A stretch of DNA of 64,000 nucleotides from Thermomicrobium sp. CFH 73360 (GTDB taxonomy: Bacteria > Chloroflexota > Chloroflexia > Thermomicrobiales > Thermomicrobiaceae): assembly GCF_023806465.1 (NCBI RefSeq), contig NZ_JAMSLS010000001.1:1-64000 (forward strand). The letters run 5' to 3'. Both the position numbers and the translations under genes were made by a program. Positions 1 to 64,000 of the stretch are shown piece after piece. Under the pieces are notes generated by a model that searched no databases, was not told the origin of the DNA, and saw only the letters and a program-made list of their open reading frames with translations. Every line of letters begins with the position of its first letter. Positions within the stretch are counted from its first letter, which is position 1.

Positions 1-499
1 CTCCACTCACAATCCGCTCGGCCTTCACCCCTCTTGGGGTAGACCGACCAGATTCGTGGCTCACTTGGGATGTCGGCCACTCCGGCCACGAGGGCTCGGT
101 GCACTCGACCACACTCCAGTTGTCAAGGTGCTCACGGAGCTTATCGCTCCGCCAGACGCATCCAATACTATACCCGTCACCGCCCCTCGTGTCAAGGGTC
201 GCGAACTCACCCCTTATCCTCTCCCCTCCTCACCTCCAACGCAAACGCCGCAACTTCACCTCTCGCGGAAAGCCCTGCAACCTCGCTTCTTCGACAGTAT
301 CTCACCCCCTCTAACAGCCGAGCGATTCCACTCCGGTGCGCAATAGCGCTGGTCTACTTGCTCATTCCATTGCTGGCCAGACCTGCACCGACTCCTTGCC
401 CTCATTGTCCCACTGCACCAGTATGCTCACTCTGCACATCGCACTCATCGCACGCACTACTGTGCTACCCTCAGTGTCAAAATGAAAGGAGTGCATCCA
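1..499. other. Gene-free, cytosine-rich stretch
   Basis: No convincing gene is visible on either strand. The plus strand is rich in C and poor in G, so several frames stay open by chance, but their translations are Ser/Pro/Arg/His-rich and match no family I recognise. A short stem-loop (ACCCC/GGGGT, about 27-40) lies at the left edge and could end a transcript from outside the window. No consensus promoter for the amidotransferase at 500 could be fixed. Confidence 0.5.
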
Positions 500-1264
500 G
501 TGCCAGCGCCAGTTATCGGCATCACTCCAGACATCACCCGAGAATCAGCAGCCCACGGCCTCACCACTCGCCTGGCGTTGAATCTCGACTATGCCGAGGC
601 TATCGCCCACGCGGGTGGAATCCCCGTGGTCCTGCCACCTGTCCTCGAACCCGCCCGCTTTCTTGAGAACCTCGACGGCATCCTCCTCACCGGAGGCGGC
701 GACATCGCACCCTACCGCTACGACGCTCCCACCATTCATCCTGCAACATACGGGATATCGGACGTGCGCGACGAATTTGAGATCGCCCTTGTCCACGCTG
801 CACTCAACGCCGACGTCCCACTCCTCGCGATCTGCCGCGGCCTGCAAGTACTCAACGTCGCACTCGGCGGCACGCTCATCCAACATATTCCCGATCAGAT
901 TGACGGCGCCCTCAATCACCGTCAGCAGGAACTCAGTATCCCCTCAGGCGAACCGGCACATCCCGTCACAATTCGACCTGACTCGCACCTAGCCCGTATC
1001 GTTGGCACCACCCACCTCATGGTCAACTCCTATCACCACCAGGCCGTCGCAGAACTCGCCCCTCCTCTCCTCCCTACGGCGACTGCTCCCGACGGGGTGA
1101 TCGAAGCAGCTGAAATTCCAGGAGCCACCTTTGTCCTCGCAGTCCAATGGCATCCCGAGCGCCTGTTCCAGCACTACCCCGCCCATCATGCCCTGTTCGC
1201 TGCACTCATCGAGACTGCACAGAGTCGCGCCGCCCGCCGCGCAACAGTCGTGGAACAGAAATGA
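500..1264 (+). CDS. Class I glutamine amidotransferase-like hydrolase (PuuD / peptidase C26 family)
   Basis: This is a gamma-glutamyl-gamma-aminobutyrate hydrolase-like enzyme, a cytoplasmic Cys hydrolase that cleaves gamma-glutamyl amides. The nucleophile is Cys112 in LLAICRGLQVLN. The His218/Glu220 pair lies in VQWHPE, and the GGGDIAPY loop precedes the nucleophile elbow. Length (254 aa) is normal for the family. The GTG at 500 is preferred because AAAGGAG at 485-491 sits 8 nt upstream, and the protein then starts just before the conserved IGITPD strand. An ATG at 482 would add six residues without a ribosome site. It stands alone and converges on lon. No polyamine catabolic genes are nearby, so the true substrate is open. 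Confidence 0.85.
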   Translation: MPAPVIGITPDITRESAAHGLTTRLALNLDYAEAIAHAGGIPVVLPPVLEPARFLENLDGILLTGGGDIAPYRYDAPTIHPATYGISDVRDEFEIALVHAALNADVPLLAICRGLQVLNVALGGTLIQHIPDQIDGALNHRQQELSIPSGEPAHPVTIRPDSHLARIVGTTHLMVNSYHHQAVAELAPPLLPTATAPDGVIEAAEIPGATFVLAVQWHPERLFQHYPAHHALFAALIETAQSRAARRATVVEQK

Positions 1265-1294
1265 AGCGGGGCAGGTAGTCCAACCTGCCCCGCT
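1265..1294. terminator. Bidirectional stem-loop between convergent genes
   Basis: A perfect 12 bp stem (1265-1276 with 1283-1294) and a 6 nt loop lies between the convergent amidotransferase and lon stop codons. There is no strong T run on either side, so it is a terminator by position and stability rather than by the full intrinsic signature. Confidence 0.65.
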
Positions 1295-1318
1295 GGCCTC
1301 TCCAGGTGACCGTGGCAC

Positions 1319-3802
1319 TCAGCTGAGTGCCGCAATCGACTCAACCGCCGCTTCTCCACCACGTCCTCGGGCCTGTGTTTCTCTCAGTCGCTGCTGGAAC
1401 TCCTCCGGCAATGCCGCCTGGAGTACTTCATCGATCGTTTCGACCAAGACGAAGCGCAGGTTCTCGCGGAGCGTGGCAGGGAGCTCGTCCAGGTCCATCT
1501 CGTTCCGCTTCGGCAAGATGAACGTCTTCACACCAGCACGCTGCGCAGCCAGCGCCTTTTCCTTAATGCCACCCACTGGCAGCACCTGGCCCCGCAACGT
1601 GATCTCACCCGTCATCGCCACGTCCTCGCGCACCGGGATACCGGTTAGCAACGAGACCAGCGCGGTGACCAGTGTCACTCCAGCAGATGGCCCATCCTTC
1701 GGAATCGCTCCGGACGGAACGTGGATATGGATATCCGAGTCCTTCATGAAGTCCGGGTCGATTCCAAACTGCTCAGCACGTGAACGCACAATACTCAAGG
1801 CAGCCTGAGCCGACTCCCGCATGACCTCGCCAAGCTGACCTGTAATGAGCAGATTGCCACGACCAACCATGCGCGTGGCCTCGATGAACATAATGTCCCC
1901 GCCAACCGGTGTGACGCCAACACCGATCGCAACCCCTGGCTGGGCAGTGCGCTCCGATAGCTCCTCATAATAGTACCGCCGCTTGCCCAAGAACTCATGC
2001 ACCATATCGACGGTGATCGTCCGCGGCACCTCCTGCCCCTCGGCCATGCGCGTCGCCAGCTTCCGCGCGACCGCCGCAACTTCGCGCTCGAGGTTCCGTA
2101 CACCGGCTTCCCGCGTGTAATGCTGAATAATCTCCAAGATCGCCTCGTCCGTGAACTCAAAATCCTCTGGATTCAACGCATGCCGGCGGAACTGCTTTGG
2201 AATGAGATACCGGCGAGCGATCTGCAACTTCTCCTCGTCTGTGTATCCGGACAGGACAAGAATCTCCATCCGGTCGCGAAGTGCCGGCGGAATTGTGTCC
2301 AACACGTTGGCCGTTGCGATGAACATGACCTTCGACAAGTCGAAGGGCACGTCCAGGTAGTGATCCCGGAAGGTACTGTTCTGTTCCGGATCCAGCACCT
2401 CCAGAAGTGCGGACGCCGGATCACCTCGCCAGTCCATCCCCACTTTGTCGATCTCATCGAGGACGAAGACCGGATCGTTCGTGCCAGCGCGCCGGATGGC
2501 CTGAATGATCCGTCCAGGCATCGCGCCAATGTAGGTGCGCCGGTGCCCACGAATTTCCGCTTCGTCCCGCACACCACCGAGTGACATCCGCGTGAAGGCT
2601 CGCCCGAGTGCCCGTGCAATCGACTGCGCAAGGCTCGTCTTCCCCACACCAGGAGGACCCACAAAGCAGAGGATCGGCTCGCGCCCTGGCTCACTCTCCT
2701 CGCCTCGTTCCTTGCGCAGGCGCCGCACCGCAAGGTACTCCAAAATCCGCTCCTTGATCTTCTCGAGATCATAGTGATCCTCATCCAGAATCTGGCGCGC
2801 CCGTGCGATGTCGATCTCACCTTCGGTGCTGCGATTCCATGGCAGCGAGACGAGCCAGTCGAGGTAGGTCCGGATCACTCCATACTCGGCCGATGCCGGC
2901 GGCAACTTGCTCATCCGCTCCAGCTCGCGGAGAGCCTCACGCCGAGCCTCCTCTGGCATACCAGACTGCTCAATCTTGGCCCGGAACTCGTTGATTTCCG
3001 CCTCCTGCTCGCTCGTCTCACCGAGTTCGCGCTGGATCGCCTTGAGCTGTTCGCGCAGGTAGAACTCACGCTGCGAACGCGCCACCTCTTCCTGGACCTC
3101 ACTCTGAATCTTCTTGCCGAGCTCGAGGAGATCCAGCTCACGGCTCATAAACGCGTTCAGCCGCAGCAGTTTGTCACGCACGCTGTCCAACTCAAGGAGC
3201 GCCTGCCGCTCCTCGGGATCCATTCGCAGGTTCGACGCCAAAAGGTAGACCAAGTGCAGCGGATCTTCGATATTCAAGACCGCCGTGACGAGTTCTTCCG
3301 GCAGATTGGACACCAACGAGACCAACCGCTGGAAGAGCTCCAGCGCAGTCCGTGTCAAAGCCTTAACTTCGATCGTATCCTCGACAACCTCAGGGATCTC
3401 CTCGACGAGTGCCTTCAGATACGGCTCTTCGGTCACCCACTCCACGATCCGAACCCGGCGCAGGCCCTGCACCGCCAGGCGCACCGTTCCATCAGGGACG
3501 CGCATCATCTGCTGGATGCTTCCGATTGTACCCACCTGGTAGACATCCTGCGGACCCGCACCTTCCTTCTTCGGATCCTTCTGGAGGACGAGAACAAGTA
3601 CCCGATCTCCTGAGGCCACGTCGTCAATGAGTCGCAGCGAACGCGGCTGTCCGGCTGCGAGCGGCACTAGGGTCGTCGGGAAAACAACAGTGTTCCGTAG
3701 TGGAAGCACCGGCAAGAGCTTGAGCTCACGCTTCTCAGACCGCGCTTCCCCTTCCACCTGCTGCTCGTTTTCTTCCATCGGCTTACGCAGTTCGTCACTC
3801 AT
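1319..3802 (-). CDS. lon: ATP-dependent protease Lon
   Basis: Lon is a cytoplasmic hexameric AAA+ serine protease that degrades misfolded and regulatory proteins. The 827 aa protein has the N-terminal LON substrate domain (about 25-225), a coiled-coil linker, the AAA+ module with Walker A GPPGVGKT near residue 370, and the protease domain. The Ser-Lys dyad is Ser706 in KDGPSAG and Lys749 in GGIKEK. The ATG at 3802 is chosen because GAGGAG lies about 7 nt upstream; an upstream GTG-type extension would run into hsp20. It begins 10 bp after the hsp20 stop codon and very probably shares its promoter. The tail after about residue 800 is Arg/Gly/Ala-rich and unlikely to fold. Confidence 0.97.
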   Translation of the reverse strand: MSDELRKPMEENEQQVEGEARSEKRELKLLPVLPLRNTVVFPTTLVPLAAGQPRSLRLIDDVASGDRVLVLVLQKDPKKEGAGPQDVYQVGTIGSIQQMMRVPDGTVRLAVQGLRRVRIVEWVTEEPYLKALVEEIPEVVEDTIEVKALTRTALELFQRLVSLVSNLPEELVTAVLNIEDPLHLVYLLASNLRMDPEERQALLELDSVRDKLLRLNAFMSRELDLLELGKKIQSEVQEEVARSQREFYLREQLKAIQRELGETSEQEAEINEFRAKIEQSGMPEEARREALRELERMSKLPPASAEYGVIRTYLDWLVSLPWNRSTEGEIDIARARQILDEDHYDLEKIKERILEYLAVRRLRKERGEESEPGREPILCFVGPPGVGKTSLAQSIARALGRAFTRMSLGGVRDEAEIRGHRRTYIGAMPGRIIQAIRRAGTNDPVFVLDEIDKVGMDWRGDPASALLEVLDPEQNSTFRDHYLDVPFDLSKVMFIATANVLDTIPPALRDRMEILVLSGYTDEEKLQIARRYLIPKQFRRHALNPEDFEFTDEAILEIIQHYTREAGVRNLEREVAAVARKLATRMAEGQEVPRTITVDMVHEFLGKRRYYYEELSERTAQPGVAIGVGVTPVGGDIMFIEATRMVGRGNLLITGQLGEVMRESAQAALSIVRSRAEQFGIDPDFMKDSDIHIHVPSGAIPKDGPSAGVTLVTALVSLLTGIPVREDVAMTGEITLRGQVLPVGGIKEKALAAQRAGVKTFILPKRNEMDLDELPATLRENLRFVLVETIDEVLQAALPEEFQQRLRETQARGRGGEAAVESIAALS

Positions 3803-3812
3803 CGCACGCTCC

Positions 3813-4268
3813 TCAGGATTCAGGGCTAGTCTCTGAACGGAGCGGAACAGTACGCGAGACACGTGCTCGCGGTAGGGTCACTTCCAGGAACCCACGCTCA
3901 TAGACAGCTTCCACGTGATCGAGATCGACCGGAAAGGGCAAGAGAACCTCTGCTTCAAATGGCCCATAGGCGATCCCCATCTCGTGGTAGGTCCGCCGCT
4001 GGCCCTCTTCTCGAGGTCGTCGCACTCCAGAGATCTGAAGCACTGAATCGCTGACGACCACGCTGATATCGTCCTCGCGTAGGCCAGCGAGTTCCGCCCG
4101 CACGACCAAACCCCGTTCGTCTTCATACACCTCGAGCGGTGGCCTCCAAGGCCGCGCCGCCATCCGCAGGAGCGGTGAAAAACCGACGTACCAGGCTTGG
4201 AACGCTTCCACCACTTCCTGCTGGAGCCGGTTTCCTTCGCGACGTGTGCTTCGTCGCACGCTCACCAT
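3813..4268 (-). CDS. Small heat-shock protein, Hsp20 family
   Basis: This is an ATP-independent holdase chaperone of the alpha-crystallin family that keeps unfolding proteins soluble for refolding or for proteases such as Lon. The 151 aa protein has a basic N-terminal arm, then an alpha-crystallin domain (about 45-145) starting PPLEVYEDERGLVVRAEL. The GFLEVTLPR strand near the end is the family signature. The ATG at 4268 has GGAGGAGG 7-9 nt upstream; longer readings run back through the promoter. lon follows after 10 bp. Its own sigma70-type promoter lies at 4347-4375. No CIRCE (HrcA) element was found. Confidence 0.93.
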   Translation of the reverse strand: MVSVRRSTRREGNRLQQEVVEAFQAWYVGFSPLLRMAARPWRPPLEVYEDERGLVVRAELAGLREDDISVVVSDSVLQISGVRRPREEGQRRTYHEMGIAYGPFEAEVLLPFPVDLDHVEAVYERGFLEVTLPRARVSRTVPLRSETSPES

Positions 4269-4346
4269 GCTGTGATGCCTCCTCCGCCTCTTCGCGCCGC
4301 TCCTCGTGTCCGCGGCGCACGCCTTGTTCAGCCAGCTCCGAGCCGG

Positions 4347-4375
4347 AGTATACCACTCCTCGGTACGCCTTGCAA
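4347..4375 (-). promoter_or_regulatory. Sigma70-type promoter of hsp20-lon
   Basis: On the minus strand TTGCAA (4375-4370), a 17 bp spacer and TATACT (4352-4347) form a near-consensus promoter about 80 bp before the hsp20 start. A small inverted repeat, CTCCG-AGC-CGGAG (4336-4348), overlaps the -10 and predicted start point and could be a repressor site. Confidence 0.7.
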
Positions 4376-4378
4376 TGA

Positions 4379-5329
4379 TCAACGCAACTGCATTGCGCCG
4401 ACTTGTAGCAAGTCTGCGCCGTACAGCAAGGCCAGCATCAGGAGCCCCCATGCGATGATCGCCCCAAGGAGTGGTCGATCGTCCAAAAGCACCTGCTCCG
4501 GCATACCTCCAAGATCCCGGCGGTAGACAAGGTACAAATACCGGAAGATCCCGTACAAGACGAACGGAATTGTCAGCATCATGCGGTGCCCATCGGGAAG
4601 GTTGGGGGCCGAGAACGTGTACAGCGAATAAGCCATGATCGTCGCTGTCGCTGTCACCTGCAGAAGCGCATCCAGGAGCGGAACTGGATAGTCGTCCAGA
4701 GTTCGCCGGTGATTCGCTGCCAGGCCCTCCAGCAACAACACCTCGTGCCGCCGCTTGGCAACGGCGAGGAATAGAGCGAGGAGCACCGTACAGAGATACA
4801 GCCAGGGCGAGAGTGGCACCTCGACTGCAGCGGCTCCACCCCATACGCGGAGGACGAAACCACCAGCAATTGTGAAAACGTCGAGCAGCGCGACATGCTT
4901 CAAGCGCACGCTATACAGCAGCATCAACCCGCAATATCCCAACACAACAAAGAACGTCTCACCACCGGCAAGCCAAGAAAACCACGCTGCCAGCACTCCC
5001 AATCCAACGATCGAGATCCAAACATGCCGCGCTTGCAGACGTCCCGCCGCAATCGGACGATGACGTTTGAGAGGATGTTCACGATCAGCTGCTGCGTCAC
5101 TCCAATCGTTAAAGAAGTAAATCGCACTCCCCGCAGCGCAAAAGGCTAAAGTGGCAAGCAGCCCATCCACAAGTGCACCCATGTCGAGCAGTCGCCGTCC
5201 GAACACCAGCGGCGCCAATACAACAGCATTTTTGATCCACTGGCGCGGCCGTGCCGTCACGAGGAGATCACGCATCAATGTGAACGGGGCAACAGCTGTC
5301 ACGCTCAGGCGCTTCTCCATTTGACTCAT
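4379..5329 (-). CDS. UbiA-family prenyltransferase, decaprenyl-phosphate phosphoribosyltransferase-like
   Basis: This membrane enzyme of 316 aa has about eight hydrophobic helices. It resembles decaprenyl-phosphate phosphoribosyltransferases, which transfer 5-phosphoribose from PRPP to a polyprenyl phosphate, the first step to polyprenyl-phospho-arabinose, rather than quinone prenylases. The evidence is ARPRQWIKN near the N-terminus and the aspartate motif NDWSDAAADREHP (74-86) followed by KRHRPIAAG, which is typical of that subgroup. The second metal-site region (around RRHEVLLLEG) is less canonical. The start overlaps the upstream stop by 4 bp (ATGA), so it is translationally coupled to the glycosidase-like gene. 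A polyprenyl synthase lies just beyond, fitting a polyprenyl-sugar pathway. The epimerase partners are not in the window. Confidence 0.8.
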   Translation of the reverse strand: MSQMEKRLSVTAVAPFTLMRDLLVTARPRQWIKNAVVLAPLVFGRRLLDMGALVDGLLATLAFCAAGSAIYFFNDWSDAAADREHPLKRHRPIAAGRLQARHVWISIVGLGVLAAWFSWLAGGETFFVVLGYCGLMLLYSVRLKHVALLDVFTIAGGFVLRVWGGAAAVEVPLSPWLYLCTVLLALFLAVAKRRHEVLLLEGLAANHRRTLDDYPVPLLDALLQVTATATIMAYSLYTFSAPNLPDGHRMMLTIPFVLYGIFRYLYLVYRRDLGGMPEQVLLDDRPLLGAIIAWGLLMLALLYGADLLQVGAMQLR

Positions 5330-7101
5330 CCACCTGCAGGCTCTAATGCCTCCTCCTGATACACACTATCGGCATTCCACAGCATCCACGACTCGAGCCC
5401 GGCATCGTACACCGCTTGGATCTGCGCCCGGACCTCTTCCTGGCCATATGGCTTCCCAGGTCCATAAGAAAAATCTTGGAGCCACGCCCGGAACTTCTGT
5501 TTCGCCGTCGGGACTCGCGTTAAGCCGTTCTCTAGGCTCCATCGAATCACTTCATAGGGATGGTCGTTCGGAACCTCGAAGCCAAGCGACCCAGCCCAGA
5601 AGTGCGAAGGATAAAGCATCGGGCACACATAGTCGACGTGTTCTACGACCACTTCGAGATTCTGTCCGATCCCACTGTCGCTCAGTTCCCACATCGTCAA
5701 ACCGAAAATATCTGCCGCTAGGTACGCCGGCGTTGGTAAGAGCGCCTCATATGCAGTCTGTAGAAAACCCCCGATCGCGGCCATGCGATTCTCTGCGGTG
5801 TGACTGACTCCATAGTCAGCTTTCTGTAAGGGTCCGTCAGTTGGGAAGCGAATGTAGTCGAACTGGATCTCGTCGAAGCCGAATCCTGCTGCTTCGACAG
5901 CCAGTGCAACGTTATACTGCCAAACCTCACGGCGATACGCGTTGACCCACGCCACCCCGTTCCAGGTTCGCCAAGCCTGGCCTGTAGTACGGTCGCGGAT
6001 CGCCCACTCTGGCCGCGCCTCTGCCAGGATAGGATCTTCAAAAACCACAATTCGGGCAATTGTGTAAATGCCACGCGCTTTAAGGCCACTCACGAGTTCC
6101 CGAGGTTGGAGAATCGGTCGGACCGCGCCGATCTCGTGTGCCAGCGCAACCTGCGTATCGTAGTACACGTGCCCAGTGCTGTCCTTAAGATCGATCACCA
6201 CTGCGTTCAACTCAGTCCGATCGACCAGTTGAAGCCGTTTTTCCAGCGCTTCCGGTTTTGACGCGACGAGCACATTAATATAGATCGCACGCACGACCAG
6301 TGGTTCCAGCGTCACTTGGACCTGGAAGTTCTCCGGTACGATGAGCGATGTGGCACGGTATCCAGGTGCCTTTACGAACACCTGCTGGCCCGGAGCAACC
6401 CCCTTGAGCTGGAACGTGCCGTCCTCAGCGACTCGCGTCCAAATACCAGTTGTTGCGACGATTGCTGCCACCGGTTGCCCTTGCAGATCACGGATGACGC
6501 CGCGAAGCACGTCCGGACGCAAGGCCAGATCAGCGACGCTCTGGTCAGTGCCAAGCGTCACGCGCGCTGTCGCATACTCCATGTGCTCGGCAACGAGCTC
6601 TGCACCCTCTGGAACGCCTCGGAGGACATAATGCCCTGTTGCATCCGTGACCGCACTGGCGAGCGTCACACCGTCACGGACGGCGCGGATCGTCGCACCG
6701 GGGATGGGCTGCCCATCTCCGTTCCGAACGACCGAGCCTTGCACGACATTGGAGCGCAAGGGGACCCGCAAACGACGTGTCTCGCGATTCACCGATACGA
6801 CGACTGCGTCATAATCCGGCGCGACAATACGCAAAGATCCTTCAGTCAGCCTTGGAACACGCACTCGTCCTTCTCGATCCGTCTGGAGCACGCCACTGGG
6901 CATTTCCACGGTCGCCCCCACAATAGGCCGTCCTGTCCCGCGGTCGACCACGAGGAGTTCTAGTTGATCGTCGTGCCACCAAAGCTGGTAGACCGCCGTT
7001 CCGAGAACGAGCAACAATGGAATGAGCACGCTCGCCAGACTGATTTTCCAGGACAATCTCCGCCGCTGACCGCGCCGATTCAGTCTGCTGCTCGGGTACA
7101 C
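5326..7101 (-). CDS. Membrane-anchored glycoside-hydrolase-like protein with carboxypeptidase-regulatory-like domains
   Basis: The 591 aa protein has a basic N-terminus and one hydrophobic helix (about 18-42), which works as an uncleaved anchor. Two to three beta-sandwich repeats of the carboxypeptidase-regulatory type follow (about 50-270, each with G.P.PGATV-like strands). The C-terminal half (about 270-585) is a TIM-barrel-like domain of the putative glycosyl hydrolase family once called DUF4015. Supporting motifs are VVIDLKDSTG, VNAYRREVWQYN and FDEIQFDYIRFP, whose acidic residues fit barrel catalytic positions. It probably acts outside the membrane on a polysaccharide. Start: GTG at 7101 with GGAG about 9 nt upstream. 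It is coupled to the prenyl-phosphate enzyme downstream. The substrate is unknown. Confidence 0.75.
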   Translation of the reverse strand: MYPSSRLNRRGQRRRLSWKISLASVLIPLLLVLGTAVYQLWWHDDQLELLVVDRGTGRPIVGATVEMPSGVLQTDREGRVRVPRLTEGSLRIVAPDYDAVVVSVNRETRRLRVPLRSNVVQGSVVRNGDGQPIPGATIRAVRDGVTLASAVTDATGHYVLRGVPEGAELVAEHMEYATARVTLGTDQSVADLALRPDVLRGVIRDLQGQPVAAIVATTGIWTRVAEDGTFQLKGVAPGQQVFVKAPGYRATSLIVPENFQVQVTLEPLVVRAIYINVLVASKPEALEKRLQLVDRTELNAVVIDLKDSTGHVYYDTQVALAHEIGAVRPILQPRELVSGLKARGIYTIARIVVFEDPILAEARPEWAIRDRTTGQAWRTWNGVAWVNAYRREVWQYNVALAVEAAGFGFDEIQFDYIRFPTDGPLQKADYGVSHTAENRMAAIGGFLQTAYEALLPTPAYLAADIFGLTMWELSDSGIGQNLEVVVEHVDYVCPMLYPSHFWAGSLGFEVPNDHPYEVIRWSLENGLTRVPTAKQKFRAWLQDFSYGPGKPYGQEEVRAQIQAVYDAGLESWMLWNADSVYQEEALEPAGG

Positions 7102-7350
7102 GCGGATCGCTCCGTCTCAGCTCCAGCTCCTCATTTCCCCGTCGCGCCGCAGTATGCCATAACAGTCGTGCCCGTCCATCCAAACTGCTCTGATCTCAGA
7201 GCAGTCCACCCATGGCCCGGACACCCACGATCGAGTGGCAGGCTCCCCAAAACCTCCACGCAATACCGCAAGCCCCCAGTCGCTTGGCCCGGCACTGGCA
7301 AAATCACCGCTACCTCTTTTCGAGCACGCTTTCTCTGAGACATACTAGCA

Positions 7351-7370
7351 AGAGCCGCGCAGGCGGCTCT
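7351..7370 (+). repeat. Perfect hairpin touching the polyprenyl synthase start
   Basis: The arms AGAGCCGC (7351-7358) and GCGGCTCT (7363-7370) form an 8 bp stem with a 4 nt loop, ending one base before the ATG at 7372. No ribosome site is visible between them, so either the hairpin hides initiation or the true start is further inside the gene. Confidence 0.6.
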
Positions 7371-7371
7371 G

Positions 7372-8382
7372 ATGGGATACGAAGCAAGGTTCGGGGGATT
7401 CTTGGACTTCAGCACGGTTCTTCAGCGGATGCGTCCGGATCTTCAGCGGGTGGAGGATCGTCTCCTTGCGGAGACTGCACTCGAGTTCCCGCTGGTCGGC
7501 GATATTCTACGAGCCCTGATCGTCTCGGGCGGGAAACGCCTGCGTCCGTTACTCCTCCTCCTTGCTGCAAAACCGTTCCGCTACGACCTGGAACGACTGG
7601 TCCCTGCAGCAGCTGGCATTGAGCTCCTGCATACAGCATCGCTGATTCACGATGATTCGATCGACGGGGCATCCCGTCGGCGAGGACAGCCAACACTCAA
7701 TGCGATCTTTGATTCCTCAATCGTCATCATGGTCGGCGACTATATGTTTGCACGATCAGCCATGCTCGCCGCCTCCACTATGAACCCTCGTGTCCTTGCC
7801 GTGTTCGCGCGTTGTCTTGGTAGCATCTGCGATGGGCAGCTTCGCGAACTCTTCGCTTCACGGCGAACCGATATTAGTCTCGATGACTACCAACGCCGGA
7901 TCTACGGGAAGACCGCGTCGCTTTTCGCTGGATCCGCAGAAATCGGCGCCATTCTCGCCGAAGCCCCCGAAGATCAGATCGAAGCACTGCGTGCGTTCGG
8001 CAGCGCCATGGGAATGGCCTTTCAGATCGTTGACGACGTCTTGGACTTCCGTGGGAGCGAGGACGAACTCGGGAAGCCGGCTGGCCAGGATTTGCGTCAG
8101 GGGACTGTGACGCTTCCAACTATGCTCTTCCTCGCTGACGGGAAAGCCACGCGTGAGGAACGGGAATTCGTCGAGGAAGTGATCCGGTATGGTCCAGCAG
8201 ACGATGCAGCCCTCACAACGGCCGTCCGTCTCATCCGCGAGTCGGGAGCTCTTGAGGAAGCGCTCGCCGTAGCAAAAAGCTATGTTGAAGAAGCCAAGGA
8301 ACTTTTGGCGGAGCTCCCACCAACCGAGGGCCGTACGATGTTGGCAGCCCTCGCCGATCATGCACTCGGTCGCCGGATCTAA
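7372..8382 (+). CDS. Polyprenyl diphosphate synthase (long-chain trans-isoprenyl, HepT/IspB type)
   Basis: This enzyme condenses isopentenyl diphosphate units into a long all-trans polyprenyl diphosphate for menaquinone side chains or lipid carriers. The first aspartate-rich motif is DDSID (94-98) with the SRRRGQPT stretch after it, and the second is DDVLD (221-225). GGKRLRP (53-59) binds IPP. The length of 336 aa is typical. The ATG at 7372 lacks a ribosome site and follows a hairpin; a TTG at 7402 or an ATG at 7429 could be the real start. It is divergent from the prenyl-phosphate/glycosidase pair. Chain length cannot be read safely from the sequence. Confidence 0.9.
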   Translation: MGYEARFGGFLDFSTVLQRMRPDLQRVEDRLLAETALEFPLVGDILRALIVSGGKRLRPLLLLLAAKPFRYDLERLVPAAAGIELLHTASLIHDDSIDGASRRRGQPTLNAIFDSSIVIMVGDYMFARSAMLAASTMNPRVLAVFARCLGSICDGQLRELFASRRTDISLDDYQRRIYGKTASLFAGSAEIGAILAEAPEDQIEALRAFGSAMGMAFQIVDDVLDFRGSEDELGKPAGQDLRQGTVTLPTMLFLADGKATREEREFVEEVIRYGPADDAALTTAVRLIRESGALEEALAVAKSYVEEAKELLAELPPTEGRTMLAALADHALGRRI

Positions 8383-8384
8383 CC

Positions 8385-8975
8385 TCAAAGCGCGATCAGA
8401 CTACGTTCATACATCCGCTCGAACAGCCGCTCCCAAAATCGTTCTCCTGGGGCAACACGCTCAATTTGCAAAGCCAGCTCATGCGGTTGTGCGGGAGTTA
8501 TCAAGATAGTCGATAGCCGCTGCTGATACCGTCGCTCTACCGCCTGGTCAAGGAACACGAGTTCATGACGATGGCGCGGTTGAACCCCCGCAACAATGAG
8601 GAGGTCGGAGACCATCATCCGCGCGAGGTTATCCCGTGACACGCGTGTCGCGATGTCAAACTCTTCCCGTGCTCGCCCTTGTAGGCTTTGCCGCTGCGCG
8701 GCCAGCGATTGCAACTCGACCTCGACCATATACGCATTCAAGGCGAAGTCTCGCCAGGGCACGAAGTAATACGTGAACAGCAGCTGATACTCTGCCAGAC
8801 GCCCAAGGATAAACGCTGCAATGCGATTCCCGCGCTGGCCACGTGCATTGAAGATGAACCAACCGTGCCCAGCACGTACATGCTGCTCGAGCGTATCGAA
8901 GAACTGTGTCAACCGCCCTAACAGATCCACATCCTGCAGTGACGGCTGCTCGTGAGGAACCGTTTCGCCCGACAC
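8385..8975 (-). CDS. DnaC/IstB-like AAA+ protein with degenerate ATPase motifs
   Basis: No close family was recognised at first. Aligning by eye, the 196 aa protein follows the helicase-loader (DnaC/DnaI/IstB) core. GWFIFNARGQRGNR (38-51) sits where GLYLYGPPGVGKT is expected. SDLLIVAGV (123-131) replaces the Walker B strand LLVIDDLG. AVERRYQQRLSTILIT (145-160) matches the sensor-1 stretch IINRRYEERLPTIFTTN. The Walker A Gly-Lys-Thr and the Walker B acids are all gone, so it should not hydrolyse ATP. The ribosome site GGAGGT is 8 nt before the GTG start, so the gene looks expressed. It converges tail to tail (2 bp) on the polyprenyl synthase. The role is unknown; the homology is inference. Confidence 0.6.
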   Translation of the reverse strand: MSGETVPHEQPSLQDVDLLGRLTQFFDTLEQHVRAGHGWFIFNARGQRGNRIAAFILGRLAEYQLLFTYYFVPWRDFALNAYMVEVELQSLAAQRQSLQGRAREEFDIATRVSRDNLARMMVSDLLIVAGVQPRHRHELVFLDQAVERRYQQRLSTILITPAQPHELALQIERVAPGERFWERLFERMYERSLIAL

Positions 8976-9030
8976 TGCTCTTACCTCCAGCTTCCGGGGA
9001 TCGCCCCGGGATGCATTCCAGGTATGCTAA

Positions 9031-9981
9031 TTATGGCGTAGGGCTTTCCGGCCGAGTCGGCTCCTTCCCAACTACTACCAGGCCTAACCGCTCCCGCAAG
9101 AGCTCGTTTACCGCTTCCGCGTTGACTCCCTGCGCGACCAAGGCGGGTGCACCTGCTTCGGCACGCCAAACCGTGCGCCCACAAAGCTCGCTTGGAGAGG
9201 TCAACACATGCACAAAGGCTCGCTCACCGGTGACAAGATCCGGCCTCGCAGCGACAGCGACTGCCACAGGATCATGTAAGGCGAAGGAGTCGACTCCGCG
9301 CTCGTCAAAAGCCCAGCGTGACACTTCATAGGCAAGTCGAGCCCCTCGGCGATCGGATCCCGCAAGGCGTCCTCGCGCAGCCCGGTCGAAGCGCACGCCC
9401 GTTGTGACGTCCAGCCCGACCCAGATAGTCCGAAAGCGAGCCTCCGCGACGATATGGGCAGCCTCTGGATCACTCCAGACGTTGAACTCTGCAAACGACG
9501 TCACGTTGCCTGGTACGGCAAACGCACCACCCATAATAACCAGCCCCTCGACGAGTTCTGGCAGGCGCGGTTCCAGGCGCAACGCGATGGCCAGGTTTGT
9601 TAACGGCCCAAGACACACAAGGCGAAGTAATCCAGCATACCGCCGTGCTGCCCGTACGATCACCTCTGGTGCGGCTGTATCGAGAATCGGTCCGGAACGT
9701 TGAGGCGTAAGCATCGCTCCACCAAGACCATCGGGTCCATGGAACTCCCGAGCATCCCGGTGTGGACGGAGCAGCGGTTGACTCGCGCCGCGTGCGACCG
9801 GAACTGACACCGCCCCGAACCAGTCGAGCACGCGGCGCGTGTTCTGGGTTGCCTGCTCAACGTCCACATTGCCGGCCACTGTCGTCACGGCGATGACACT
9901 GAGTTCAGGCAGGGCAAGCGCTAGGCCGAGCGCAAGCGCATCGTCCACGCCAGTGTCAACGTCGATGACCACTGGAAACAT
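9031..9981 (-). CDS. Inosine-uridine preferring nucleoside hydrolase
   Basis: This cytoplasmic enzyme hydrolyses ribonucleosides to base and ribose for salvage. The N-terminal calcium-binding signature DVDTGVDDALAL (Asp7, Asp9, Asp13, Asp14) defines the family. MGGAF in the middle and the HDPVAVA segment near the C-terminus carry further active-site residues. The 316 aa length is normal. The ATG at 9981 has GGAGAGG directly upstream; a start 10 codons earlier would lack this. It is a single gene, divergent from the beta-propeller gene, and both start regions share a TATAC-containing stretch near 10027-10034. Confidence 0.92.
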   Translation of the reverse strand: MFPVVIDVDTGVDDALALGLALALPELSVIAVTTVAGNVDVEQATQNTRRVLDWFGAVSVPVARGASQPLLRPHRDAREFHGPDGLGGAMLTPQRSGPILDTAAPEVIVRAARRYAGLLRLVCLGPLTNLAIALRLEPRLPELVEGLVIMGGAFAVPGNVTSFAEFNVWSDPEAAHIVAEARFRTIWVGLDVTTGVRFDRAARGRLAGSDRRGARLAYEVSRWAFDERGVDSFALHDPVAVAVAARPDLVTGERAFVHVLTSPSELCGRTVWRAEAGAPALVAQGVNAEAVNELLRERLGLVVVGKEPTRPESPTP

Positions 9982-10065
9982 ACCTCTCCACCCGTTCCGC
10001 ATCGGCCACAACCTCTAACGGTAGCAGGTATACTCGCCCGCGACCGTAGCGTGGAGGCATTGGGT

Positions 10066-11691
10066 GTGAGGAAGACACGACGACAGCGCCTGCAGGGAGT
10101 AAGACGGTCGCTACTCATTCTCCTCTTGCTCGTAAGTTGGCTTTTGCCACGTTTCGCAACTTCCGTTCGCGCACAATCCAGCGATTACCGACTCGAACCT
10201 GCATTGACATCGTCGGTCGGCCTCCAACTGAGCTCCCTGCGCGCCTCCGGATCACTACTCGTCTGGGAAGATCGCCGGAACGGTGCCCCAGATGTCTATG
10301 CCTACGATCTGGACGATGCTCGAGAGTTTCGCCCTGATCGCAGTCCCGGAGCTCGGTCCCAACCGGCCGTCAGTGGCACGCGCGTGATCTGGGTAAGCGG
10401 GGCCGATCCATCGCGCGCCACGATCGTCGGTACGGACATCGCCAGCGGTGCCACCTTCACCGTCACCGATCAGCCGGGGCAAGTGGAACAGCCGGCAATC
10501 GATGGCACGCTCGTCGCGTGGCGTGAAGTGCGTGGAGACCGAGGCCAGATTCGCGTACGAGACTTGCAAACGGGGCAGCGTTACGACCTTGCTCAAGGCG
10601 ATGCTAACCAAGCGAATCCGGCCGTCAGCGGACAATTTGTTCTTTGGCAAGAGTTCCGTAACGGTAGTTGGGATCTTGTCCTTTGGGACAGCCAACGTGG
10701 AACCGTCACCCCTGTCGTCACCTCCCCGGATGACGAGATCGACCCGGTAATTGCCGGCGATTGGATTGCTTTTCGCCGCCAAGCCCGTAGCGGTGGGCCG
10801 CCATCGCTCATCCTGCTGGATCGTCGAAGCGGTTCAGAGACGATTATCACCGAGGGACACTTCATCGGGCGAATCGCGTTGAGTCAACGATTCGTGGTGT
10901 GGGAGGATTGGCGTTCGGGCCTGCCCGAACTCTACGCCTACGATATTGCGCTTCGAACGGAATTTGCGCTCGCACGGGCACAGCGCGTTGCCTGGCCAAC
11001 GATCTCTGATCGCGTCGTCGGGTGGGTTACCGAACTCCCAGGCGGTCGTGGGCGCGTGCAAGCCTTAGCCATCCGCCAGCGTCTTCCCTCAGATCCACAA
11101 GAGCCCCCAGCCGTACCCTCGCCTGATCGGGTGTACTTTACCCAGACTAAGCATTTTTTGAGCGGCGGATTCAAGCGCTTCTGGCAGACACATGGCGGTG
11201 AGCGCATCTTCGGTTACCCCCTGACCGAAGAGTTTTCGACCACTGACCCGACAACGGGAGAGCAGATCATTGTCCAGTACTTCGAACGTGTGCGTCTCGA
11301 ATATCGTCCCAACGCGCCGGAGGATCACCGGATTACCATCGGTCGACTTGGCGCTGAACTCACAGCTGACCGAGCCTTCGCACCGGTACCGCCGTTCCCC
11401 GACTCAACGGAACGCCGGTACTTTCCAGAAACCGGCCATTCGCTCTCCTATGGCTTTAAAGAATTCTGGGAAAAAAATGGGGGAGTGAGCGTCTTCGGGT
11501 ACCCGATCAGCGAGGAATTCACTGAAAATGGGCGAACCGTGCAGTACTTCGAGCGAGCACGCTTCGAATATAACCCCAATGCCCCTGACGAGGACTCGCG
11601 GATTACGCTCGGTCTTCTTGGTCGCGAAGCCCTTCAGCGGATGGGGTGGCTCCCGCGTCCCCCTATCGACACGACGATGTTAACCCGTTAA
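10066..11691 (+). CDS. Exported beta-propeller protein with two C-terminal LGFP-like repeats
   Basis: The 541 aa protein has a signal peptide (basic start, then LLILLLLVSWLL, cleavage probably after VRAQS). A TolB-like beta-propeller follows (about 35-350), built from repeats that read VWEDRRNG..DVYAYD, VAWREVRG, LWQEFRNG, VWEDWRSG. The C-terminus holds two 70-75 aa units (about 370-450 and 455-530), each with YF..T.H.LS.GF..FW...GG..FGYP..EEF and QYFER.R.EY.PNAP. These resemble LGFP repeats seen in cell-surface proteins of Chloroflexota and actinobacteria. GTG at 10066 is preferred, with GGAGG 8 nt before it. The function is probably surface binding; no enzyme residues are evident. Confidence 0.75.
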   Translation: MRKTRRQRLQGVRRSLLILLLLVSWLLPRFATSVRAQSSDYRLEPALTSSVGLQLSSLRASGSLLVWEDRRNGAPDVYAYDLDDAREFRPDRSPGARSQPAVSGTRVIWVSGADPSRATIVGTDIASGATFTVTDQPGQVEQPAIDGTLVAWREVRGDRGQIRVRDLQTGQRYDLAQGDANQANPAVSGQFVLWQEFRNGSWDLVLWDSQRGTVTPVVTSPDDEIDPVIAGDWIAFRRQARSGGPPSLILLDRRSGSETIITEGHFIGRIALSQRFVVWEDWRSGLPELYAYDIALRTEFALARAQRVAWPTISDRVVGWVTELPGGRGRVQALAIRQRLPSDPQEPPAVPSPDRVYFTQTKHFLSGGFKRFWQTHGGERIFGYPLTEEFSTTDPTTGEQIIVQYFERVRLEYRPNAPEDHRITIGRLGAELTADRAFAPVPPFPDSTERRYFPETGHSLSYGFKEFWEKNGGVSVFGYPISEEFTENGRTVQYFERARFEYNPNAPDEDSRITLGLLGREALQRMGWLPRPPIDTTMLTR

Positions 11692-11693
11692 GC

Positions 11694-13013
11694 CTACCTC
11701 GCTTCGTCAACAATCGCGAGGTAGAGATCATTGACGTTCGTGCCCGTTAACCCAGTGACAACGAGCGCTCCGACCGCTGCCAGGGCCGTCGCGGAGTCGT
11801 TCCGATGCAATGCATCCCGAGCATCGAGACCGAGAACACGCAACGCGTCGACCGTCCCTGTATCCACCACGGCGCCGGCAGCTCCACTTGTGCCGTCGTC
11901 CCCATCCGATGCCAGGCTCGCGATCGTGATGTCGCGCGCCCCGGTCACTGCAAGCGCGGCTGCCAGTGCCATTTCGGTGTTCCGGCCCCCGCGTCCATCC
12001 CCCCGAACGGTCACTGTAAGTTCACCTGCCGCGACCAACGCGACTGGTGGTGCCCACGGCAGACGCTCCTCCCGCACCGAGCGCGCGAGGGTCGCCCAGA
12101 AGCGCCCAAACTGGCTTGCTTCACCGGTATACCGCGTGCCGCACAGAACGGCCGGAAGTCCACGCGCCCGGCAGGCTTCGACCGCCGCACGCGCAAGCAC
12201 GGCCGCATCGGCCAGCACGACTGATTGGAGCACATTTCCCAACCGGAGCGACGATTTCTCCGGCTCTTCCAGGATGGCGCGAACTGTTTCCGGAAGGTCG
12301 AACCACACATCGAGTTGTCTGAGTGTTCTTGCTATGTCTTCGGTTGTCGTCTCCGGTTCGACTGTTGGCCCGCTTGCAATCACTGGAAGCGGGCTCCCCA
12401 ATACGTCGGAAACGATGAGATTGATAATGCGCGCTGGTGCAGCTGCCCGTGCAAGCCCGCCCCCCTTAAGGTCACTCAAACGACGTCGCACCGCATTGAG
12501 CAGCCAGATATCGGCTCCAGCCTTCAGTAAGCGTTCCGTTGTCAGCACAACGTCGTCTAAGTCCAAAGGGGCGCGCGGCACCTCGGCTAATGCAGATCCC
12601 CCACCTGACAAGAGAACAAGAACCAGATCGTGCTGATTCAAACCTCGTACCGCGTCCAAGAGTGCATGCCCAGCTCGGAGGCTTTGTGCGTCCGGGAGGG
12701 GATGACTGCCCGGGACAACATGACACCGCTCCAGCTCAGCATAATCCTCGCCGTCGCTCTTGGGGACCACCACACAGCGATGAACCCGCCCCCCGAGCAC
12801 ACTCAGTGTCCCACGCGCCATCGGCACTGCCGCTTTACCAAGTGCTAAGACCACAAGGCGGCTCTCGCGTTCGATCCGATGCGGGATACCACGAATAAGA
12901 ACTGCATTGTCGCGTAGTTCAATTGCCTCCCGGACGAGCCGCTCTGGATCGACAGCACTCAAAGCCTCACGGAAGAGTTCCTCAACAAAACGTTTCAGGC
13001 GCGGTTCGAACAC
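11694..13013 (-). CDS. Glycerate 2-kinase (GckA/TtuD, MOFRL family)
   Basis: This enzyme phosphorylates D-glycerate to 2-phosphoglycerate, linking glyoxylate or serine breakdown to glycolysis. The 439 aa protein has the DUF4147 nucleotide-binding half (VLALGKAAVPMARG, VVPGSHPLPDAQSL, LLSGGGSAL) and the C-terminal MOFRL domain (about 315-430, GGRNTEMALAAALAV and ASDGDDGTSGAAGA). GTG start at 13013 with GAGGG 8 nt upstream, overlapping the rluD end by 19 bp, so it is the last gene of lspA-rluD-glycerate kinase. The first two are a conserved pair; the third is an unusual companion. Confidence 0.92.
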   Translation of the reverse strand: MFEPRLKRFVEELFREALSAVDPERLVREAIELRDNAVLIRGIPHRIERESRLVVLALGKAAVPMARGTLSVLGGRVHRCVVVPKSDGEDYAELERCHVVPGSHPLPDAQSLRAGHALLDAVRGLNQHDLVLVLLSGGGSALAEVPRAPLDLDDVVLTTERLLKAGADIWLLNAVRRRLSDLKGGGLARAAAPARIINLIVSDVLGSPLPVIASGPTVEPETTTEDIARTLRQLDVWFDLPETVRAILEEPEKSSLRLGNVLQSVVLADAAVLARAAVEACRARGLPAVLCGTRYTGEASQFGRFWATLARSVREERLPWAPPVALVAAGELTVTVRGDGRGGRNTEMALAAALAVTGARDITIASLASDGDDGTSGAAGAVVDTGTVDALRVLGLDARDALHRNDSATALAAVGALVVTGLTGTNVNDLYLAIVDEAR

Positions 13014-13963
13014 GGGACACCCTCGCGCTCACACTGGCGGATTGCCTCCAAAACGTGACGGAGATCGTAGGGCAGCGGTGTCTCGAGCTCGATTGTTTGC
13101 CCTGTGCTCGGAAGAGTAAAGCGTAAGTAGCGAGCATGCAAAAACTGCCGAGGGACAGGGACACAGAAAGGACGGTCTCCTCCGTACTGTTGGTCTCCAA
13201 CGACTGAATGACCAATGAACGCACAATGGACGCGAATCTGGTGCGTCCGTCCCGTCTCAATCGTAACGTCCAAGAGTGTCGCGCAACGGAAGCGTTCGAT
13301 CACGCGAAAGTGCGTGATCGCAGGCCGCCCCCACGGAACAACTGCCATCTTTGTCCGTTCGCGTGGATCCCGGCTGATTGGTGCATCGATTGTCCCGGAA
13401 TCCGGTTCGACCACGCCGTGGACCAGCGCCGTGTATTTTTTCACGACGCTTCGACTGTGCCATTGTTCCAGTAAGGCAAGGCGTGCCGGCTCCGTCTTGG
13501 CGACCACGAGCAGCCCTGACGTGTCCTTGTCAAGCCGATGCACGATGCCCGGTCGATGACTTGGTTGGACTTGGAGGTCAGGGCGAATCGCCTTGAGTGC
13601 ATTCACGAGGGTACCATGCTCGTGTCCCGGTGCAGGGTGCGTCACGATCCCAGGCGGCTTATCGAACACGATAATATCGTCATCCTCATAGATGACCGGG
13701 ATCGGGAGATACTCTGGCTCAAGATCGCTGGGTGGTGCGACTGGTGGCAGATACACCTCCAGGCGATCACCATAACGGACTCGTTGAGCAGGCTTGCACG
13801 GCTCACCGTTGACGAGGATCTCCCCCTGCTTCATCATCTGTTGCACGAAACTGCGGCTCATCCCTGTCACCCGGCTTGCGATGAGCTTATCGAGCCGCTC
13901 CCCGTGCTCTCGCTCAGAAATTTGCAAAACCAGCCGTATCGCTTCTTGGGGTCGGGTTGTCAT
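12995..13963 (-). CDS. rluD: 23S rRNA pseudouridine synthase, RluD/RluA family
   Basis: It isomerises specific uridines of large-subunit rRNA. An N-terminal S4 RNA-binding domain (about 20-75, ERLDKLIASRV) precedes the catalytic domain, with motif HRLDKDTSG (142-150) and catalytic Asp145. The 322 aa length fits. The start overlaps the lspA stop by 4 bp (ATGA), a conserved arrangement. The exact target positions (1911/1915/1917 in RluD) are assumed from family membership only. Confidence 0.93.
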   Translation of the reverse strand: MTTRPQEAIRLVLQISEREHGERLDKLIASRVTGMSRSFVQQMMKQGEILVNGEPCKPAQRVRYGDRLEVYLPPVAPPSDLEPEYLPIPVIYEDDDIIVFDKPPGIVTHPAPGHEHGTLVNALKAIRPDLQVQPSHRPGIVHRLDKDTSGLLVVAKTEPARLALLEQWHSRSVVKKYTALVHGVVEPDSGTIDAPISRDPRERTKMAVVPWGRPAITHFRVIERFRCATLLDVTIETGRTHQIRVHCAFIGHSVVGDQQYGGDRPFCVPVPRQFLHARYLRFTLPSTGQTIELETPLPYDLRHVLEAIRQCEREGVPCSNRA

Positions 13964-14478
13964 CGTGTGCGCTGCTCCATATCAATCCGTTCGGTCCGGC
14001 TCCTATCTATCGACGTCCGCGTCACCTCGGGCCACACAAGCAGGCCAACCAGCAACAATACTCCGATGGTGATTGCGCTATCTGCAACGTTGAAGGTCGG
14101 CCAAAACGAGAAATCAATGAAGTCCACCACGAATCCATGGCGGAAGCGATCGACGAGGTTTCCCAGCGCACCACCAAGCTGCAGACCTAACGCCACGGCT
14201 CCAGGCCAGGATGCGACAAGTGCACGGAACCATATAGCAAGCACGACGACAACCGCGAGCGCCAAGAGAGCCAACAGAGGATTCTTTCCTTGGAAGAGCC
14301 CAAATGCCGCTCCGGTATTCTCAACGTAGAAGAGGCGAAGAATACGAGGAATGAGCACAACCTCACTGACTGGGCCACCTGGTGCCAGATAGGCGAGGAC
14401 GAGCGCCTTGCTGATCTGGTCGACAAGCAGCACCACGGCAGCGACGCTCGCGACAATCTCCCACCCTCGAGTACGCAC
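13960..14478 (-). CDS. lspA: Lipoprotein signal peptidase (signal peptidase II)
   Basis: This inner-membrane aspartyl protease cuts prolipoprotein signal peptides after lipidation. It is 172 aa with four hydrophobic helices. The catalytic aspartates are Asp119 in VVDF and Asp133 in FNVADSAI, and the NTGAAFG motif (54-60) is present. GTG start at 14478 with GGAG about 8 nt upstream. First gene of the lspA-rluD-glycerate kinase operon and divergent from murG. Confidence 0.95.
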   Translation of the reverse strand: MRTRGWEIVASVAAVVLLVDQISKALVLAYLAPGGPVSEVVLIPRILRLFYVENTGAAFGLFQGKNPLLALLALAVVVVLAIWFRALVASWPGAVALGLQLGGALGNLVDRFRHGFVVDFIDFSFWPTFNVADSAITIGVLLLVGLLVWPEVTRTSIDRSRTERIDMEQRTR

Positions 14479-14623
14479 TGCTTATCTCCTCATGCAAACC
14501 AAAGATAGCCGCTAACACCGCTGCTGCGGTACAGCGTCACCGCCCAATTCTACTGCCATTGTGACTTCCACTCTCCTGCATCTTCCCGCGGTACTATCTG
14601 CAGATAAAGGGAACGGAGGAGGC

Positions 14624-15790
14624 ATGACACGACCATTGCGTCTCGTGATTGGCGGCGGCGGAACCGGTGGTCACACCGTACCAGCTCTCGCAGCATTGGA
14701 CGCATTGCGCGCTCAAATCGATGTGGAAGTGCTCTGGATCGGTTCGCGCCACGGCGTCGAACGACGCTTTGCTGAGCAGAACGATATTCCCTTCCGGTGG
14801 ATTCCCACCGGGAAACTCCGCCGGGATCCAACCCCGCGTACGCTCCTTGACCTTGCCGCCGTCCCTCTCGGTATTCTGGCCGCAGCTTCTTTGATTCGTA
14901 CTTTCCGCCCAGATGTGGTCTTCGGAACAGGTGGGTACGTCAGTGTGCCCGTCGTCATCGGTGGCTGGCTCAATCGGATTCCACTCGTCATCCACGAGCA
15001 GACGGCCATTGCGGGTCTTGCGACACGGATTGCCGCACGGTTCGCTGACGCAGTGGCGATTTCCTTCGAGGCGACGCGTCCACTGCTCAGGCGCAGGAGG
15101 TCCGCGATCGTCCACACCGGCCTCCCGATCCGCCGTGAACTCTTCCGAGGCGACGCCCAACGTGCTCTCGGGCGCTTCGGTTTTACCAAGGATCTCCCGC
15201 TCGTTTATGTGACAGGCGGCGTTCTGGGCGCACACGCACTCAATGAAGCTATCGCCGCCGCCTTACCCGACCTTGTGGGGACCGTTCAAGTGTTACACCA
15301 GTGCGGGCCAGCACGGATCAATGGCGATTTGCCGCGCCTCCTCGAGCGACGTAGCATGCTTCCGTATCCGCTGCAAAGACGATACGCTGTGGTCGAGTTT
15401 CTCACCGAGGAACTCCCAGATGTCTATGCCGCCGCTGATCTCGTCATCAGCCGGGCTGGCGCCAGCACCGTTGCCGAGCTCGCCGCACTTGGCAAACCCG
15501 CGATTCTCGTCCCTCTCCCTGGGACACGCGGCGACGAGCAGACCGCCAACGCGCGCCTGCTCAATGATCTTGGAAGCGCGATTCTCCTGCCACAAAGCGA
15601 TTTGACCCCTCAACGTATCGTCACACTGGTCGAGAGGTTGGTTGCTGACCGAGAAGCACTTGCGGCAATGGGACAACGGGGAAAGGTTCTGGCCGTTCCC
15701 GACGCAGCTGAGCGCCTGGCGGACCTCATCCAGGCGACAGCTCGCGCCCGTTCTGCCGCGAACGCACCGCCTGTGCCGCGAGTGCGCTGA
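14624..15790 (+). CDS. murG: MurG, lipid II-forming N-acetylglucosaminyltransferase
   Basis: MurG adds GlcNAc from UDP-GlcNAc to lipid I on the cytoplasmic face of the membrane. The 388 aa GT-B protein has the N-terminal GGGGTGGHTVP loop, the FGTGGYVSVP stretch and IHEQ. The C-terminal UDP-GlcNAc pocket SRAGASTVAELAALGKP ends in an unusual GTRGDEQTANA rather than the common A.DNHQ.NA. The ATG at 14624 follows GGAGGAGG by about 1-4 nt, and an upstream extension of 21 codons adds no conserved residues. No other mur genes are adjacent. Its 3' end overlaps radA on the other strand by 65 bp. Confidence 0.95.
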   Translation: MTRPLRLVIGGGGTGGHTVPALAALDALRAQIDVEVLWIGSRHGVERRFAEQNDIPFRWIPTGKLRRDPTPRTLLDLAAVPLGILAAASLIRTFRPDVVFGTGGYVSVPVVIGGWLNRIPLVIHEQTAIAGLATRIAARFADAVAISFEATRPLLRRRRSAIVHTGLPIRRELFRGDAQRALGRFGFTKDLPLVYVTGGVLGAHALNEAIAAALPDLVGTVQVLHQCGPARINGDLPRLLERRSMLPYPLQRRYAVVEFLTEELPDVYAAADLVISRAGASTVAELAALGKPAILVPLPGTRGDEQTANARLLNDLGSAILLPQSDLTPQRIVTLVERLVADREALAAMGQRGKVLAVPDAAERLADLIQATARARSAANAPPVPRVR

Positions 15791-17138
15791 CCGCCTCGGC
15801 TAACGAACGAATGGGGAGCAGTCGGAGTTCGGCAGACACACTCGCCACCCGGCTGGATGCTGGGACGACCGCACGCTCGAAACCCAACCTCGCAGCTTCC
15901 TGCAACCGACGCTCCAAGGCATGGACACCGCGGACCTCGCCTGCCAGTCCAAGTTCGCCAATGTAGACGGCGGTTGGATCCAGTGGGATCCCGCTCGCTG
16001 ACGAGGCGATCGCAAGTGCAACCCCGAGGTCCGCTGCTGGCTCGACGAGACGAATACCGCCAGTCACATTCACGAACACATCCTGATCCGCAAGGCGAAG
16101 CCCTGCATGCTTCGTCAGCACAGCGACAAGTAGCTGCAAGCGTGTGGCATCGAATCCCGTGGCAACACGGCGAGGCGTTCCATAGCCAGCTGAGCTTGTC
16201 AGCGCTTGTACCTCGATGAGGATTGGACGCGTGCCTTCTAGCGCAACCACGACCGCGCTTCCTGGGGCATCCCGAACTCGCTCGGCGAGGAACAACTCCG
16301 AAGGATTCCCAACATCCCGCAGTCCCGAATCGGTCATCTCAAAGACACCGATCTCGTTTGTCGACCCAAACCGGTTCTTGACCGCGCGCAGAATTCGGTG
16401 CTGGTAAAAGCGTTCACCCTCCAAGTAAAGGACCACATCGACCATATGCTCAACCACGCGCGGACCAGCAATCAAGCCTTCCTTTGTGACGTGACCGACC
16501 ACGAAAATTGGTGTCGCAGTCTGCTTGGCGAAGCGGAGAAGCTGCGCTGTACAGTCGCGAAGTTGCGATACGCTCCCTGGCGAGGATTCAAGCCCGGTCA
16601 AGTAGACCGTCTGAATAGAATCCACCACAAGCATCGCCGGCCGCAATTCCTCCGCAACCTCAAGGACGCGATCGAGAGCTGTTTCCGGAAGAACAACAAC
16701 GCCGTCGCTGGCGGACCCGAGTCGATCAGCGCGGAGCTTCATCTGTTCCGGCGATTCCTCCGCCGCCACGTATAGGACCTCCTGACCGTATTCCGCTACA
16801 CGGAGAGCGGCCTGCAACAGGAGCGTCGACTTCCCGATGCCGGGATCACCCCCGAGCAGAACCAGTGATCCGGGGACAAGACCTCCGCCAAGCACGCGGT
16901 CGAACTCCGGCAAGCCAACCGTGAGACGTCGTCCCTCAGCACTCCTCACTTGAGAAAGACGCAGTGGTCGCGTTCCACCGCCTATCTCGGGGGCCATCCC
17001 GACCGACGACTCGACAGTCTTCTCGACCATCGAGCCCCACGCTCCACACGACGGACACCGACCGAAGTACCCTGGACTCTCCAGACCGCAGGCCTGACAA
17101 GTCCACACTGTTCTCCGCCGCTGACGCCCTCGTGACAC
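15726..17138 (-). CDS. radA: DNA repair protein RadA (Sms)
   Basis: RadA is a RecA-like ATPase that drives branch migration of recombination intermediates. The 470 aa protein has an N-terminal zinc finger (Cys14, Cys17, Cys28, Cys31), Walker A GGDPGIGKST (96-105), the RadA-specific KNRFGS motif near residue 252, and a C-terminal Lon-protease-like domain without the Ser/Lys dyad. GTG start at 17138 with GGGGG just upstream. A Gram-positive-type SOS box lies 22-35 bp before the start, suggesting LexA control. It follows clpC, as in Bacillus, but with a terminator between. Its 3' end overlaps murG. Confidence 0.96.
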   Translation of the reverse strand: MSRGRQRRRTVWTCQACGLESPGYFGRCPSCGAWGSMVEKTVESSVGMAPEIGGGTRPLRLSQVRSAEGRRLTVGLPEFDRVLGGGLVPGSLVLLGGDPGIGKSTLLLQAALRVAEYGQEVLYVAAEESPEQMKLRADRLGSASDGVVVLPETALDRVLEVAEELRPAMLVVDSIQTVYLTGLESSPGSVSQLRDCTAQLLRFAKQTATPIFVVGHVTKEGLIAGPRVVEHMVDVVLYLEGERFYQHRILRAVKNRFGSTNEIGVFEMTDSGLRDVGNPSELFLAERVRDAPGSAVVVALEGTRPILIEVQALTSSAGYGTPRRVATGFDATRLQLLVAVLTKHAGLRLADQDVFVNVTGGIRLVEPAADLGVALAIASSASGIPLDPTAVYIGELGLAGEVRGVHALERRLQEAARLGFERAVVPASSRVASVSAELRLLPIRSLAEAVSALAAQAVRSRQNGRELSPG

Positions 17139-17159
17139 GCTGCCCCCGATCAGTTAACG

Positions 17160-17185
17160 CGAACACTCGTTCGCCCAGAAGTATA
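17160..17185 (-). promoter_or_regulatory. Predicted radA promoter -10 with SOS (LexA) box at the start point
   Basis: On the minus strand TATACT (17185-17180) is followed by CGAACGAGTGTTCG (17173-17160). The latter fits the Gram-positive LexA/DinR consensus CGAAC-RNRY-GTTYG at every position. The box would cover +1 to about +14 and so block transcription. No clear -35 is seen; the region overlaps the clpC terminator. Confidence 0.6.
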
Positions 17186-17187
17186 AC

Positions 17188-17221
17188 GAATGCGGCACCG
17201 GAGAATTCCGGCGCCGCATTC
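17188..17221 (-). terminator. Stem-loop terminator downstream of clpC
   Basis: GAATGCGGC/GCCGCATTC arms (17188-17196, 17213-17221) with an inner CCGG/CCGG helix and 6 nt loop lie 20 bp after the clpC stop codon. The sequence after it on the minus strand (GTTATACTTCT) is T-rich but has no solid T run. Confidence 0.7.
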
Positions 17222-17240
17222 CTGGCAACACCAATCTCAG

Positions 17241-19694
17241 TTATGAAACAGTGCTAAGAACCTCTGCTGGCTCGATCGTCAGCAGCTCGTCCCGCACGTC
17301 AATGCGTACGGTAGAGCCTGGCTTGAAGCGTCCCGCCAGAATCGCCTCCGCCAGCGGATCTTCGATGAGGTTCTGGATGATCCGCCGCAGTGGTCGCGCG
17401 CCGAACTGCCGATCGTAACCGCGCGTTGCCAGGAGATCCTTGGCAGCGTCGGTCACCTCCAGGCCGATCTGCTGCTCGGCCAGTTGCTTCCGGATCCGTT
17501 TCAACTCCAGGTCAACGATCTGACGCACGTGCCCCGGCGTCAGCGGATGGAAGACGATCACCGCGTCGATCCGGTTAAGGAACTCCGGCCGGAAGGTCTG
17601 CTTCAACTGCGAGAGCACCTTGTCCCTCATCGCCTGGTAGTCAATCTGCGCCTTCTTCGTCGGATCCTCAGCCACGGCGAATCCCAGTGTGCCCTCGCGC
17701 TGGATCAACTCCGCGCCAATGTTCGAAGTCATGATCAAGATCGTATTCCGGAAGTCGACGCGCCGTCCCTTCGCATCCGTGAGATTCCCATCCTCCATTA
17801 TCTGCAGGAGGATGTTAAACGCTTCCGGATGCGCCTTCTCGATTTCGTCGAGAAGAATGACCGAGTAGGGCTTCCGCCGTACCGCCTCCGTCAGCTGCCC
17901 ACCTTCCTCGTAGCCAATGTATCCTGGAGGCGCCCCGACCAAGCGCGACACTGTGTGTCGCTCCATGAACTCGCTCATATCGATCTTGATGAGCGCATCC
18001 TCACTTCCGAACATGAATTCGGCCAAGGCGCGTGCCAACAATGTCTTCCCAACCCCGGTCGGTCCGAGGAAGATGAAAGTCCCAATTGGCCGCCGCGGAT
18101 CCTTCAAACCAGCCCGTGCACGTCGCACAGCCCGCGCGAGCGTCGAGATCGCCTCATCCTGCCCGATCACACGCTCGTGCAGTGCCTCCTCCATGTGCAG
18201 CAGCCGCTCGCTCTCCTCGGTATGCAAGCGGGTGAGCGGGATGCCGGTCCACATGGAGACGACCTGTGCGATGTCCTCCTCCGTCACGACGGGCTCTTCC
18301 TGCCCTTGCTCCTCCCGCCAATGCTGTTCGAGTTCCTGGATGCGCTGCACCAGCTGCCGCTCACGCTCGCGGAGCTCTGCTGCCAACTCGAACTCCTGGC
18401 TTGCCACCGCCGCATCCAGCTCACGACGCAGCGACTCTAAGCCGCGCCGCGCTTCCTTGAGCGACGGCGGTGAAGCCGAGCGGTACATGCGCACGCGCGA
18501 TGCAGCCTCGTCCACGAGATCGATCGCCTTGTCCGGGAGGAACCGATCAGTCACGTAGCGGGCAGCAAGCACTGCTGCCGCATGGAGCGCACCATCTGAG
18601 ATCTTCAGCTTGTGGTGCTCCTCGTACCGCTCGCGGATCCCCTTCAAGATCTCGATCGTTTCCTCCACGGTCGGCTCATTCACGATGACCGGCTGGAAGC
18701 GCCGCTCCAGGGCAGCATCGCGCTCGATGTACTTCCGGTATTCATCGAGCGTTGTTGCGCCGATCGTCTGCACCTCTCCGCGCGAGAGCGCCGGCTTCAG
18801 GATGTTCGCTGCATCAACGGCACCCTCGGCCGCACCAGCACCAACCAGGGTGTGGAGCTCGTCGATGAAGAGAATCGTGCCAGATTCCTTCACCTCGGCG
18901 ACGATCTTCTTCAGCCGCTCTTCAAACTCCCCACGGTACTTGGTTCCTGCCACCAGTGCTCCGATATCGAGCGCGACAAGACGCTTCCCCTGCAACGGCT
19001 CCGGTACATCGCCAGCGACAATCCGCTGCGCCAGACCCTCTACGATTGCCGTCTTCCCAACACCCGGTTCCCCAATCAGTGCCGGGTTGTTCTTTGTGCG
19101 CCGTGACAGAATCTGCATGACACGTTCAATCTCATTCTGGCGCCCGATGACTGGGTCAAGCTTGCCCAAACGAGCGGCTTCGGTCAGGTCGAACCCCAGC
19201 GCATCGAGATACGGCGTCTTTGTCTGTTGTGCACGCTGCTGATAGGCCGTGCCTTGAGCCAAGACCTGGAGCACCTGCTGGCGCACCTTCTCCAAGTTCA
19301 CCCCAAGGCTCTCCAGCACTCCAGCAGCGATCCCCTCGCCCTCACGGACGAGACCTAGCAGGAGGTGCTCTGTGCCAATGTAGTGGTGTCCAAGACGACG
19401 CGCCTCGTCGACCGCATACTCAATGACCTTGCGCGCTCGAGGAGTAAGCCCGATCTCACCGACGACCGTACTCTCCCCGCGCCCAATGATGAACTCGACG
19501 GCGCTTCGCACCTTGGGCAACTGCACGCCCATGCTCTGCAGCACGCGCGCAGCGACCCCTTCCCCTTCGCGCACAAGGCCGAGGAGCAGATGCTCCGTTC
19601 CGATGTAGTTGTGATTGAACCGCCGCGCTTCTTCCTGCGCCAGCGCAAGCACTTTCCGTGCTCGTTCCGTGAACTTTTCGAACTTATCCGCCAT
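17241..19694 (-). CDS. clpC: ATP-dependent Clp protease ATPase subunit ClpC
   Basis: ClpC is an AAA+ unfoldase that feeds ClpP. The 817 aa protein has two N-terminal Clp repeats (1-145), D1 ATPase with Walker A GEPGVGKT (208-215), an inserted UVR coiled-coil segment that marks ClpC rather than ClpA/ClpB, and D2 with GPTGVGKT plus a C-terminal Clp-specific domain. The ATG at 19694 has GGGAG 8 nt upstream; a longer frame adds 37 unconserved residues. ctsR and mcsAB, which precede clpC in Bacillus, are absent. A TTGGAG-N17-TACACT promoter lies about 115 bp upstream. Confidence 0.97.
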
Positions 19695-19811
19695 AGCACA
19701 CTCTCCCGGGCGAACGCCCGTTTCCCTTCTCTCGAGAGATGTTGATAAAGACGCTGTGGCGAGTAACCCCGCACGCCCTCGGCTACTGCGTGGCACCTCC
19801 TGCACCGATGA

Positions 19812-19840
19812 AGTGTACTCCCCTTGGGCACTCTCTCCAA
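19812..19840 (-). promoter_or_regulatory. Predicted clpC promoter
   Basis: TTGGAG (19840-19835), 17 bp, TACACT (19817-19812) on the minus strand, giving a leader of roughly 110 nt. No CtsR heptad repeat or CIRCE element was recognised. A GC-rich palindrome (CGGGCGTTCGCCCG, about 19707-19720) abuts the ribosome site. Confidence 0.5.
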
Positions 19841-19866
19841 ATCCTCGGGAGTCATCTTTCAGGAAG

Positions 19867-19900
19867 CCGGAGCCCCCAGGTACGAGGCTGGGGGCTCCGG
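19867..19900 (-). terminator. Stem-loop terminator downstream of rpsA
   Basis: A perfect 13 bp stem, CCGGAGCCCCCAG with its complement, and an 8 nt loop lie 64 bp beyond the rpsA stop. The T tract is weak (CTTCCT), so strength is inferred from the very stable stem and the position between two genes with separate promoters. Confidence 0.65.
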
Positions 19901-19964
19901 ACGCAGTTCTCCAGGACGTTTTGGTCTCGCCACTGTGTTGTGCGATGTGCTTTGCTGGTGAGAC

Positions 19965-21290
19965 TTAGGCGTCTCCACCATGTTCGGCCGGCGGTTCTTC
20001 GTCCTCCGGCTCGATGTCGACATCCGCCTCGATAGGCTCCTCGCCCTCGGGGGCATACGGAGTAATACCCCGTGCCAACAGCTGCTCCTTGATCGCAACC
20101 GCCTCGGGCCCCAGCACCGCCTCCAGTTCCTCATCTGCGACCTCAAGCGCGCGCCGGAGACTAAGCCCGATGCGCCTCCTGGCGGGATCGATGCGAATCA
20201 CCTTGACAATGACCTCGTCACCCTCTTGAAGGACCTCATTGGGATGCTCCACCCGCCAGCCAGCCAACTCCGAAACATGAATGAGCCCCTCAACTCCCTC
20301 CTGGAGACGCGCGAAAGCTCCAAAGCTCGCGAGCTGGGTAATTGTGCCACGCACAAGCTGCCCAACCTGGAACTGGCTCGCTACCTGCATCCAGGGCTCG
20401 GGCTGCGTTCGGCGAATGGACAGCGCAATCTTCCGCTGTTCTTGGTTGACCGAGAGCACCATCACGTCAACTTCGTCACCAACACGCAAGACCTCGCTCG
20501 GGTGCTTCACACGTGTCCAGGAAATCTCCGAAAGGTGAACGAGGCCATCTGCACCACCAATGTCCACAAACGCACCAAAATCGGCAATGCTCGTGACACG
20601 CCCTCGCCGCGTCTCCCCCTCTCGCAGCATCTCGATCAGCTGCGCCTTCATCGCATCTCGCTGCTCCTGAACAGCCTGCCGCTCCGAGAGGATCAGCCGA
20701 TTGCGGTGACGATTGATCTCGATGATCTTCAACTTCAGGCGCTGCCCGACCATCCGCGCCATGTCAGCCTGCTTGCTCACCTCGTCACCGCCGCGGATGG
20801 CCACCACCTGCGACGCCGGCACAAAGCCGCGAATGCCATCGAGGTTCACGAGGAGACCACCCTTGTTATAGTTCACCACCTCAGCCTCGATGACTCCCCC
20901 GGCCTCGAAGATCTCCTGCAGGCGCCGCCACGTCTTCTCCTGACGTGCCCGATCGATCGAGAGCACTGCTTGGCCGGCCTGATCTTCGGGCTGCAGAACA
21001 AACACCAAAATGCGATCACCCGGACGTAGACGCCCCAACTCCTCAGGCGTCAACGTCTGGAATTCCCGGCTGGGAACGACCCCTTCGCACTTGCCACCAA
21101 TATCGACCAGGATCTCTTCCCGGCCGACGTACATCACCTCACCCTCGACCACGTCACCGTAGCGAAACAGTCGGTAATCGTGGCTCGGGTCATCGAGAAG
21201 TCGTCGGAACAACTCGGCATCATCCATTACCGGGACGCTCCCGAGCCCCTGCCGACCGAAATGCACCTCGTCGATCTGCTGCCCCACCAT
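19965..21290 (-). CDS. rpsA: 30S ribosomal protein S1 (four S1 domains)
   Basis: S1 binds mRNA at the small subunit and helps initiation. The 441 aa protein has four tandem S1 OB-fold domains (about 42-112, 128-195, 215-285, 300-372), with the classic [14 protein letters not shown] motif in the third and [15 protein letters not shown] in the fourth. The tail is acidic. Four domains instead of the six in E. coli is usual for Gram-positive-like lineages. The ATG at 21290 has GAGG about 7 nt upstream; an ATG at 21227 with GGGAG is an alternative. Promoter at 21368-21396. Confidence 0.92.
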
Positions 21291-21367
21291 GAACCTTCCT
21301 CGAGTGTCGTAGTTTTGCCAACCCTCCGGTCTCGTTCGAGCCGTCGGTTAGCGAGACACCGCCGTTA

Positions 21368-21396
21368 GTATAGCCACTCCTTCGCTCTCCGACAAG
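21368..21396 (-). promoter_or_regulatory. Sigma70-type promoter of rpsA
   Basis: TTGTCG (21396-21391), 17 bp spacer, TATACT (21373-21368) on the minus strand, about 78 bp before the start codon. Confidence 0.65.
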
Positions 21397-21499
21397 CATG
21401 GACGGGCATCGACTCTCACTGCCCTCACCCAAAGCCCCGCAGCCCCACGGCAACATGGCTCTGGATGCGAATCCGAACACTCCAACTCGCATGATCGCC

Positions 21500-22627
21500 T
21501 CAGAGGCACCTCCACGACACACTTGCCTGGAGTTCTCGAGCCAGTGCCTGGACCACCTCCTCGAGATCGCTGCGCTGCACCCAACCCATATGCCCCACGC
21601 GGATGATCTTCCCCTTCAGTCGCCCCTGGCCCCCGTTCACCGCGATTCCGTGCTGCTCCTCTAACCGAGTGACCAGTTCATCAGCTCCAATTCCCGGCGG
21701 CGGTTCGAGCGCTGTGACAGTCGCACTCTCGTAGCCTGGTTCGGCAAAGCAACGCAGACCAAGCTCCTGAGCTGCCATACGAAACCACGCTGCAAGCTCC
21801 TGGTGTCGCCTCCACACGTTCTCGAGCCTCTCTGCCTCGATCAACCCAACTGCTGCATCGAGCGCGTAAAGGAGGCTAATCGGAGCCGTCGACGGGAGAT
21901 CGCCGCTGCGTGCCGCCGTCCGGTACTCTCGAAGGTCCCAGAACGCCCGTGGAAAGCCCGCTCGCTCGACGGCCTCCCAGGCTCGTGGTCCAACGCCCAC
22001 AATGACAAGTCCCGGTGGGCACATCCATGCTTTCTGTGACCCGCTGAAGATGAGATCGATCCCCCAGGCATCCATCTCCAGCGGCAGTCCGCCCACCGCA
22101 CTCACACCATCAACAGCGAGCAGTGCTCCAGCACTGCGCACCACAGCCGAGATTTCCGGCAGCGGATTTGTTACCCCGGTCGATGTCTCATTATACACGA
22201 TAAACACCGCACGTACCCCGCGGCACTCCTCCAACCAGCGCGCCACCTGCTCAGCTCTGAACGCCCGCCCGTACGGGATCTGGCGAACAATCAGTTCCAC
22301 CCCGTATCGTTCGGCGACCCGCCACCAACGCTCACCAAAATCGCCGTTGACCAAGAGGAGAATGCGATCTCCGGGCACCAAGAGGTTGACAATGGCGATT
22401 TCCCATCCTGCCGACCCCGTACCAGGGAGGACAAAGACTTCGCCGTCTGTCCGATGCAAGACTCGGAGGCGCCCAAGAAGTGCTTTCACAAAACCCCGGA
22501 ACCACACACCACGATGCGGAACCATCGGTCGCTGCATCGCAGCAAGAACCGCTGGCGGTAGTGGAGTCGGCCCCGCAATCCGCAAATTCCGTATCGTTCG
22601 CTCGCGATCAGCCCTCTCCTGTGCCAC
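21500..22627 (-). CDS. Class V aminotransferase (serine-pyruvate / alanine-glyoxylate type)
   Basis: This PLP-dependent enzyme belongs to the purple-subgroup small-chain family that includes serine-glyoxylate, alanine-glyoxylate and aspartate aminotransferases. The cofactor lysine is in SGSQKAW (Lys199), with AVDGVSAVGG before it supplying the ring-stacking Asp. Length 375 aa. GTG at 22627 is preferred because AGGAGGGG lies 4-6 nt upstream; it overlaps the preceding gene by 20 bp, so translation is coupled. The C-terminal GGQGRLKGKIIRVGHMG is typical of the alanine-glyoxylate branch. Linkage with glycerate 2-kinase 9 kb away hints at glyoxylate/serine use, but this is speculative. Confidence 0.88.
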   Translation of the reverse strand: MAQERADRERTIRNLRIAGPTPLPPAVLAAMQRPMVPHRGVWFRGFVKALLGRLRVLHRTDGEVFVLPGTGSAGWEIAIVNLLVPGDRILLLVNGDFGERWWRVAERYGVELIVRQIPYGRAFRAEQVARWLEECRGVRAVFIVYNETSTGVTNPLPEISAVVRSAGALLAVDGVSAVGGLPLEMDAWGIDLIFSGSQKAWMCPPGLVIVGVGPRAWEAVERAGFPRAFWDLREYRTAARSGDLPSTAPISLLYALDAAVGLIEAERLENVWRRHQELAAWFRMAAQELGLRCFAEPGYESATVTALEPPPGIGADELVTRLEEQHGIAVNGGQGRLKGKIIRVGHMGWVQRSDLEEVVQALARELQASVSWRCL

Positions 22628-24092
22628 TTTTCCCCTCCTGAACACTTCCCAGAACTCGCACCGCAAGCCCCAAGACCATCACATGCGTGAACCAGAAGAT
22701 CAAAACCATATGGGGAAAACTGATGTTCATGTAGTAGTGATCGAAGATCCCAATAAGCAACGCCGCTCCCTGCGCGCCGAGCCAGGCCAAGAGGAGGTCA
22801 CTCCGCTTGTCCCATCCCGCCTGACGCAATGCTCGCCACCCGATGCCCAGTATTCCGATGACGACCAGCAGAAAAGTACCGAGGCCGAGTAATCCCATCC
22901 GCTCAGCCACAAGCAAGTAGATGCTCGAAACGCCTGTCCAAAGTTCTACCGTCGGTGCCTGCCCAAAGCCGACACCAAACGCTGGATACTCGCGCAGGAT
23001 CGCCAGCGCAGTCCGATACTCCTCCAAACGCATCTGGGTCGCCCGATCCTGTAGCGTGAAGCCTTGCCACAGTCTTTGAAAGAAGCCCTCGCCAATCCCG
23101 AAAGCGATCGCCCCCGCTAATCCCATCCCCCCGGGGAGAAGGAGCCACCGATAACGGACGATCGCGACGATTCCAACTCCGAATGCCGCACCCAACCACC
23201 CCGCTCGAGAATAGGTCAGGAGCAAGGCCATCCCAGACACGACACTCGCCCCCACCGCCAACCAACGCGGCACCACTGGTCGACGCGCCACCACTTGCGC
23301 GACGCCGACGACGAAGGCGAGTGCAAGCAAACCCGCGAACGAGTTCGGGTCAACACTTGTGCTGGTGAGTCGCATCGGCTTCGTCGGATCATCCTCGATG
23401 AAGCGCACGATGCGCGATGCCGGATACCCGTAAGGCACGAGTCGCGCTAGCACAGCCAGCGTGAAGGCTGGTCCGCCCGCATAGAGTGCGAGCCCAAGGA
23501 GTGCGGCCGTGCTTGCCAGCCCGAGAAATACGACCGTGATCCGCCGAAAATCGTGAAGTGTCCGAAGCGACGACCAAGCAACGAAGAAAAGACTCGAGCT
23601 CACGAGAAACTTGGCATAGTCATGATAGGTTTGGGTTGTGTAGCCGCGACCGATACCAAGCACGAACGCGAACAACGTCACAGCAAGGAAGAGGACCAGA
23701 CCAAGCAGAACGGGATGTGGCGGGATACCAACATCCCGACGCAAGAAAAGCTGGAGAAGCCAAACGCCGAGCACGCTAAGCCCGACGAGTTCTAGAATGG
23801 GAGGAGTAATAATCACTTTCACCGGAATGACGGCGTACGGGAGCAAAGCAGCAATAGCGAGCACGACCCAGAGCCCGGCCCGGACATCAAAGGCGATCGC
23901 TGCCGCGACCACCAAGGCGCCAAGTGCTGCCGTTGCTGGGATTGGGCCGAACCATACGATGATCGTGGCCAGAGTCACCGCAGCAAGAAGTGCAACAGCC
24001 ACACCAGCTACGTTCGTTAGGCCCGGTGGCAGGCTGTACATTGTTGCACGCGGCCAGACTGGCAACCGATGCTCACCCGCCGAATCCCTCAT
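22608..24092 (-). CDS. O-antigen ligase/polymerase family membrane protein (Wzy_C)
   Basis: The 494 aa multi-pass protein (about 11-12 hydrophobic helices) has a large periplasmic loop region (about 340-390) typical of the Wzy_C family. Marker segments are LTSTSVDPNSFAGLLALA, LLLTYSRAGWLG and EYPAFGVGFG, where the Arg and Ser residues are the usual conserved ones. Members join or polymerise lipid-linked sugars at the outer membrane face. No glycosyltransferases surround it, so it may act on a glycan made elsewhere in the genome. It overlaps the aminotransferase start by 20 bp. Confidence 0.82.
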   Translation of the reverse strand: MRDSAGEHRLPVWPRATMYSLPPGLTNVAGVAVALLAAVTLATIIVWFGPIPATAALGALVVAAAIAFDVRAGLWVVLAIAALLPYAVIPVKVIITPPILELVGLSVLGVWLLQLFLRRDVGIPPHPVLLGLVLFLAVTLFAFVLGIGRGYTTQTYHDYAKFLVSSSLFFVAWSSLRTLHDFRRITVVFLGLASTAALLGLALYAGGPAFTLAVLARLVPYGYPASRIVRFIEDDPTKPMRLTSTSVDPNSFAGLLALAFVVGVAQVVARRPVVPRWLAVGASVVSGMALLLTYSRAGWLGAAFGVGIVAIVRYRWLLLPGGMGLAGAIAFGIGEGFFQRLWQGFTLQDRATQMRLEEYRTALAILREYPAFGVGFGQAPTVELWTGVSSIYLLVAERMGLLGLGTFLLVVIGILGIGWRALRQAGWDKRSDLLLAWLGAQGAALLIGIFDHYYMNISFPHMVLIFWFTHVMVLGLAVRVLGSVQEGKSGTGEG

Positions 24093-24321
24093 TGACCGTC
24101 ACTCCACGAGAATGGGAAAAGATCTCACCACGATCGATCCGGAATCCTCTACTTGTCGCCATCCTGCCAGCCCTGCAACAGAACGATTCCTGTTCAGGCA
24201 CCTGATCGTCCCCACTTGTTCCACCGATCTTCCGATGCTACCCTCGCAACCGCAGGTGGACGACCCACTGCCGTATGGCCCAGTCGAGCATACCGCGTGG
24301 CAGGATGGAGGTGAGTCCCCC

Positions 24322-24642
24322 ATGCAGTCGGTTCCCTTACCACCAGAGCGTTGTCCGTTGGCTCAGACCGCTGCGATCCTCTGCGACCGCTGGACGCCGT
24401 TGATTGTTCGAGATCTCGCTCGTGGTCTTTCGCGGTTCAGCGAACTCGAGCGCTCTATTCAAGGGATTAGCCCAAAAACCCTGTCGACTCGCCTCAAGCA
24501 ACTGGAAGCAGCTGGACTCATCCAACGTCTGGAAAACAACGGCGTCCGGACACGCTATGCACTCACCCCACGTGGTCGCGCGCTGTTGCCACTCATTCGC
24601 GCGATGCGGGACTATGGGAGGACTTGGCTTAGTCAAGCCTAA
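24322..24642 (+). CDS. HxlR-family winged-helix transcriptional regulator
   Basis: This 106 aa DNA-binding protein has the complete HxlR domain: CPLAQTAAILCDRWTPLIVRDL, then RFSELERSIQGISPKTLSTRLKQLEAAGLI as the recognition region. Two cysteines (Cys11 in RCPLA, Cys20 in ILCDRW) could sense redox or electrophiles, as in some family members. The ATG at 24322 has GGAGGTGA 8 nt upstream, so the open frame reaching back to 23797, which shadows the ligase gene, is not coding. No divergent target gene is obvious; the ligase operon is 230 bp away and head to head. Confidence 0.88.
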   Translation: MQSVPLPPERCPLAQTAAILCDRWTPLIVRDLARGLSRFSELERSIQGISPKTLSTRLKQLEAAGLIQRLENNGVRTRYALTPRGRALLPLIRAMRDYGRTWLSQA

Positions 24643-24665
24643 ATTGTCTCGAGGGGGTTCCCCCT
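24625..24665 (+). terminator. Two small hairpins after the HxlR gene
   Basis: GGCTT-AGTC-AAGCC (24625-24638) overlaps the stop codon, and AGGGGG-TT-CCCCCT (24652-24665) follows. Either may end the short HxlR transcript before the chemoreceptor gene. There is no T run after the second. Confidence 0.35.
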
Positions 24666-24864
24666 ACTCGGCTCCCCTTGTAAGATGTTGAGCCTGCACA
24701 GGATTGCGCGGGACTCCTCTTCGATCTCCCTTGCCTTGTCTCCAGGTGCGACGCCAAGATCGCACGTCGCGGACCCCCTCTCTTGCCCTTGCTTCAGAAT
24801 CGCGCTAAAGCTGCCGATATTTCCACGCAGGGGATGTCGGAGCCGTCGTGACGAAGGGGGTCAG

Positions 24865-26886
24865 ATGAGCAACCCAGGCGTATCGCTGCAGGTCGTGGAC
24901 CGATCGCGAGATCGGATCAGCCTCTGGGTGCTGTGGGGGCACGCTGTTGCTGCTCTTGCGGTCACCCTGCTCTTCGCCAAACATCCCTTATGGCAAGCTC
25001 TCGCCGGAGCGACAATCCTAACTGCCATTGCGACGGGGGCTTATCCGCTGCTCGCTGGCTCTCGGTACTACCGTCTCCTTGCTGCAGCTCTTCTCATGGT
25101 CTATGCTGCACTCCTCATTCATCTCTCAGGAGGCTTAATCGAAATGCACTTTCAAATATTTGTTGCGTTAGCCTTCCTCATTATCTACTATGACTGGCTT
25201 CCGATTGTACTTGCGGCAGGACTTATTGCTGTCCATCATATTCTGTTCAATCTCTTCTTCCCATACAGTGTCTACAAGGACGGCCCATCTTGGACCATTA
25301 CGTTGATCCATGCGTTCTTTGTCGTCTTGCAAACGGCAGTCGGTATCCTGATTGCGCAGCGCATCCGCTCCAGTGCACTCGCAGTGGCACAAGCTGCACG
25401 TCGTCTGGCAAAAGAACAGGTTCCAGGCTTCGCGAGCGCGCTGCGGCGTATCGCCGCGGGCGATCTGACGCAGTCGGTGCAATTCTCGAGCGACGACGTT
25501 CGCGTCAGCTGGCAGGATGAAATTGGCTGCATGGTGGAATCTTTCAATGCCGTCCAACACCAACTCGGTAGTGCCGCTCACGAACTCGATGCTATGGTCA
25601 ACCAGCTCCGAACGATGGTTGCTGATATCCAGCAAGCCGCTGACGGTCTTACTGGTGCAATGGAGCAGATGGATCGGGCAGCGACCGAGTCTGCCGATGC
25701 AATGCGTGAAGTCAGCGCGAGTACGGCAAATGTGGGTCAAGGAACAGCCGAAGTGGCAGGCGCCTCGACAACCGCTCGGAACTCGATGGAACAGCTTCAG
25801 CAAGTGGTTCAGTCCGTCGCAGCAGGGGCAAGCGCACAAGCTCGTAGCCTTGAACGAATTAATGCCGCCGCAAACGAGCTCGTTGCCCATGTCCAGCGCG
25901 TGCTTGCTGACACGAGTGCGGTCGAGGAAGCAACGATGAACACCCGGCAGTCAGCTGATGCAGGTGCCGATGCCGTGCGGCACACCATCAATGCCATGCT
26001 GGAGATTCGGAATGTCGTGCTCGCTGCGGCGGATCGGGTTGCCAAACTCGGTGAACTTGGGCAACAGATCAGTGCGGTCGTCGAGACGATTGACAACCTT
26101 GCTGAGCAGACGAACCTCCTCGCCTTGAACGCGGCGATCGAGGCGGCACGCGCAGGGGAACACGGGAGGGGCTTCGCGGTCGTCGCCGACGAGGTGCGGA
26201 AACTCGCAGAACGCAGCCGGCGAGAAACGCAGGATATTGCCGCACTTATCGATCAGGTACGCACGGCCACTGAGCAAGCAGTTGCCGCAATGCGCACCGG
26301 CGCTGAACGGGTTACCAGCGGTACGGACCGTGCCGACCAGGCCGGACAAGCCCTGCAATCCATCCTCGATGCAGTGGAGCGCACAAGCGAGAAGGTCAGT
26401 GCAATCTCCGCCGCCGCGCGTCAAATGGCACAGGCAAGCGAACGAGTCGTGGCGGCTCTGCGCGATGTCAGTGCGGTCATCGAGCAGAACGCGACCGCTG
26501 CAGAAGAGATGGCCGCTCAAGCCGCTCAAGTCACCGATGCGGTGAAAGCGATCGATCGTGTCGTCAGCAACCAGCAACGCAGCGCAGAACTCGCCACCGC
26601 GCAAGTCGACGCCGCGGCGCAAGCAATCGAGGCAGTCAGCACACAAGCGCAGATCGTCGGTCGGTACGCAGCGCGCCTCCGCTCCCTCATCGCGAACTTT
26701 ACCCTCGAAAAACAGCCGCAGTACCGGAGAGAGGGAAGTCACACACACGGCCGCCTGGCTGACAACCCTGTGGTCACTGAGCCGGTTCACACGGGCAGCA
26801 ACGGTCACGCTCAGCAGCAAAGCAATCCCATCTCGAAGGCTGGCCTCATCGGCGCTTTACGTGCGAATGGGCGCTCGCACGATTGA
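24865..26886 (+). CDS. Methyl-accepting chemotaxis protein with a six-helix membrane sensor
   Basis: The 673 aa receptor has no periplasmic loop. Six hydrophobic segments (about 21-38, 46-64, 70-88, 95-109, 112-131, 145-165) are studded with histidines (His40, 86, 95, 124, 125, 149). The signature [20 protein letters not shown] is also found in other six-helix sensor modules. A HAMP-like stretch and a long coiled coil follow, with the signalling tip [19 protein letters not shown] near residue 414-432. The start at 24865 has AGGGGG 5 nt upstream; longer frames lack one. No che or flagellar genes are in the window, so it is an orphan receptor. The sensed signal is probably within the membrane, such as a redox or gas cue. 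Confidence 0.9.
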
Positions 26887-26908
26887 GACCACCCCGCTCT
26901 GAAACCCG

Positions 26909-26937
26909 CGCGGGGGACGCGCTTCGCGTCCCCCGCG
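26909..26937. terminator. Bidirectional stem-loop between convergent chemoreceptor and moaA genes
   Basis: A perfect 13 bp GC-rich stem (26909-26921 with 26925-26937) and a CTT loop lie midway between the two stop codons, 22 and 26 bp away. Confidence 0.75.
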
Positions 26938-26963
26938 GCACACCTCTTCAAAATGGTTTCGCC

Positions 26964-28010
26964 TCACCCACCAATTTGACTCATGCCACGACCTGTACGG
27001 CGATCACCTTCGCGGAGACCATGCCCCCACGGTTTCCGCCAGACAGCAGCACGAATCCGCTCGATCAATTCCTCCTCACTAGCCCCACGCCGGACGAGCT
27101 CACGCACGTCCACTTCGTCACTCCGCAACAGGCACAGCCGCAACTTGCCATCAGCTGTGAGACGGATCCGATTGCAAAACGCACAGAACGGTTCACTGAC
27201 CGGGCTGATAAAGCCTATCGTCCCGCGAGCCCCCCGGATCCGATAGACCCGTGCTGGATCGCTCAGCGGCGCCTCCAACTCCTCGAGCGGGCCATACACC
27301 TCCTCGATCCGTGCCCGGGTCTCGGCACTGGTGACAAGCCCTGTATCGTGCACCTCAACCACACCCTCGAGCGGCATCACTTCGATGAAACGTACTTGCC
27401 ATGGCCGTTCAAGGGTTAACCCGGCGAGTGCCGGCACCTCACGGTCATTGAGACCACGAACGACCACCGCGTTCAGCTTAATCGGCGAGAGCCCGGCCGC
27501 CTCAGCAGCTGCGATACCGGCGAAGACCTTCTCAATACGACCACCACGCGTCATAATGCGGTATCGCTCGGGATCCAGCGTGTCCAAACTGATATTGATG
27601 CGCCGCAGCCCAGCCGCGGCAAGATCATGCGCAAACCGTTCCAAGAGCAAACCATTCGTCGTCATCGAGATATCCTCGACTCCAGGAATCGCCGCCATCG
27701 CCCGGACAAGCTCCACAAGATTCGGCCGAACCGTTGGCTCACCGCCCGTGAGGCGCAGGCGACTGAAACCAATACGTGCAGCCGCGCGGACAATCGTCAA
27801 GAGTTCCTCGTCGGTCAGGAGCTCGTCCCGTGGCGCGAACTGCATTCCATGGGCCGGCATACAGTACACGCAGCGGAGGTTACAGCGGTCCGTTAGAGAA
27901 ATACGGAGATAGGTAATTGCGCGCCCGTACGCGTCGCGTGTGATGCGCTCACCAGCCCGGGGCACGGCGCGCTCATCCGTCATGATCCGCTGCACGATGG
28001 GGATACCCAT
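26964..28010 (-). CDS. moaA: GTP 3',8-cyclase MoaA (molybdenum cofactor)
   Basis: This radical-SAM enzyme starts molybdopterin synthesis by converting GTP to 3',8-cyclo-GTP. The SAM cluster is Cys43-Cys47-Cys50 (CNLRCVYC). The second cluster uses the C-terminal CAFCNRIRLTADGKLRLCL segment. The chain ends SQIGG, the double glycine known to be needed for activity. Length 348 aa. ATG at 28010 with GGGAG about 10 nt upstream. moaB is 2.2 kb away in the neighbouring operon; moaC, moaD and moaE are not here. Confidence 0.95.
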   Translation of the reverse strand: MGIPIVQRIMTDERAVPRAGERITRDAYGRAITYLRISLTDRCNLRCVYCMPAHGMQFAPRDELLTDEELLTIVRAAARIGFSRLRLTGGEPTVRPNLVELVRAMAAIPGVEDISMTTNGLLLERFAHDLAAAGLRRINISLDTLDPERYRIMTRGGRIEKVFAGIAAAEAAGLSPIKLNAVVVRGLNDREVPALAGLTLERPWQVRFIEVMPLEGVVEVHDTGLVTSAETRARIEEVYGPLEELEAPLSDPARVYRIRGARGTIGFISPVSEPFCAFCNRIRLTADGKLRLCLLRSDEVDVRELVRRGASEEELIERIRAAVWRKPWGHGLREGDRRTGRGMSQIGG

Positions 28011-28136
28011 CCTGTTAGTACTCCCTTCGGCGGCGCCGGACCGCGCCCCACCATCATACGGCAACGCTAATCAACTATCACCAGGATAGCAGACTGCTTG
28101 AAGAAACGCAACGTGTTCGTTGCGTATTCACCAATA

Positions 28137-28835
28137 CTACCGGCGCAGCACGATCACCTTGAATGCTTCTGCGTATCGCAATCCGCGCTCTGCACCGACC
28201 TCCGCTGCCCGTTCCCGTACACGCTGTGCCAGCTCCACCGGATCGCTGATCTGGCTGCGGTGCGACGTGAGGGCCGCGAGTTTCAGGTCCATCGTCTCTT
28301 CGATATCAACATAGAGGTCAGGATATTGGGCACCAAACAACCAAAGCTCCGCCACCTTGTGTGGTTCGAGCCCCTCGGCGAGGTGCTGTGGAAAATACAG
28401 CGGATCACGTGCCGTGGGATAGACCGCGTCGATTGTGGTAATCCCCACCGCTCGGTGATCTGGGTGCAATGCATACGGGCGAAACGGGTCATGTGTGATC
28501 ACAATGTCGGGACAATAGGTACGGATCTGCCGCACAATCCGCTCACGGAACGCCAAATCCGGCACAAGTTCACCATCCGGTAAGCGTAAAAAGACAATCT
28601 GCTGTACACCAAGTCGGCAACACGCTTCCTGTTCCTCCTCCTCCCGCTGCCGGGCCAAGTGCTCTGGCGAGAGATCACGCCGGTTCGTCCCCTTGTCACC
28701 AGAGGTGCACTGAACGAGGACAACCTCCTTCCCCTCGCGTACCAGTCGCGCCACCGTGCCCCCAGCCCCAAACTCCATGTCGTCCGGGTGTGCAACGACG
28801 ACCATCACGCGCTGGTACGGCGTCAGTGTTGTCAT
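28137..28835 (-). CDS. PIG-L / LmbE-family deacetylase
   Basis: This zinc-dependent de-N-acetylase of 232 aa belongs to the family including BshB (bacillithiol) and MshB (mycothiol). The zinc motif is AHPDDMEFGAGG (His16, Asp19 and the downstream HPDHRAVG histidine), with the CTSGDKGTN loop. The substrate could be an N-acetylglucosamine conjugate such as a thiol precursor; no other thiol genes are nearby. The start overlaps the hisS stop by 4 bp (ATGA), the last gene of the operon. Confidence 0.88.
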   Translation of the reverse strand: MTTLTPYQRVMVVVAHPDDMEFGAGGTVARLVREGKEVVLVQCTSGDKGTNRRDLSPEHLARQREEEEQEACCRLGVQQIVFLRLPDGELVPDLAFRERIVRQIRTYCPDIVITHDPFRPYALHPDHRAVGITTIDAVYPTARDPLYFPQHLAEGLEPHKVAELWLFGAQYPDLYVDIEETMDLKLAALTSHRSQISDPVELAQRVRERAAEVGAERGLRYAEAFKVIVLRR

Positions 28836-30208
28836 TCTTGTCCTGTCCTCTCCCGCGCAGGCCTTCGTCCAGTTGCCACCAGCCGTTGTAGCGCCGTGGC
28901 TACTATCTCGTGTCTTGCGACCCTTTCCTGTTCACCGGTAACCAGGTTACGCAGCGTCACAACCCCCACGGTGAGCTCGTCCGGACCAACAATGATGGCG
29001 AACGGGATACCCTTCCGGTTCGCATACTGGAGCTGCCGCCGGAGATCGACCCGCTCACCGAGATAGACCTCAGCGTCTATCCCATTCGCTCGGAGTTCCT
29101 GCGCCACGCGCAGACTTTCGCTACGCTGCTGCTCCTCCACAGCAACAACGAGAACGTCGCTGACCGTCTCAGGGGTCGGTAGCAGCCCAAATTCGTCGAC
29201 CACCTCGACTAATCGTTCCAAGCCAAGCGAAGCCCCAGTCGCTGGTATTTCCTCTCCAAGGAACATGCCGATAAGCCGGTCGTAGCGACCAGCACCACCA
29301 AGCGATCCAATCGCCGGTTCCCGCACAATGACCTCAGCAACCGGCCCAGTGTAGTAGTCAAGTCCCCGTGCCAGGGAGAGATCGAGGATGTAGCTCCCTT
29401 CGGGAGTTCCGTATGCAGCCAGATACCCAAACAGTTCCGCCAGCTCGTCCAGCGCCCGCTGTGCTTCGGCATCCTCAGCAAGCAAGTGCCGAACAGTATC
29501 GACCACCGTCTCTGGATGCCCCTGCACCCGAATGAGCCCGAGCACACGCTCCGCTGCCTTCGGCTCCACCCCCGCTCGAATCAACTCCTCGCGAACCCCG
29601 TCCTCGCCTATCTTCGCCAACTTATCAATCGCCCGATAGACCGACAGGGCAAGCGCTGGGTCCACGCCTGCCGCGCGGGCAAGCGCTTCCAACAGCTGGC
29701 GGTGGTTGACGTGAATGACGGCATTGGGCACGCGGAGAGCCGAGAGGGCATCAATCCAGACCGAAAGCACCTCGGCATCCGCCAGCATCGAGCGCGTGCC
29801 AACGACGTCAACATCGCATTGCCAGAACTGGCGATACCGGCCACGCTGCGGCCGTTCGGCTCGGAAGACCGGACCGATATGGTACCGCTTGAAGGGGAAC
29901 GTCAGTTCGGCACGATGGACCGCGACATAGCGTGCCAGCGGCACAGTGAGATCGTAGCGAAGACCAACCGCACGCCCACCATGATCCACGAACCGGTAGA
30001 GCAGCTTCTCCCCTTCTTCGCCGTACTTTCCCGAGAGCACCTCATAGTATTCCAGGAGCGGCGTGTCGATCGGATCAAACCCGTAGCGCTCGAAGACACG
30101 CCGGAGGATGTCGATCACCCGCTGGCGCAAGAGCATCTGCCGCGGGGTAAAGTCACGCATCCCGCGGAGCACTTGCGGTGGCCGCCGTGTCTGCGCCCCG
30201 TCACTCAT
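28832..30208 (-). CDS. hisS: Histidyl-tRNA synthetase
   Basis: HisRS is a class II synthetase charging tRNA-His. The 458 aa protein has motif 2 (RAERPQRGRYRQFWQCD) and the histidine-specific GLDYYTG segment, and ends with an anticodon-binding domain. ATG at 30208 with GGAGAAGGG about 9 nt upstream; the open frame beyond it only mirrors moaB. It is 19 bp downstream of moaB and overlaps the deacetylase start. No T-box is present, since it sits inside the operon. Confidence 0.96.
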   Translation of the reverse strand: MSDGAQTRRPPQVLRGMRDFTPRQMLLRQRVIDILRRVFERYGFDPIDTPLLEYYEVLSGKYGEEGEKLLYRFVDHGGRAVGLRYDLTVPLARYVAVHRAELTFPFKRYHIGPVFRAERPQRGRYRQFWQCDVDVVGTRSMLADAEVLSVWIDALSALRVPNAVIHVNHRQLLEALARAAGVDPALALSVYRAIDKLAKIGEDGVREELIRAGVEPKAAERVLGLIRVQGHPETVVDTVRHLLAEDAEAQRALDELAELFGYLAAYGTPEGSYILDLSLARGLDYYTGPVAEVIVREPAIGSLGGAGRYDRLIGMFLGEEIPATGASLGLERLVEVVDEFGLLPTPETVSDVLVVAVEEQQRSESLRVAQELRANGIDAEVYLGERVDLRRQLQYANRKGIPFAIIVGPDELTVGVVTLRNLVTGEQERVARHEIVATALQRLVATGRRPARERTGQE

Positions 30209-30227
30209 CTCGTCGACCCTTCTCCGC

Positions 30228-30737
30228 TCACTTGCGCGCCTCAAATACGAGATGCGCGAGCTCGGGCAACACAAGCTCATCCATCGCCAGTCGCACCGCA
30301 CCGGTCGAGCCGGGCATTGCAATGACCACCTTGCCGCGAGCCACACCAGCGATGGCGCGCGAGAGCATCGCCGCCGTTCCAATCTCACGGTAACTCAACC
30401 ACCGGAAAAGTTCCCCAAAACCATCTAACCGCTTTTCGAGTCGCGCGGCGACTGCCTCATAAGTGACGTCTCGCCGTGCGATGCCAGTGCCTCCATTCAA
30501 CAGCACTGCGTCACAGTCCGGCCGCTCCAGAAACTCGTTAAGCAACTGGCCGATCTGATCTGCTTCGTCGGGAACGATAGCGTAGGCAATAACCTGATGA
30601 CCCCAACGCTCTAAACGCTCCCGAATCAGGGCCCCGCTTGTATCTGTTTCTGCCGTCCGGGTATCGCTGACCGTTATCACCGCACAGCGGACCGACCGGG
30701 GTGCGGCTGCCCGATGCTGCTCGATGCTCGTGCTCAT
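30228..30737 (-). CDS. moaB: Molybdenum cofactor biosynthesis protein MoaB/MogA family
   Basis: This family adenylylates molybdopterin before metal insertion. The 169 aa MoaB-fold protein carries LNGGTGIARRD (80-90) and MPGSTGAV (140-147), the substrate-binding motifs. ATG at 30737 with GGAGGAAG upstream and a 4 bp overlap with the M20 gene. It pairs functionally with moaA at 26964. Confidence 0.92.
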   Translation of the reverse strand: MSTSIEQHRAAAPRSVRCAVITVSDTRTAETDTSGALIRERLERWGHQVIAYAIVPDEADQIGQLLNEFLERPDCDAVLLNGGTGIARRDVTYEAVAARLEKRLDGFGELFRWLSYREIGTAAMLSRAIAGVARGKVVIAMPGSTGAVRLAMDELVLPELAHLVFEARK

Positions 30738-31951
30738 GGCTCTTCCTCCACGCTGGTCAAGGCTAACGCGAGCGCCGCGTACCCGACCATTGCTGTCTTC
30801 AGATCATCGATCCGCACGCTATCGTTCGCGGTGTGCGCAAGCGATTCATCGCCAGGCGCAAACCCGATCGTCGCCATGCCGTGGGCCATAAAGTGGCCAC
30901 CATCCGTGGCAAACCGCCAGAATCCGTCGAATACTGGTCGGCCAAACACTGTCTCGAGTGTCCGCCTTGCGGACCTTATCGCCCAGTGATCAGCCGGAAG
31001 AACATAACCCCTCGTCGGCGGGAGCTCCATCGTCACCCCACGGTAGCTGCAAGCCGAACGGACGGGAACTGTGACATCCACAAGAACGCCGTCCTCGAGG
31101 CAGTCAGCCGCCAATGCAGCGACCATGCTTCGTAACTCTTCCGGGTCTTCTCCTGGCACAGTCCGCCAGTCCAACACCAGCCGCACCGACCCGGGAATCA
31201 CGTTCGGGCTTTCTTGATCCGTCCGCAGCAGCGTCGGGGCAACAGTACTCCTGCCTAGTTCAGGATGCTCTCGATGTTTCAGTTCGTTCAAGCGTGAGAA
31301 GAAGCGACCAAGTGCAAAAAGTGGATTGGCTCCACGTTCCGGGACACTGGCGTGGGCCGAACGACCAACAAATCGCACCTCAAGAGCGACCCGACCGCGA
31401 TGGCCACGCCGCAACTCCAGGTTCGTCGCTTCACCAAGCACGACGGTATCGGTTCGCAACCATTCACAAAGAACCGCGGCCCCAAGCCCACCGACCTCCT
31501 CCTGAACGACCGCTGTGACATAACAGTCACCGGGCGGACGCATGCCAAGATCACGGAGCAGAACGAGACCATACACTTGACTGGCCAGCGCCCCTTTCAC
31601 GTCGCAGGCACCGCGACCGTACAGGACACCATCCGCGACAACACCAGCGTACGGGGGATAACGCCACGCCTCTGGATCCCCCTCATGCACGTGATCGAGG
31701 TGTGCATTGAACTGAACAGACAGTCCACGACCAGTGCCGCGGATCAGGCCAACAACATTGCCAGCTCGGTCGATCTCCACCTCGTCGTACCCGAGCTTCT
31801 GAAGATGTCCTACGACAAGCTCCGCAATTGCGCGTTCCTCACCCGGATAGCTTCTCGTACGGATAAGTTCCTGAGCAAAAGAGACAAGCTCATTCCGCCG
31901 CGCCCATCCAGCCTCCCACAAGCGTGTGACCAACGCAGCGTCAATCACCAC
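30734..31951 (-). CDS. M20 peptidase, YgeY-like (putative selenium-metabolism hydrolase group)
   Basis: This dinuclear-zinc amidohydrolase of 405 aa has the M20 signatures NAHLDHVHEGD, YGRGACDVKGALASQ and VVQEEVGG, and a late zinc histidine in ESLAHTANDS. SACSYRGV near residue 310 and the FATDGGHFM segment match the YgeY group of peptidases rather than DapE or ArgE. Substrate unknown. The start is among adjacent TTG/GTG codons at 31954-31948 with GGGGAGG just upstream; GTG 31951 was chosen. It overlaps yraN by 7 bp and moaB by 4 bp, and it is odd company for an L19-RNase HII operon. Confidence 0.85.
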   Translation of the reverse strand: MVIDAALVTRLWEAGWARRNELVSFAQELIRTRSYPGEERAIAELVVGHLQKLGYDEVEIDRAGNVVGLIRGTGRGLSVQFNAHLDHVHEGDPEAWRYPPYAGVVADGVLYGRGACDVKGALASQVYGLVLLRDLGMRPPGDCYVTAVVQEEVGGLGAAVLCEWLRTDTVVLGEATNLELRRGHRGRVALEVRFVGRSAHASVPERGANPLFALGRFFSRLNELKHREHPELGRSTVAPTLLRTDQESPNVIPGSVRLVLDWRTVPGEDPEELRSMVAALAADCLEDGVLVDVTVPVRSACSYRGVTMELPPTRGYVLPADHWAIRSARRTLETVFGRPVFDGFWRFATDGGHFMAHGMATIGFAPGDESLAHTANDSVRIDDLKTAMVGYAALALALTSVEEEP

Positions 31952-32328
31952 CAACCATCCTCCCCTTCAGTGACGCTGCCAGGGAAATGCCTCCACCGAA
32001 CGACACGGCCAGCCCGATCCACTGTCACAGCGACAAGGTCGATGCGACAGAGTCGTTGGCCATGCTCCGGGTGTGCCGCAAGGAACTCTGCCAGCGTGGC
32101 CAGCAACCGGCGTCGCTTGGCAATGGTAACAGCCCACTCGGCCGGCTCAGCCACATCCACTCGCCGTACTTTTACCTCGACCGCAACCAACACATCGTCG
32201 TCAAGCGCCACAATATCAAGCTCTCCGCTGCGAGAACGCCAGTTCCGAACGATGAGAACCCATCCTTTGTCAGCAAGCCAGCGGGCGACTGCCGCTTCAC
32301 CCGCCTCTCCAAGTTCGGAGCCTTTCAC
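31945..32328 (-). CDS. YraN/UPF0102 endonuclease-like protein
   Basis: The 127 aa protein is a RecB/Holliday-junction-nuclease-fold member: GELGEAGEAAVARWL is close to its N-terminus, followed by NWRSRSGELDIVALDDD and VEVKVRR, which carry the Asp/Glu/Lys active-site residues. Function is poorly known (possible DNA repair nuclease). The rplS-rnhB-yraN order is widely conserved and supports the call. 3 bp after rnhB. Confidence 0.92.
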   Translation of the reverse strand: MKGSELGEAGEAAVARWLADKGWVLIVRNWRSRSGELDIVALDDDVLVAVEVKVRRVDVAEPAEWAVTIAKRRRLLATLAEFLAAHPEHGQRLCRIDLVAVTVDRAGRVVRWRHFPGSVTEGEDGWW

Positions 32329-32331
32329 CGG

Positions 32332-33000
32332 TTAATCCTCCTGAACGCCTATTCCGATACGGAATGAACCACGGTGGAGAGGCGTCAGGCCAAAACGGGC
32401 GATCGCCTGCCGATGGGCAGACGTCCCATATCCTGCATTGTCTTCCCACCCGTACTCGGGAAAGAACCGCGCAAGCTGCCCCATCAGCCGATCGCGCGTG
32501 ACCTTGGCCAGAATCGAGGCTGCAGCGATGCTCGCACAGAGGCAATCACCGCCGACGATCGCGGTTGAGATCGTCGAGTCAAAGCCCGGAAGCACAAGAC
32601 CGTCATAGAGGACATGATCGATCGGTCCCAAACGCGCTACGGCGCGGTGCATCGCCAGCGCGGTCGCGACAACAATTCCGTACCGGTCAATTTCACGATG
32701 CGACGCAGCGCCGAGTGCCCACGCTGTAGCGTGAGAGCGAATCCATTCTGCGAGACGTGCTCGCTGGCGCGGGGTGAGTCGCTTGGAGTCAGAAAGAAGA
32801 TCAGGGATGGTTGTGCCAGGGGCAAAAACGCAGGCCGCAGCAACAACAGGTCCCGCGAGCGCCCCCCGACCCACCTCATCGAGTCCGGCGATCCGGACCT
32901 TTCCGGCTTGCCACAATTCCTGCTCAAGCTTGAAAGTCGGCCGCTCGTCTCGGCCAGACTGGCGCTTACTGGACGAGACGAGCGGTGCTGACATCGCCAC
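32332..33000 (-). CDS. rnhB: Ribonuclease HII
   Basis: It cleaves RNA in RNA-DNA hybrids and removes single ribonucleotides. The DEVGRG motif (IAGLDEVGRGALAGPV) supplies two acidic residues and GPIDHVLYDGL a third. DSKRLTPRQR is present. 222 aa, or 220 from the second ATG. It starts 5 bp after the rplS stop. Confidence 0.94.
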   Translation of the reverse strand: MAMSAPLVSSSKRQSGRDERPTFKLEQELWQAGKVRIAGLDEVGRGALAGPVVAAACVFAPGTTIPDLLSDSKRLTPRQRARLAEWIRSHATAWALGAASHREIDRYGIVVATALAMHRAVARLGPIDHVLYDGLVLPGFDSTISTAIVGGDCLCASIAAASILAKVTRDRLMGQLARFFPEYGWEDNAGYGTSAHRQAIARFGLTPLHRGSFRIGIGVQED

Positions 33001-33005
33001 ACCCC

Positions 33006-33377
33006 TCAGCGCAGGTAGCTGCCTTCAGGGCGCCGTCGCTCCTTCAGACGAGCCGCCTTTCCAGCACGCTCACGCAAGTAGTACAAGCGTGCGCGACGCA
33101 CCTTCCCGTGGCGCAACACCTCGATGTTCTCAATGAGCGGACTGTGCAGCGGGAACGTCCGCTCGACCCCGATGCCGTGCGAGGCGATCCGGCGCACCGT
33201 GAAGGTCGCATCCGTCCCGCCACCACGCTTGCGGATGACAACTCCTTCGAACGGCTGCACGCGCACATTCCCACCCTCGACAACACGGTAGTGCACGCGC
33301 ACCGTGTCACCCGGGCTGAAAGGAGGCAAATCTGTCCTCAGGTACTGCTCTTGGACACTGCGGATGAGATCCTGCAT
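33006..33377 (-). CDS. rplS: 50S ribosomal protein L19
   Basis: L19 sits at the 30S-50S interface. The 123 aa protein has the conserved [24 protein letters not shown] and [24 protein letters not shown] (the last split over the C-terminal half). ATG at 33377 with AAGGA 10 nt upstream. First gene of a seven-gene operon; an extended -10 lies at 33451-33459, just after the preceding gene stop. Confidence 0.95.
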
Positions 33378-33450
33378 CGCTTCAGTCCTTATCCCGCACT
33401 CTCCCACGCTGCCGACTGCGAGAACGGCCGCAGAAAGACAGCCATTCGGC

Positions 33451-33459
33451 AGTATAGCA
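33451..33459 (-). promoter_or_regulatory. Extended -10 promoter of the rplS operon
   Basis: TGC-TATACT on the minus strand (33459-33451), with no good -35 hexamer. The start point would be about 33444, leaving a 67 nt leader. Confidence 0.55.
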
Positions 33460-33471
33460 AACTGTTGCGCC

Positions 33472-35352
33472 TCAGGAAGTCACGCCACGAATTCGCTTCC
33501 GCGGCAATCCCTCTACCACTTCGACCGCCACCTCGTAACGACCGAACGATGGCATGATGTAAATCCCCTCCACCACTTCCAAGGCCCTGGCGACAAGTTC
33601 ACGCGCCATCGCGACCCCTTCGGCACGCCCGTTGGCACCGGCCCGCCGCATCCGATCCAGTGCTTCTTCCGTCAACGTGATACCAGGCACTTCATTGTGC
33701 AGAAACACTGCATGTCGGTAGCTCTGTAGTGGAAGGATACCGAGCAAGACTGGCACGCCAAGCGGCCCGTAGCGCTCCTCGTACTTCCGCATAAAGGTCA
33801 ACCACGTGTCCAGATCAAAGACAGGCTGTGTCATGATAAAGTGCGCCCCTGCAGCGAGCTTGGCATGGAGCCGCTCCAACTCCCGTTCAAGGTCAGGGCG
33901 TGTCGGATCGCATGCCACCCCGATGGTGAAGCTCGCCTGCTGGCCGATCGAGGCCCCACCGGCGTCCATACCATTATTGAAATTCGTTAAGATCCGCACC
34001 AGTCCTATGGAGTCCACGTCAAAGACTGGAGTGGCATGAGGATAGTCACCCAAGGTCGGAGGATCACCTGTAAGAGCCAAAATGTTACGCACCCCGAGCG
34101 CGTGGGCACCAAGCAAATCCGATTGGAGCCCCATCAGATTCCGGTCGCGTGTCGTCAGGTGCAAAATCGTCTCGATGCCGACCTCGTGTTGCAAAAGGTA
34201 GCAAAGCCCCAAGGCGCTCAAACGCACGCGGGCCATTGGGCTATCCGCGACGTTGATGAACTCGACCCCAGACTGACGCAACATTCGGGCACCATGAATC
34301 GCCTTCTGAGGATTCAGTCCCTTCGGAGGATCAATCTCGACACTGATAATGAATTCCCGTCCCAGCTTCTGTTTGAGTCGCGTCGGCCCCTCCGGAGCCA
34401 GGACAGTCACCGGCCGAACACGCTCTTCAACGCGGATAGCTGCACCACTGGAAACACTGGTGCCCCTCCGCGTGTCAAGGACTCGCCGCATGGCGGCGAT
34501 GTGGTTTGGCGTTGTGCCACAGCAACCTCCCAAGATCCGAACCCCTAGCTCGAGGGCTTCTTGCGCGAAATCTGCAAAATACTCTGGCGAGGAGCCGAAG
34601 ATCACTCGATCACCCAAAACAGTCGGCCACCCAGCATTCGGCATCGCGGACAGCGGAATATTCCCCGTGTTTGCAGCTACCATATCCCGGAGAACGGCAA
34701 GCGTCGGCCGTGGGCCGACACTGCAGTTCACCCCAATGGCATCCACCCCGAGCTCGGCAAGCGATTGCACAACCACGTCCGGTGTGTGGCCAGCCATCGT
34801 CCGCCCATCGGCGGCGAAAGTCATCTGCGCGACAAGCGGAAGGTCACTGACCTCACGGGCAGCGAGGATGGCTTGCCGCAGCTCTTCGAGCTGACTGAAC
34901 GTCTCAAAGATCAGGAGATCAACACCACCTTCGAGCAACGCCTCGATCTGCTCACGAAACACGTCACGAATCGTCTCCGGTGCGACGGTACCGATCGGGG
35001 CGAGAATCCGCCCACTCGGTCCGACCGCTCCAGCGATGAGAACGGGGATACCGGTAATCTCTCTTGCCTCGCGAGCGAGACGGACGGCCCGTCGGTTCAC
35101 CTCCCGTACACGTTCACCCAGCCCGTGCGACTCGAGCTTCATCCGATTCGCTCCAAACGAATTCGTTTCGATAAGCTCCGCTCCTGCCAAAATGTAGTCG
35201 CGGTGAATCGCCACAACCAAGTCCGGGGCGCGCAGATTGATTGCCTCAAAGCATTGCTCGGGTCGTACACCCCGTTCATACAGCTGTGTGCCCATTGCCC
35301 CATCAGCAAGCAATGGTCCTCGCTGCAATCGCTCGAGAAACGGATGCGCCAT
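33472..35352 (-). CDS. Bifunctional homocysteine S-methyltransferase / 5,10-methylenetetrahydrofolate reductase
   Basis: Two methionine-cycle enzymes are fused in one 626 aa chain, as in Bacillus YitJ. The N-terminal half (about 1-300) is the homocysteine methyltransferase barrel: [17 protein letters not shown] and [10 protein letters not shown] give the three zinc cysteines. The C-terminal half (about 335-626) is the MTHFR barrel ([51 protein letters not shown]). There is no cobalamin-binding domain. ATG 35352 has AGGA 9 nt upstream; GTG/ATG codons at 35382 and 35376 are alternatives. The long upstream region may hold a leader; see the gap entry. Confidence 0.93.
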
Positions 35353-36004
35353 CGTCACCAATCCTGTTCGTTCCATACCCACCTATCGCCTGACGAGTGT
35401 ACTCGCGCGCCTTCTCGTCTGTGCTGCGCCCCCGCAAAGAATTGGTACCAGTACGGAATCCATCCACCCAAAGGCGGTTGCAGGGCAGCTGCGCAGTGCT
35501 CTCGCCTGTTTGAAAACTGGATGAATTCGCAGAGGGAAACCCTCAGCACCGTAACAAGTGCAATCGCGTCAGACCATCCTATGTGCCCAGCAGATGAACA
35601 GACCAGCGCTCCTCGCAAAGCCACTGTGTGGGTGGGTTGCGTTCGTTCGCTTCTGCAGTTCCGCCTTCAACAGCAACATGCTGCCCTCGCCTCAGTGAAA
35701 TCATCCGTGCAGCGTCGAGGTACCCCGAAGCACTTCATCGACTTCCACCGCTCCGGATGCACAGACAACGCGACACGGCAGGTTTGCTGTGAGACGGTGC
35801 GGTTGGATATCCCTGATCCCGCGGCAGCTTCGTGCGGTCGCCGCAACGGGTAACAACCGTAGCGGACGGACAGTCCATGCAGACAGCGCTCCTTTGTCCT
35901 GCGCAGAGGCCTGGCCAACAGGTGGAGAGACCATTGGACACGTCGGATCGGCAAGATTGTGGGGTGATAGCTGACAAACAAGACCCTGACAAGCCCACAC
36001 CGAA
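35353..36004. other. Long gene-free region with possible minus-strand leader
   Basis: No convincing gene: the open frames here lack family features and overlap each other on both strands. The 35420-35520 part, read on the minus strand towards the methyltransferase/MTHFR gene, contains GCAACC (35483-35478), then a CCGCC-TTTG-GGTGG helix and GGTACCAATTC (35447-35437). These resemble the GCAACC and GGTGCCAATTC segments of SAM-I-type riboswitches, but the kink-turn element is not visible. The left-over 35530-36000 shows nothing I can name. Confidence 0.35.
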
Positions 36005-36033
36005 TTGACAGCCGACGGTGCACCATGTACGAT
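36005..36033 (+). promoter_or_regulatory. Near-consensus sigma70 promoter of the ECF sigma operon
   Basis: TTGACA (36005-36010), a 17 bp spacer and TACGAT (36028-36033). Start point near 36040. It is the best -35 in the window and is housekeeping-type, so the sigma factor is probably made constitutively and controlled by its anti-sigma partner. Confidence 0.75.
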
Positions 36034-36111
36034 CGGCACGTCAGGAGCGCTGCCGTGAGTACACCGCATCCGGACGAGCCGTCGCTCGTTATAGACATGG
36101 GAGGACAGGGA

Positions 36112-36702
36112 ATGTCGGGCACCTTTGCGCTGTCCGCGGCAGATGAGATAGGGTGCATCGCCCGAGCCAAGGCGGGCGATGAAGAAGCGTTTACCTTGCT
36201 TTATCAGAAGTACGAGCGCACGATCTATCAATTTATCTACCGCATGGTTGGGAATGCGGAGGATGCCAATGACCTGACTCAGGAGTGTTTTCTTCGAGCA
36301 TACAAAGCGCTTCCCCAGACGAGTGACGACTTAAACCTGGGTGCTTGGTTACGTCGTATTGCTGCCAACGTTTGCTTAGATACGCTTCGCCGACGCAATC
36401 GACTACGCTGGTTGCGCTTGGATCAGCTCGTCCCTTGGCAAGGGGTCTCACTTCGTGCAAACGGCACCGATCCGGAACGAGCGTTGATGCAGACTGAAAC
36501 GCAAGATGTCGTCACGCGCGTTTTACAGCAATTGCAACCACGCTATCGAGCCGCGCTCATCCTCCGGGAGTACGAGGGGTATTCGAGCGACGAGATTGCG
36601 GAATTGCTGGGGATTTCGCGATCGGCCGCCAAGTCGCTACTGTTTCGGGCTCGTGAGGAATTTCGCCGCCTCTACCATGAGATGGAGGCATCATCGACCT
36701 AA
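36112..36702 (+). CDS. ECF-type RNA polymerase sigma factor
   Basis: The 196 aa sigma-70 family protein has region 2 (about 10-95; LLYQKYERTIYQFIYRMVGN, DLTQECFLRAYKAL) and region 4 (about 135-190; RYRAALILREYEGYSSDEIAELLGISRSAAKSLLFRAREEF split in two here), without regions 1 and 3. ATG at 36112 is chosen because GGGAGGACAGGG lies directly upstream; GTG 36055 would add 19 residues. The stop codon overlaps the start of the anti-sigma gene by one base (TAATG), so the two are coupled. Its target promoters are unknown. Confidence 0.93.
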   Translation: MSGTFALSAADEIGCIARAKAGDEEAFTLLYQKYERTIYQFIYRMVGNAEDANDLTQECFLRAYKALPQTSDDLNLGAWLRRIAANVCLDTLRRRNRLRWLRLDQLVPWQGVSLRANGTDPERALMQTETQDVVTRVLQQLQPRYRAALILREYEGYSSDEIAELLGISRSAAKSLLFRAREEFRRLYHEMEASST

Positions 36703-38168
36703 TGGGCTCGCGGAGCTGTCGTTTCTACCGGCCCCTACTCTCCGCCTACCTCGACGGCGAACTGTCGGACGAGGAACGACAGCGACTGTTTGCACATCTG
36801 GCCATCTGCCCAGATTGCCAGCGCCGCCTCCAAGAGTACCAAAGTCTCCGCGAACGTTTGCGTCGTCTTCCACCCACCCCGCCACCCCCGCGACAGCTCC
36901 AACGCCAACTCTGGCAGCGGCTGGCAGAGACAGAACGCGAACAGCGGCGCAGTCACCGCTTTCGTCTTGCTGTGACAACGACGGCGTTGAGTGTCGTGAT
37001 TGTCCTCGCCCTCGTACTCTCCGCAAGTATTGGACTGCAGCGTACGCAGCCTCCACGCATCCTCGAGTCACGCCCAGCAGCCGGTACCACTCAACGATGG
37101 CCAATCTATCAGCCGATCGAGATCGTTTTTTCCAAGCCGATGAACAAGGAATCGGTGACGCAGAACCTCCGCATCTCCCCGCCCGGTGAGCGTGAGCGCC
37201 TACCCATCAGCTGGGAAGGAACAAAGCTGATTATTGGAGCTGATAGCGAGCGTCGGGTGGCACTCCTGCCAGATACCGTCTATCACATTGCAATCCTTCC
37301 AAATGCCGAAGATCGTTGGGGACATCGGCTCGGTCTGACCTATACACTGACCTTCCGAACCTCCAGCGCCATTGTTCATGCGATTGAGACGCCTGGCCTC
37401 ACCCCTGTTGCTCCACAACCGGGACCATCTCTAACGCCCAGTGCTCCTGCGATCACCGAGTCGAGCCCCACCCCGCAAACGGCCAGCACCCCCGTCTCGT
37501 CCGTACCGCCACCTACCCCTTCCCCATCGTCGAATTCGTCGCAACCGTCAGTTTCTCCGCCTCCGGCCCCGCAACCGGCGCCAACAGCGGTTGCGGTGGC
37601 GAGTCCAACTCCGACACCACTTCCAACACCAACGCCAGTCCCTCCGACTCCTGCTCCGGAGCCAACTCCGACACCAGCTCTCTCGCCCACGCCGACGACC
37701 CCCGAACCGATTCCAGTCACAGGAGCCTTCGGCCGGATTTACTGGGCTGATCAAGCAGTACAGAAAAAGCTCGGGGCACCCGTCTCTCCGGCATTGGTCG
37801 TTAATGCCGCGGAGCTCGCTTTCCAGCGGGGATTAATGGTCGAGCGCTTTGACACGCTTACTGTGTACGTCCTTGAAGCCACCGGTACGTGGAAGAGTGT
37901 GCCTGAGCCAGCCCCAGTCGACCCACCGCTCGAGTTCCGCTCAGTCGAGCCCAACCTCTGGCTCCCCGGTGGAACGTTTGGCCAGGTATGGGAAGCGCTT
38001 ACCTTGGCTGACTCCCTCGGATATGCGACCGAGTCCGAGATTCACGTCATGCCAACTGGAGCGCGTATCCAGAACTTCGAGCAAGGGACCATGATCCAAA
38101 GCGACCGCGGTTTTGTCTACGTCCTCTTTGACGACGGCACCTGGGCACAGTTCCCCGTCACCAGCTGA
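36702..38168 (+). CDS. Membrane-anchored anti-sigma factor with Pro/Thr stalk and surface sensor domain
   Basis: The 488 aa protein starts with a zinc-binding anti-sigma (ZAS) domain: HLAICPDC near 32-39 is the HxxxCxxC motif. One transmembrane helix (about 88-112) puts the rest outside. Next is an Ig-like domain (about 118-225, ILESRPAAGT...VFSKPMN) of the Big_5/SbsA type, then a low-complexity Pro/Thr/Ser stalk (about 230-340, many PTP repeats). The C-terminus (about 342-488) is two LGFP-like units: AFGRIYWADQAVQKKLGAP and EQGTMIQSDRGFVYVLFDDGTW. Likely model: the outer part touches the cell wall or a ligand and releases the sigma factor. Domain calls outside ZAS are by eye. Confidence 0.85.
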   Translation: MGSRSCRFYRPLLSAYLDGELSDEERQRLFAHLAICPDCQRRLQEYQSLRERLRRLPPTPPPPRQLQRQLWQRLAETEREQRRSHRFRLAVTTTALSVVIVLALVLSASIGLQRTQPPRILESRPAAGTTQRWPIYQPIEIVFSKPMNKESVTQNLRISPPGERERLPISWEGTKLIIGADSERRVALLPDTVYHIAILPNAEDRWGHRLGLTYTLTFRTSSAIVHAIETPGLTPVAPQPGPSLTPSAPAITESSPTPQTASTPVSSVPPPTPSPSSNSSQPSVSPPPAPQPAPTAVAVASPTPTPLPTPTPVPPTPAPEPTPTPALSPTPTTPEPIPVTGAFGRIYWADQAVQKKLGAPVSPALVVNAAELAFQRGLMVERFDTLTVYVLEATGTWKSVPEPAPVDPPLEFRSVEPNLWLPGGTFGQVWEALTLADSLGYATESEIHVMPTGARIQNFEQGTMIQSDRGFVYVLFDDGTWAQFPVTS

Positions 38169-38173
38169 ACTCC

Positions 38174-39088
38174 TTACCGAAGCGCATTTTGGAGAAGAAC
38201 GGCAATCGCATCATAGAGCGCGTGGGTCACGATACACGCGCTTGTTCCCAGCCGGCGCCGCTCAATCCCGAGGAGGATCGCCAAGGCAAAGACGCCAAGC
38301 GTGACGATTGAAAGCTCGTACTGCACGTGCACTACCGTGAACAAGAGAGCCGTGAGCAGCAGCCCATAGCGGGGTTGTACCGCGCCCCGGAAGAGGAGCT
38401 CCTCACCAACACCAGCCAAGATTCCCAGAGCCAGAGCCCAGGCTGGTGAGCCAAACTCGGTGGTCACCGGTAACATGCGCTCCTCGATCCGTGCCACGAC
38501 ACCCGGTTGCAGCAGCCCAGCCAGAAGCCCCGTCAGCAACGAAAGGCCGAACATCCCCGCAGTGAAGAGCACTGCTCCGAGAAGATCACGACGAGACGGC
38601 CAGCGCAAGCCCAGTCGATCGACCGCGCTTTGCCACTGCCGTGAAAAAGGAAAGCCGATCAGGACGAATGCTAGTGCCACTTCGGCCAACGCCTGCCCAA
38701 GCAGTTGCTCCTTGCTGACCTCAAGGCTCGGAATTGTGCCTGGCTGAAGTAGGGTCCCGACGAAGAAGCCAATTGTCCCTTGTATGACAGCCAGTCCCAT
38801 TGCGTCAAGCAGCGATGTCGGATTGATCGCTATCCACCGCGCCCAGAGACGACGATACGACGGCCACCAGGCAAGGAGGAGACCGATGCCTGCACCGCTG
38901 GCTCTGGCAGCCAATCGTGGTTCACCGGTCAGGAATGCCAGCGCACCAAGACCAAGAGACAGCGAACCGACACCAAGGACCGCGCCATGAATCACCCAAC
39001 GGGCCCAAGCTGAGCGAACTCCAGCCTCGGCCATTGCGCGGGCGGCAGCACCGAGCAGGACAAGAGCCAGAAGCTCAATCATCCACAC
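38174..39088 (-). CDS. CPBP-family intramembrane metalloprotease (Abi/CaaX-like)
   Basis: The 304 aa protein has about eight hydrophobic helices and the CPBP motifs GEELLFRGAVQPR (Glu-Glu with Arg), HVQYE and HALYDA, which make the glutamate/histidine metal site. Roles of the family range from CaaX-like processing to bacteriocin immunity; nothing nearby decides. GTG at 39088 with GGGAG 8 nt upstream. It converges on the anti-sigma gene (5 bp gap) and is divergent from parB. Confidence 0.85.
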   Translation of the reverse strand: MWMIELLALVLLGAAARAMAEAGVRSAWARWVIHGAVLGVGSLSLGLGALAFLTGEPRLAARASGAGIGLLLAWWPSYRRLWARWIAINPTSLLDAMGLAVIQGTIGFFVGTLLQPGTIPSLEVSKEQLLGQALAEVALAFVLIGFPFSRQWQSAVDRLGLRWPSRRDLLGAVLFTAGMFGLSLLTGLLAGLLQPGVVARIEERMLPVTTEFGSPAWALALGILAGVGEELLFRGAVQPRYGLLLTALLFTVVHVQYELSIVTLGVFALAILLGIERRRLGTSACIVTHALYDAIAVLLQNALR

Positions 39089-39163
39089 GAGGCATACTCC
39101 CGAGATCGGTACCCACTCACCGCCGTGCTAGACTCGATCCAGTACAGTGGATGGTTGGGGCAC

Positions 39164-40039
39164 ATGGCACGACGAAGCGGTCTTGGACGCGGACTGGATG
39201 CGCTGATCCCTCAAACCACCGCCGTGAGCACTGATGTTATCCAGGAAATCGCGATCGAGGAGATCACGCCCAACCCGCGGCAGCCCAGACAATGGTTCGG
39301 AGATGAAGACCTGCAGGAGCTGGCGGAGTCGATCCGCCAGCACGGCGTCGTCCAGCCGATCATCGTCGCTCGTACTGGCAGCAGACCGTCCTACCAGATC
39401 GTCGCAGGGGAGCGACGTTGGCGCGCCGCACGACTGGCAGGGCTCACCGTCATCCCAGCGATCATCCGCGAGCTGTCCCCACGGGAAGCCGTCGAGATCG
39501 CTTTGGTTGAAAACCTTCAGCGTGCTGATCTTTCGCCGCTTGAGACCGCCCTTGCCTACCGTACTCTGATCGAGGAGTTCGGTCTCACCCAAAGCGAAGT
39601 AGCCGAGCGTGTGGGAAAGAGCCGCTCTGCTGTTGCCAACACGCTCCGCCTGCTCGATGCCCCAGCGCCAATCCAGCGCGCCTTGGCTTCCGGAGAAATC
39701 AGCGAGGGACACGCTCGAGCACTCCTGTCTTTGCCAGATGCCTCCGCTCAGCTCGAGGCACTGCGCTTGATCCGTGACCGGGGGCTTACAGTACGCCAAA
39801 CCGAGGATCTCGTCCGCCGTTGGTCGACACGCCCACAATCACATCGTCGATCTACGACCAACGTACCGCTCGAGTTCGAACGGGCGACCCAAGAACTGCA
39901 GCGCCGTCTCCGAACGAAGGTCGAACTCCGCAGGGGCGCGCGCGGCGGACGTTTGATCATCCATTACTCCACCCTGGAAGAACTCCAGCGCCTTCTCGAC
40001 GAATTGCTTGGTCAACCCGACGATGATCTACTTGACTAG
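39164..40039 (+). CDS. parB: Chromosome-partitioning protein ParB / Spo0J
   Basis: ParB is a CTP-dependent clamp that loads at parS sites and spreads. The 291 aa protein opens with RRSGLGRGLDALIP, the ParA-interacting tip, then the ParB/Srx core (about 25-115; NPRQPR, VAGERRWRAA) and the HTH (about 130-180; QSEVAERVGKSRSAVANTLRLL). ATG 39164 with GGTTGGGG upstream. parA is not adjacent and no parS (TGTTNCACGTGAAACA) was seen in the window. It abuts glyS tail to tail with no spacer. Confidence 0.94.
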   Translation: MARRSGLGRGLDALIPQTTAVSTDVIQEIAIEEITPNPRQPRQWFGDEDLQELAESIRQHGVVQPIIVARTGSRPSYQIVAGERRWRAARLAGLTVIPAIIRELSPREAVEIALVENLQRADLSPLETALAYRTLIEEFGLTQSEVAERVGKSRSAVANTLRLLDAPAPIQRALASGEISEGHARALLSLPDASAQLEALRLIRDRGLTVRQTEDLVRRWSTRPQSHRRSTTNVPLEFERATQELQRRLRTKVELRRGARGGRLIIHYSTLEELQRLLDELLGQPDDDLLD

Positions 40040-41446
40040 TTACGCAGACTGCAAACGCTCCGCGAGTTCCACATTTAGCCGATCGATCGGCACCCGGACT
40101 TGCTGCATGGTATCTCGATCACGGATGGTAACTGTCCGGTCGTCCAGCGTCTGATAGTCGATGGTGATGCAGTAGGGCGTACCGATCTCGTCCTGGCGAC
40201 GATATCGTCGCCCGATACTCTGAGTCTCGTCGTACTCAATGCGGCCGTGCTGGCGAAGCTCCCGTGCCACCTCGCGAGCCACCTCCACAAGTTCCGGCTT
40301 ACGCATCAGCGGCAAGACTGCGGCCTTGTAGGGTGCGATCCGTGGGTTGAAACGCAGAACGACTCGTGTGTAGGGGTTTCCGTTCACATCGACGGCTGGC
40401 TCTTCGTCATAGGCGTCACAGAGGAGCGCCAGCAGCAACCGCTCGACACCCATTGTTGGCTCGATCACGTGCGGGATGAACCGCTCATTCCGTTCCTGAT
40501 CGAAATACGTCAGATCCTCACCACTGTACTCCTGATGTCGCCGGAGGTCGTAATCCGTCCGATAGGCCAGACCACACAACTCCTTCCAACCAAAGGGGAA
40601 GAGATACTCGAAATCGATCGTTTTCTTCGAGTAGTGTGACAGCTCCTGGGGTCCATGTTCGCGCGTTCGGAGACGGTCCGGTTTGAAGCCGATCCAACGT
40701 AAGAAACGGGCCATCTCGTTCAACCAGTGATCGAAGTACTCCTCCCAGGTCTCTGGTCGGATGAAGTACTCAATTTCCATCTGCTCGAACTCGAGCAACC
40801 GGAAGATGAAGTTCCCCGGAGTGATCTCGTTCCGGAAGGCCTTCCCGACCTGCCCGATTCCGAACGGAATCTTCACGCGGCTGGTTTGGACGACTTGTTT
40901 AAAGTTGATAAAGATCGCCTGCGCAGTTTCCGGGCGCAAGTACACCAGCGTCGATTGCTCCTCTACCGGCCCAATGAACGTCCGGAACATTAAGTTGAAC
41001 TTGCGCACGGGCGTCCAGTCACGTGCTCCGCAAACCGGACAAGCAAGATTCGATTCCTGAATGATGCGGGTCATGTCCTCGATGGACAGTCCTTCGGAGG
41101 AACGCTCCAGCTTTTCTTCGATGAGCGTGTCAGCGCGGAACCGGCTTTTGCAGCGGCGGCAGTCAACTAGCGGATCGTTGAACTCTTCTACATGTCCAGA
41201 AGCCTCCCAGACACGCGGATGCAAAAGAATGCCACCATCCAAGCCGAGCATGTCCTCACGACGCTGGATAAAGAACTCCCACCAAGCATTCTTAAGATTG
41301 CGCTTAAGTTCGGCACCAAGCGGTCCGAAATCCCAAGTGTTGGCGAGACCACCATAGATCTCGCTCCCGGGATAGACAAAGCCACGCCGCTTCGCCAATG
41401 AGACGATCGTTTCCAGACGAACCGTCGATGCCCGACCGGCTTCCAT
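40040..41446 (-). CDS. glyS: Glycyl-tRNA synthetase (single-chain, alpha2 type)
   Basis: A class II enzyme for tRNA-Gly of the homodimer type found in archaea, eukaryotes and part of bacteria, not the alpha2beta2 form. The 468 aa protein has [23 protein letters not shown] near the N-terminus (split across residues 17-40), a cysteine pair region (CRRCKSRF and CPVCG) likely binding zinc, motif 2 ([14 protein letters not shown]), and an anticodon-binding C-terminus. ATG 41446 with AGAGGA about 7 nt upstream. It ends the ald-xerC-glyS run and is separated from xerC by a strong hairpin. Confidence 0.95.
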
Positions 41447-41474
41447 CGCGTCGATCCTCTCTCGCAGACACGCA

Positions 41475-41501
41475 CAGCCCCTCGTCGCGGACGAGGGGCT
41501 G
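41475..41501 (-). terminator. Hairpin between xerC and glyS
   Basis: A perfect 12 bp stem (41475-41486 with 41490-41501) and a GCG loop lie 21 bp beyond the xerC stop and 28 bp before the glyS start. There is no T run, so it may be a partial terminator or an attenuator that lowers read-through into glyS. Confidence 0.5.
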
Positions 41502-41522
41502 CCCTGGCTCGGACATGCCGTC

Positions 41523-42467
41523 TCAGGCGTCACCGACAGGGCTCATAGCTGCCCCCATCTTCACCTCTTGATGGTAGCACTCCGGCCCTGCTGGAACCCG
41601 CCCATCGCTCTGCAGTACTCGTTCAACAAGCCGGCGATAGACCAAAGTCGTGGCCGGGCTCACATGCCCAAGAATCCGCTGCACGTCGCGGAGCTCCCAG
41701 CCGTTCGCGAGCGCCTGGACAGCAAAGGAATGCCGCAGGGTGTGGGGGGTCACCTCTGGCAACCCCACGGCGTCGGCGTAGCCCTTCAAGATCAACCAGA
41801 AGCCCTGTCGCGTCAAGCGTGTGCCACGATGATTGAGAAAGAGGGCCTGTTCGAATTTGGTTGGCCCAAAGACTGGCCGGCCATACTCGAGGTAATCACG
41901 GAGCGCTTCAATCGCGTCGCGCACTAGCGGAACACGCCGCTCGCGGCCGTTCGGCCGGCGGACAATCAATTGTCCGTGGTTCAGATCAACATCTGACAAG
42001 TCCAACGCGGTCAGTTCACTCACGCGCAGACCAGTCGTTGCCAGGGTGACGAGCATCGCTCGGTCCCGCAAACCCTCGGGGGAACGATCAGCTGAAGCCG
42101 CTTGGATTAACTGCTGGATCTCCTGAGGACTAATCGCATGAGGCGTGAAGCGACCGGCCCGTGGTGCCGGTAATCCATGAGCAGGATTTTCGGGAAGAGT
42201 TCTACTTCGGACGAGGTACTGACAGAATGACTTAATCGCCGCAAGCTTGCGGGCGGTTGTCGTATCCGCGTACTGCCGCTGCCTAAGATAGTCCAGAAAC
42301 GCGCTCAGGTGGTCACTTCTCAATGCACTCCATTCACGTATCCCCTCTTGTTCCTGTAGATATGCGGTCAATTGCTCCAGGTCATTGCGATAGGCCGCCA
42401 CAGTATTCGGCGAGAGTCCCCGCTCACGCACCAATCCAGCAAGGAACTGTTCAATCGCAGTCTGCAT
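41523..42467 (-). CDS. Tyrosine recombinase, XerC/XerD family
   Basis: The 314 aa protein has the SAM-like N-terminal core-binding domain (about 1-90) and the catalytic domain (about 110-285). Catalytic residues Arg148 (TTGLRVSEL), His242 and Arg245 (HTLRH), His268 (LGH) and Tyr277 (VYRRL) match XerD numbering closely. The usual beta-hairpin lysine is replaced: [11 protein letters not shown] has Pro172 where GKGNKERLVP has Lys. The C-terminal 30 residues after the tyrosine are longer than usual. ATG 42467 with AGGA about 5 nt upstream. Sits between ald and glyS; no phage or plasmid context, so chromosome-dimer resolution is likely. Confidence 0.9.
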
Positions 42468-42530
42468 CAGTCCTGCCTCCACTCTCCCGCATGCACGACC
42501 GAAAAACACGATACCTTACCTTCGTGCCAT

Positions 42531-43643
42531 CTAGAGCAACTGTTCGAGCGGCACGAACGGTAAGCTCAATGCCTCGGCCACGGAAGGATGCGTGATCCTT
42601 CCTCTAAACACATTAACGCCTTTCGCCAGCGCTGGGTCGCGCTTGACGGCAGCAGTGAACCCCAGATCTGCCAGCTTCAGCAAGTAGTGCAAGGTCACAT
42701 TACTGAGCGCGAGCGTACTTGTCCGCGGCACAGCCCCGGGCATGTTGGTCACCATGTAATGCAGTATCCCGTCAACTTCATAGACCGGTGCGTCATGTGT
42801 CGTCGGTCGCGCTGTCTCCACACAACCACCTTGGTCGATCGACACATCCACGATGACGCTCCCCCGGCGCATCACCGCCACCATCTCACGGGTGATCAGT
42901 TTGGGCGCTCGCGCTCCTGGAATCAAGACGGCCCCAATGACGAGATCCGCTCCGCGGATCGTCTCGGCAATCACTTGTTCACTCGACATGCGTGTCTGAA
43001 AACGACCATGCAGGATCTGCTCCAGATACCGTAAACGCTCGATGTTGATGTCGAACAGAATAACATCGGCGCCGAGCCCAAGAGCCACTTGCGCTGCATT
43101 CGTCCCAACAGTCCCCCCACCCAGAATGACCACTCGCCCTGGCGCGACTCCCGGTACACCACCGAGGAGGACCCCACAGCCTCCATACGGTTCCATCAAA
43201 TAATAGGCGCCAACCTGAACGGCCAAACGCCCCGCGACCTCGCTCATCGGTGCCAACAAGGGCAGTGATCCATCAGGTGACTGTACCGTCTCATATGCAA
43301 TTGCCGTTACTTCTCGTTCTAGAAGAACTCGTGTCAACGCTTCGTTGGCAGCAAGATGGAGAAACGTGAAGAGTATGAGACCAGGGCGCAGGAACGGGTA
43401 CTCCGCCTCCATCGGCTCCTTCACTTTGACAACGAGCTCCGCTTCCGACCACACCGTTGCTGCATCGTCTACTAGCGTCGCTCCTGCAGCGACATAGGCT
43501 GCGTCGTTGAAACCGCTCCCAACGCCAGCACCCCGTTCGACGAGCACCGTGTGTCCATGTCGGACGAGCTCGCGAACACCATGCGGGGGTTGGGCAACTC
43601 GGTACTCACGCGGCTTGATCTCTCGGGGAATTCCGATGATCAA
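42531..43643 (-). CDS. ald: Alanine dehydrogenase
   Basis: It interconverts L-alanine and pyruvate with NAD. The 370 aa protein has N-terminal MIIGIPREIKPREYRVA, the Rossmann motif GGGTVGTNAAQVALGLGADV (about 171-190) and MPGAVPRTST. The TTG at 43643 is chosen: GGGAGG lies 7-8 nt upstream and it gives exactly the family N-terminus and length. Two mutually exclusive leader hairpins and a palindrome lie upstream, suggesting regulation, possibly by a repressor or activator. It leads the ald-xerC-glyS run. Confidence 0.94.
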   Translation of the reverse strand: MIIGIPREIKPREYRVAQPPHGVRELVRHGHTVLVERGAGVGSGFNDAAYVAAGATLVDDAATVWSEAELVVKVKEPMEAEYPFLRPGLILFTFLHLAANEALTRVLLEREVTAIAYETVQSPDGSLPLLAPMSEVAGRLAVQVGAYYLMEPYGGCGVLLGGVPGVAPGRVVILGGGTVGTNAAQVALGLGADVILFDINIERLRYLEQILHGRFQTRMSSEQVIAETIRGADLVIGAVLIPGARAPKLITREMVAVMRRGSVIVDVSIDQGGCVETARPTTHDAPVYEVDGILHYMVTNMPGAVPRTSTLALSNVTLHYLLKLADLGFTAAVKRDPALAKGVNVFRGRITHPSVAEALSLPFVPLEQLL

Positions 43644-43683
43644 AGTGAAACCTCCCATCCATCCATGCCGTTCACGCCGCCCT

Positions 43684-43750
43684 GCCGTCCCATGCCACAC
43701 CTTCCGGCAGGACGGCGCTTATTGTCGCCGAAGACACTTCTCGTCCACAA
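43684..43750 (-). promoter_or_regulatory. ald promoter candidate and leader with alternative hairpins
   Basis: On the minus strand TTGTGG (43750-43745), 18 bp and GACAAT (43726-43721) form a moderate promoter. The first 35 nt of the transcript (43716-43684) can pair either as CGGCAGG with CCTGCCG or as GGACGGC with GCCGTCC (equivalent overlapping arms), so the helices exclude each other. Function unproven. Confidence 0.4.
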
Positions 43751-43764
43751 GACGAGCTACACAG

Positions 43765-43777
43765 GTGATCAGATCAC
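43765..43777. promoter_or_regulatory. Palindrome upstream of ald
   Basis: GTGATC-A-GATCAC (43765-43777), about 15 bp upstream of the ald -35, in the ald/rseP divergent region. The position suits an activator or Lrp/GntR-type site; no protein can be assigned. Confidence 0.4.
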
Positions 43778-44009
43778 GAACCACGCCGCGCCCCCGTACC
43801 GGCTCTTCTTTCGCAGTGGCCGGGCGAGGCGTCACCCCGGGGTCGCCACATCTCCATCTGGTGGACGCACAACCGGCATCTCCGCGGCAGGAGCGCTAGA
43901 TCACTCTTTGGCGGCGAGTGTTCAGCGAACTGAACGACACACCGAAACAATACCTACCTCGCGTTCGACGGTTCCTCTCTACAGGGTCGAGCGATCGACA
44001 CGTTTCAGT

Positions 44010-44039
44010 TTGACGAGGGACACGGTGACTCGTTACAGT
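44010..44039 (+). promoter_or_regulatory. Predicted rseP promoter
   Basis: TTGACG (44010-44015), 18 bp spacer and TACAGT (44034-44039), about 45 bp before the rseP ATG. The remaining ald-rseP region (43778-44009) shows no gene or other feature I can name. Confidence 0.5.
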
Positions 44040-44083
44040 TAGTCGGTCAGGCCGGGATTCCCGGCTCGAGAAGGCGAGCAACG

Positions 44084-45400
44084 ATGCAAGCCCTGTACAT
44101 TGTTCCTATCCTCGCGGTCCTCATTTTGGTTCATGAACTCGGCCACTTCCTCGCCGCCCGCCTCTTTGGAATTCGCGTCCTCGAGTTCGGTATCGGTCTC
44201 CCGCCGCGTCTCTTCGGTATTCGCCGAGGTGGGGTTCTCTATTCCTTCAATGCTATCCCGCTTGGCGGATTCGTCCGTGTCGTCGGCGAAGACAGCCGAG
44301 CCGATGAACCTGACAGCCTCCAAAACAAACCGCGCTGGCAACGCGCCATCTTCTTTGGCGCTGGTGCATTGATGAACCTTCTTCTCGCCTTCCTCGTCAT
44401 GATGCTCCTTGTCGGCTTCCGTGGCCAGCCACAGTTCCATCTCTACGTCGCGGAGGTTGTCGCCAATTCCCCTGCCGCTGCAGCCGGATGGCAACCGGGA
44501 GACCGTATTGTTGCGCTCGACGGTCAGCCCGTGCGTGATGCAAGCCAACTCGTCGAACGGACGGAACAGGCTGCCGGGCGTCCGCTCCGCGTGACACTCC
44601 TGCGCGGAACAGAGCAAATCGAAACAACCGTTGTGCCACGCGACAATCCCCCTCCCGGCCAAGGACGCATGGGAATCCGCGTCCTTCTGGAGCCAGCAGC
44701 ACGACTCACCGTTGAATTCGTTCAAACTGGCTCGCCCGCCGCGATAGCGGGCATTCGGCCGGGAGATCGCCTTGTCCGTATCGGCATGTATCCCATCGAA
44801 GACGCGGCAATCTACTCCCTTCTCCTGGAGCAAAACGCTGGGCAAACCGTCGAACTGACCATCGAACGAGAAGGGCAAACGACGACGCTCCAGCTCGCTG
44901 TCCCTCCAAAGTCAGCCGGAGAATCACCCAACCTTGGCATGACGATTCGCCCGACACTTGTCACGGCACGCGTTCCACTGTGGCGTGTTCCGCTTGATGG
45001 CGCTGTCCAAACTGTTGTGCTTGTGGCGCAGATGGTGCAGGGACTTCTCATGCTCATCCGCGGGGAAGCATCGCTCACCGACATCGCCGGCCCGATCGGT
45101 ATGGGCCAGTTAACATCAGAAATTCTCCAGCTTAGCCCCGAGCCAGCCTGGGTGACGCTAGGGCATCTCACAGCACTGTTGTCCGTGAACCTCGCAATCC
45201 TGAACCTGGTTCCCTTCCCCGCGTTGGACGGCGGGCGCTTGTTCTTCGTCCTAGTCGAAACGATTCGTGGCCGCCGCATTCCACCCGAGAAAGAAGGCCT
45301 GATTCACCTCATCGGCTTCGCAATCCTGTTGACCCTGATGTTCATCGTCGCCTTCGTCGATATTGGCCGGTTGCTCAGTGGCGAGTCGCTTCTGCGGTAA
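44084..45400 (+). CDS. rseP: Site-2 protease RseP (zinc metalloprotease M50)
   Basis: This intramembrane protease cuts anti-sigma factors within the membrane. The 438 aa protein has HELGH (His17, Glu18, His21) in the first helix, two PDZ domains (about 120-200 and 205-290), and the second zinc ligand in FPALDGGR near 390. Four hydrophobic helices. The membrane-anchored anti-sigma factor 6 kb away is a plausible substrate. GAAGG lies about 8 nt upstream. In many genomes dxr precedes rseP and ispG follows; here dxr is missing and only ispG follows. Confidence 0.95.
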   Translation: MQALYIVPILAVLILVHELGHFLAARLFGIRVLEFGIGLPPRLFGIRRGGVLYSFNAIPLGGFVRVVGEDSRADEPDSLQNKPRWQRAIFFGAGALMNLLLAFLVMMLLVGFRGQPQFHLYVAEVVANSPAAAAGWQPGDRIVALDGQPVRDASQLVERTEQAAGRPLRVTLLRGTEQIETTVVPRDNPPPGQGRMGIRVLLEPAARLTVEFVQTGSPAAIAGIRPGDRLVRIGMYPIEDAAIYSLLLEQNAGQTVELTIEREGQTTTLQLAVPPKSAGESPNLGMTIRPTLVTARVPLWRVPLDGAVQTVVLVAQMVQGLLMLIRGEASLTDIAGPIGMGQLTSEILQLSPEPAWVTLGHLTALLSVNLAILNLVPFPALDGGRLFFVLVETIRGRRIPPEKEGLIHLIGFAILLTLMFIVAFVDIGRLLSGESLLR

Positions 45401-45437
45401 GGCGCAATCGACACCCAAGAAGCGGATCGTGCACACT

Positions 45438-45446
45438 TGATATGAT
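45438..45446 (+). promoter_or_regulatory. Extended -10 promoter of ispG
   Basis: TGA-TATGAT (45438-45446) in the rseP-ispG gap. A leader hairpin GGCGCT-CCA-AGCGCC (45456-45470) precedes the ribosome site AGGAGGAG. ispG may therefore be expressed separately from rseP. Confidence 0.45.
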
Positions 45447-45493
45447 AGGGCTCAGGGCGCTCCAAGCGCCAGGTTAGGAGGAGACCAAGTACG

Positions 45494-46648
45494 ATGGCCT
45501 ATCAGCGCCGCAAGACTCGACCAGTCTGGGTCGGTGATGTCCAGATCGGTGGCGATGCCCCGATCGTCGTCCAATCTATGACGACGACCGATACCCGTGA
45601 TCCGCAGGCGACGCTCCGACAGATTCACGAGCTCGCGGATGCGGGCTGTGAGATCGTGCGCGTGGCAGTGCCGGATCGCGTCGCAGCAGCCGCCCTGGCC
45701 GAGATTGTCCCGCGTTCCCCGATCCCGGTTGTTGCGGATATCCATTTCGAGCACACGCTCGCTCTCAAGGCACTCGAGGCCGGTGTGCAGAAGTTGCGCC
45801 TCAATCCCGGCAACATCCGCAAGCCGGAAGAAGTCCGTGAGGTTGTCCAAAAGGCAAAGGAGAGGGGTGTTCCAATCCGCATCGGCGTCAATTTCGGCTC
45901 CCTCCCGCCGATGACCCGCGAGTTCGTTGATGAGATGGCAGCACAGGGAGCAACCCAGACCGAGCTGATCGCCGAGCATATGGTGCGCACGGCACTTAGC
46001 CATGTGAAAATTCTGGAGGACCTCGACTTCGGAGACATTGTGATTTCCCTTAAGGCATTTGAAGTGCCTGTTATGATCGAGGCCTACCGACGGATGGCGA
46101 AACTGAATGACTATCCACTGCACCTCGGTGTGACCGAAGCAGGCACTCCCAAGGCTGGTGCTATCCGCTCAGCGATAGGGATCGGCACGCTGCTTCAAGA
46201 GGGTATTGGCGACACCATCCGTATATCGCTGACGACCGATCCAGTCGAGGAAGTTTGGGTAGCCTATGAGATCTTGAAGAGCTTGGGGCTTCGCGAGCGC
46301 GGCGCAACGCTCGTCGCATGCCCAACGTGTGGGCGCGTAGAAGTTGATCTCTTCCGGTTGGCCAACGAGATCGACGAGTACCTGCGGACGATTCAGGAAC
46401 CCATCAAGGTCGCTGTTATGGGCTGCGTCGTCAACGGACCAGGTGAGGCACGGGATTCGGATGTCGGTGTCGCAGCCGGACGTGGCAAAGGAGTAATCTT
46501 CCGTAAAGGGAAGATCGTCCGCCGCGTCGAGGAGCATGAGATCGTCCCTGCGTTGAAAGAGGAGATCGAGCAGATCCTCGCTGAGCGGCGATCCGGCACG
46601 GAGCAGCATACTCGACGCCAAATCAGTATCCCCATTGTTGGGGACTGA
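45494..46648 (+). CDS. ispG: 4-Hydroxy-3-methylbut-2-enyl diphosphate synthase IspG (GcpE)
   Basis: The penultimate step of the MEP isoprenoid pathway. The 384 aa short-form protein has the N-terminal TIM barrel (PIVVQSMTTTDT, LRLNPGNI) and the C-terminal cluster domain with CPTCGR, VAVMGCVVNGPGEA, giving the three [4Fe-4S] cysteines and a glutamate. AGGAGGAG upstream of the ATG. It supplies precursors for the polyprenyl synthase at 7372. Confidence 0.96.
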   Translation: MAYQRRKTRPVWVGDVQIGGDAPIVVQSMTTTDTRDPQATLRQIHELADAGCEIVRVAVPDRVAAAALAEIVPRSPIPVVADIHFEHTLALKALEAGVQKLRLNPGNIRKPEEVREVVQKAKERGVPIRIGVNFGSLPPMTREFVDEMAAQGATQTELIAEHMVRTALSHVKILEDLDFGDIVISLKAFEVPVMIEAYRRMAKLNDYPLHLGVTEAGTPKAGAIRSAIGIGTLLQEGIGDTIRISLTTDPVEEVWVAYEILKSLGLRERGATLVACPTCGRVEVDLFRLANEIDEYLRTIQEPIKVAVMGCVVNGPGEARDSDVGVAAGRGKGVIFRKGKIVRRVEEHEIVPALKEEIEQILAERRSGTEQHTRRQISIPIVGD

Positions 46649-46666
46649 GATCACGAGGGGTTCCTC

Positions 46667-47626
46667 GTGCGCAACGAGACGGCGAACCGCCCGCAACCTG
46701 CTGTCGCCGTCCTCGGCCCCACGTCGTGGGACCAGTTCCTTGTGCCCGACCGACATCTCCAGGAAGGTCTTGGTGCAACCGTCACCGCACAGTTTGAAGC
46801 TGGCGGTGGCACCGCTGCGAACATCGCTGTTGCGCTTGCCCGCCTTGGTGTCTCAACCCTCTTTGTCACAACAGTGGGAGACGATGCTCTCGGACTGCAG
46901 CTCTTGCGCGAGCTCCAGCAAGAGGGTCTCGATGTGCACCTGGTACCACCCCCAGCAGGAGCCCTAACCGATCGTTGCACCATTCTGGTGACACCAGGCC
47001 CTGAACGAACAATTCTTCAGTTCCCCGGCGCGCGCCTACGGATGGGCGATCCTCTGCCACTTGACCGGATCCTCGGCGCACCGCTCGTGGTCATCGATGT
47101 CGATGATACCGAGCTCCGTCAGTTTCTCGTCGATCTCCCTGCACATTTCGCTCCCCGTGTGCGGCTTGTTGGGACACTGACACACCTGGCCGAGCTTCCA
47201 CCCGAGCGCAGCCTGCAACTGGCGTTGCAACACGATGTGCTCGTTGGGAACGAGGTCGAACTCCGGGCAATTCTTGGCCTCGACGACCTCGAAACCGCGG
47301 TCGAGCGGCTTCAAGAAACCATGCCACTCGGTGCAACACGGATCGCAGCAATCAGCCGCGGTCGCGATGGCTCCGTGCTTGTGACAAGGCGGGACATCGT
47401 GCAGGTGCCAGCCTTCGAGGTGACTGCGGTTGATTCAACCGGGGCCGGAGACGCGTTCGCCGCTGGCGTGGTTTACGGTTTGCTCCTCCGGATGCCGCTA
47501 CCCAAGATTGGGCGCTTGGCCAACGCGATGGGGGCGCTTGCCACTCGCGCAGTCGGAGCGCGTGCCGCCCTCCCCAGTCGGGACGAAATCACCGCCTTCT
47601 TACGAGAGGCTCGATCATGCACCTGA
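46667..47626 (+). CDS. PfkB-family sugar kinase
   Basis: A ribokinase-like enzyme of 319 aa. N-terminal FEAGGGTAANIAVALARLG and the C-terminal signature DSTGAGDAFAAG, whose last Asp is the catalytic base, are clear. The NEVEL segment is the ATP-side motif. Substrate (ribose, adenosine, fructose or another sugar) cannot be told. GTG start with GAGGGG 6 nt upstream, 18 bp after ispG; it overlaps queG by 10 bp. Confidence 0.88.
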   Translation: MRNETANRPQPAVAVLGPTSWDQFLVPDRHLQEGLGATVTAQFEAGGGTAANIAVALARLGVSTLFVTTVGDDALGLQLLRELQQEGLDVHLVPPPAGALTDRCTILVTPGPERTILQFPGARLRMGDPLPLDRILGAPLVVIDVDDTELRQFLVDLPAHFAPRVRLVGTLTHLAELPPERSLQLALQHDVLVGNEVELRAILGLDDLETAVERLQETMPLGATRIAAISRGRDGSVLVTRRDIVQVPAFEVTAVDSTGAGDAFAAGVVYGLLLRMPLPKIGRLANAMGALATRAVGARAALPSRDEITAFLREARSCT

Positions 47627-48795
47627 CACGCGACGAACTTCGTGCCCTTGCCCGTGAGGCAGGGCTCACGCTGGTCGCGGTGACCACGGCCGAGCCGTTT
47701 CCCGGCCTTGCCGACCTGCTGCGTGCACGGATCCGCACGGGATTTCTCCAGGGCATGGAGTGGTTCAACGAGCAGCGTGCCGAAGTCGCCGCAGATCCGC
47801 GCAATCTTCACCGCACCGCACGGAGCATTATCAGTGTTGGGCTTCCCTATTGGCTTCCTGACATCCAACCACCGGACGATGGCATCGTCCGCGGTCGCAT
47901 CGCACGCTATGCATGGGGGCTCGACTATCATCGCGTCCTTCGCCATCGGCTGCAACGACTCCATCAGCTGCTGGAAGCACGACTGGGACGGCGGATCGAG
48001 GCTCGCTATCTGGTGGACACTGCACGGATCGTCGACCGCGAGGTTGCCGTCCGCGCTGGACTCGGCTGGCAGGGGAAGAACACCATGGTCATCGTCCCAC
48101 ATCACGGCTCGTGGGTCCTACTTGCTGAGCTTGTGGTCGACATCGACCTCGAGCCCGATGAGCCACTTCGCCCCCGCTGCGGGCGGTGTCGCCGATGTCT
48201 GGACGCCTGTCCCACCGGTGCATTTGTCGGTCCTTACGCGCTCTATGCGCCTCGCTGCATCTCCTACCTGACGATTGAACACCGGGGCCCGATTCCCTGG
48301 GAATTGCGACCGCTTATAGGCAATTGGGTATTCGGGTGCGATATTTGCCAGGAAGTCTGTCCGTACACTGCCGCGGCGCAACCCACGGACGAGGAGGTTG
48401 TCCGTCCTGAGCGGCTGGAGCACTGTTACCCATCACTCGAATGGTTGCTCCGGATGACTGAAGAGGAGTTCCGGAGTGTCTATCGTGGACGACCGGTTCT
48501 GCGGGCAAAACGCGCGGGGCTTGCGCGGAATGCTGCCGTGGCCCTCGGCAACGTCGGCGACGCTCGCCACCTGGAGACTCTCGAAGAAGCTGTTCTTGGT
48601 CATGACCAACCGCTCGTGCGCAGCCACGCCGCTTGGGCCATGGCGCGGATCGACTTCGCCCTCAGCGAACCAGTGCTCCGGCGAGCTCATGACCGCGAGA
48701 TAGATCCACTGGCGCGCGAAGAGCTGGAGCGACTGCTTCTCTCGCCACCGGAGCCACTCAGCCAGTCGTCTGTAGTCCTGCCGCAATCGCGTTGA
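47617..48795 (+). CDS. queG: Epoxyqueuosine reductase QueG
   Basis: This enzyme reduces epoxyqueuosine to queuosine in tRNA anticodons using cobalamin and two [4Fe-4S] clusters. The 392 aa protein has an N-terminal cobalamin domain (GLGWQGKNT), the ferredoxin motifs CGRCRRCLDACP and CDICQEVCPYT, and C-terminal HEAT-like repeats (about 280-375). GAGAGG upstream of the ATG. Other que genes are not in the window. Its 3' end overlaps ppc by 38 bp on the opposite strand. Confidence 0.95.
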   Translation: MHLTRDELRALAREAGLTLVAVTTAEPFPGLADLLRARIRTGFLQGMEWFNEQRAEVAADPRNLHRTARSIISVGLPYWLPDIQPPDDGIVRGRIARYAWGLDYHRVLRHRLQRLHQLLEARLGRRIEARYLVDTARIVDREVAVRAGLGWQGKNTMVIVPHHGSWVLLAELVVDIDLEPDEPLRPRCGRCRRCLDACPTGAFVGPYALYAPRCISYLTIEHRGPIPWELRPLIGNWVFGCDICQEVCPYTAAAQPTDEEVVRPERLEHCYPSLEWLLRMTEEEFRSVYRGRPVLRAKRAGLARNAAVALGNVGDARHLETLEEAVLGHDQPLVRSHAAWAMARIDFALSEPVLRRAHDREIDPLAREELERLLLSPPEPLSQSSVVLPQSR

Positions 48796-51541
48796 TACTG
48801 TGATGGATTGCATCCAGCAGGCGAGCCCGCCGTTCAGGAGACTCCTGTTCTGTCCTTCGGTAGCGCCGCAGCAGCACAATCTGGCAGAGATGGAGCACAT
48901 CAACATAAGGGTTGCGGAGCTTGACCAGTCGGGCAAGGATCGGCGACCGCTCCAGGAGATCATGCTGACCAGTGACCGCCAACACCATTCGCACTGTGCG
49001 GCTGTGCTCGTCCAGGATACGTGTGAAGACATCAGCGACGTTATTTGCCAGCGACGCATACAACTCAGCGATTGCCATTTCAGCCGTCGCCAAACTGATT
49101 TGCGCGTTATCAACCAGCATCTCGAAGAACGGCCATCGCCGATACATCGCTTGAAGTGTTTCCTGCGCCCCGAATGCGAACGCTCGTTCGAGCGCTGTTC
49201 CCAGGCCATACCAACCAGGAAGGTTGACACGCGTCTGGGTCCAACTGAAAACCCACGGGATGGCACGAAGGTCAGCGAACTGTATCACTCCATGCGCTCC
49301 CGTTCGCCGAGCAACCGGGCGAGACGCCAAGTTCAGACTGGCCAGTTCGGGAAAGGGTGTCGCCATCGTAAAATAGGACACAAACACGTTACCGACTTTT
49401 ACGAGCTCCTCATATGCCTGCTGCGACCAGTCCGCCAAGGCAGTCATCAACTCGATCCACTCTGGCGAAATATTGGGCTCATGTTCGGTTGAGCTCGAGA
49501 CGAGCAGTGCATGCATCATTTGCTCCCAGTGACGGAGAGCAATCGCCGGATCGTTGTACCGTCCGAAGATCACCTCGCCTTGCTCCGTGACCTTCAGGAG
49601 CGGCGTGCGCGCCGCCGCCGGTCGCGCCCAGATCGCCCGTCCCATCGGGCCGCCACCGCGTCCAATCGCACCTCCCCGTCCGTGGAAGATTTGCAAGCGT
49701 ACCTTGTATGTCGCTGCAACTTCTGCTAGGCGCTGTTGTGCTTGATAGATTCGCCAGTTCGAGGAAACGTATCCACCATCCTTGTTACTATCGGAATATC
49801 CGACCATGACTTCTTGGACAGAGCCTCTGGAAGCAATCAGCGCCCGATACTCCGGAATATCGAGTAGCTGTGCCAGAATCTTGTGGCAGCGATCAAGTTC
49901 TGCGATCTGCTCAAAGAGGGGTACGACATCAATTCGTGACCATGCCTGCCTTCCGCCAGTGCCCACCCCGCAGAGCCCAGCCTCCCGCGCGAGCACAAAC
50001 GTCCCCAGAACGTCGGCCGGCTCGGCCGTCATTGACACGATGACCGTATGACAGGCACGTTGGCCGTTGAAGCGTTGGATCCGCGCTACCGCATCGAATG
50101 TGTCAAGCACTTCTCGTGCCTCCGGGGAAAGCGCGCCGCGTGGAAAACCAAACGGGTCAGCACGGAGTCGAGCCAGCACCAGCGCCAGACGTTCCTCTGG
50201 ACTTCGCTCACTGAAACCCACCTGACCAGAAAGCCCAAATAGCTCGGCGAGCGCTTCTCGATGCCGGGCTGCATCCTGTCGGATCTCCAACTCGGCGAGA
50301 TGGAAACCGAACACCTCGACGCGAGCGACCAAATCCGCCACTCGTCCGTCCGCGATCCGCTTTCCACCGTTCCGGCGCAAGGAATCCGCGACAAGTTGCA
50401 GATGTCCCAGGAGCTCCTCCGGCGAGGTATATCCTCCCTCCTCTCCAACGTCTGTTCGACGCAAGCGTTCCTCGATGAGGCCAAGGATTCGCCGGTACGG
50501 CTCGTCAGCCCAGGCTCGCACCGGAGTCAACCCGAGTGCTTCTCGCTCGCGCTCAATAACCGCGGTGAGCTCCGGTGTGATCGATCGCAGCCGAGCCGAA
50601 ATACTCAGTGCCCGGCGGAGTTCGACCACTTCCTCACGATACCGGCGCAGAATCGCCTCACGCAGTAGACGTGCCGTTGCTTCAGTCACCGCTGCAGTCA
50701 CTGCCGGATTGCCGTCACGATCGCCACCGACCCAGGTGCCAAGTCGTATCGGCAAAGGCCAAGGACGCTCCAGCAGCTCGGGGTACGAGCGGGCCAATGC
50801 GCGTCGCAAGGCACGACGCAGAAGTGGAACCACCTCGTAGACCGAGCCAGTGAGGATCGCAATGTTGCTCCGAACCTCGTCAAGCGGCGTCGGTCGCGCC
50901 ACTCGGGTCTCGGCCGTCTGCCAGAGCAGCGTGATCTCCTCCCGGATCCGGTCCAGCAACCACTCACGCTCGCGCGGCGCCAGACGCACATCGTCCAACT
51001 GCTGGATCAGTGGCGCGAGTGCCGCGAGCCGCTGTAACACAGTTCGCCGACGCGGCTCAGACGGGTGTGCCGTAAAGACGGGAAAGACCAAAAGTTCACC
51101 CAGAATCCGCGCGACCCGTTCAGGCTCAATGCGTCGTTCTCGCAACGTCAACAGCGCTGCTTCCAACGACTCATGCAGCGGCGGCTCATTTCGTTCTCGT
51201 TGCCGGAGCGTCCGCACCCGATGATGCTGCTCTGCAAGGTTAATGAGGTGGAAATAGAGCCCGAAGGCGCGGACCAGACCAAAGAGATCTTCGTCAGGCA
51301 AAGTCTCCATCCACCCCAGGAGCGCTCGGAGACGATCTGCAACGTTCCCAGTGGTACGAGCGATGATCGTTTCTTGCCGCGCTCGTTCGACAATCTCGTA
51401 GAGTCTTGGTCCGCCCTGCTCACGAAGTACATCTCCGAGCAATGTCCCCAAGAGATTGACTTCATTGCGCAGACCCTCGATTGGTTCTGCCCGAAGCCGC
51501 TCGACTTGGCCGCTTCGGGATAATTGGTGTTGTTCCGCCAT
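48758..51541 (-). CDS. ppc: Phosphoenolpyruvate carboxylase
   Basis: It makes oxaloacetate from PEP and bicarbonate to refill the TCA cycle. The 927 aa protein has VFTAHPSEPRR with the catalytic His, LGTWVGGDRDGNP, SNKDGGYVSS, and FHGRGGAIGRGGGP as glycine-loop markers. ATG 51541 with GAGGAG about 9 nt upstream. A single gene, divergent from coaX by 131 bp. Allosteric (malate/aspartate) sites are not resolved here. Confidence 0.96.
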   Translation of the reverse strand: MAEQHQLSRSGQVERLRAEPIEGLRNEVNLLGTLLGDVLREQGGPRLYEIVERARQETIIARTTGNVADRLRALLGWMETLPDEDLFGLVRAFGLYFHLINLAEQHHRVRTLRQRERNEPPLHESLEAALLTLRERRIEPERVARILGELLVFPVFTAHPSEPRRRTVLQRLAALAPLIQQLDDVRLAPREREWLLDRIREEITLLWQTAETRVARPTPLDEVRSNIAILTGSVYEVVPLLRRALRRALARSYPELLERPWPLPIRLGTWVGGDRDGNPAVTAAVTEATARLLREAILRRYREEVVELRRALSISARLRSITPELTAVIEREREALGLTPVRAWADEPYRRILGLIEERLRRTDVGEEGGYTSPEELLGHLQLVADSLRRNGGKRIADGRVADLVARVEVFGFHLAELEIRQDAARHREALAELFGLSGQVGFSERSPEERLALVLARLRADPFGFPRGALSPEAREVLDTFDAVARIQRFNGQRACHTVIVSMTAEPADVLGTFVLAREAGLCGVGTGGRQAWSRIDVVPLFEQIAELDRCHKILAQLLDIPEYRALIASRGSVQEVMVGYSDSNKDGGYVSSNWRIYQAQQRLAEVAATYKVRLQIFHGRGGAIGRGGGPMGRAIWARPAAARTPLLKVTEQGEVIFGRYNDPAIALRHWEQMMHALLVSSSTEHEPNISPEWIELMTALADWSQQAYEELVKVGNVFVSYFTMATPFPELASLNLASRPVARRTGAHGVIQFADLRAIPWVFSWTQTRVNLPGWYGLGTALERAFAFGAQETLQAMYRRWPFFEMLVDNAQISLATAEMAIAELYASLANNVADVFTRILDEHSRTVRMVLAVTGQHDLLERSPILARLVKLRNPYVDVLHLCQIVLLRRYRRTEQESPERRARLLDAIHHSINAIAAGLQTTG

Positions 51542-51672
51542 CGTTCCCGCTCCTCGTCGAGCACGCACGCTTCATCGCGCGCACCGTGCACGAGAACTCG
51601 CCCTGCAGTACGCTCAGGAACAGCGAACGAGCGGTCGCCCGCATCCTCAGCTCGTAGGAAAGGGTACGCGCC

Positions 51673-52458
51673 GTGCTTCTGGCAGTCGACGTCGGAAACA
51701 CGAACATTGTCATCGGAGTCTTCGCAGGCACTCAGCTGTGCGTGCGCTGGCGTTTTGCCACAGCCCGCGACCGGATGCCTGACGAATGGTGGGTGCAGCT
51801 TGTCGTTCTCAGCCAGACCCAAGGCTTTGACATTCAGAACATTGAGGCAGTCGCGCTCGCAAGTGTTGTCCCACCTTTGACGAGTGTGTTTCTTGAGCTC
51901 GCGCGGCGGCATCTTGCGATCGAACCACTTGTTGTCAATGGGAATCAGGAACTCGGGTTGCCACTCCGAGTTGACAATCCTTCCGAGGTTGGAGCGGACC
52001 GAATCTGCAACGCGCTCGGGGCAATCGAACGTTACGGTGCTCCTGTGATCGTCGTCGACTTCGGCACGGGCACCACCTTCGATGTCGTTGATTCAACGGG
52101 CGCATACATCGGTGGCGCTATCGCACCGGGCATCACAATCGCATTTGAAGCACTGACTCAGCGAGCGGCTCGGTTGTTCACCGTTGCCCTGGAGCCCCCG
52201 TCCCGAGCCATCGGCCGGAGCACCCGGGAGGGCCTCCAGGCCGGGACGGTCCTTGGATACGCCGAACTTGTGCGTGGTCTTGTCCGACGTATTCGTGAGG
52301 AACTCGGTCAGGAAGCCCCGGTCGTTGCCACGGGTGGTCTTGCCCCACTCGTTGCACCACTTGTCCCGGAGTTCCTGGCTGTTGAGCCGGACCTCACCCT
52401 GTATGGGTTACGCCTTGCCTATGAGCAAGTTCGACAGCGCAGCACGAGGCTTGGTTAA
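51673..52458 (+). CDS. coaX: Type III pantothenate kinase CoaX
   Basis: First step of coenzyme A synthesis, in the CoaX form that does not need feedback by CoA. The 261 aa ASKHA protein has DVGNTN (6-11), PSEVGADRICNALGA (about 98-112) and VVDFGTGTTFDVV. GTG start with AGGAAAGGG upstream. Its stop overlaps the M42 stop by 4 bp, tail to tail. Confidence 0.95.
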   Translation: MLLAVDVGNTNIVIGVFAGTQLCVRWRFATARDRMPDEWWVQLVVLSQTQGFDIQNIEAVALASVVPPLTSVFLELARRHLAIEPLVVNGNQELGLPLRVDNPSEVGADRICNALGAIERYGAPVIVVDFGTGTTFDVVDSTGAYIGGAIAPGITIAFEALTQRAARLFTVALEPPSRAIGRSTREGLQAGTVLGYAELVRGLVRRIREELGQEAPVVATGGLAPLVAPLVPEFLAVEPDLTLYGLRLAYEQVRQRSTRLG

Positions 52459-53582
52459 CCGCCTTGGCCAGCGAGGAAATCGAAGGACACCGTTGAATCG
52501 AACGTTTGAACAGCCGCCTCGAGAAGATCGATCGTTGCCAGAACGTCGTTGAGGTCAAGCGTCTCGACCGGGCTGTGTGAATACCGCCGCGCGATGTTGA
52601 CCACCATCGACGGAATTCCGCCTCGTGCGAGATGCACGGCCGCAACATCCGATGTGCTGCGTGGAAAGAGGGCAAGTTGCACTCCGATACCACGCTCCTC
52701 CGCAATCCGCAAGAGAAAGTCGCGCATGCCAGGATGTGCCAGATGCCCCCGTACTCCACCCATCCCACTCGCCAGAGCGAGCACGGGCCCTCCACCGATC
52801 CGAATTCCAAGATCTCTAACGAAATCAGTGTCCGGCGTCCCACCAGCAGGAACAGTGTCCACCACGATCGCTGCGTCCGGAGAGAGACGAAATGCGACCA
52901 TCTGCGCCCCACGCAGGCCGACTTCTTCCTGGACCGTCACAACCAACACTGGACGGCAGCGCAGCGCTGCGCCAGCTAATCGCTCCGCCAGCAAGACAAG
53001 CACTGCGCAGGAGACCCGGTTGTCCAACGCTTTCCCACTGATGCGATCCGGATTGGCCAACCGCTCGACTGGCTCCTCGTAGGCGATCGGATCGCCAAGA
53101 CGGATGCCAAGTGCTCTCACTTCCTCTGCTGAGTCGAAGCCGAGATCGACATAGATTTCGCGCAGTGGAGGAACTGCCCGTTGCTCCTCCGGACTCTGGA
53201 GATGTCCAGGACGCACGCCGATCACCCCGCGATACCCGCGCACACGAACGTGCCGCCCAGGTAGGAGACTGTCGATGACGCCGCCGATCTTTTCCACACG
53301 CAGAAATCCGTTCGGCTCAATCCCTTTTACCACAAGACCGATCTCATCGGAGTGCGCGGAAACCATCAGGACCGGCCGCTCGACCGGTGACGGTAGCCAC
53401 GCAGCGAGGTTCCCAAACGAATCGACCTCAACCGTTGCGGCAAAGGGACGGAACAGTTCCACGAGTCGAGCGACAACTGCTTGCTCATGCCCGGAAACGC
53501 CATCGAGGGCAGCCAGTTCCTGGATCAGTGCGACAAGACGCTCCTTCTCATCGGAGCACTGCTGTCCAGCTCCTGTTGTCAT
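52455..53582 (-). CDS. M42-family aminopeptidase (FrvX-like)
   Basis: This dimetal aminopeptidase forms large tetrahedral assemblies in thermophiles and trims peptides. The 375 aa protein has SAHSDEIG (His and Asp metal ligands), SGKALDNRVS, VVTVQEEVGLRGA (catalytic Glu pair) and VDTVPAGGTPD. RRYSHSPVETLDL gives the last zinc His. ATG 53582 with AGAGGA 7 nt upstream; ATG 53603 is the alternative. Convergent with coaX, divergent from the EF-G-like gene. Confidence 0.92.
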   Translation of the reverse strand: MTTGAGQQCSDEKERLVALIQELAALDGVSGHEQAVVARLVELFRPFAATVEVDSFGNLAAWLPSPVERPVLMVSAHSDEIGLVVKGIEPNGFLRVEKIGGVIDSLLPGRHVRVRGYRGVIGVRPGHLQSPEEQRAVPPLREIYVDLGFDSAEEVRALGIRLGDPIAYEEPVERLANPDRISGKALDNRVSCAVLVLLAERLAGAALRCRPVLVVTVQEEVGLRGAQMVAFRLSPDAAIVVDTVPAGGTPDTDFVRDLGIRIGGGPVLALASGMGGVRGHLAHPGMRDFLLRIAEERGIGVQLALFPRSTSDVAAVHLARGGIPSMVVNIARRYSHSPVETLDLNDVLATIDLLEAAVQTFDSTVSFDFLAGQGG

Positions 53583-53632
53583 CTGCCGATCCTCTCGACT
53601 CATCTCTTACCCGTATCACGTCGCTGGCGCGT

Positions 53633-53725
53633 TATACTAGCAGGTGCCAGTCCCGAAAGCCGAGGTGCGCCATGTGGCGATCTCGCGCAAATCCGATCTG
53701 GGCGTCACCGTACCGCTTGCGGTAC
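53633..53725 (+). promoter_or_regulatory. Promoter -10 and leader palindrome of the EF-G-like gene
   Basis: TATACT (53633-53638) lies 120 bp before the start; no good -35. The leader holds GTACCGC-TT-GCGGTAC (53710-53725), a strong palindrome that may be a hairpin or an operator. The leader of about 110 nt is long for this genome. Confidence 0.45.
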
Positions 53726-53757
53726 CGGTCGCCGGTTCGGCTAGTGAGGAGGGTACA

Positions 53758-55836
53758 GTGAAGCAGTATCCCCCAGAACGGATCCGTAATATCGGCCTTT
53801 TCTCCCACGGTGGTACAGGGAAAACCTCGTTGACCGAAGCATTCCTCTACGCGACCCGTACGATCTCTCGGATGGGTCGTGTCGAAGAGGGGACGACGGT
53901 CTCCGACTGGGACCCTGACGAGCACAAGCGACGTATTTCGATCTCCCTTAGCATCATCCCTCTCGAATGGCGCGAACACAAAGTGAATCTCATCGATACG
54001 CCGGGATACTTCGATTTTGTCGGTGAGGTCCACAGTGCGATGCGCATCGTCGATGCCGCGCTGATCCTGATGGATGCGACGGTCGGCGTCGAGGTCGGCA
54101 CCGAGCACATGTGGGAACTCGCCGAAGCGCATCGACTGCCACGTGCCTTGGTGATCAACAAAATGGACCGCGAACACGCGAACTTCACCAAGGCCTTCGC
54201 CAGTGCACGGACAGCGTTCGGCAACCGCGTCGTGCCGATGCATCTGCCAATCGGTCAAGAGAAATCCTTCCAGGGCTTTGTGGATGTCCTCTCCGGTCAG
54301 GCTTATCGCTACACGGAGAATGGAGCGCTTGAGAGTACTGCTGTTCCGGACGAGCTCGTCAGCGCACTGGATGAGTTCCGCACTCAGCTGATCGAGGCAG
54401 CCTGCGAGAGCGACGAAGAATTAACGCTCCGCTACCTTGAAGGTGACGACATCAGCACGGACGAATTGCGCGCTGGCTTGCGTGTAGCGATCGCCAGCGG
54501 TGCGGTTGTGCCAGTGTTCGTGAGCGCGGCCACCGCTCTGAAGGGTGTACTTCCACTTCTCGACGCGATCATCGACTTCTTCCCGGCTCCCGGCCCGACG
54601 AGCGCCACGCGAGCAGACGGTCAGCGAATCGAACTTGCGCCTGATCCGAGCGGCCCGCTCGCCGCGATTGTCTTCAAGACGTTCGCCGACCCCTTCGTCG
54701 GCAAGCTTTCCTACTTCCGCGTCTACTCCGGAACCCTCCGGACCGATTCGCACGCCGCCGTTCCGCAGCGCGGCGAGACGGAACGCATTGGCCAGCTCTT
54801 CGTCGTACGGGGCAAAGAACAGATACCGATGGGACAGATCGGGCCAGGCGACATCGGTGCAGTGGCGAAGCTCCAGGTTGCACGAACTGGCGATACTTTG
54901 ACCGATCCGGGTCGGCCAATCACACTTGCAGGCATCGAGTTTCCCGAACCTGTGTTCACCGTCGCCGTCTTCCCGCGAACCAAGACTGACCTGGACAAAA
55001 TGGGGACCGCTTTGCAGCGACTCCTCGAGGAGGATCCGACGTTGCGCGTCGGCCGAGAGAATCAGACGGGAGAAACACTCTTCTCCGGCCTGGGCGAGAG
55101 CCACATCCAGATCGCGCTCGACCGCATGGCACGAAAGTTCGGCGTCCAGGTCGACTGGAGCTTGCCCCGCATTCCCTATCGGGAAACGATCTCGGTTCCA
55201 GTACGTCGAGTCGAGTACAAGCACAAGAAGCAGACCGGCGGGCACGGGCAGTACGGCCACGTCTTCCTCGACCTCGAACCACTTCCAGATGCCGACTTTG
55301 AATTCCATGAAACGATCGTGGGTGGCGTTGTCCCGAAGCAGTTCATCCCGGCAGTCGAGAAGGGTGTCCGGGAGGCGATGGAAGAGGGGGTGCTCGCTGG
55401 CTACCCCGTGGTAAATGTGAAGGTTACGCTGGTCGACGGATCCTACCACTCTGTCGACTCGTCGGAACTCTCGTTCAAGATCGCAGCAGCCCAGGCCTTC
55501 CGCAAAGGACAAGCCGCCGCAAAGCCGATTCTCCTCGAACCGATCATGCGGCTCTGGGTCACGGTTCCAGACACATACACTGGTGACGTGATGAGTGACC
55601 TAAACGGCAAACGGGCGCACGTCCTCGGCATGTCGCCAGGGGAAAATGGCCGCACGACCATCGAGGCGTTGGTGCCACTTGCCGAACTTCAACGGTATGC
55701 TACAGAGCTGCGCTCGTTGACGCAGGGGCGTGGAACCTTCCGCACCGAGTTCTCGCACTACCAGCCTGTCCCGCAACATCTTGCCGAGGGTATCATCCAA
55801 CAGTCGCGGGCGCGCCAAGCCGCAGTGGCCAGCTAA
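53758..55836 (+). CDS. EF-G-like translational GTPase (FusA2-type)
   Basis: The 692 aa protein has the five-domain EF-G plan. G1 is SHGGTGKT (16-23), G3 DTPGYFDF, G4 NKMD. GTTVSDWDPDEHKRRIS replaces the usual switch I of EF-G1, which places it in the EF-G2/EF-G-like group rather than the housekeeping fusA that sits next to tuf and rpsL. The role (ribosome recycling, stress translation) is unproven. The GTG at 53758 follows GAGGAGG by 5 nt; the frame extends upstream without a ribosome site. No str operon genes around it. Confidence 0.9.
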   Translation: MKQYPPERIRNIGLFSHGGTGKTSLTEAFLYATRTISRMGRVEEGTTVSDWDPDEHKRRISISLSIIPLEWREHKVNLIDTPGYFDFVGEVHSAMRIVDAALILMDATVGVEVGTEHMWELAEAHRLPRALVINKMDREHANFTKAFASARTAFGNRVVPMHLPIGQEKSFQGFVDVLSGQAYRYTENGALESTAVPDELVSALDEFRTQLIEAACESDEELTLRYLEGDDISTDELRAGLRVAIASGAVVPVFVSAATALKGVLPLLDAIIDFFPAPGPTSATRADGQRIELAPDPSGPLAAIVFKTFADPFVGKLSYFRVYSGTLRTDSHAAVPQRGETERIGQLFVVRGKEQIPMGQIGPGDIGAVAKLQVARTGDTLTDPGRPITLAGIEFPEPVFTVAVFPRTKTDLDKMGTALQRLLEEDPTLRVGRENQTGETLFSGLGESHIQIALDRMARKFGVQVDWSLPRIPYRETISVPVRRVEYKHKKQTGGHGQYGHVFLDLEPLPDADFEFHETIVGGVVPKQFIPAVEKGVREAMEEGVLAGYPVVNVKVTLVDGSYHSVDSSELSFKIAAAQAFRKGQAAAKPILLEPIMRLWVTVPDTYTGDVMSDLNGKRAHVLGMSPGENGRTTIEALVPLAELQRYATELRSLTQGRGTFRTEFSHYQPVPQHLAEGIIQQSRARQAAVAS

Positions 55837-55917
55837 TGGCGCCCGATACTGATTCTGTCACGGTGAGGGGCCGGATGAGACTCCCGGCTCCTCACAGCAT
55901 CGTGAAGGAGCAGCAAC

Positions 55918-56340
55918 GTGGTGGAGGATACCACTCCACTGAAGCGTATTGTTCTGATCTTTGACGGCGGCTCGCGGGGCAACCCTGGACCAGCCTATGG
56001 AAGTTATCGTCTCGAGCTACCTGACGTTCCACCCATGGACCGTTCCATTGAGTTCGAGGAGCCACTAACAAATAACCAGGCCGAGTACCGGACGCTTCTT
56101 GCGGCCCTGGAGACGCTCGTTGAGCTCCTGGAGCAACGGGGAACACCGACACATGGCACGATCCTCGAGATCCAGACCGATTCCGAACTCGTGGCCCGAC
56201 AACTTCGCGGTGCCTACAAGGTGAGGGACCCCAAACTCCGGCCGCTCTACGATCGTGTCCGTGCTCTTCTCGCCCGCTTCAACCACTGGGAAGTGCACTG
56301 GCAACCACGTGAGGTGATCTATCAGTACTTCGGCCATTGA
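55918..56340 (+). CDS. RNase HI-like protein, short C-terminus
   Basis: The 140 aa protein has the RNase H fold start: FDGGSRGNPGPA supplies the first acidic residue (Asp15), NNQAEY the Glu, QTDSELV the second Asp. The end WQPREVIYQYFGH is where family members have PREQN..AD.LA, so the fourth acidic residue of the active site is missing. This is seen in some bacterial RNase HI-like proteins that still bind metal. GTG start with AGGAG about 7 nt upstream. 81 bp after the EF-G-like gene. Confidence 0.8.
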   Translation: MVEDTTPLKRIVLIFDGGSRGNPGPAYGSYRLELPDVPPMDRSIEFEEPLTNNQAEYRTLLAALETLVELLEQRGTPTHGTILEIQTDSELVARQLRGAYKVRDPKLRPLYDRVRALLARFNHWEVHWQPREVIYQYFGH

Positions 56341-56634
56341 ACCCGGTGCCGCCATCGGTGCCTCCAGAAGCATCACCGCTGCTCGCACGAACACGCGTGC
56401 ATTCGTCAGCACAGGAATCAAGGCCTCCCAAGCTGTGTATCCAACCTGGCCCGTCCGCTGAATACAGGACGAGCGCACGCACTACCGCCTGACCAAGGCC
56501 GCGGGCGAAGCACGAGAGTCCGGAGGAGAAACGGCGCCCGCACCCAGCAGGTCTGCAACAAGCAGCACAATCAACACACAGGAGTGCTGAGGACAGACGT
56601 ATGCGCACGCCGGATGCATACCCGTAACACTCCC
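56341..56634. other. Intergenic region before the tRNA promoter
   Basis: No gene supported. A frame on the minus strand (56279-56608) and one at 56065-56478 are shadows with no domain. I see no terminator after the RNase HI gene. Confidence 0.4.
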
Positions 56635-56663
56635 TTGCAGTGAGCGGTGCATTCCGCTATACT
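56635..56663 (+). promoter_or_regulatory. Promoter of tRNA-Val
   Basis: TTGCAG (56635-56640), 17 bp, TATACT (56658-56663), 13 bp before the tRNA 5' end. Confidence 0.75.
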
Positions 56664-56675
56664 CCTTAGCAGCGT

Positions 56676-56749
56676 GGGCGGTTAGCTCAGCTGGTTAGAG
56701 CGCCACGTTGACATCGTGGAGGTCAGTAGTTCGAGTCTACTACCGCCCA
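56676..56749 (+). tRNA. tRNA-Val (anticodon GAC)
   Basis: 74 nt cloverleaf: acceptor GGGCGGT/ACCGCCC, D arm GCTC/GAGC, anticodon arm CCACG-TTGACAT-CGTGG with anticodon GAC reading GUC/GUU, T arm AGTAG-TTCGAGT-CTACT. The discriminator is A and only CC, not CCA, follows, so the CCA end is added by the enzyme. It has its own promoter and terminator. Confidence 0.95.
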
Positions 56750-56756
56750 CCGCAGG

Positions 56757-56784
56757 CCTCGCCGCCTGGCGAGGTTTCTTTTTT
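56757..56784 (+). terminator. Intrinsic terminator of tRNA-Val
   Basis: CCTCGCC-GCCT-GGCGAGG stem-loop followed by TTTCTTTTTT. The clearest rho-independent terminator in the window. Confidence 0.95.
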
Positions 56785-56817
56785 CCCCAGCAGACCGCTT
56801 TCCAACAGAATGAGCCG

Positions 56818-56847
56818 TTGACGGTACTGTTCGCACAGGGCTACCAT
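56818..56847 (+). promoter_or_regulatory. Promoter of the thrS leader
   Basis: TTGACG (56818-56823), 18 bp, TACCAT (56842-56847); start point near 56854. Confidence 0.6.
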
Positions 56848-56853
56848 TCGCAA

Positions 56854-57107
56854 TGAGGAAATGGCGACGACCGGGTCATGCGACGGTCGCCGACCTCCAG
56901 AGAGGTCGAGTCGCAGGCTGGAAGCTCGACTAGGTTCCGGTGGCCGTTCGTACCGCCCGCGAGCTGGTCCGGCGAACGCGAGTAGCCGGGTCCGGTAGCC
57001 CCCGTTATCGGGCATCCCGATGAGTGCCGCTGGTGTTTCAAGGCCGGCGGAAAGTTGGGTGGAACCGCGTCAGGCTCGGCCTGCCGTCCCGACAGGGCGG
57101 CAGGCCG
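56854..57107 (+). ncRNA. T-box leader (tRNA-Thr-sensing riboswitch) of thrS
   Basis: The T-box core GGGTGGAACCGCG (57057-57069) is perfect; its TGGA is complementary to a tRNA 3' end with discriminator U, as in tRNA-Thr of Bacillus. AGGCCG (57041-57046) can pair with CGGCCT (57077-57082) as an antiterminator arm. This competes with a 13 bp terminator stem CGGCCTGCCG/CGGCAGGCCG (57077-57107, with a U-G pair). Uncharged tRNA should favour thrS expression. The specifier codon could not be fixed by eye. The terminator has no U tract, so control could also act on translation. Confidence 0.85.
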
Positions 57108-57146
57108 TTCAGTTGAGCCAGCACAGCACCGAGGAGGTGGACCGAA

Positions 57147-58937
57147 ATGGGTGACCTTACAAAAGAGATGGATCTTGCTGTCGTAGCAGAGAGCGAGCAG
57201 GAACTTGACCTCGCACGCATGCGGCATTCCTGTGCGCATGTGATGGCACAGGCTGTCCTCGAACGATTTCCGGGAGCCAAGTTGGGTATCGGGCCCGCGA
57301 TCGCCGATGGCTTCTACTACGACTTCGACTTGCCCAGACCGCTCACACCTGAAGACCTCGAGTGGATCGAACGCCGCATGGAAGAGATTAAGGCTGCCGC
57401 CTACCCCTTCATCCGCCGGGTTATCAGCCGTGAAGAGGCGCGAGAACTCTTTCGAGATCAGCCGTATAAGCTCGAACTCATCGAAGAGTTCCCGCCTGAC
57501 GAGGTGATCACAACGTACACGCATGACGGGTTTACCGACCTCTGCCGCGGGCCCCACGTCCGCGATACGTCGCAAATCGGGTTCTTCAAGCTCCTCCGCA
57601 TCTCCGGTGCCTATTGGCGCGGTGACGAGCGGCGCCCACAGCTCCAACGCATCTACGGCACGTCCTGGCCAACGCGCGAGCAACTTGAGGCGTACCTTCA
57701 TCGCCTCGAAGAGGCCGAGAGGCGCGATCATCGTCGCCTCGGACGAGAACTTGAACTTTTCCACTTTGATCCCACCGCACCCGGCATGCCATACTGGCTC
57801 CCAAAGGGGCTCAAAATCCTGAATCTTCTCCTCGACTTCTGGCGACGCGAGCACGAAAAGCGAGGGTACCAGGAGATTGCCGCGCCACTGATCAATGACA
57901 AGAGTCTCTGGGAGACCTCAGGTCACTGGGAACACTATCGCGAGAATATGTTCCTCATTCAACTTGACGAACACCTTGTTTACGGCGTCAAACCGATGAA
58001 CTGCCCCAATGCGATGGTAGTGTACAACCTCAAGAAGCGCAGCTACCGTGACCTTCCCTTGCGGCTTTCTGACTGTGACATTCTGCACCGCTACGAGCGC
58101 TCCGGCACCCTCCATGGTCTCCTGCGTGTCCGCAAGTTCCAGCAAGACGACGCCCACATCTTTGTGACTGAAGACCAAATCGAAGAGGAGTTCGCACGTA
58201 TCCTGGACATCGCCCAGCTGTTCTACGGTATCTTTGGGCTGCGCTACACGCTTCGACTGGGGACTCGTCCCGATGACTTCATGGGTGATCCCGAGACCTG
58301 GGACAAAGCTGAAGCTGCTCTCCAGCGTATCCTCGATCGCCATGCCGGCCCGGGAAACTATCTGATCGGCGAGGGCGAGGGAGCATTCTACGGTCCCAAG
58401 ATCGACATTTTGATGGAAGACGCGCTTGGCCGTCAGTGGCAAACAGGTACCATCCAGCTCGACTTCCAGCTTCCACGCCGCTTTGGATGCACATACACAG
58501 ACCGCGATGGCACAGAAAAGACACCGGTCGTGATCCATCGTGTCATCTACGGGTCGCTCGAGCGTTTCATCGGTATCTTGATCGAGCACTTTGCAGGTGC
58601 GTTCCCTGTCTGGCTCGCTCCGGTCCAGGCTGTCATCATCCCAATCGCCGATCGTCACCTTCCCTACGCCTATCGCATCCGCGATCGGTTGTACGAGGCT
58701 GGCCTGCGCGTCGAAGTCGACGATGGCGACGAACGGATGCAGGCCAAAATCCGCAATGCTCAGCTGCAGAAGATCCCATATATGTTGGTTGTTGGCGACC
58801 GGGAAGTGGCTGAGGAAAGTGTCGCCGTACGATTGCGCACAAACGAGAACCTTGGCTCGATGCCGATCGAGCGATTCGAGGCGATGGTCCGCCGCATTGT
58901 GGCAGACAAATCGCTCGAACTGGTCACCGATGTCTGA
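57147..58937 (+). CDS. thrS: Threonyl-tRNA synthetase lacking the TGS domain
   Basis: A class II synthetase of 596 aa, shorter than the usual 640 or so: the N-terminal TGS domain is absent. The editing domain begins at once, with MRHSCAHVMAQA (HxxxH) and DLCRGPHV. The core has MNCPNA, motif 2 (YERSGTLHGLLRVRKFQQDDAH in two pieces) and motif 3 (GSLERFIGILIEH). The anticodon-binding domain is about 495-596. AGGAGGTGG 8 nt before the ATG. Controlled by the T-box upstream. Confidence 0.96.
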   Translation: MGDLTKEMDLAVVAESEQELDLARMRHSCAHVMAQAVLERFPGAKLGIGPAIADGFYYDFDLPRPLTPEDLEWIERRMEEIKAAAYPFIRRVISREEARELFRDQPYKLELIEEFPPDEVITTYTHDGFTDLCRGPHVRDTSQIGFFKLLRISGAYWRGDERRPQLQRIYGTSWPTREQLEAYLHRLEEAERRDHRRLGRELELFHFDPTAPGMPYWLPKGLKILNLLLDFWRREHEKRGYQEIAAPLINDKSLWETSGHWEHYRENMFLIQLDEHLVYGVKPMNCPNAMVVYNLKKRSYRDLPLRLSDCDILHRYERSGTLHGLLRVRKFQQDDAHIFVTEDQIEEEFARILDIAQLFYGIFGLRYTLRLGTRPDDFMGDPETWDKAEAALQRILDRHAGPGNYLIGEGEGAFYGPKIDILMEDALGRQWQTGTIQLDFQLPRRFGCTYTDRDGTEKTPVVIHRVIYGSLERFIGILIEHFAGAFPVWLAPVQAVIIPIADRHLPYAYRIRDRLYEAGLRVEVDDGDERMQAKIRNAQLQKIPYMLVVGDREVAEESVAVRLRTNENLGSMPIERFEAMVRRIVADKSLELVTDV

Positions 58938-58977
58938 CCAACGGCGAGCATTCGCCGCATCACGCGCGAACCAGTGA

Positions 58978-59004
58978 GCGGCCGGTGCACTGTGCACCGG
59001 CCGC
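58978..59004. terminator. Bidirectional stem-loop between convergent thrS and M19 genes
   Basis: A perfect 12 bp stem (58978-58989 with 58993-59004) and a CTG loop, 40 bp after thrS and 30 bp after the dipeptidase stop. Confidence 0.75.
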
Positions 59005-59034
59005 AGTGATCACAGCATTGAGCGTCTTCGTCTG

Positions 59035-59997
59035 TTACTCACGCCAAACTGCGCGGATGACACGGAGCCAGTTTTCGCGGCAGATCTTCCGCAACGCTGT
59101 CTCGTCATAGCCACGCCGTACTAATGTCTCGAGTAGGCGCGGTAGGTGAGCGACATCGGCCAGGTCTACGGGCATCGTTGCCCCATCGAAATCAGAACCG
59201 AAGCCCACGTGGTCCACCCCAGCCAGCTCCACAATATGATCGATGTGCGCGATCACGTCATCGAGTCGTACGTCCTCTGGTCGCTCCGCACCCGCGCGAA
59301 GAAAACCGACATGGAAGTTAATTCCTACGAGCCCACCTTTCTTGGCAAGCGCAAGGATTTGCTCGTCGCTTAGATTCCGCGCAACTGGACACAGCGCGCG
59401 GCAATTGCTATGGCTCGCCACAACCGGCTTCTCCGAGTACTCGAGCACATCCCAGAAGCCCGCATCATTTAAGTGGGAGACATCAATGAGAATCCCCAGT
59501 TCGTTGCACGTCCTGACGAGCGCACGCCCCAGACTCGTGAGACCTCGTCCCCGATCCTGCGGACCAACTCCTTCCGCGAAAATATTGGGTCGACTCCAAG
59601 TCAGCCCCAAGGAACGCAGCCCAAGCTGGTAACTGAGCCGGAGCACAGCGAACTCTGGGTCGATCGCCTCGGCACCTTCATAGTGCAGGATCACCCCGAA
59701 CCTTCCGCGATCCAGACACGCTTCCAGTTCCGACGCGCTCGTGATCAGCTCCATCGCTCCGCCTGACGCCTCGATAATGCGGAATAAAAAGTCGACACCA
59801 CGCAGTGTTCGCGCCAATGCTTGGTCTGGGAGATATTCGTCCCGGATGAAAATCGCCGTGAGCATCGCGCCGATTCCGCCACGCTTCGCTCGCGGGAGAT
59901 CAACATGGCCACAATGACTCTCGTTGAAGAAGTTACGTCCTGTTTCGAAGAGCGACAAAACGTAGTCGGTGTGTCCATCGATGATCGGTTCCCACAC
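59035..59997 (-). CDS. Membrane dipeptidase family M19 (renal dipeptidase-like)
   Basis: This zinc dipeptidase of 320 aa hydrolyses dipeptides, including D-amino-acid ones in some bacteria. IDGHTD provides the first ligands, HYEGAEA the bridging Glu, and VVASHSNCRALCP and GSDFDG further ligands. There is no signal peptide, so it is cytoplasmic. GTG 59997 has GGGGGAG 6 nt upstream; ATG 60021 would overlap the methyltransferase gene. Last in the HAD-methyltransferase-M19 operon. Confidence 0.9.
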   Translation of the reverse strand: MWEPIIDGHTDYVLSLFETGRNFFNESHCGHVDLPRAKRGGIGAMLTAIFIRDEYLPDQALARTLRGVDFLFRIIEASGGAMELITSASELEACLDRGRFGVILHYEGAEAIDPEFAVLRLSYQLGLRSLGLTWSRPNIFAEGVGPQDRGRGLTSLGRALVRTCNELGILIDVSHLNDAGFWDVLEYSEKPVVASHSNCRALCPVARNLSDEQILALAKKGGLVGINFHVGFLRAGAERPEDVRLDDVIAHIDHIVELAGVDHVGFGSDFDGATMPVDLADVAHLPRLLETLVRRGYDETALRKICRENWLRVIRAVWRE

Positions 59998-60010
59998 AGC
60001 AAACTCCCCC

Positions 60011-60874
60011 TCACTGGCCATCCCGTGCCGACAACGCGACCCTGACCGCTCGCTGTTCGGCGCGCGTTGGTTGATAGGCTGTCACGTGCAAACCCGCTGC
60101 AAGTGCACGACTCCGGTTCACACGGTCTTCAATCGCTGCCAATCGCCAGGTGACGAAAAACGCAAGGCGCGTCACCAGTCGGACGGCCCAAAGCGGAAGA
60201 ATGCCTGTCGCTCCTGCGGCACGTTCTCGCTGCCAATAGTCGAGAACGTCATGAATTTGCCCCACCAAGTGAAAGCTATAGTGCAGCGTCTGTACCTCGA
60301 AACCAGCCCGTGCCAAGAGGCGCAGGATGTCTAGGTCAGAAAACCGTTGAACGTGTCCCACGTGATCGCGCTTCCAACGGTGAATCGGCCACCGTTCACT
60401 CGTGCGCAGTACCCAGTAGAGCGTCCCGGGTTGTGCCTCCAACGGCACGAACGCGTGCAGGACGCCTCCCGGTCGTAGAACACGCACGCACTCATCGATC
60501 ATCACTGCAGGCTGCGGCACATGCTCTAACACATCGAGAAACACAACTGCATCAAACGCGCTCGACCCGAACGGGAGCCGGCAAGCATCCAGGACCACGT
60601 ACCGTCCCTCCGGATCTCGTCGGTATGCCTCACGGATCGCCGTCCGGCTCAAATCCCCACCGACGATCCAGAGGTCCGGCCGCTCACGCTGTAGCGCCCG
60701 CACGTACCGCCCAGCGCCACAACCCGGTACCAGAACCCTCCCACGAACTCCCTCAAGGGCCTCCAGGGCGTACCACACGCGTAATGCGCCGAGGTTCCAC
60801 CCTCGCAGTGAGACGTCGTCCCGCCCTTGTATGGTCCGAGGGTCCTCTACACAGTAGCGACCAACTTGCCTCAC
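60011..60874 (-). CDS. Class I SAM-dependent methyltransferase
   Basis: The 287 aa Rossmann methyltransferase has motif I VLVPGCGAGRYVRAL (about 46-60), GGDLSRTAI, DACRLPFGSSAFDAVVFLDVLEHV and LRPGG. The C-terminal part has two hydrophobic segments near residues 190-245, so a membrane-associated lipid or glycan substrate is possible. GTG start overlaps the HAD stop by 4 bp (GTGA). Confidence 0.85.
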   Translation of the reverse strand: MRQVGRYCVEDPRTIQGRDDVSLRGWNLGALRVWYALEALEGVRGRVLVPGCGAGRYVRALQRERPDLWIVGGDLSRTAIREAYRRDPEGRYVVLDACRLPFGSSAFDAVVFLDVLEHVPQPAVMIDECVRVLRPGGVLHAFVPLEAQPGTLYWVLRTSERWPIHRWKRDHVGHVQRFSDLDILRLLARAGFEVQTLHYSFHLVGQIHDVLDYWQRERAAGATGILPLWAVRLVTRLAFFVTWRLAAIEDRVNRSRALAAGLHVTAYQPTRAEQRAVRVALSARDGQ

Positions 60875-61707
60875 GAGCGGCGTTCCCTTACGACCTGCAA
60901 GAGGACACGGAGATCATCGAGGACAAGATCGGGCATGATCTCCGTTTGCGCCAGATCCGCCCTCGAACTCACTCCAGTAAGAACAAGAGCTGTGCGGGCG
61001 CCAGCCCGCTTCCCTGCCAAAACATCGGTGTCAAGTCGATCGCCGATCATGAGAACCTCGCTTGGAGAAAGACCGAGAATATCCGCCGCCCGCAAGACCA
61101 TGGCGGGCTCCGGTTTCCCAATGACGCGTGGGGTGCGGTCAGTTGCTGCGGCGAGTGCCGCAACAATCGCGCCCGACCCCGGTATCAGCCCCTCTTCGGA
61201 GGGGAATGTCCGGTCAGCGTTCGTCGCAATCCAGTCTGCTCCATCCCGGATCGCCAACGTGGCAATCTTGAGTTTCTCGTAGGTGAGTGTGAAATCGGCA
61301 CCGCTCACCACCACTTCTGCATCTCGCCCAGCTGCGACAAAGCGACCGTCGCCCAAAATCGCTTCTTGGAGCGCCGGCATACCAAGCACATAGACACGGG
61401 TTCCGGCCGGATAACGCAACTGCATCCAGTCGCGCGTCGCGATCCCAGAGGTTATGATCCGCCCGGCTGGCACCCCAATGCCCATGCCGGCAAGCTTCGC
61501 CGCATACTGTTCCGGCGTCTTTGTCGAGTTGTTTGTCACCATGACGTAGCCAAGACCGCATCGTGCAAGTTCCTTTACGAGTTCGGCGGCCGCAGGCAGT
61601 GGCTGCTCACCCCGGTAGAGAACCCCGTCCATATCGAAAGCTACGCCACGTACCTGTCCCAGGAGCATTTCGATCTCGGTTACGCTTGCACTCATCGCTT
61701 TCGCCAC
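60871..61707 (-). CDS. HAD-IIA phosphatase (NagD-like)
   Basis: The 278 aa protein has the HAD nucleophile motif FDMDGVLYRG (DxD), VTNNSTKT, the C2 cap and GKPEPAM plus MIGDRLDTDV. Family members dephosphorylate nucleotides and phosphoglycolate or sugar phosphates; the target is not clear. GTG 61707 with AAGGA 5 nt upstream is preferred over ATG 61695, which has no ribosome site. First gene of a three-gene overlapping operon. Confidence 0.9.
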   Translation of the reverse strand: MAKAMSASVTEIEMLLGQVRGVAFDMDGVLYRGEQPLPAAAELVKELARCGLGYVMVTNNSTKTPEQYAAKLAGMGIGVPAGRIITSGIATRDWMQLRYPAGTRVYVLGMPALQEAILGDGRFVAAGRDAEVVVSGADFTLTYEKLKIATLAIRDGADWIATNADRTFPSEEGLIPGSGAIVAALAAATDRTPRVIGKPEPAMVLRAADILGLSPSEVLMIGDRLDTDVLAGKRAGARTALVLTGVSSRADLAQTEIMPDLVLDDLRVLLQVVRERRS

Positions 61708-61803
61708 TTCGTTCCTTGACAACTCTCCGTCCCTGGCCCAGCATAGCACAGTGTTCGGGCGGGTCTGCAGGCCCATGGTCATTCTTGCGAACGAGAGAGA
61801 ACA

Positions 61804-63018
61804 ATGCGGATACCATCGATCCACCAGACCCTTGTCGAACAAGTCCTCGCACTCATCCGCCTTGAAGACGTGCTGGCACTCGCTCAACACCTTGTCCGGA
61901 TTCCAACAGTGAATCCACCGGGTGACGTGCGCGAAGCAGCAACTGTGTGCGCCGATTTTCTCCGTGCAGCAGGCTTCACCATCGAGCTCGACGCCGCCGA
62001 GCCGACCAAACCGAATGTGATCGCTCGCTATGGTAGCGAGCCAGGCCCCCTCTTTCTCTGGAATTCGCACCTCGATGTTGTCCCGGTGGGCGAGGAATCT
62101 GCTTGGACGGTACCTCCCTTCGGTGGTGTGGTGCGCGACGGGAAGTTGTATGGGCGCGGTAGCTGTGACGTAAAGGGTGGGGTCGCAGCACAGCTCGTGG
62201 CCGCTGCTGCACTTGCGCGCAGCGGCGTCCCCTTGCAGGGGACGCTCGTCGTGACCGAAGTCGCTGATGAGGAGGTGGGTGGCCTGTTTGGCGCAAAGCG
62301 TATCGCCGAGCGCACCGATCTCCGTCCCAATGCCGTGCTCGTCGCTGAGCCCACGAACAATCGGATCTGTATCGGGGAGCGCGGTGGTGTCGGCATTCGC
62401 GTCACAGTATATGGCCGAACCGCCCATGGAGCTCTTCCCTGGGAAGGTGTTAATGCGATCGAGGGCATGGCACAAGTGATTAGCGCCCTTCGGGAGGAGT
62501 TATGGCCCCGCTTGGCCGCGCGTCGGCATCCCTACTTCGCACCAGCCTCCGCGACGATCAGCTTGATCGAAGGCGGAGTCAAGACGAATGTTGTCCCTGA
62601 TCGCTGCTCGATCTATATCGACCGGCGTTTAATTCCGGGAGAGAACCCCAACACTGCGGTTGACGAGGTCCGCGAGGTAGCCGAGCGTGCCATCCAAACG
62701 GTACCGGGACTGCGCGTGAGTGTCGAGCCCGCTGCGGAGTGGCCTGGCCGGCCGGCCATTCTCCAGCCGGAAGACACACCACTCGTTCGGACAATGGTTG
62801 CAGTCAATGACTATCTCGGATTGGACAGCTCGCTGACCGGGTTCAGTATGGGCACGGACGGTCGCTTTTTCGCTACACGTGGGTATCCCACCGTCATCTA
62901 CGGTCCAGGCGATCCAACCGTCGCTCACCAGCCAGACGAGTGGGTGAGCGTCGACGAACTCCTCCAGTGCGCCCGCGCGTATGCGTTGGCAGGGCTTGTT
63001 GTTTTGGGACAACGCTGA
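61804..63018 (+). CDS. M20 peptidase, ArgE/DapE-like
   Basis: The 404 aa dimetal hydrolase has HLDVVPVGEES, YGRGSCDVKGGVAAQ and EVADEEVGG as ligand/catalytic motifs, GGVGIRVTVYGRTAHGA for the dimerisation domain, and a C-terminal GDPTVAHQPDEWV His. It could be ArgE, DapE or a carboxypeptidase-like enzyme. GAGAGAG upstream of the ATG. Second M20 gene in the window, not closely matched to the one at 30734. Confidence 0.88.
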   Translation: MRIPSIHQTLVEQVLALIRLEDVLALAQHLVRIPTVNPPGDVREAATVCADFLRAAGFTIELDAAEPTKPNVIARYGSEPGPLFLWNSHLDVVPVGEESAWTVPPFGGVVRDGKLYGRGSCDVKGGVAAQLVAAAALARSGVPLQGTLVVTEVADEEVGGLFGAKRIAERTDLRPNAVLVAEPTNNRICIGERGGVGIRVTVYGRTAHGALPWEGVNAIEGMAQVISALREELWPRLAARRHPYFAPASATISLIEGGVKTNVVPDRCSIYIDRRLIPGENPNTAVDEVREVAERAIQTVPGLRVSVEPAAEWPGRPAILQPEDTPLVRTMVAVNDYLGLDSSLTGFSMGTDGRFFATRGYPTVIYGPGDPTVAHQPDEWVSVDELLQCARAYALAGLVVLGQR

Positions 63019-63352
63019 TCCACTTCACGAGTGTCGCTTCCTCGGAAGTGGTTCCTAGCGAGCAACAGGCAGTGCTCAATCGTCTCGGCACTGGTGACGC
63101 GTAGCAGGACGCTCCACTGTCTACTACCAACAGGATGACAGGTCGCTCTCACGCGAGCGACACCAAGAGAGGACCCCCAAAGAGCAACACCGTGGGGCGT
63201 AGCAATCGCAGTTCCCCGCCGGAACTGATTTCAGGAGCCGCGGCAAGACAACTGTGTCCAAGCCATTGCAGTGCTCGGTGCTGCGGTAGCTTGACGATCC
63301 CCGCCCCGATCGCTTCGAGCCGTGCTCTCCAAGGTATGGTCTCACCGTTCCT
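63019..63352. other. Gene-free region
   Basis: Nothing convincing. A small inverted GTCGCT-CTCACGCG-AGCGAC repeat (63142-63161) may be a terminator for the M20 gene or for the minus-strand gene. No T run. Confidence 0.35.
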
Positions 63353-64000
63353 TCAAGCTGGCAGCGACCTCCGCCAGGGTCTTCGTCTCCACCAAAGTAA
63401 CAAGAGCGCAGTTACCACCAGCAGCGTACTCCAGACCCACCACGTCAGCACAATTGCCCATAACGTGCCCCGAATCACCACCCGAAGGAAGAAGAGTGAA
63501 GCTGACCACGCCTCCTGGAATGTCTCGAGGAAACCGGGCTCCCCCTGACGCGGAGTGGGGACGAGCAGTAAACGAACCTCCGCATACTGGATTCGTCGGT
63601 CGAGGAAGTGCTCACGCTCAACAATCTGTTCGATCTCCATTCGCACGCGGGTAAGCTCTTGCTCAAGACGCAGGATCTCGTCGATCGTCTGGGCCCGCTC
63701 TAGCAGCGCCTGGAGTCGCGCTTCAGTGCGCTCCAATGTTCGCCGGCGCGCAGCGAGATCCAGCGTTTCCTCAGTCACGTCGCTACTTCGCACGCGCTCA
63801 CTCGCGACACGTGTGACACTCGGTTGTTCCGCGACCGCGGTCAGGAAGTGCTCGAGCTCATCCGCTGGAACCATTACGGTCAGGGATGCTTGGCGCGGTC
63901 CACTCTCGTCTCGTAGATCGACCACGTCTGACTCCAGCACATAGCCACCAAACGTCGTGACCAGCTCCTGGATTTCTCTCGCTGCCGCAAGGTAATCGTC
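63353..64000 (-). CDS. DUF4349-containing membrane protein, partial (5' end beyond the window)
   Basis: The reading frame runs through the right edge without a start, so the N-terminus is missing; the stop is at 63353. What remains (216 residues) includes a DUF4349-type beta-alpha part (LTVMVPADELEHFL), a coiled coil (about residues 75-135, LERTEARLQALLERAQTI.. EQEL), then RRIQYAEVRLLL and a transmembrane helix near the end (WAIVLTWWVWSTLLVVTALLLL, given here only as its span), closing with a basic tail. Such proteins are envelope-anchored and poorly characterised. Confidence 0.8.
   Translation of the reverse strand, partial: DDYLAAAREIQELVTTFGGYVLESDVVDLRDESGPRQASLTVMVPADELEHFLTAVAEQPSVTRVASERVRSSDVTEETLDLAARRRTLERTEARLQALLERAQTIDEILRLEQELTRVRMEIEQIVEREHFLDRRIQYAEVRLLLVPTPRQGEPGFLETFQEAWSASLFFLRVVIRGTLWAIVLTWWVWSTLLVVTALLLLWWRRRPWRRSLPA

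Follow-up and report, generated by a model that had tools for sequence, protein, structure and literature searches.

We propose with considerable confidence that the palindrome lying at the head of radA in Thermomicrobium sp. CFH 73360 works as a LexA operator, repressing transcription from the radA promoter. It follows from this reading that DNA damage probably turns radA on in this host and in most of its family, and that LexA would most likely exert its repression separately from clpC, the gene upstream. We infer LexA binding, repression, induction by damage and the weight of this promoter for RadA levels from sequence comparison. The window discussed here is a stretch of 64,000 nucleotides of the host genome, and its features are collected in Table 1.

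Table 1. Features of the 64,000-nt window that bear on the control of radA.
Feature	Position	Strand	Remarks
radA/sms, 470 aa, GTG start	15726..17138	-	TIGR00416 equivalog, 570.9 bits vs cut-off 403.05
Putative LexA operator (SOS box) CGAACGAGTGTTCG	17160..17173	-	over expected radA transcription start
-10 element TATACT of radA promoter	17180..17185	-	6 bp before the box
15-bp hairpin, 4-nt loop, between clpC and radA	17188..17221	-	z -5.35
clpC-type AAA+ gene	17241..19694	-	upstream of radA; ClpA/ClpB-family matches, all under curated cut-offs
Second exact CGAACN4GTTCG match	49177..49190	.	within ppc coding sequence; taken as chance

Read on the minus strand, positions 17173-17160 give CGAACGAGTGTTCG, a perfect CGAAC-N4-GTTCG palindrome, and its GAAC-N4-GTTC core places it among the Gram-positive-type LexA operators. 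The original prediction had named an exact Gram-positive LexA site here, at the predicted +1 of radA, and both letters and coordinates are confirmed. The box occupies -35 to -22 relative to the GTG of radA at 17138 and scores 15.8 with a matrix trained on lexA and recA boxes (p=0.0009 per upstream region). It overlaps or abuts the promoter: TATACTTCTGGGCGAACGAGTGTTCGCG gives the minus-strand letters from the -10 element through the box (17185-17158) and, since 6 bp separate TATACT from the box, transcription would be expected to start on, or directly beside, the first bases of the box, in agreement with the earlier placement. The -35 is not recognisable; a sigma-70 scan of 17050-17350 returned no promoter-like pair and no good -35 for radA, so that the promoter is weak by consensus. 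The gene itself belongs to RadA/Sms by the curated family model TIGR00416.

The genome encodes a cognate repressor. Its one lexA match (TIGR00498) scores 181.3 bits, above the 110.95 that the model requires, and a genome without lexA, which was to have told against the original prediction, is thus not what was found. The LexA protein aligns over nearly its full length with solved LexA (15 distinct sequences matched, three alignments shown), and its AAG, the S of GLSM and the K of TLKRF align to the solved proteins. We take AAG to be the cleavage site (Ala-Gly), and the serine and lysine to be the catalytic pair; with these roles, the host LexA has both its cleavage site and its Ser/Lys.

The same motif stands before lexA and recA of this genome. 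The lexA box, CGAACGGATGTTCG, starts 68 bp before the lexA match and lies between TTGACA and TATACT, that is, between -35 and -10, whereas the recA box, TCGAACATGGGTTCTA, lies downstream of the recA -10, the order also found at radA. A search for exact CGAAC-N4-GTTCG sites before both genes had been proposed as a check; lexA has such a site, while the recA box is of the same type and departs from the strict pattern by one outer base (it ends in GTTCTA, as against GTTCG). An exact box of this type also precedes ruvB. We suggest that LexA seated on the radA box would cover the +1 and so block RNA polymerase, that RecA filaments forming on damaged DNA would bring about LexA self-cleavage, and that radA would then be transcribed along with lexA, recA and ruvB.

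Conservation within the order argues in the same direction. The comparison comprised 41 genomes (the host's own, then those of its genus, family and order), with lexA found in 39 (it is absent from two incomplete ones) and recA above cut-off in 35. The matrix was built from 71 boxes, 39 of lexA and 32 of recA, and no radA site entered the training. Within 250 bp, 39/39 lexA and 32/32 recA upstreams carry a site with at most one mismatch to GAAC-N4-GTTC, and the three remaining recA upstreams, outside the training set, score 20.5 to 23.8. The radA upstream was read in 40 of the 41 genomes, G030 being without a full radA match, and p-values were derived from first-order shuffles of the upstreams. 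On this basis a radA box is present at p <0.01 in all 16 genomes of five genera, g1 (7), g2 (3), g3 (4), g4 (1) and g6 (1), the weakest of them, in G009 (g4), having one mismatch and p=0.0078. Repression of radA by LexA, as predicted originally, is supported by this conservation together with the encoded lexA and the boxes at lexA and recA. The matrix scan found no radA box in any of the five g5 genomes, yet all five keep their lexA and recA boxes; the wiring of radA to LexA is thus dispensable.

Elsewhere in the order the box thins out. Just one of 19 genomes from its other families has a radA box, and an imperfect one (G024, at -78, p=0.0015); G025 has a weak site at -200 (p=0.02), and in the remaining genomes of these families the radA upstream gives p ≥0.05. 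A scan of 61 genomes of the order for CGAACN4GTTCG ahead of a Cys-pair pattern gave matches in 22: 13 at radA of the host family, one at a place that is not radA (G017) and eight in other families. These last eight fall on no located radA, and in five of the eight genomes (G432, G435, G438, G439 and G444) radA was not located. In genomes of f3, another family of the order, CGAAC-N4-GTTCG closely precedes an ORF starting MPLKIEMSPES (G037:C132:16421, G438:C228:1335, G439:C185:1000), possibly another LexA target. As to the radA gene itself, it matches in two pieces inside one 965-aa open frame at G027:C43:123348-126200, a pattern that an intein or similar insert would give, and it lies within open frames of 784 to 961 aa in several other genomes (G081, G098, G071, G085).

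Aligned on the box, the ten core columns have a between-genus identity of 0.96, a value that is partly built in, since each row was aligned on its own best site; the four spacer columns have 0.40, the 45 columns before the box 0.31 and the 19 after it 0.26. Immediately upstream of the box, 13 of the 16 aligned genomes, the host's included, have TATACT or TACAAT and two have near forms (TATCCT or TAAACT); nothing similar is seen in G003.

The alternative that fares best grants the operator and denies it consequence: LexA would bind, but with little effect on RadA, the transcript coming mostly from clpC read-through or from another promoter. We regard this as unlikely. It draws on the position of clpC, upstream of radA and on the same strand, on the poor radA -35 and on the weak T-tail of the intervening hairpin (GTTATACTTC); it is opposed by the strength of that hairpin, evident in its z-score, and by the conservation of the box across genera, which implies that the box matters. 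The hairpin at 17188-17221, which overlaps the spot where the radA -35 would be, is likely the clpC terminator, and because it probably ends clpC transcripts, radA would respond to damage independently of clpC. The separation from clpC that had been claimed for radA fits this arrangement, weak T-tail included. No LexA-matrix match was found before the clpC-type gene, which presumably merits the name clpC as the usual one for such a gene order, and the window holds no match to a CtsR consensus, in a form that may be too strict. Since clpC precedes radA in lineages with the box and in lineages without it, the presence of the box cannot be put down to gene order.

Could the palindrome instead be an accident of a GC-rich genome, with no LexA function? 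We think this very improbable, although the number of sites, taken by itself, would allow it. The window has 2 exact CGAACN4GTTCG sites against 0.15 expected from shuffles, but the whole genome has 10 against 9 for a reversed control pattern; a second pattern gave 5 sites against 8 for its control, and with one mismatch allowed the figures, 215 against 181, are uninformative. We therefore rejected the genome-wide number of exact sites as evidence, given that the reversed control gave about as many and that the motif alone does no better than chance at genome scale. Three of the 10 exact sites precede radA, lexA and ruvB, and other exact sites seem to be intragenic, as is the one in ppc. The case for the radA box is accordingly made by position and conservation, not by counts: it recurs in all 16 genomes of the five genera despite diverged flanks, it is placed after a -10 element, and lexA and recA carry a box of the same type.

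Some other sites deserve a record. Two exact matches (L008 1501-1514 and L009 1501-1514, at G000:C35:143928 and 145157) flank a cation-efflux-like ORF and are embedded in longer similar palindromes of the CCCCATGCGAAC..GTTCGCATGGG type; they more likely represent a repeat, or an operator of some other kind, than LexA sites. In the window, positions 42532-42547 have a LexA-matrix score of 16.0 and stand just before a tyrosine-recombinase-like ORF, but they overlap the final codons of an alanine-dehydrogenase-like ORF; we take this site as chance. The only RNA gene of the window by Rfam gathering scores and ARAGORN is a tRNA-Val (GAC) at 56676-56751. That the radA palindrome serves a different repressor reading the same letters, as the pair of exact sites in longer palindromes beside the cation-efflux-like ORF might suggest, is scarcely credible, for RadA works in recombination and its box fits a matrix for which lexA and recA boxes were the sole source.

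With radA read as a LexA target, the history of its box in the family can be followed on a tree with moderate supports, built by a quick method from the joined RadA, RecA and LexA rows of 30 genomes. The tree separates the host family from the outer families (support 87) and groups g5 with g2 and g6 (92), leaving the branching order among these three loose. The box requires two changes on it, and two histories fit equally well: a single gain at the family's base followed by a loss in g5, or two gains. One g5 genome, G020, has TCGCACGGGTGTTAGC at -51 (p=0.16), which is perhaps a decayed box; if so, loss in g5 is favoured.

Beyond the order, 166 genomes of the phylum were sampled, 154 of them with radA at E up to 1e-60. 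We took 88 radA upstreams (28 from returned loci, 60 fetched), covering 55 of the 56 families with a radA match outside f1, the host family, and 87 were long enough to score. By a matrix that is one order's own and would miss families with another LexA motif or with no LexA, one of these 87 upstreams, that of G198 in family f15, scores 12 or more (13.5); the next best are G184 (11.4, inside the gene) and G085, again of f15 (10.1). A looser pattern matched 111 of 400 phylum genomes, control patterns also matching many; of seven such places that were read, five were radA (three in f15, two in f93) and two were not. For named genomes the best 80 loci were kept out of 592 that had been confirmed, and none of the 80 has an exact GAAC-N4-GTTC in the stretch of at most 200 bp upstream of the radA match; the set is drawn mostly from other phyla, some of its loci are short upstream and some groups may use other LexA motifs. 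A LexA box on radA seems rare among the more distant relatives of the host family.

Family f15 is an exception. Among the 10 f15 genomes met, radA was located in eight, and in seven of these its upstream carries a box that departs from CGAACN4GTTCG by one base at most. G094, G166 and G260, all brought up by the pattern scan, match exactly; G085, G198, G268 and G345, which had not been selected for an exact radA box, have one mismatch. No box is seen in the radA upstream of G044. Six of the seven boxes, all but that of G094, occupy the -35/-10 spacer, where lexA boxes lie, with a TTGAC-like or TTGCG element on one side and a TAGGAT-, TACAAT- or TACGCT-like element on the other. This different geometry, together with the many families that lack a box, points to a gain in f15 independent of the one in f1. 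In f93 the letters AGAAC-GTGA-GTTC follow CATAAT at a distance of one base and span what is presumed to be the GTG start codon of radA, in both genomes seen (G410 and G415, each found by pattern); their scores are modest, 11.5 each, and they may be chance.

These distributions incline us, if only somewhat, to the view that radA entered the SOS regulon of this phylum independently at least twice, perhaps three times. The box would have been acquired in different geometries: after the -10 and over the +1 in the host family, within the -35/-10 spacer for most f15 genomes, and, in f93, over the start codon of a radA that appears to be leaderless. Within the host family it would then have been dropped in g5 (or else gained twice). 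RadA would accordingly be an output of the damage response that is recurrently gained and lost, a reading made more likely by the box in seven of eight f15 genomes.

In Mycobacterium tuberculosis, control of radA is probably LexA-independent. The radA mRNA of this species rises about 12-fold with moxifloxacin, and the available part of the report on it groups radA with DNA repair and keeps it separate from the genes that have a LexA box (PMC7911356). The GAAC-N4-GTTC motif is stated, in what is available of a study of multi-chromosome bacteria, for the LexA of B. subtilis and of M. tuberculosis (PMC3323433). Our host resembles such Gram-positive systems in its core palindrome, in a LexA of the same family and in its boxes at lexA, recA and ruvB. 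The same text names Chloroflexi (Sphaerobacteraceae) and then limits its analysis, the motif being undefined and/or the genomes per group too few (PMC3323433). The passages available for B. subtilis name the SOS genes common with E. coli without radA (PMC10804225), and those for C. acetobutylicum treat sms under the CtsR regulon and do not include it among the LexA targets given (PMC3828012). With the clpC-radA(sms) operon of the Firmicutes, controlled by CtsR, the host shares the gene pair and its order; unlike that operon, it has a hairpin and a LexA-box promoter between the two genes. Our literature search, with subscription journals mostly outside its coverage, turned up nothing that describes control of radA by LexA. 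The operator itself is of an ordinary kind; it is radA that the cited papers, in the parts available, do not place under LexA.

With this finding radA joins the probable LexA regulon of a bacterial family, and the 71 lexA and recA boxes provide a LexA motif for the order. The finding also offers a clean comparison, in which gene order is the same and LexA is kept while the box is present in five genera and missing from the sixth, and this presence or absence across genera makes an effect of damage-induced RadA on recombination or repair testable.
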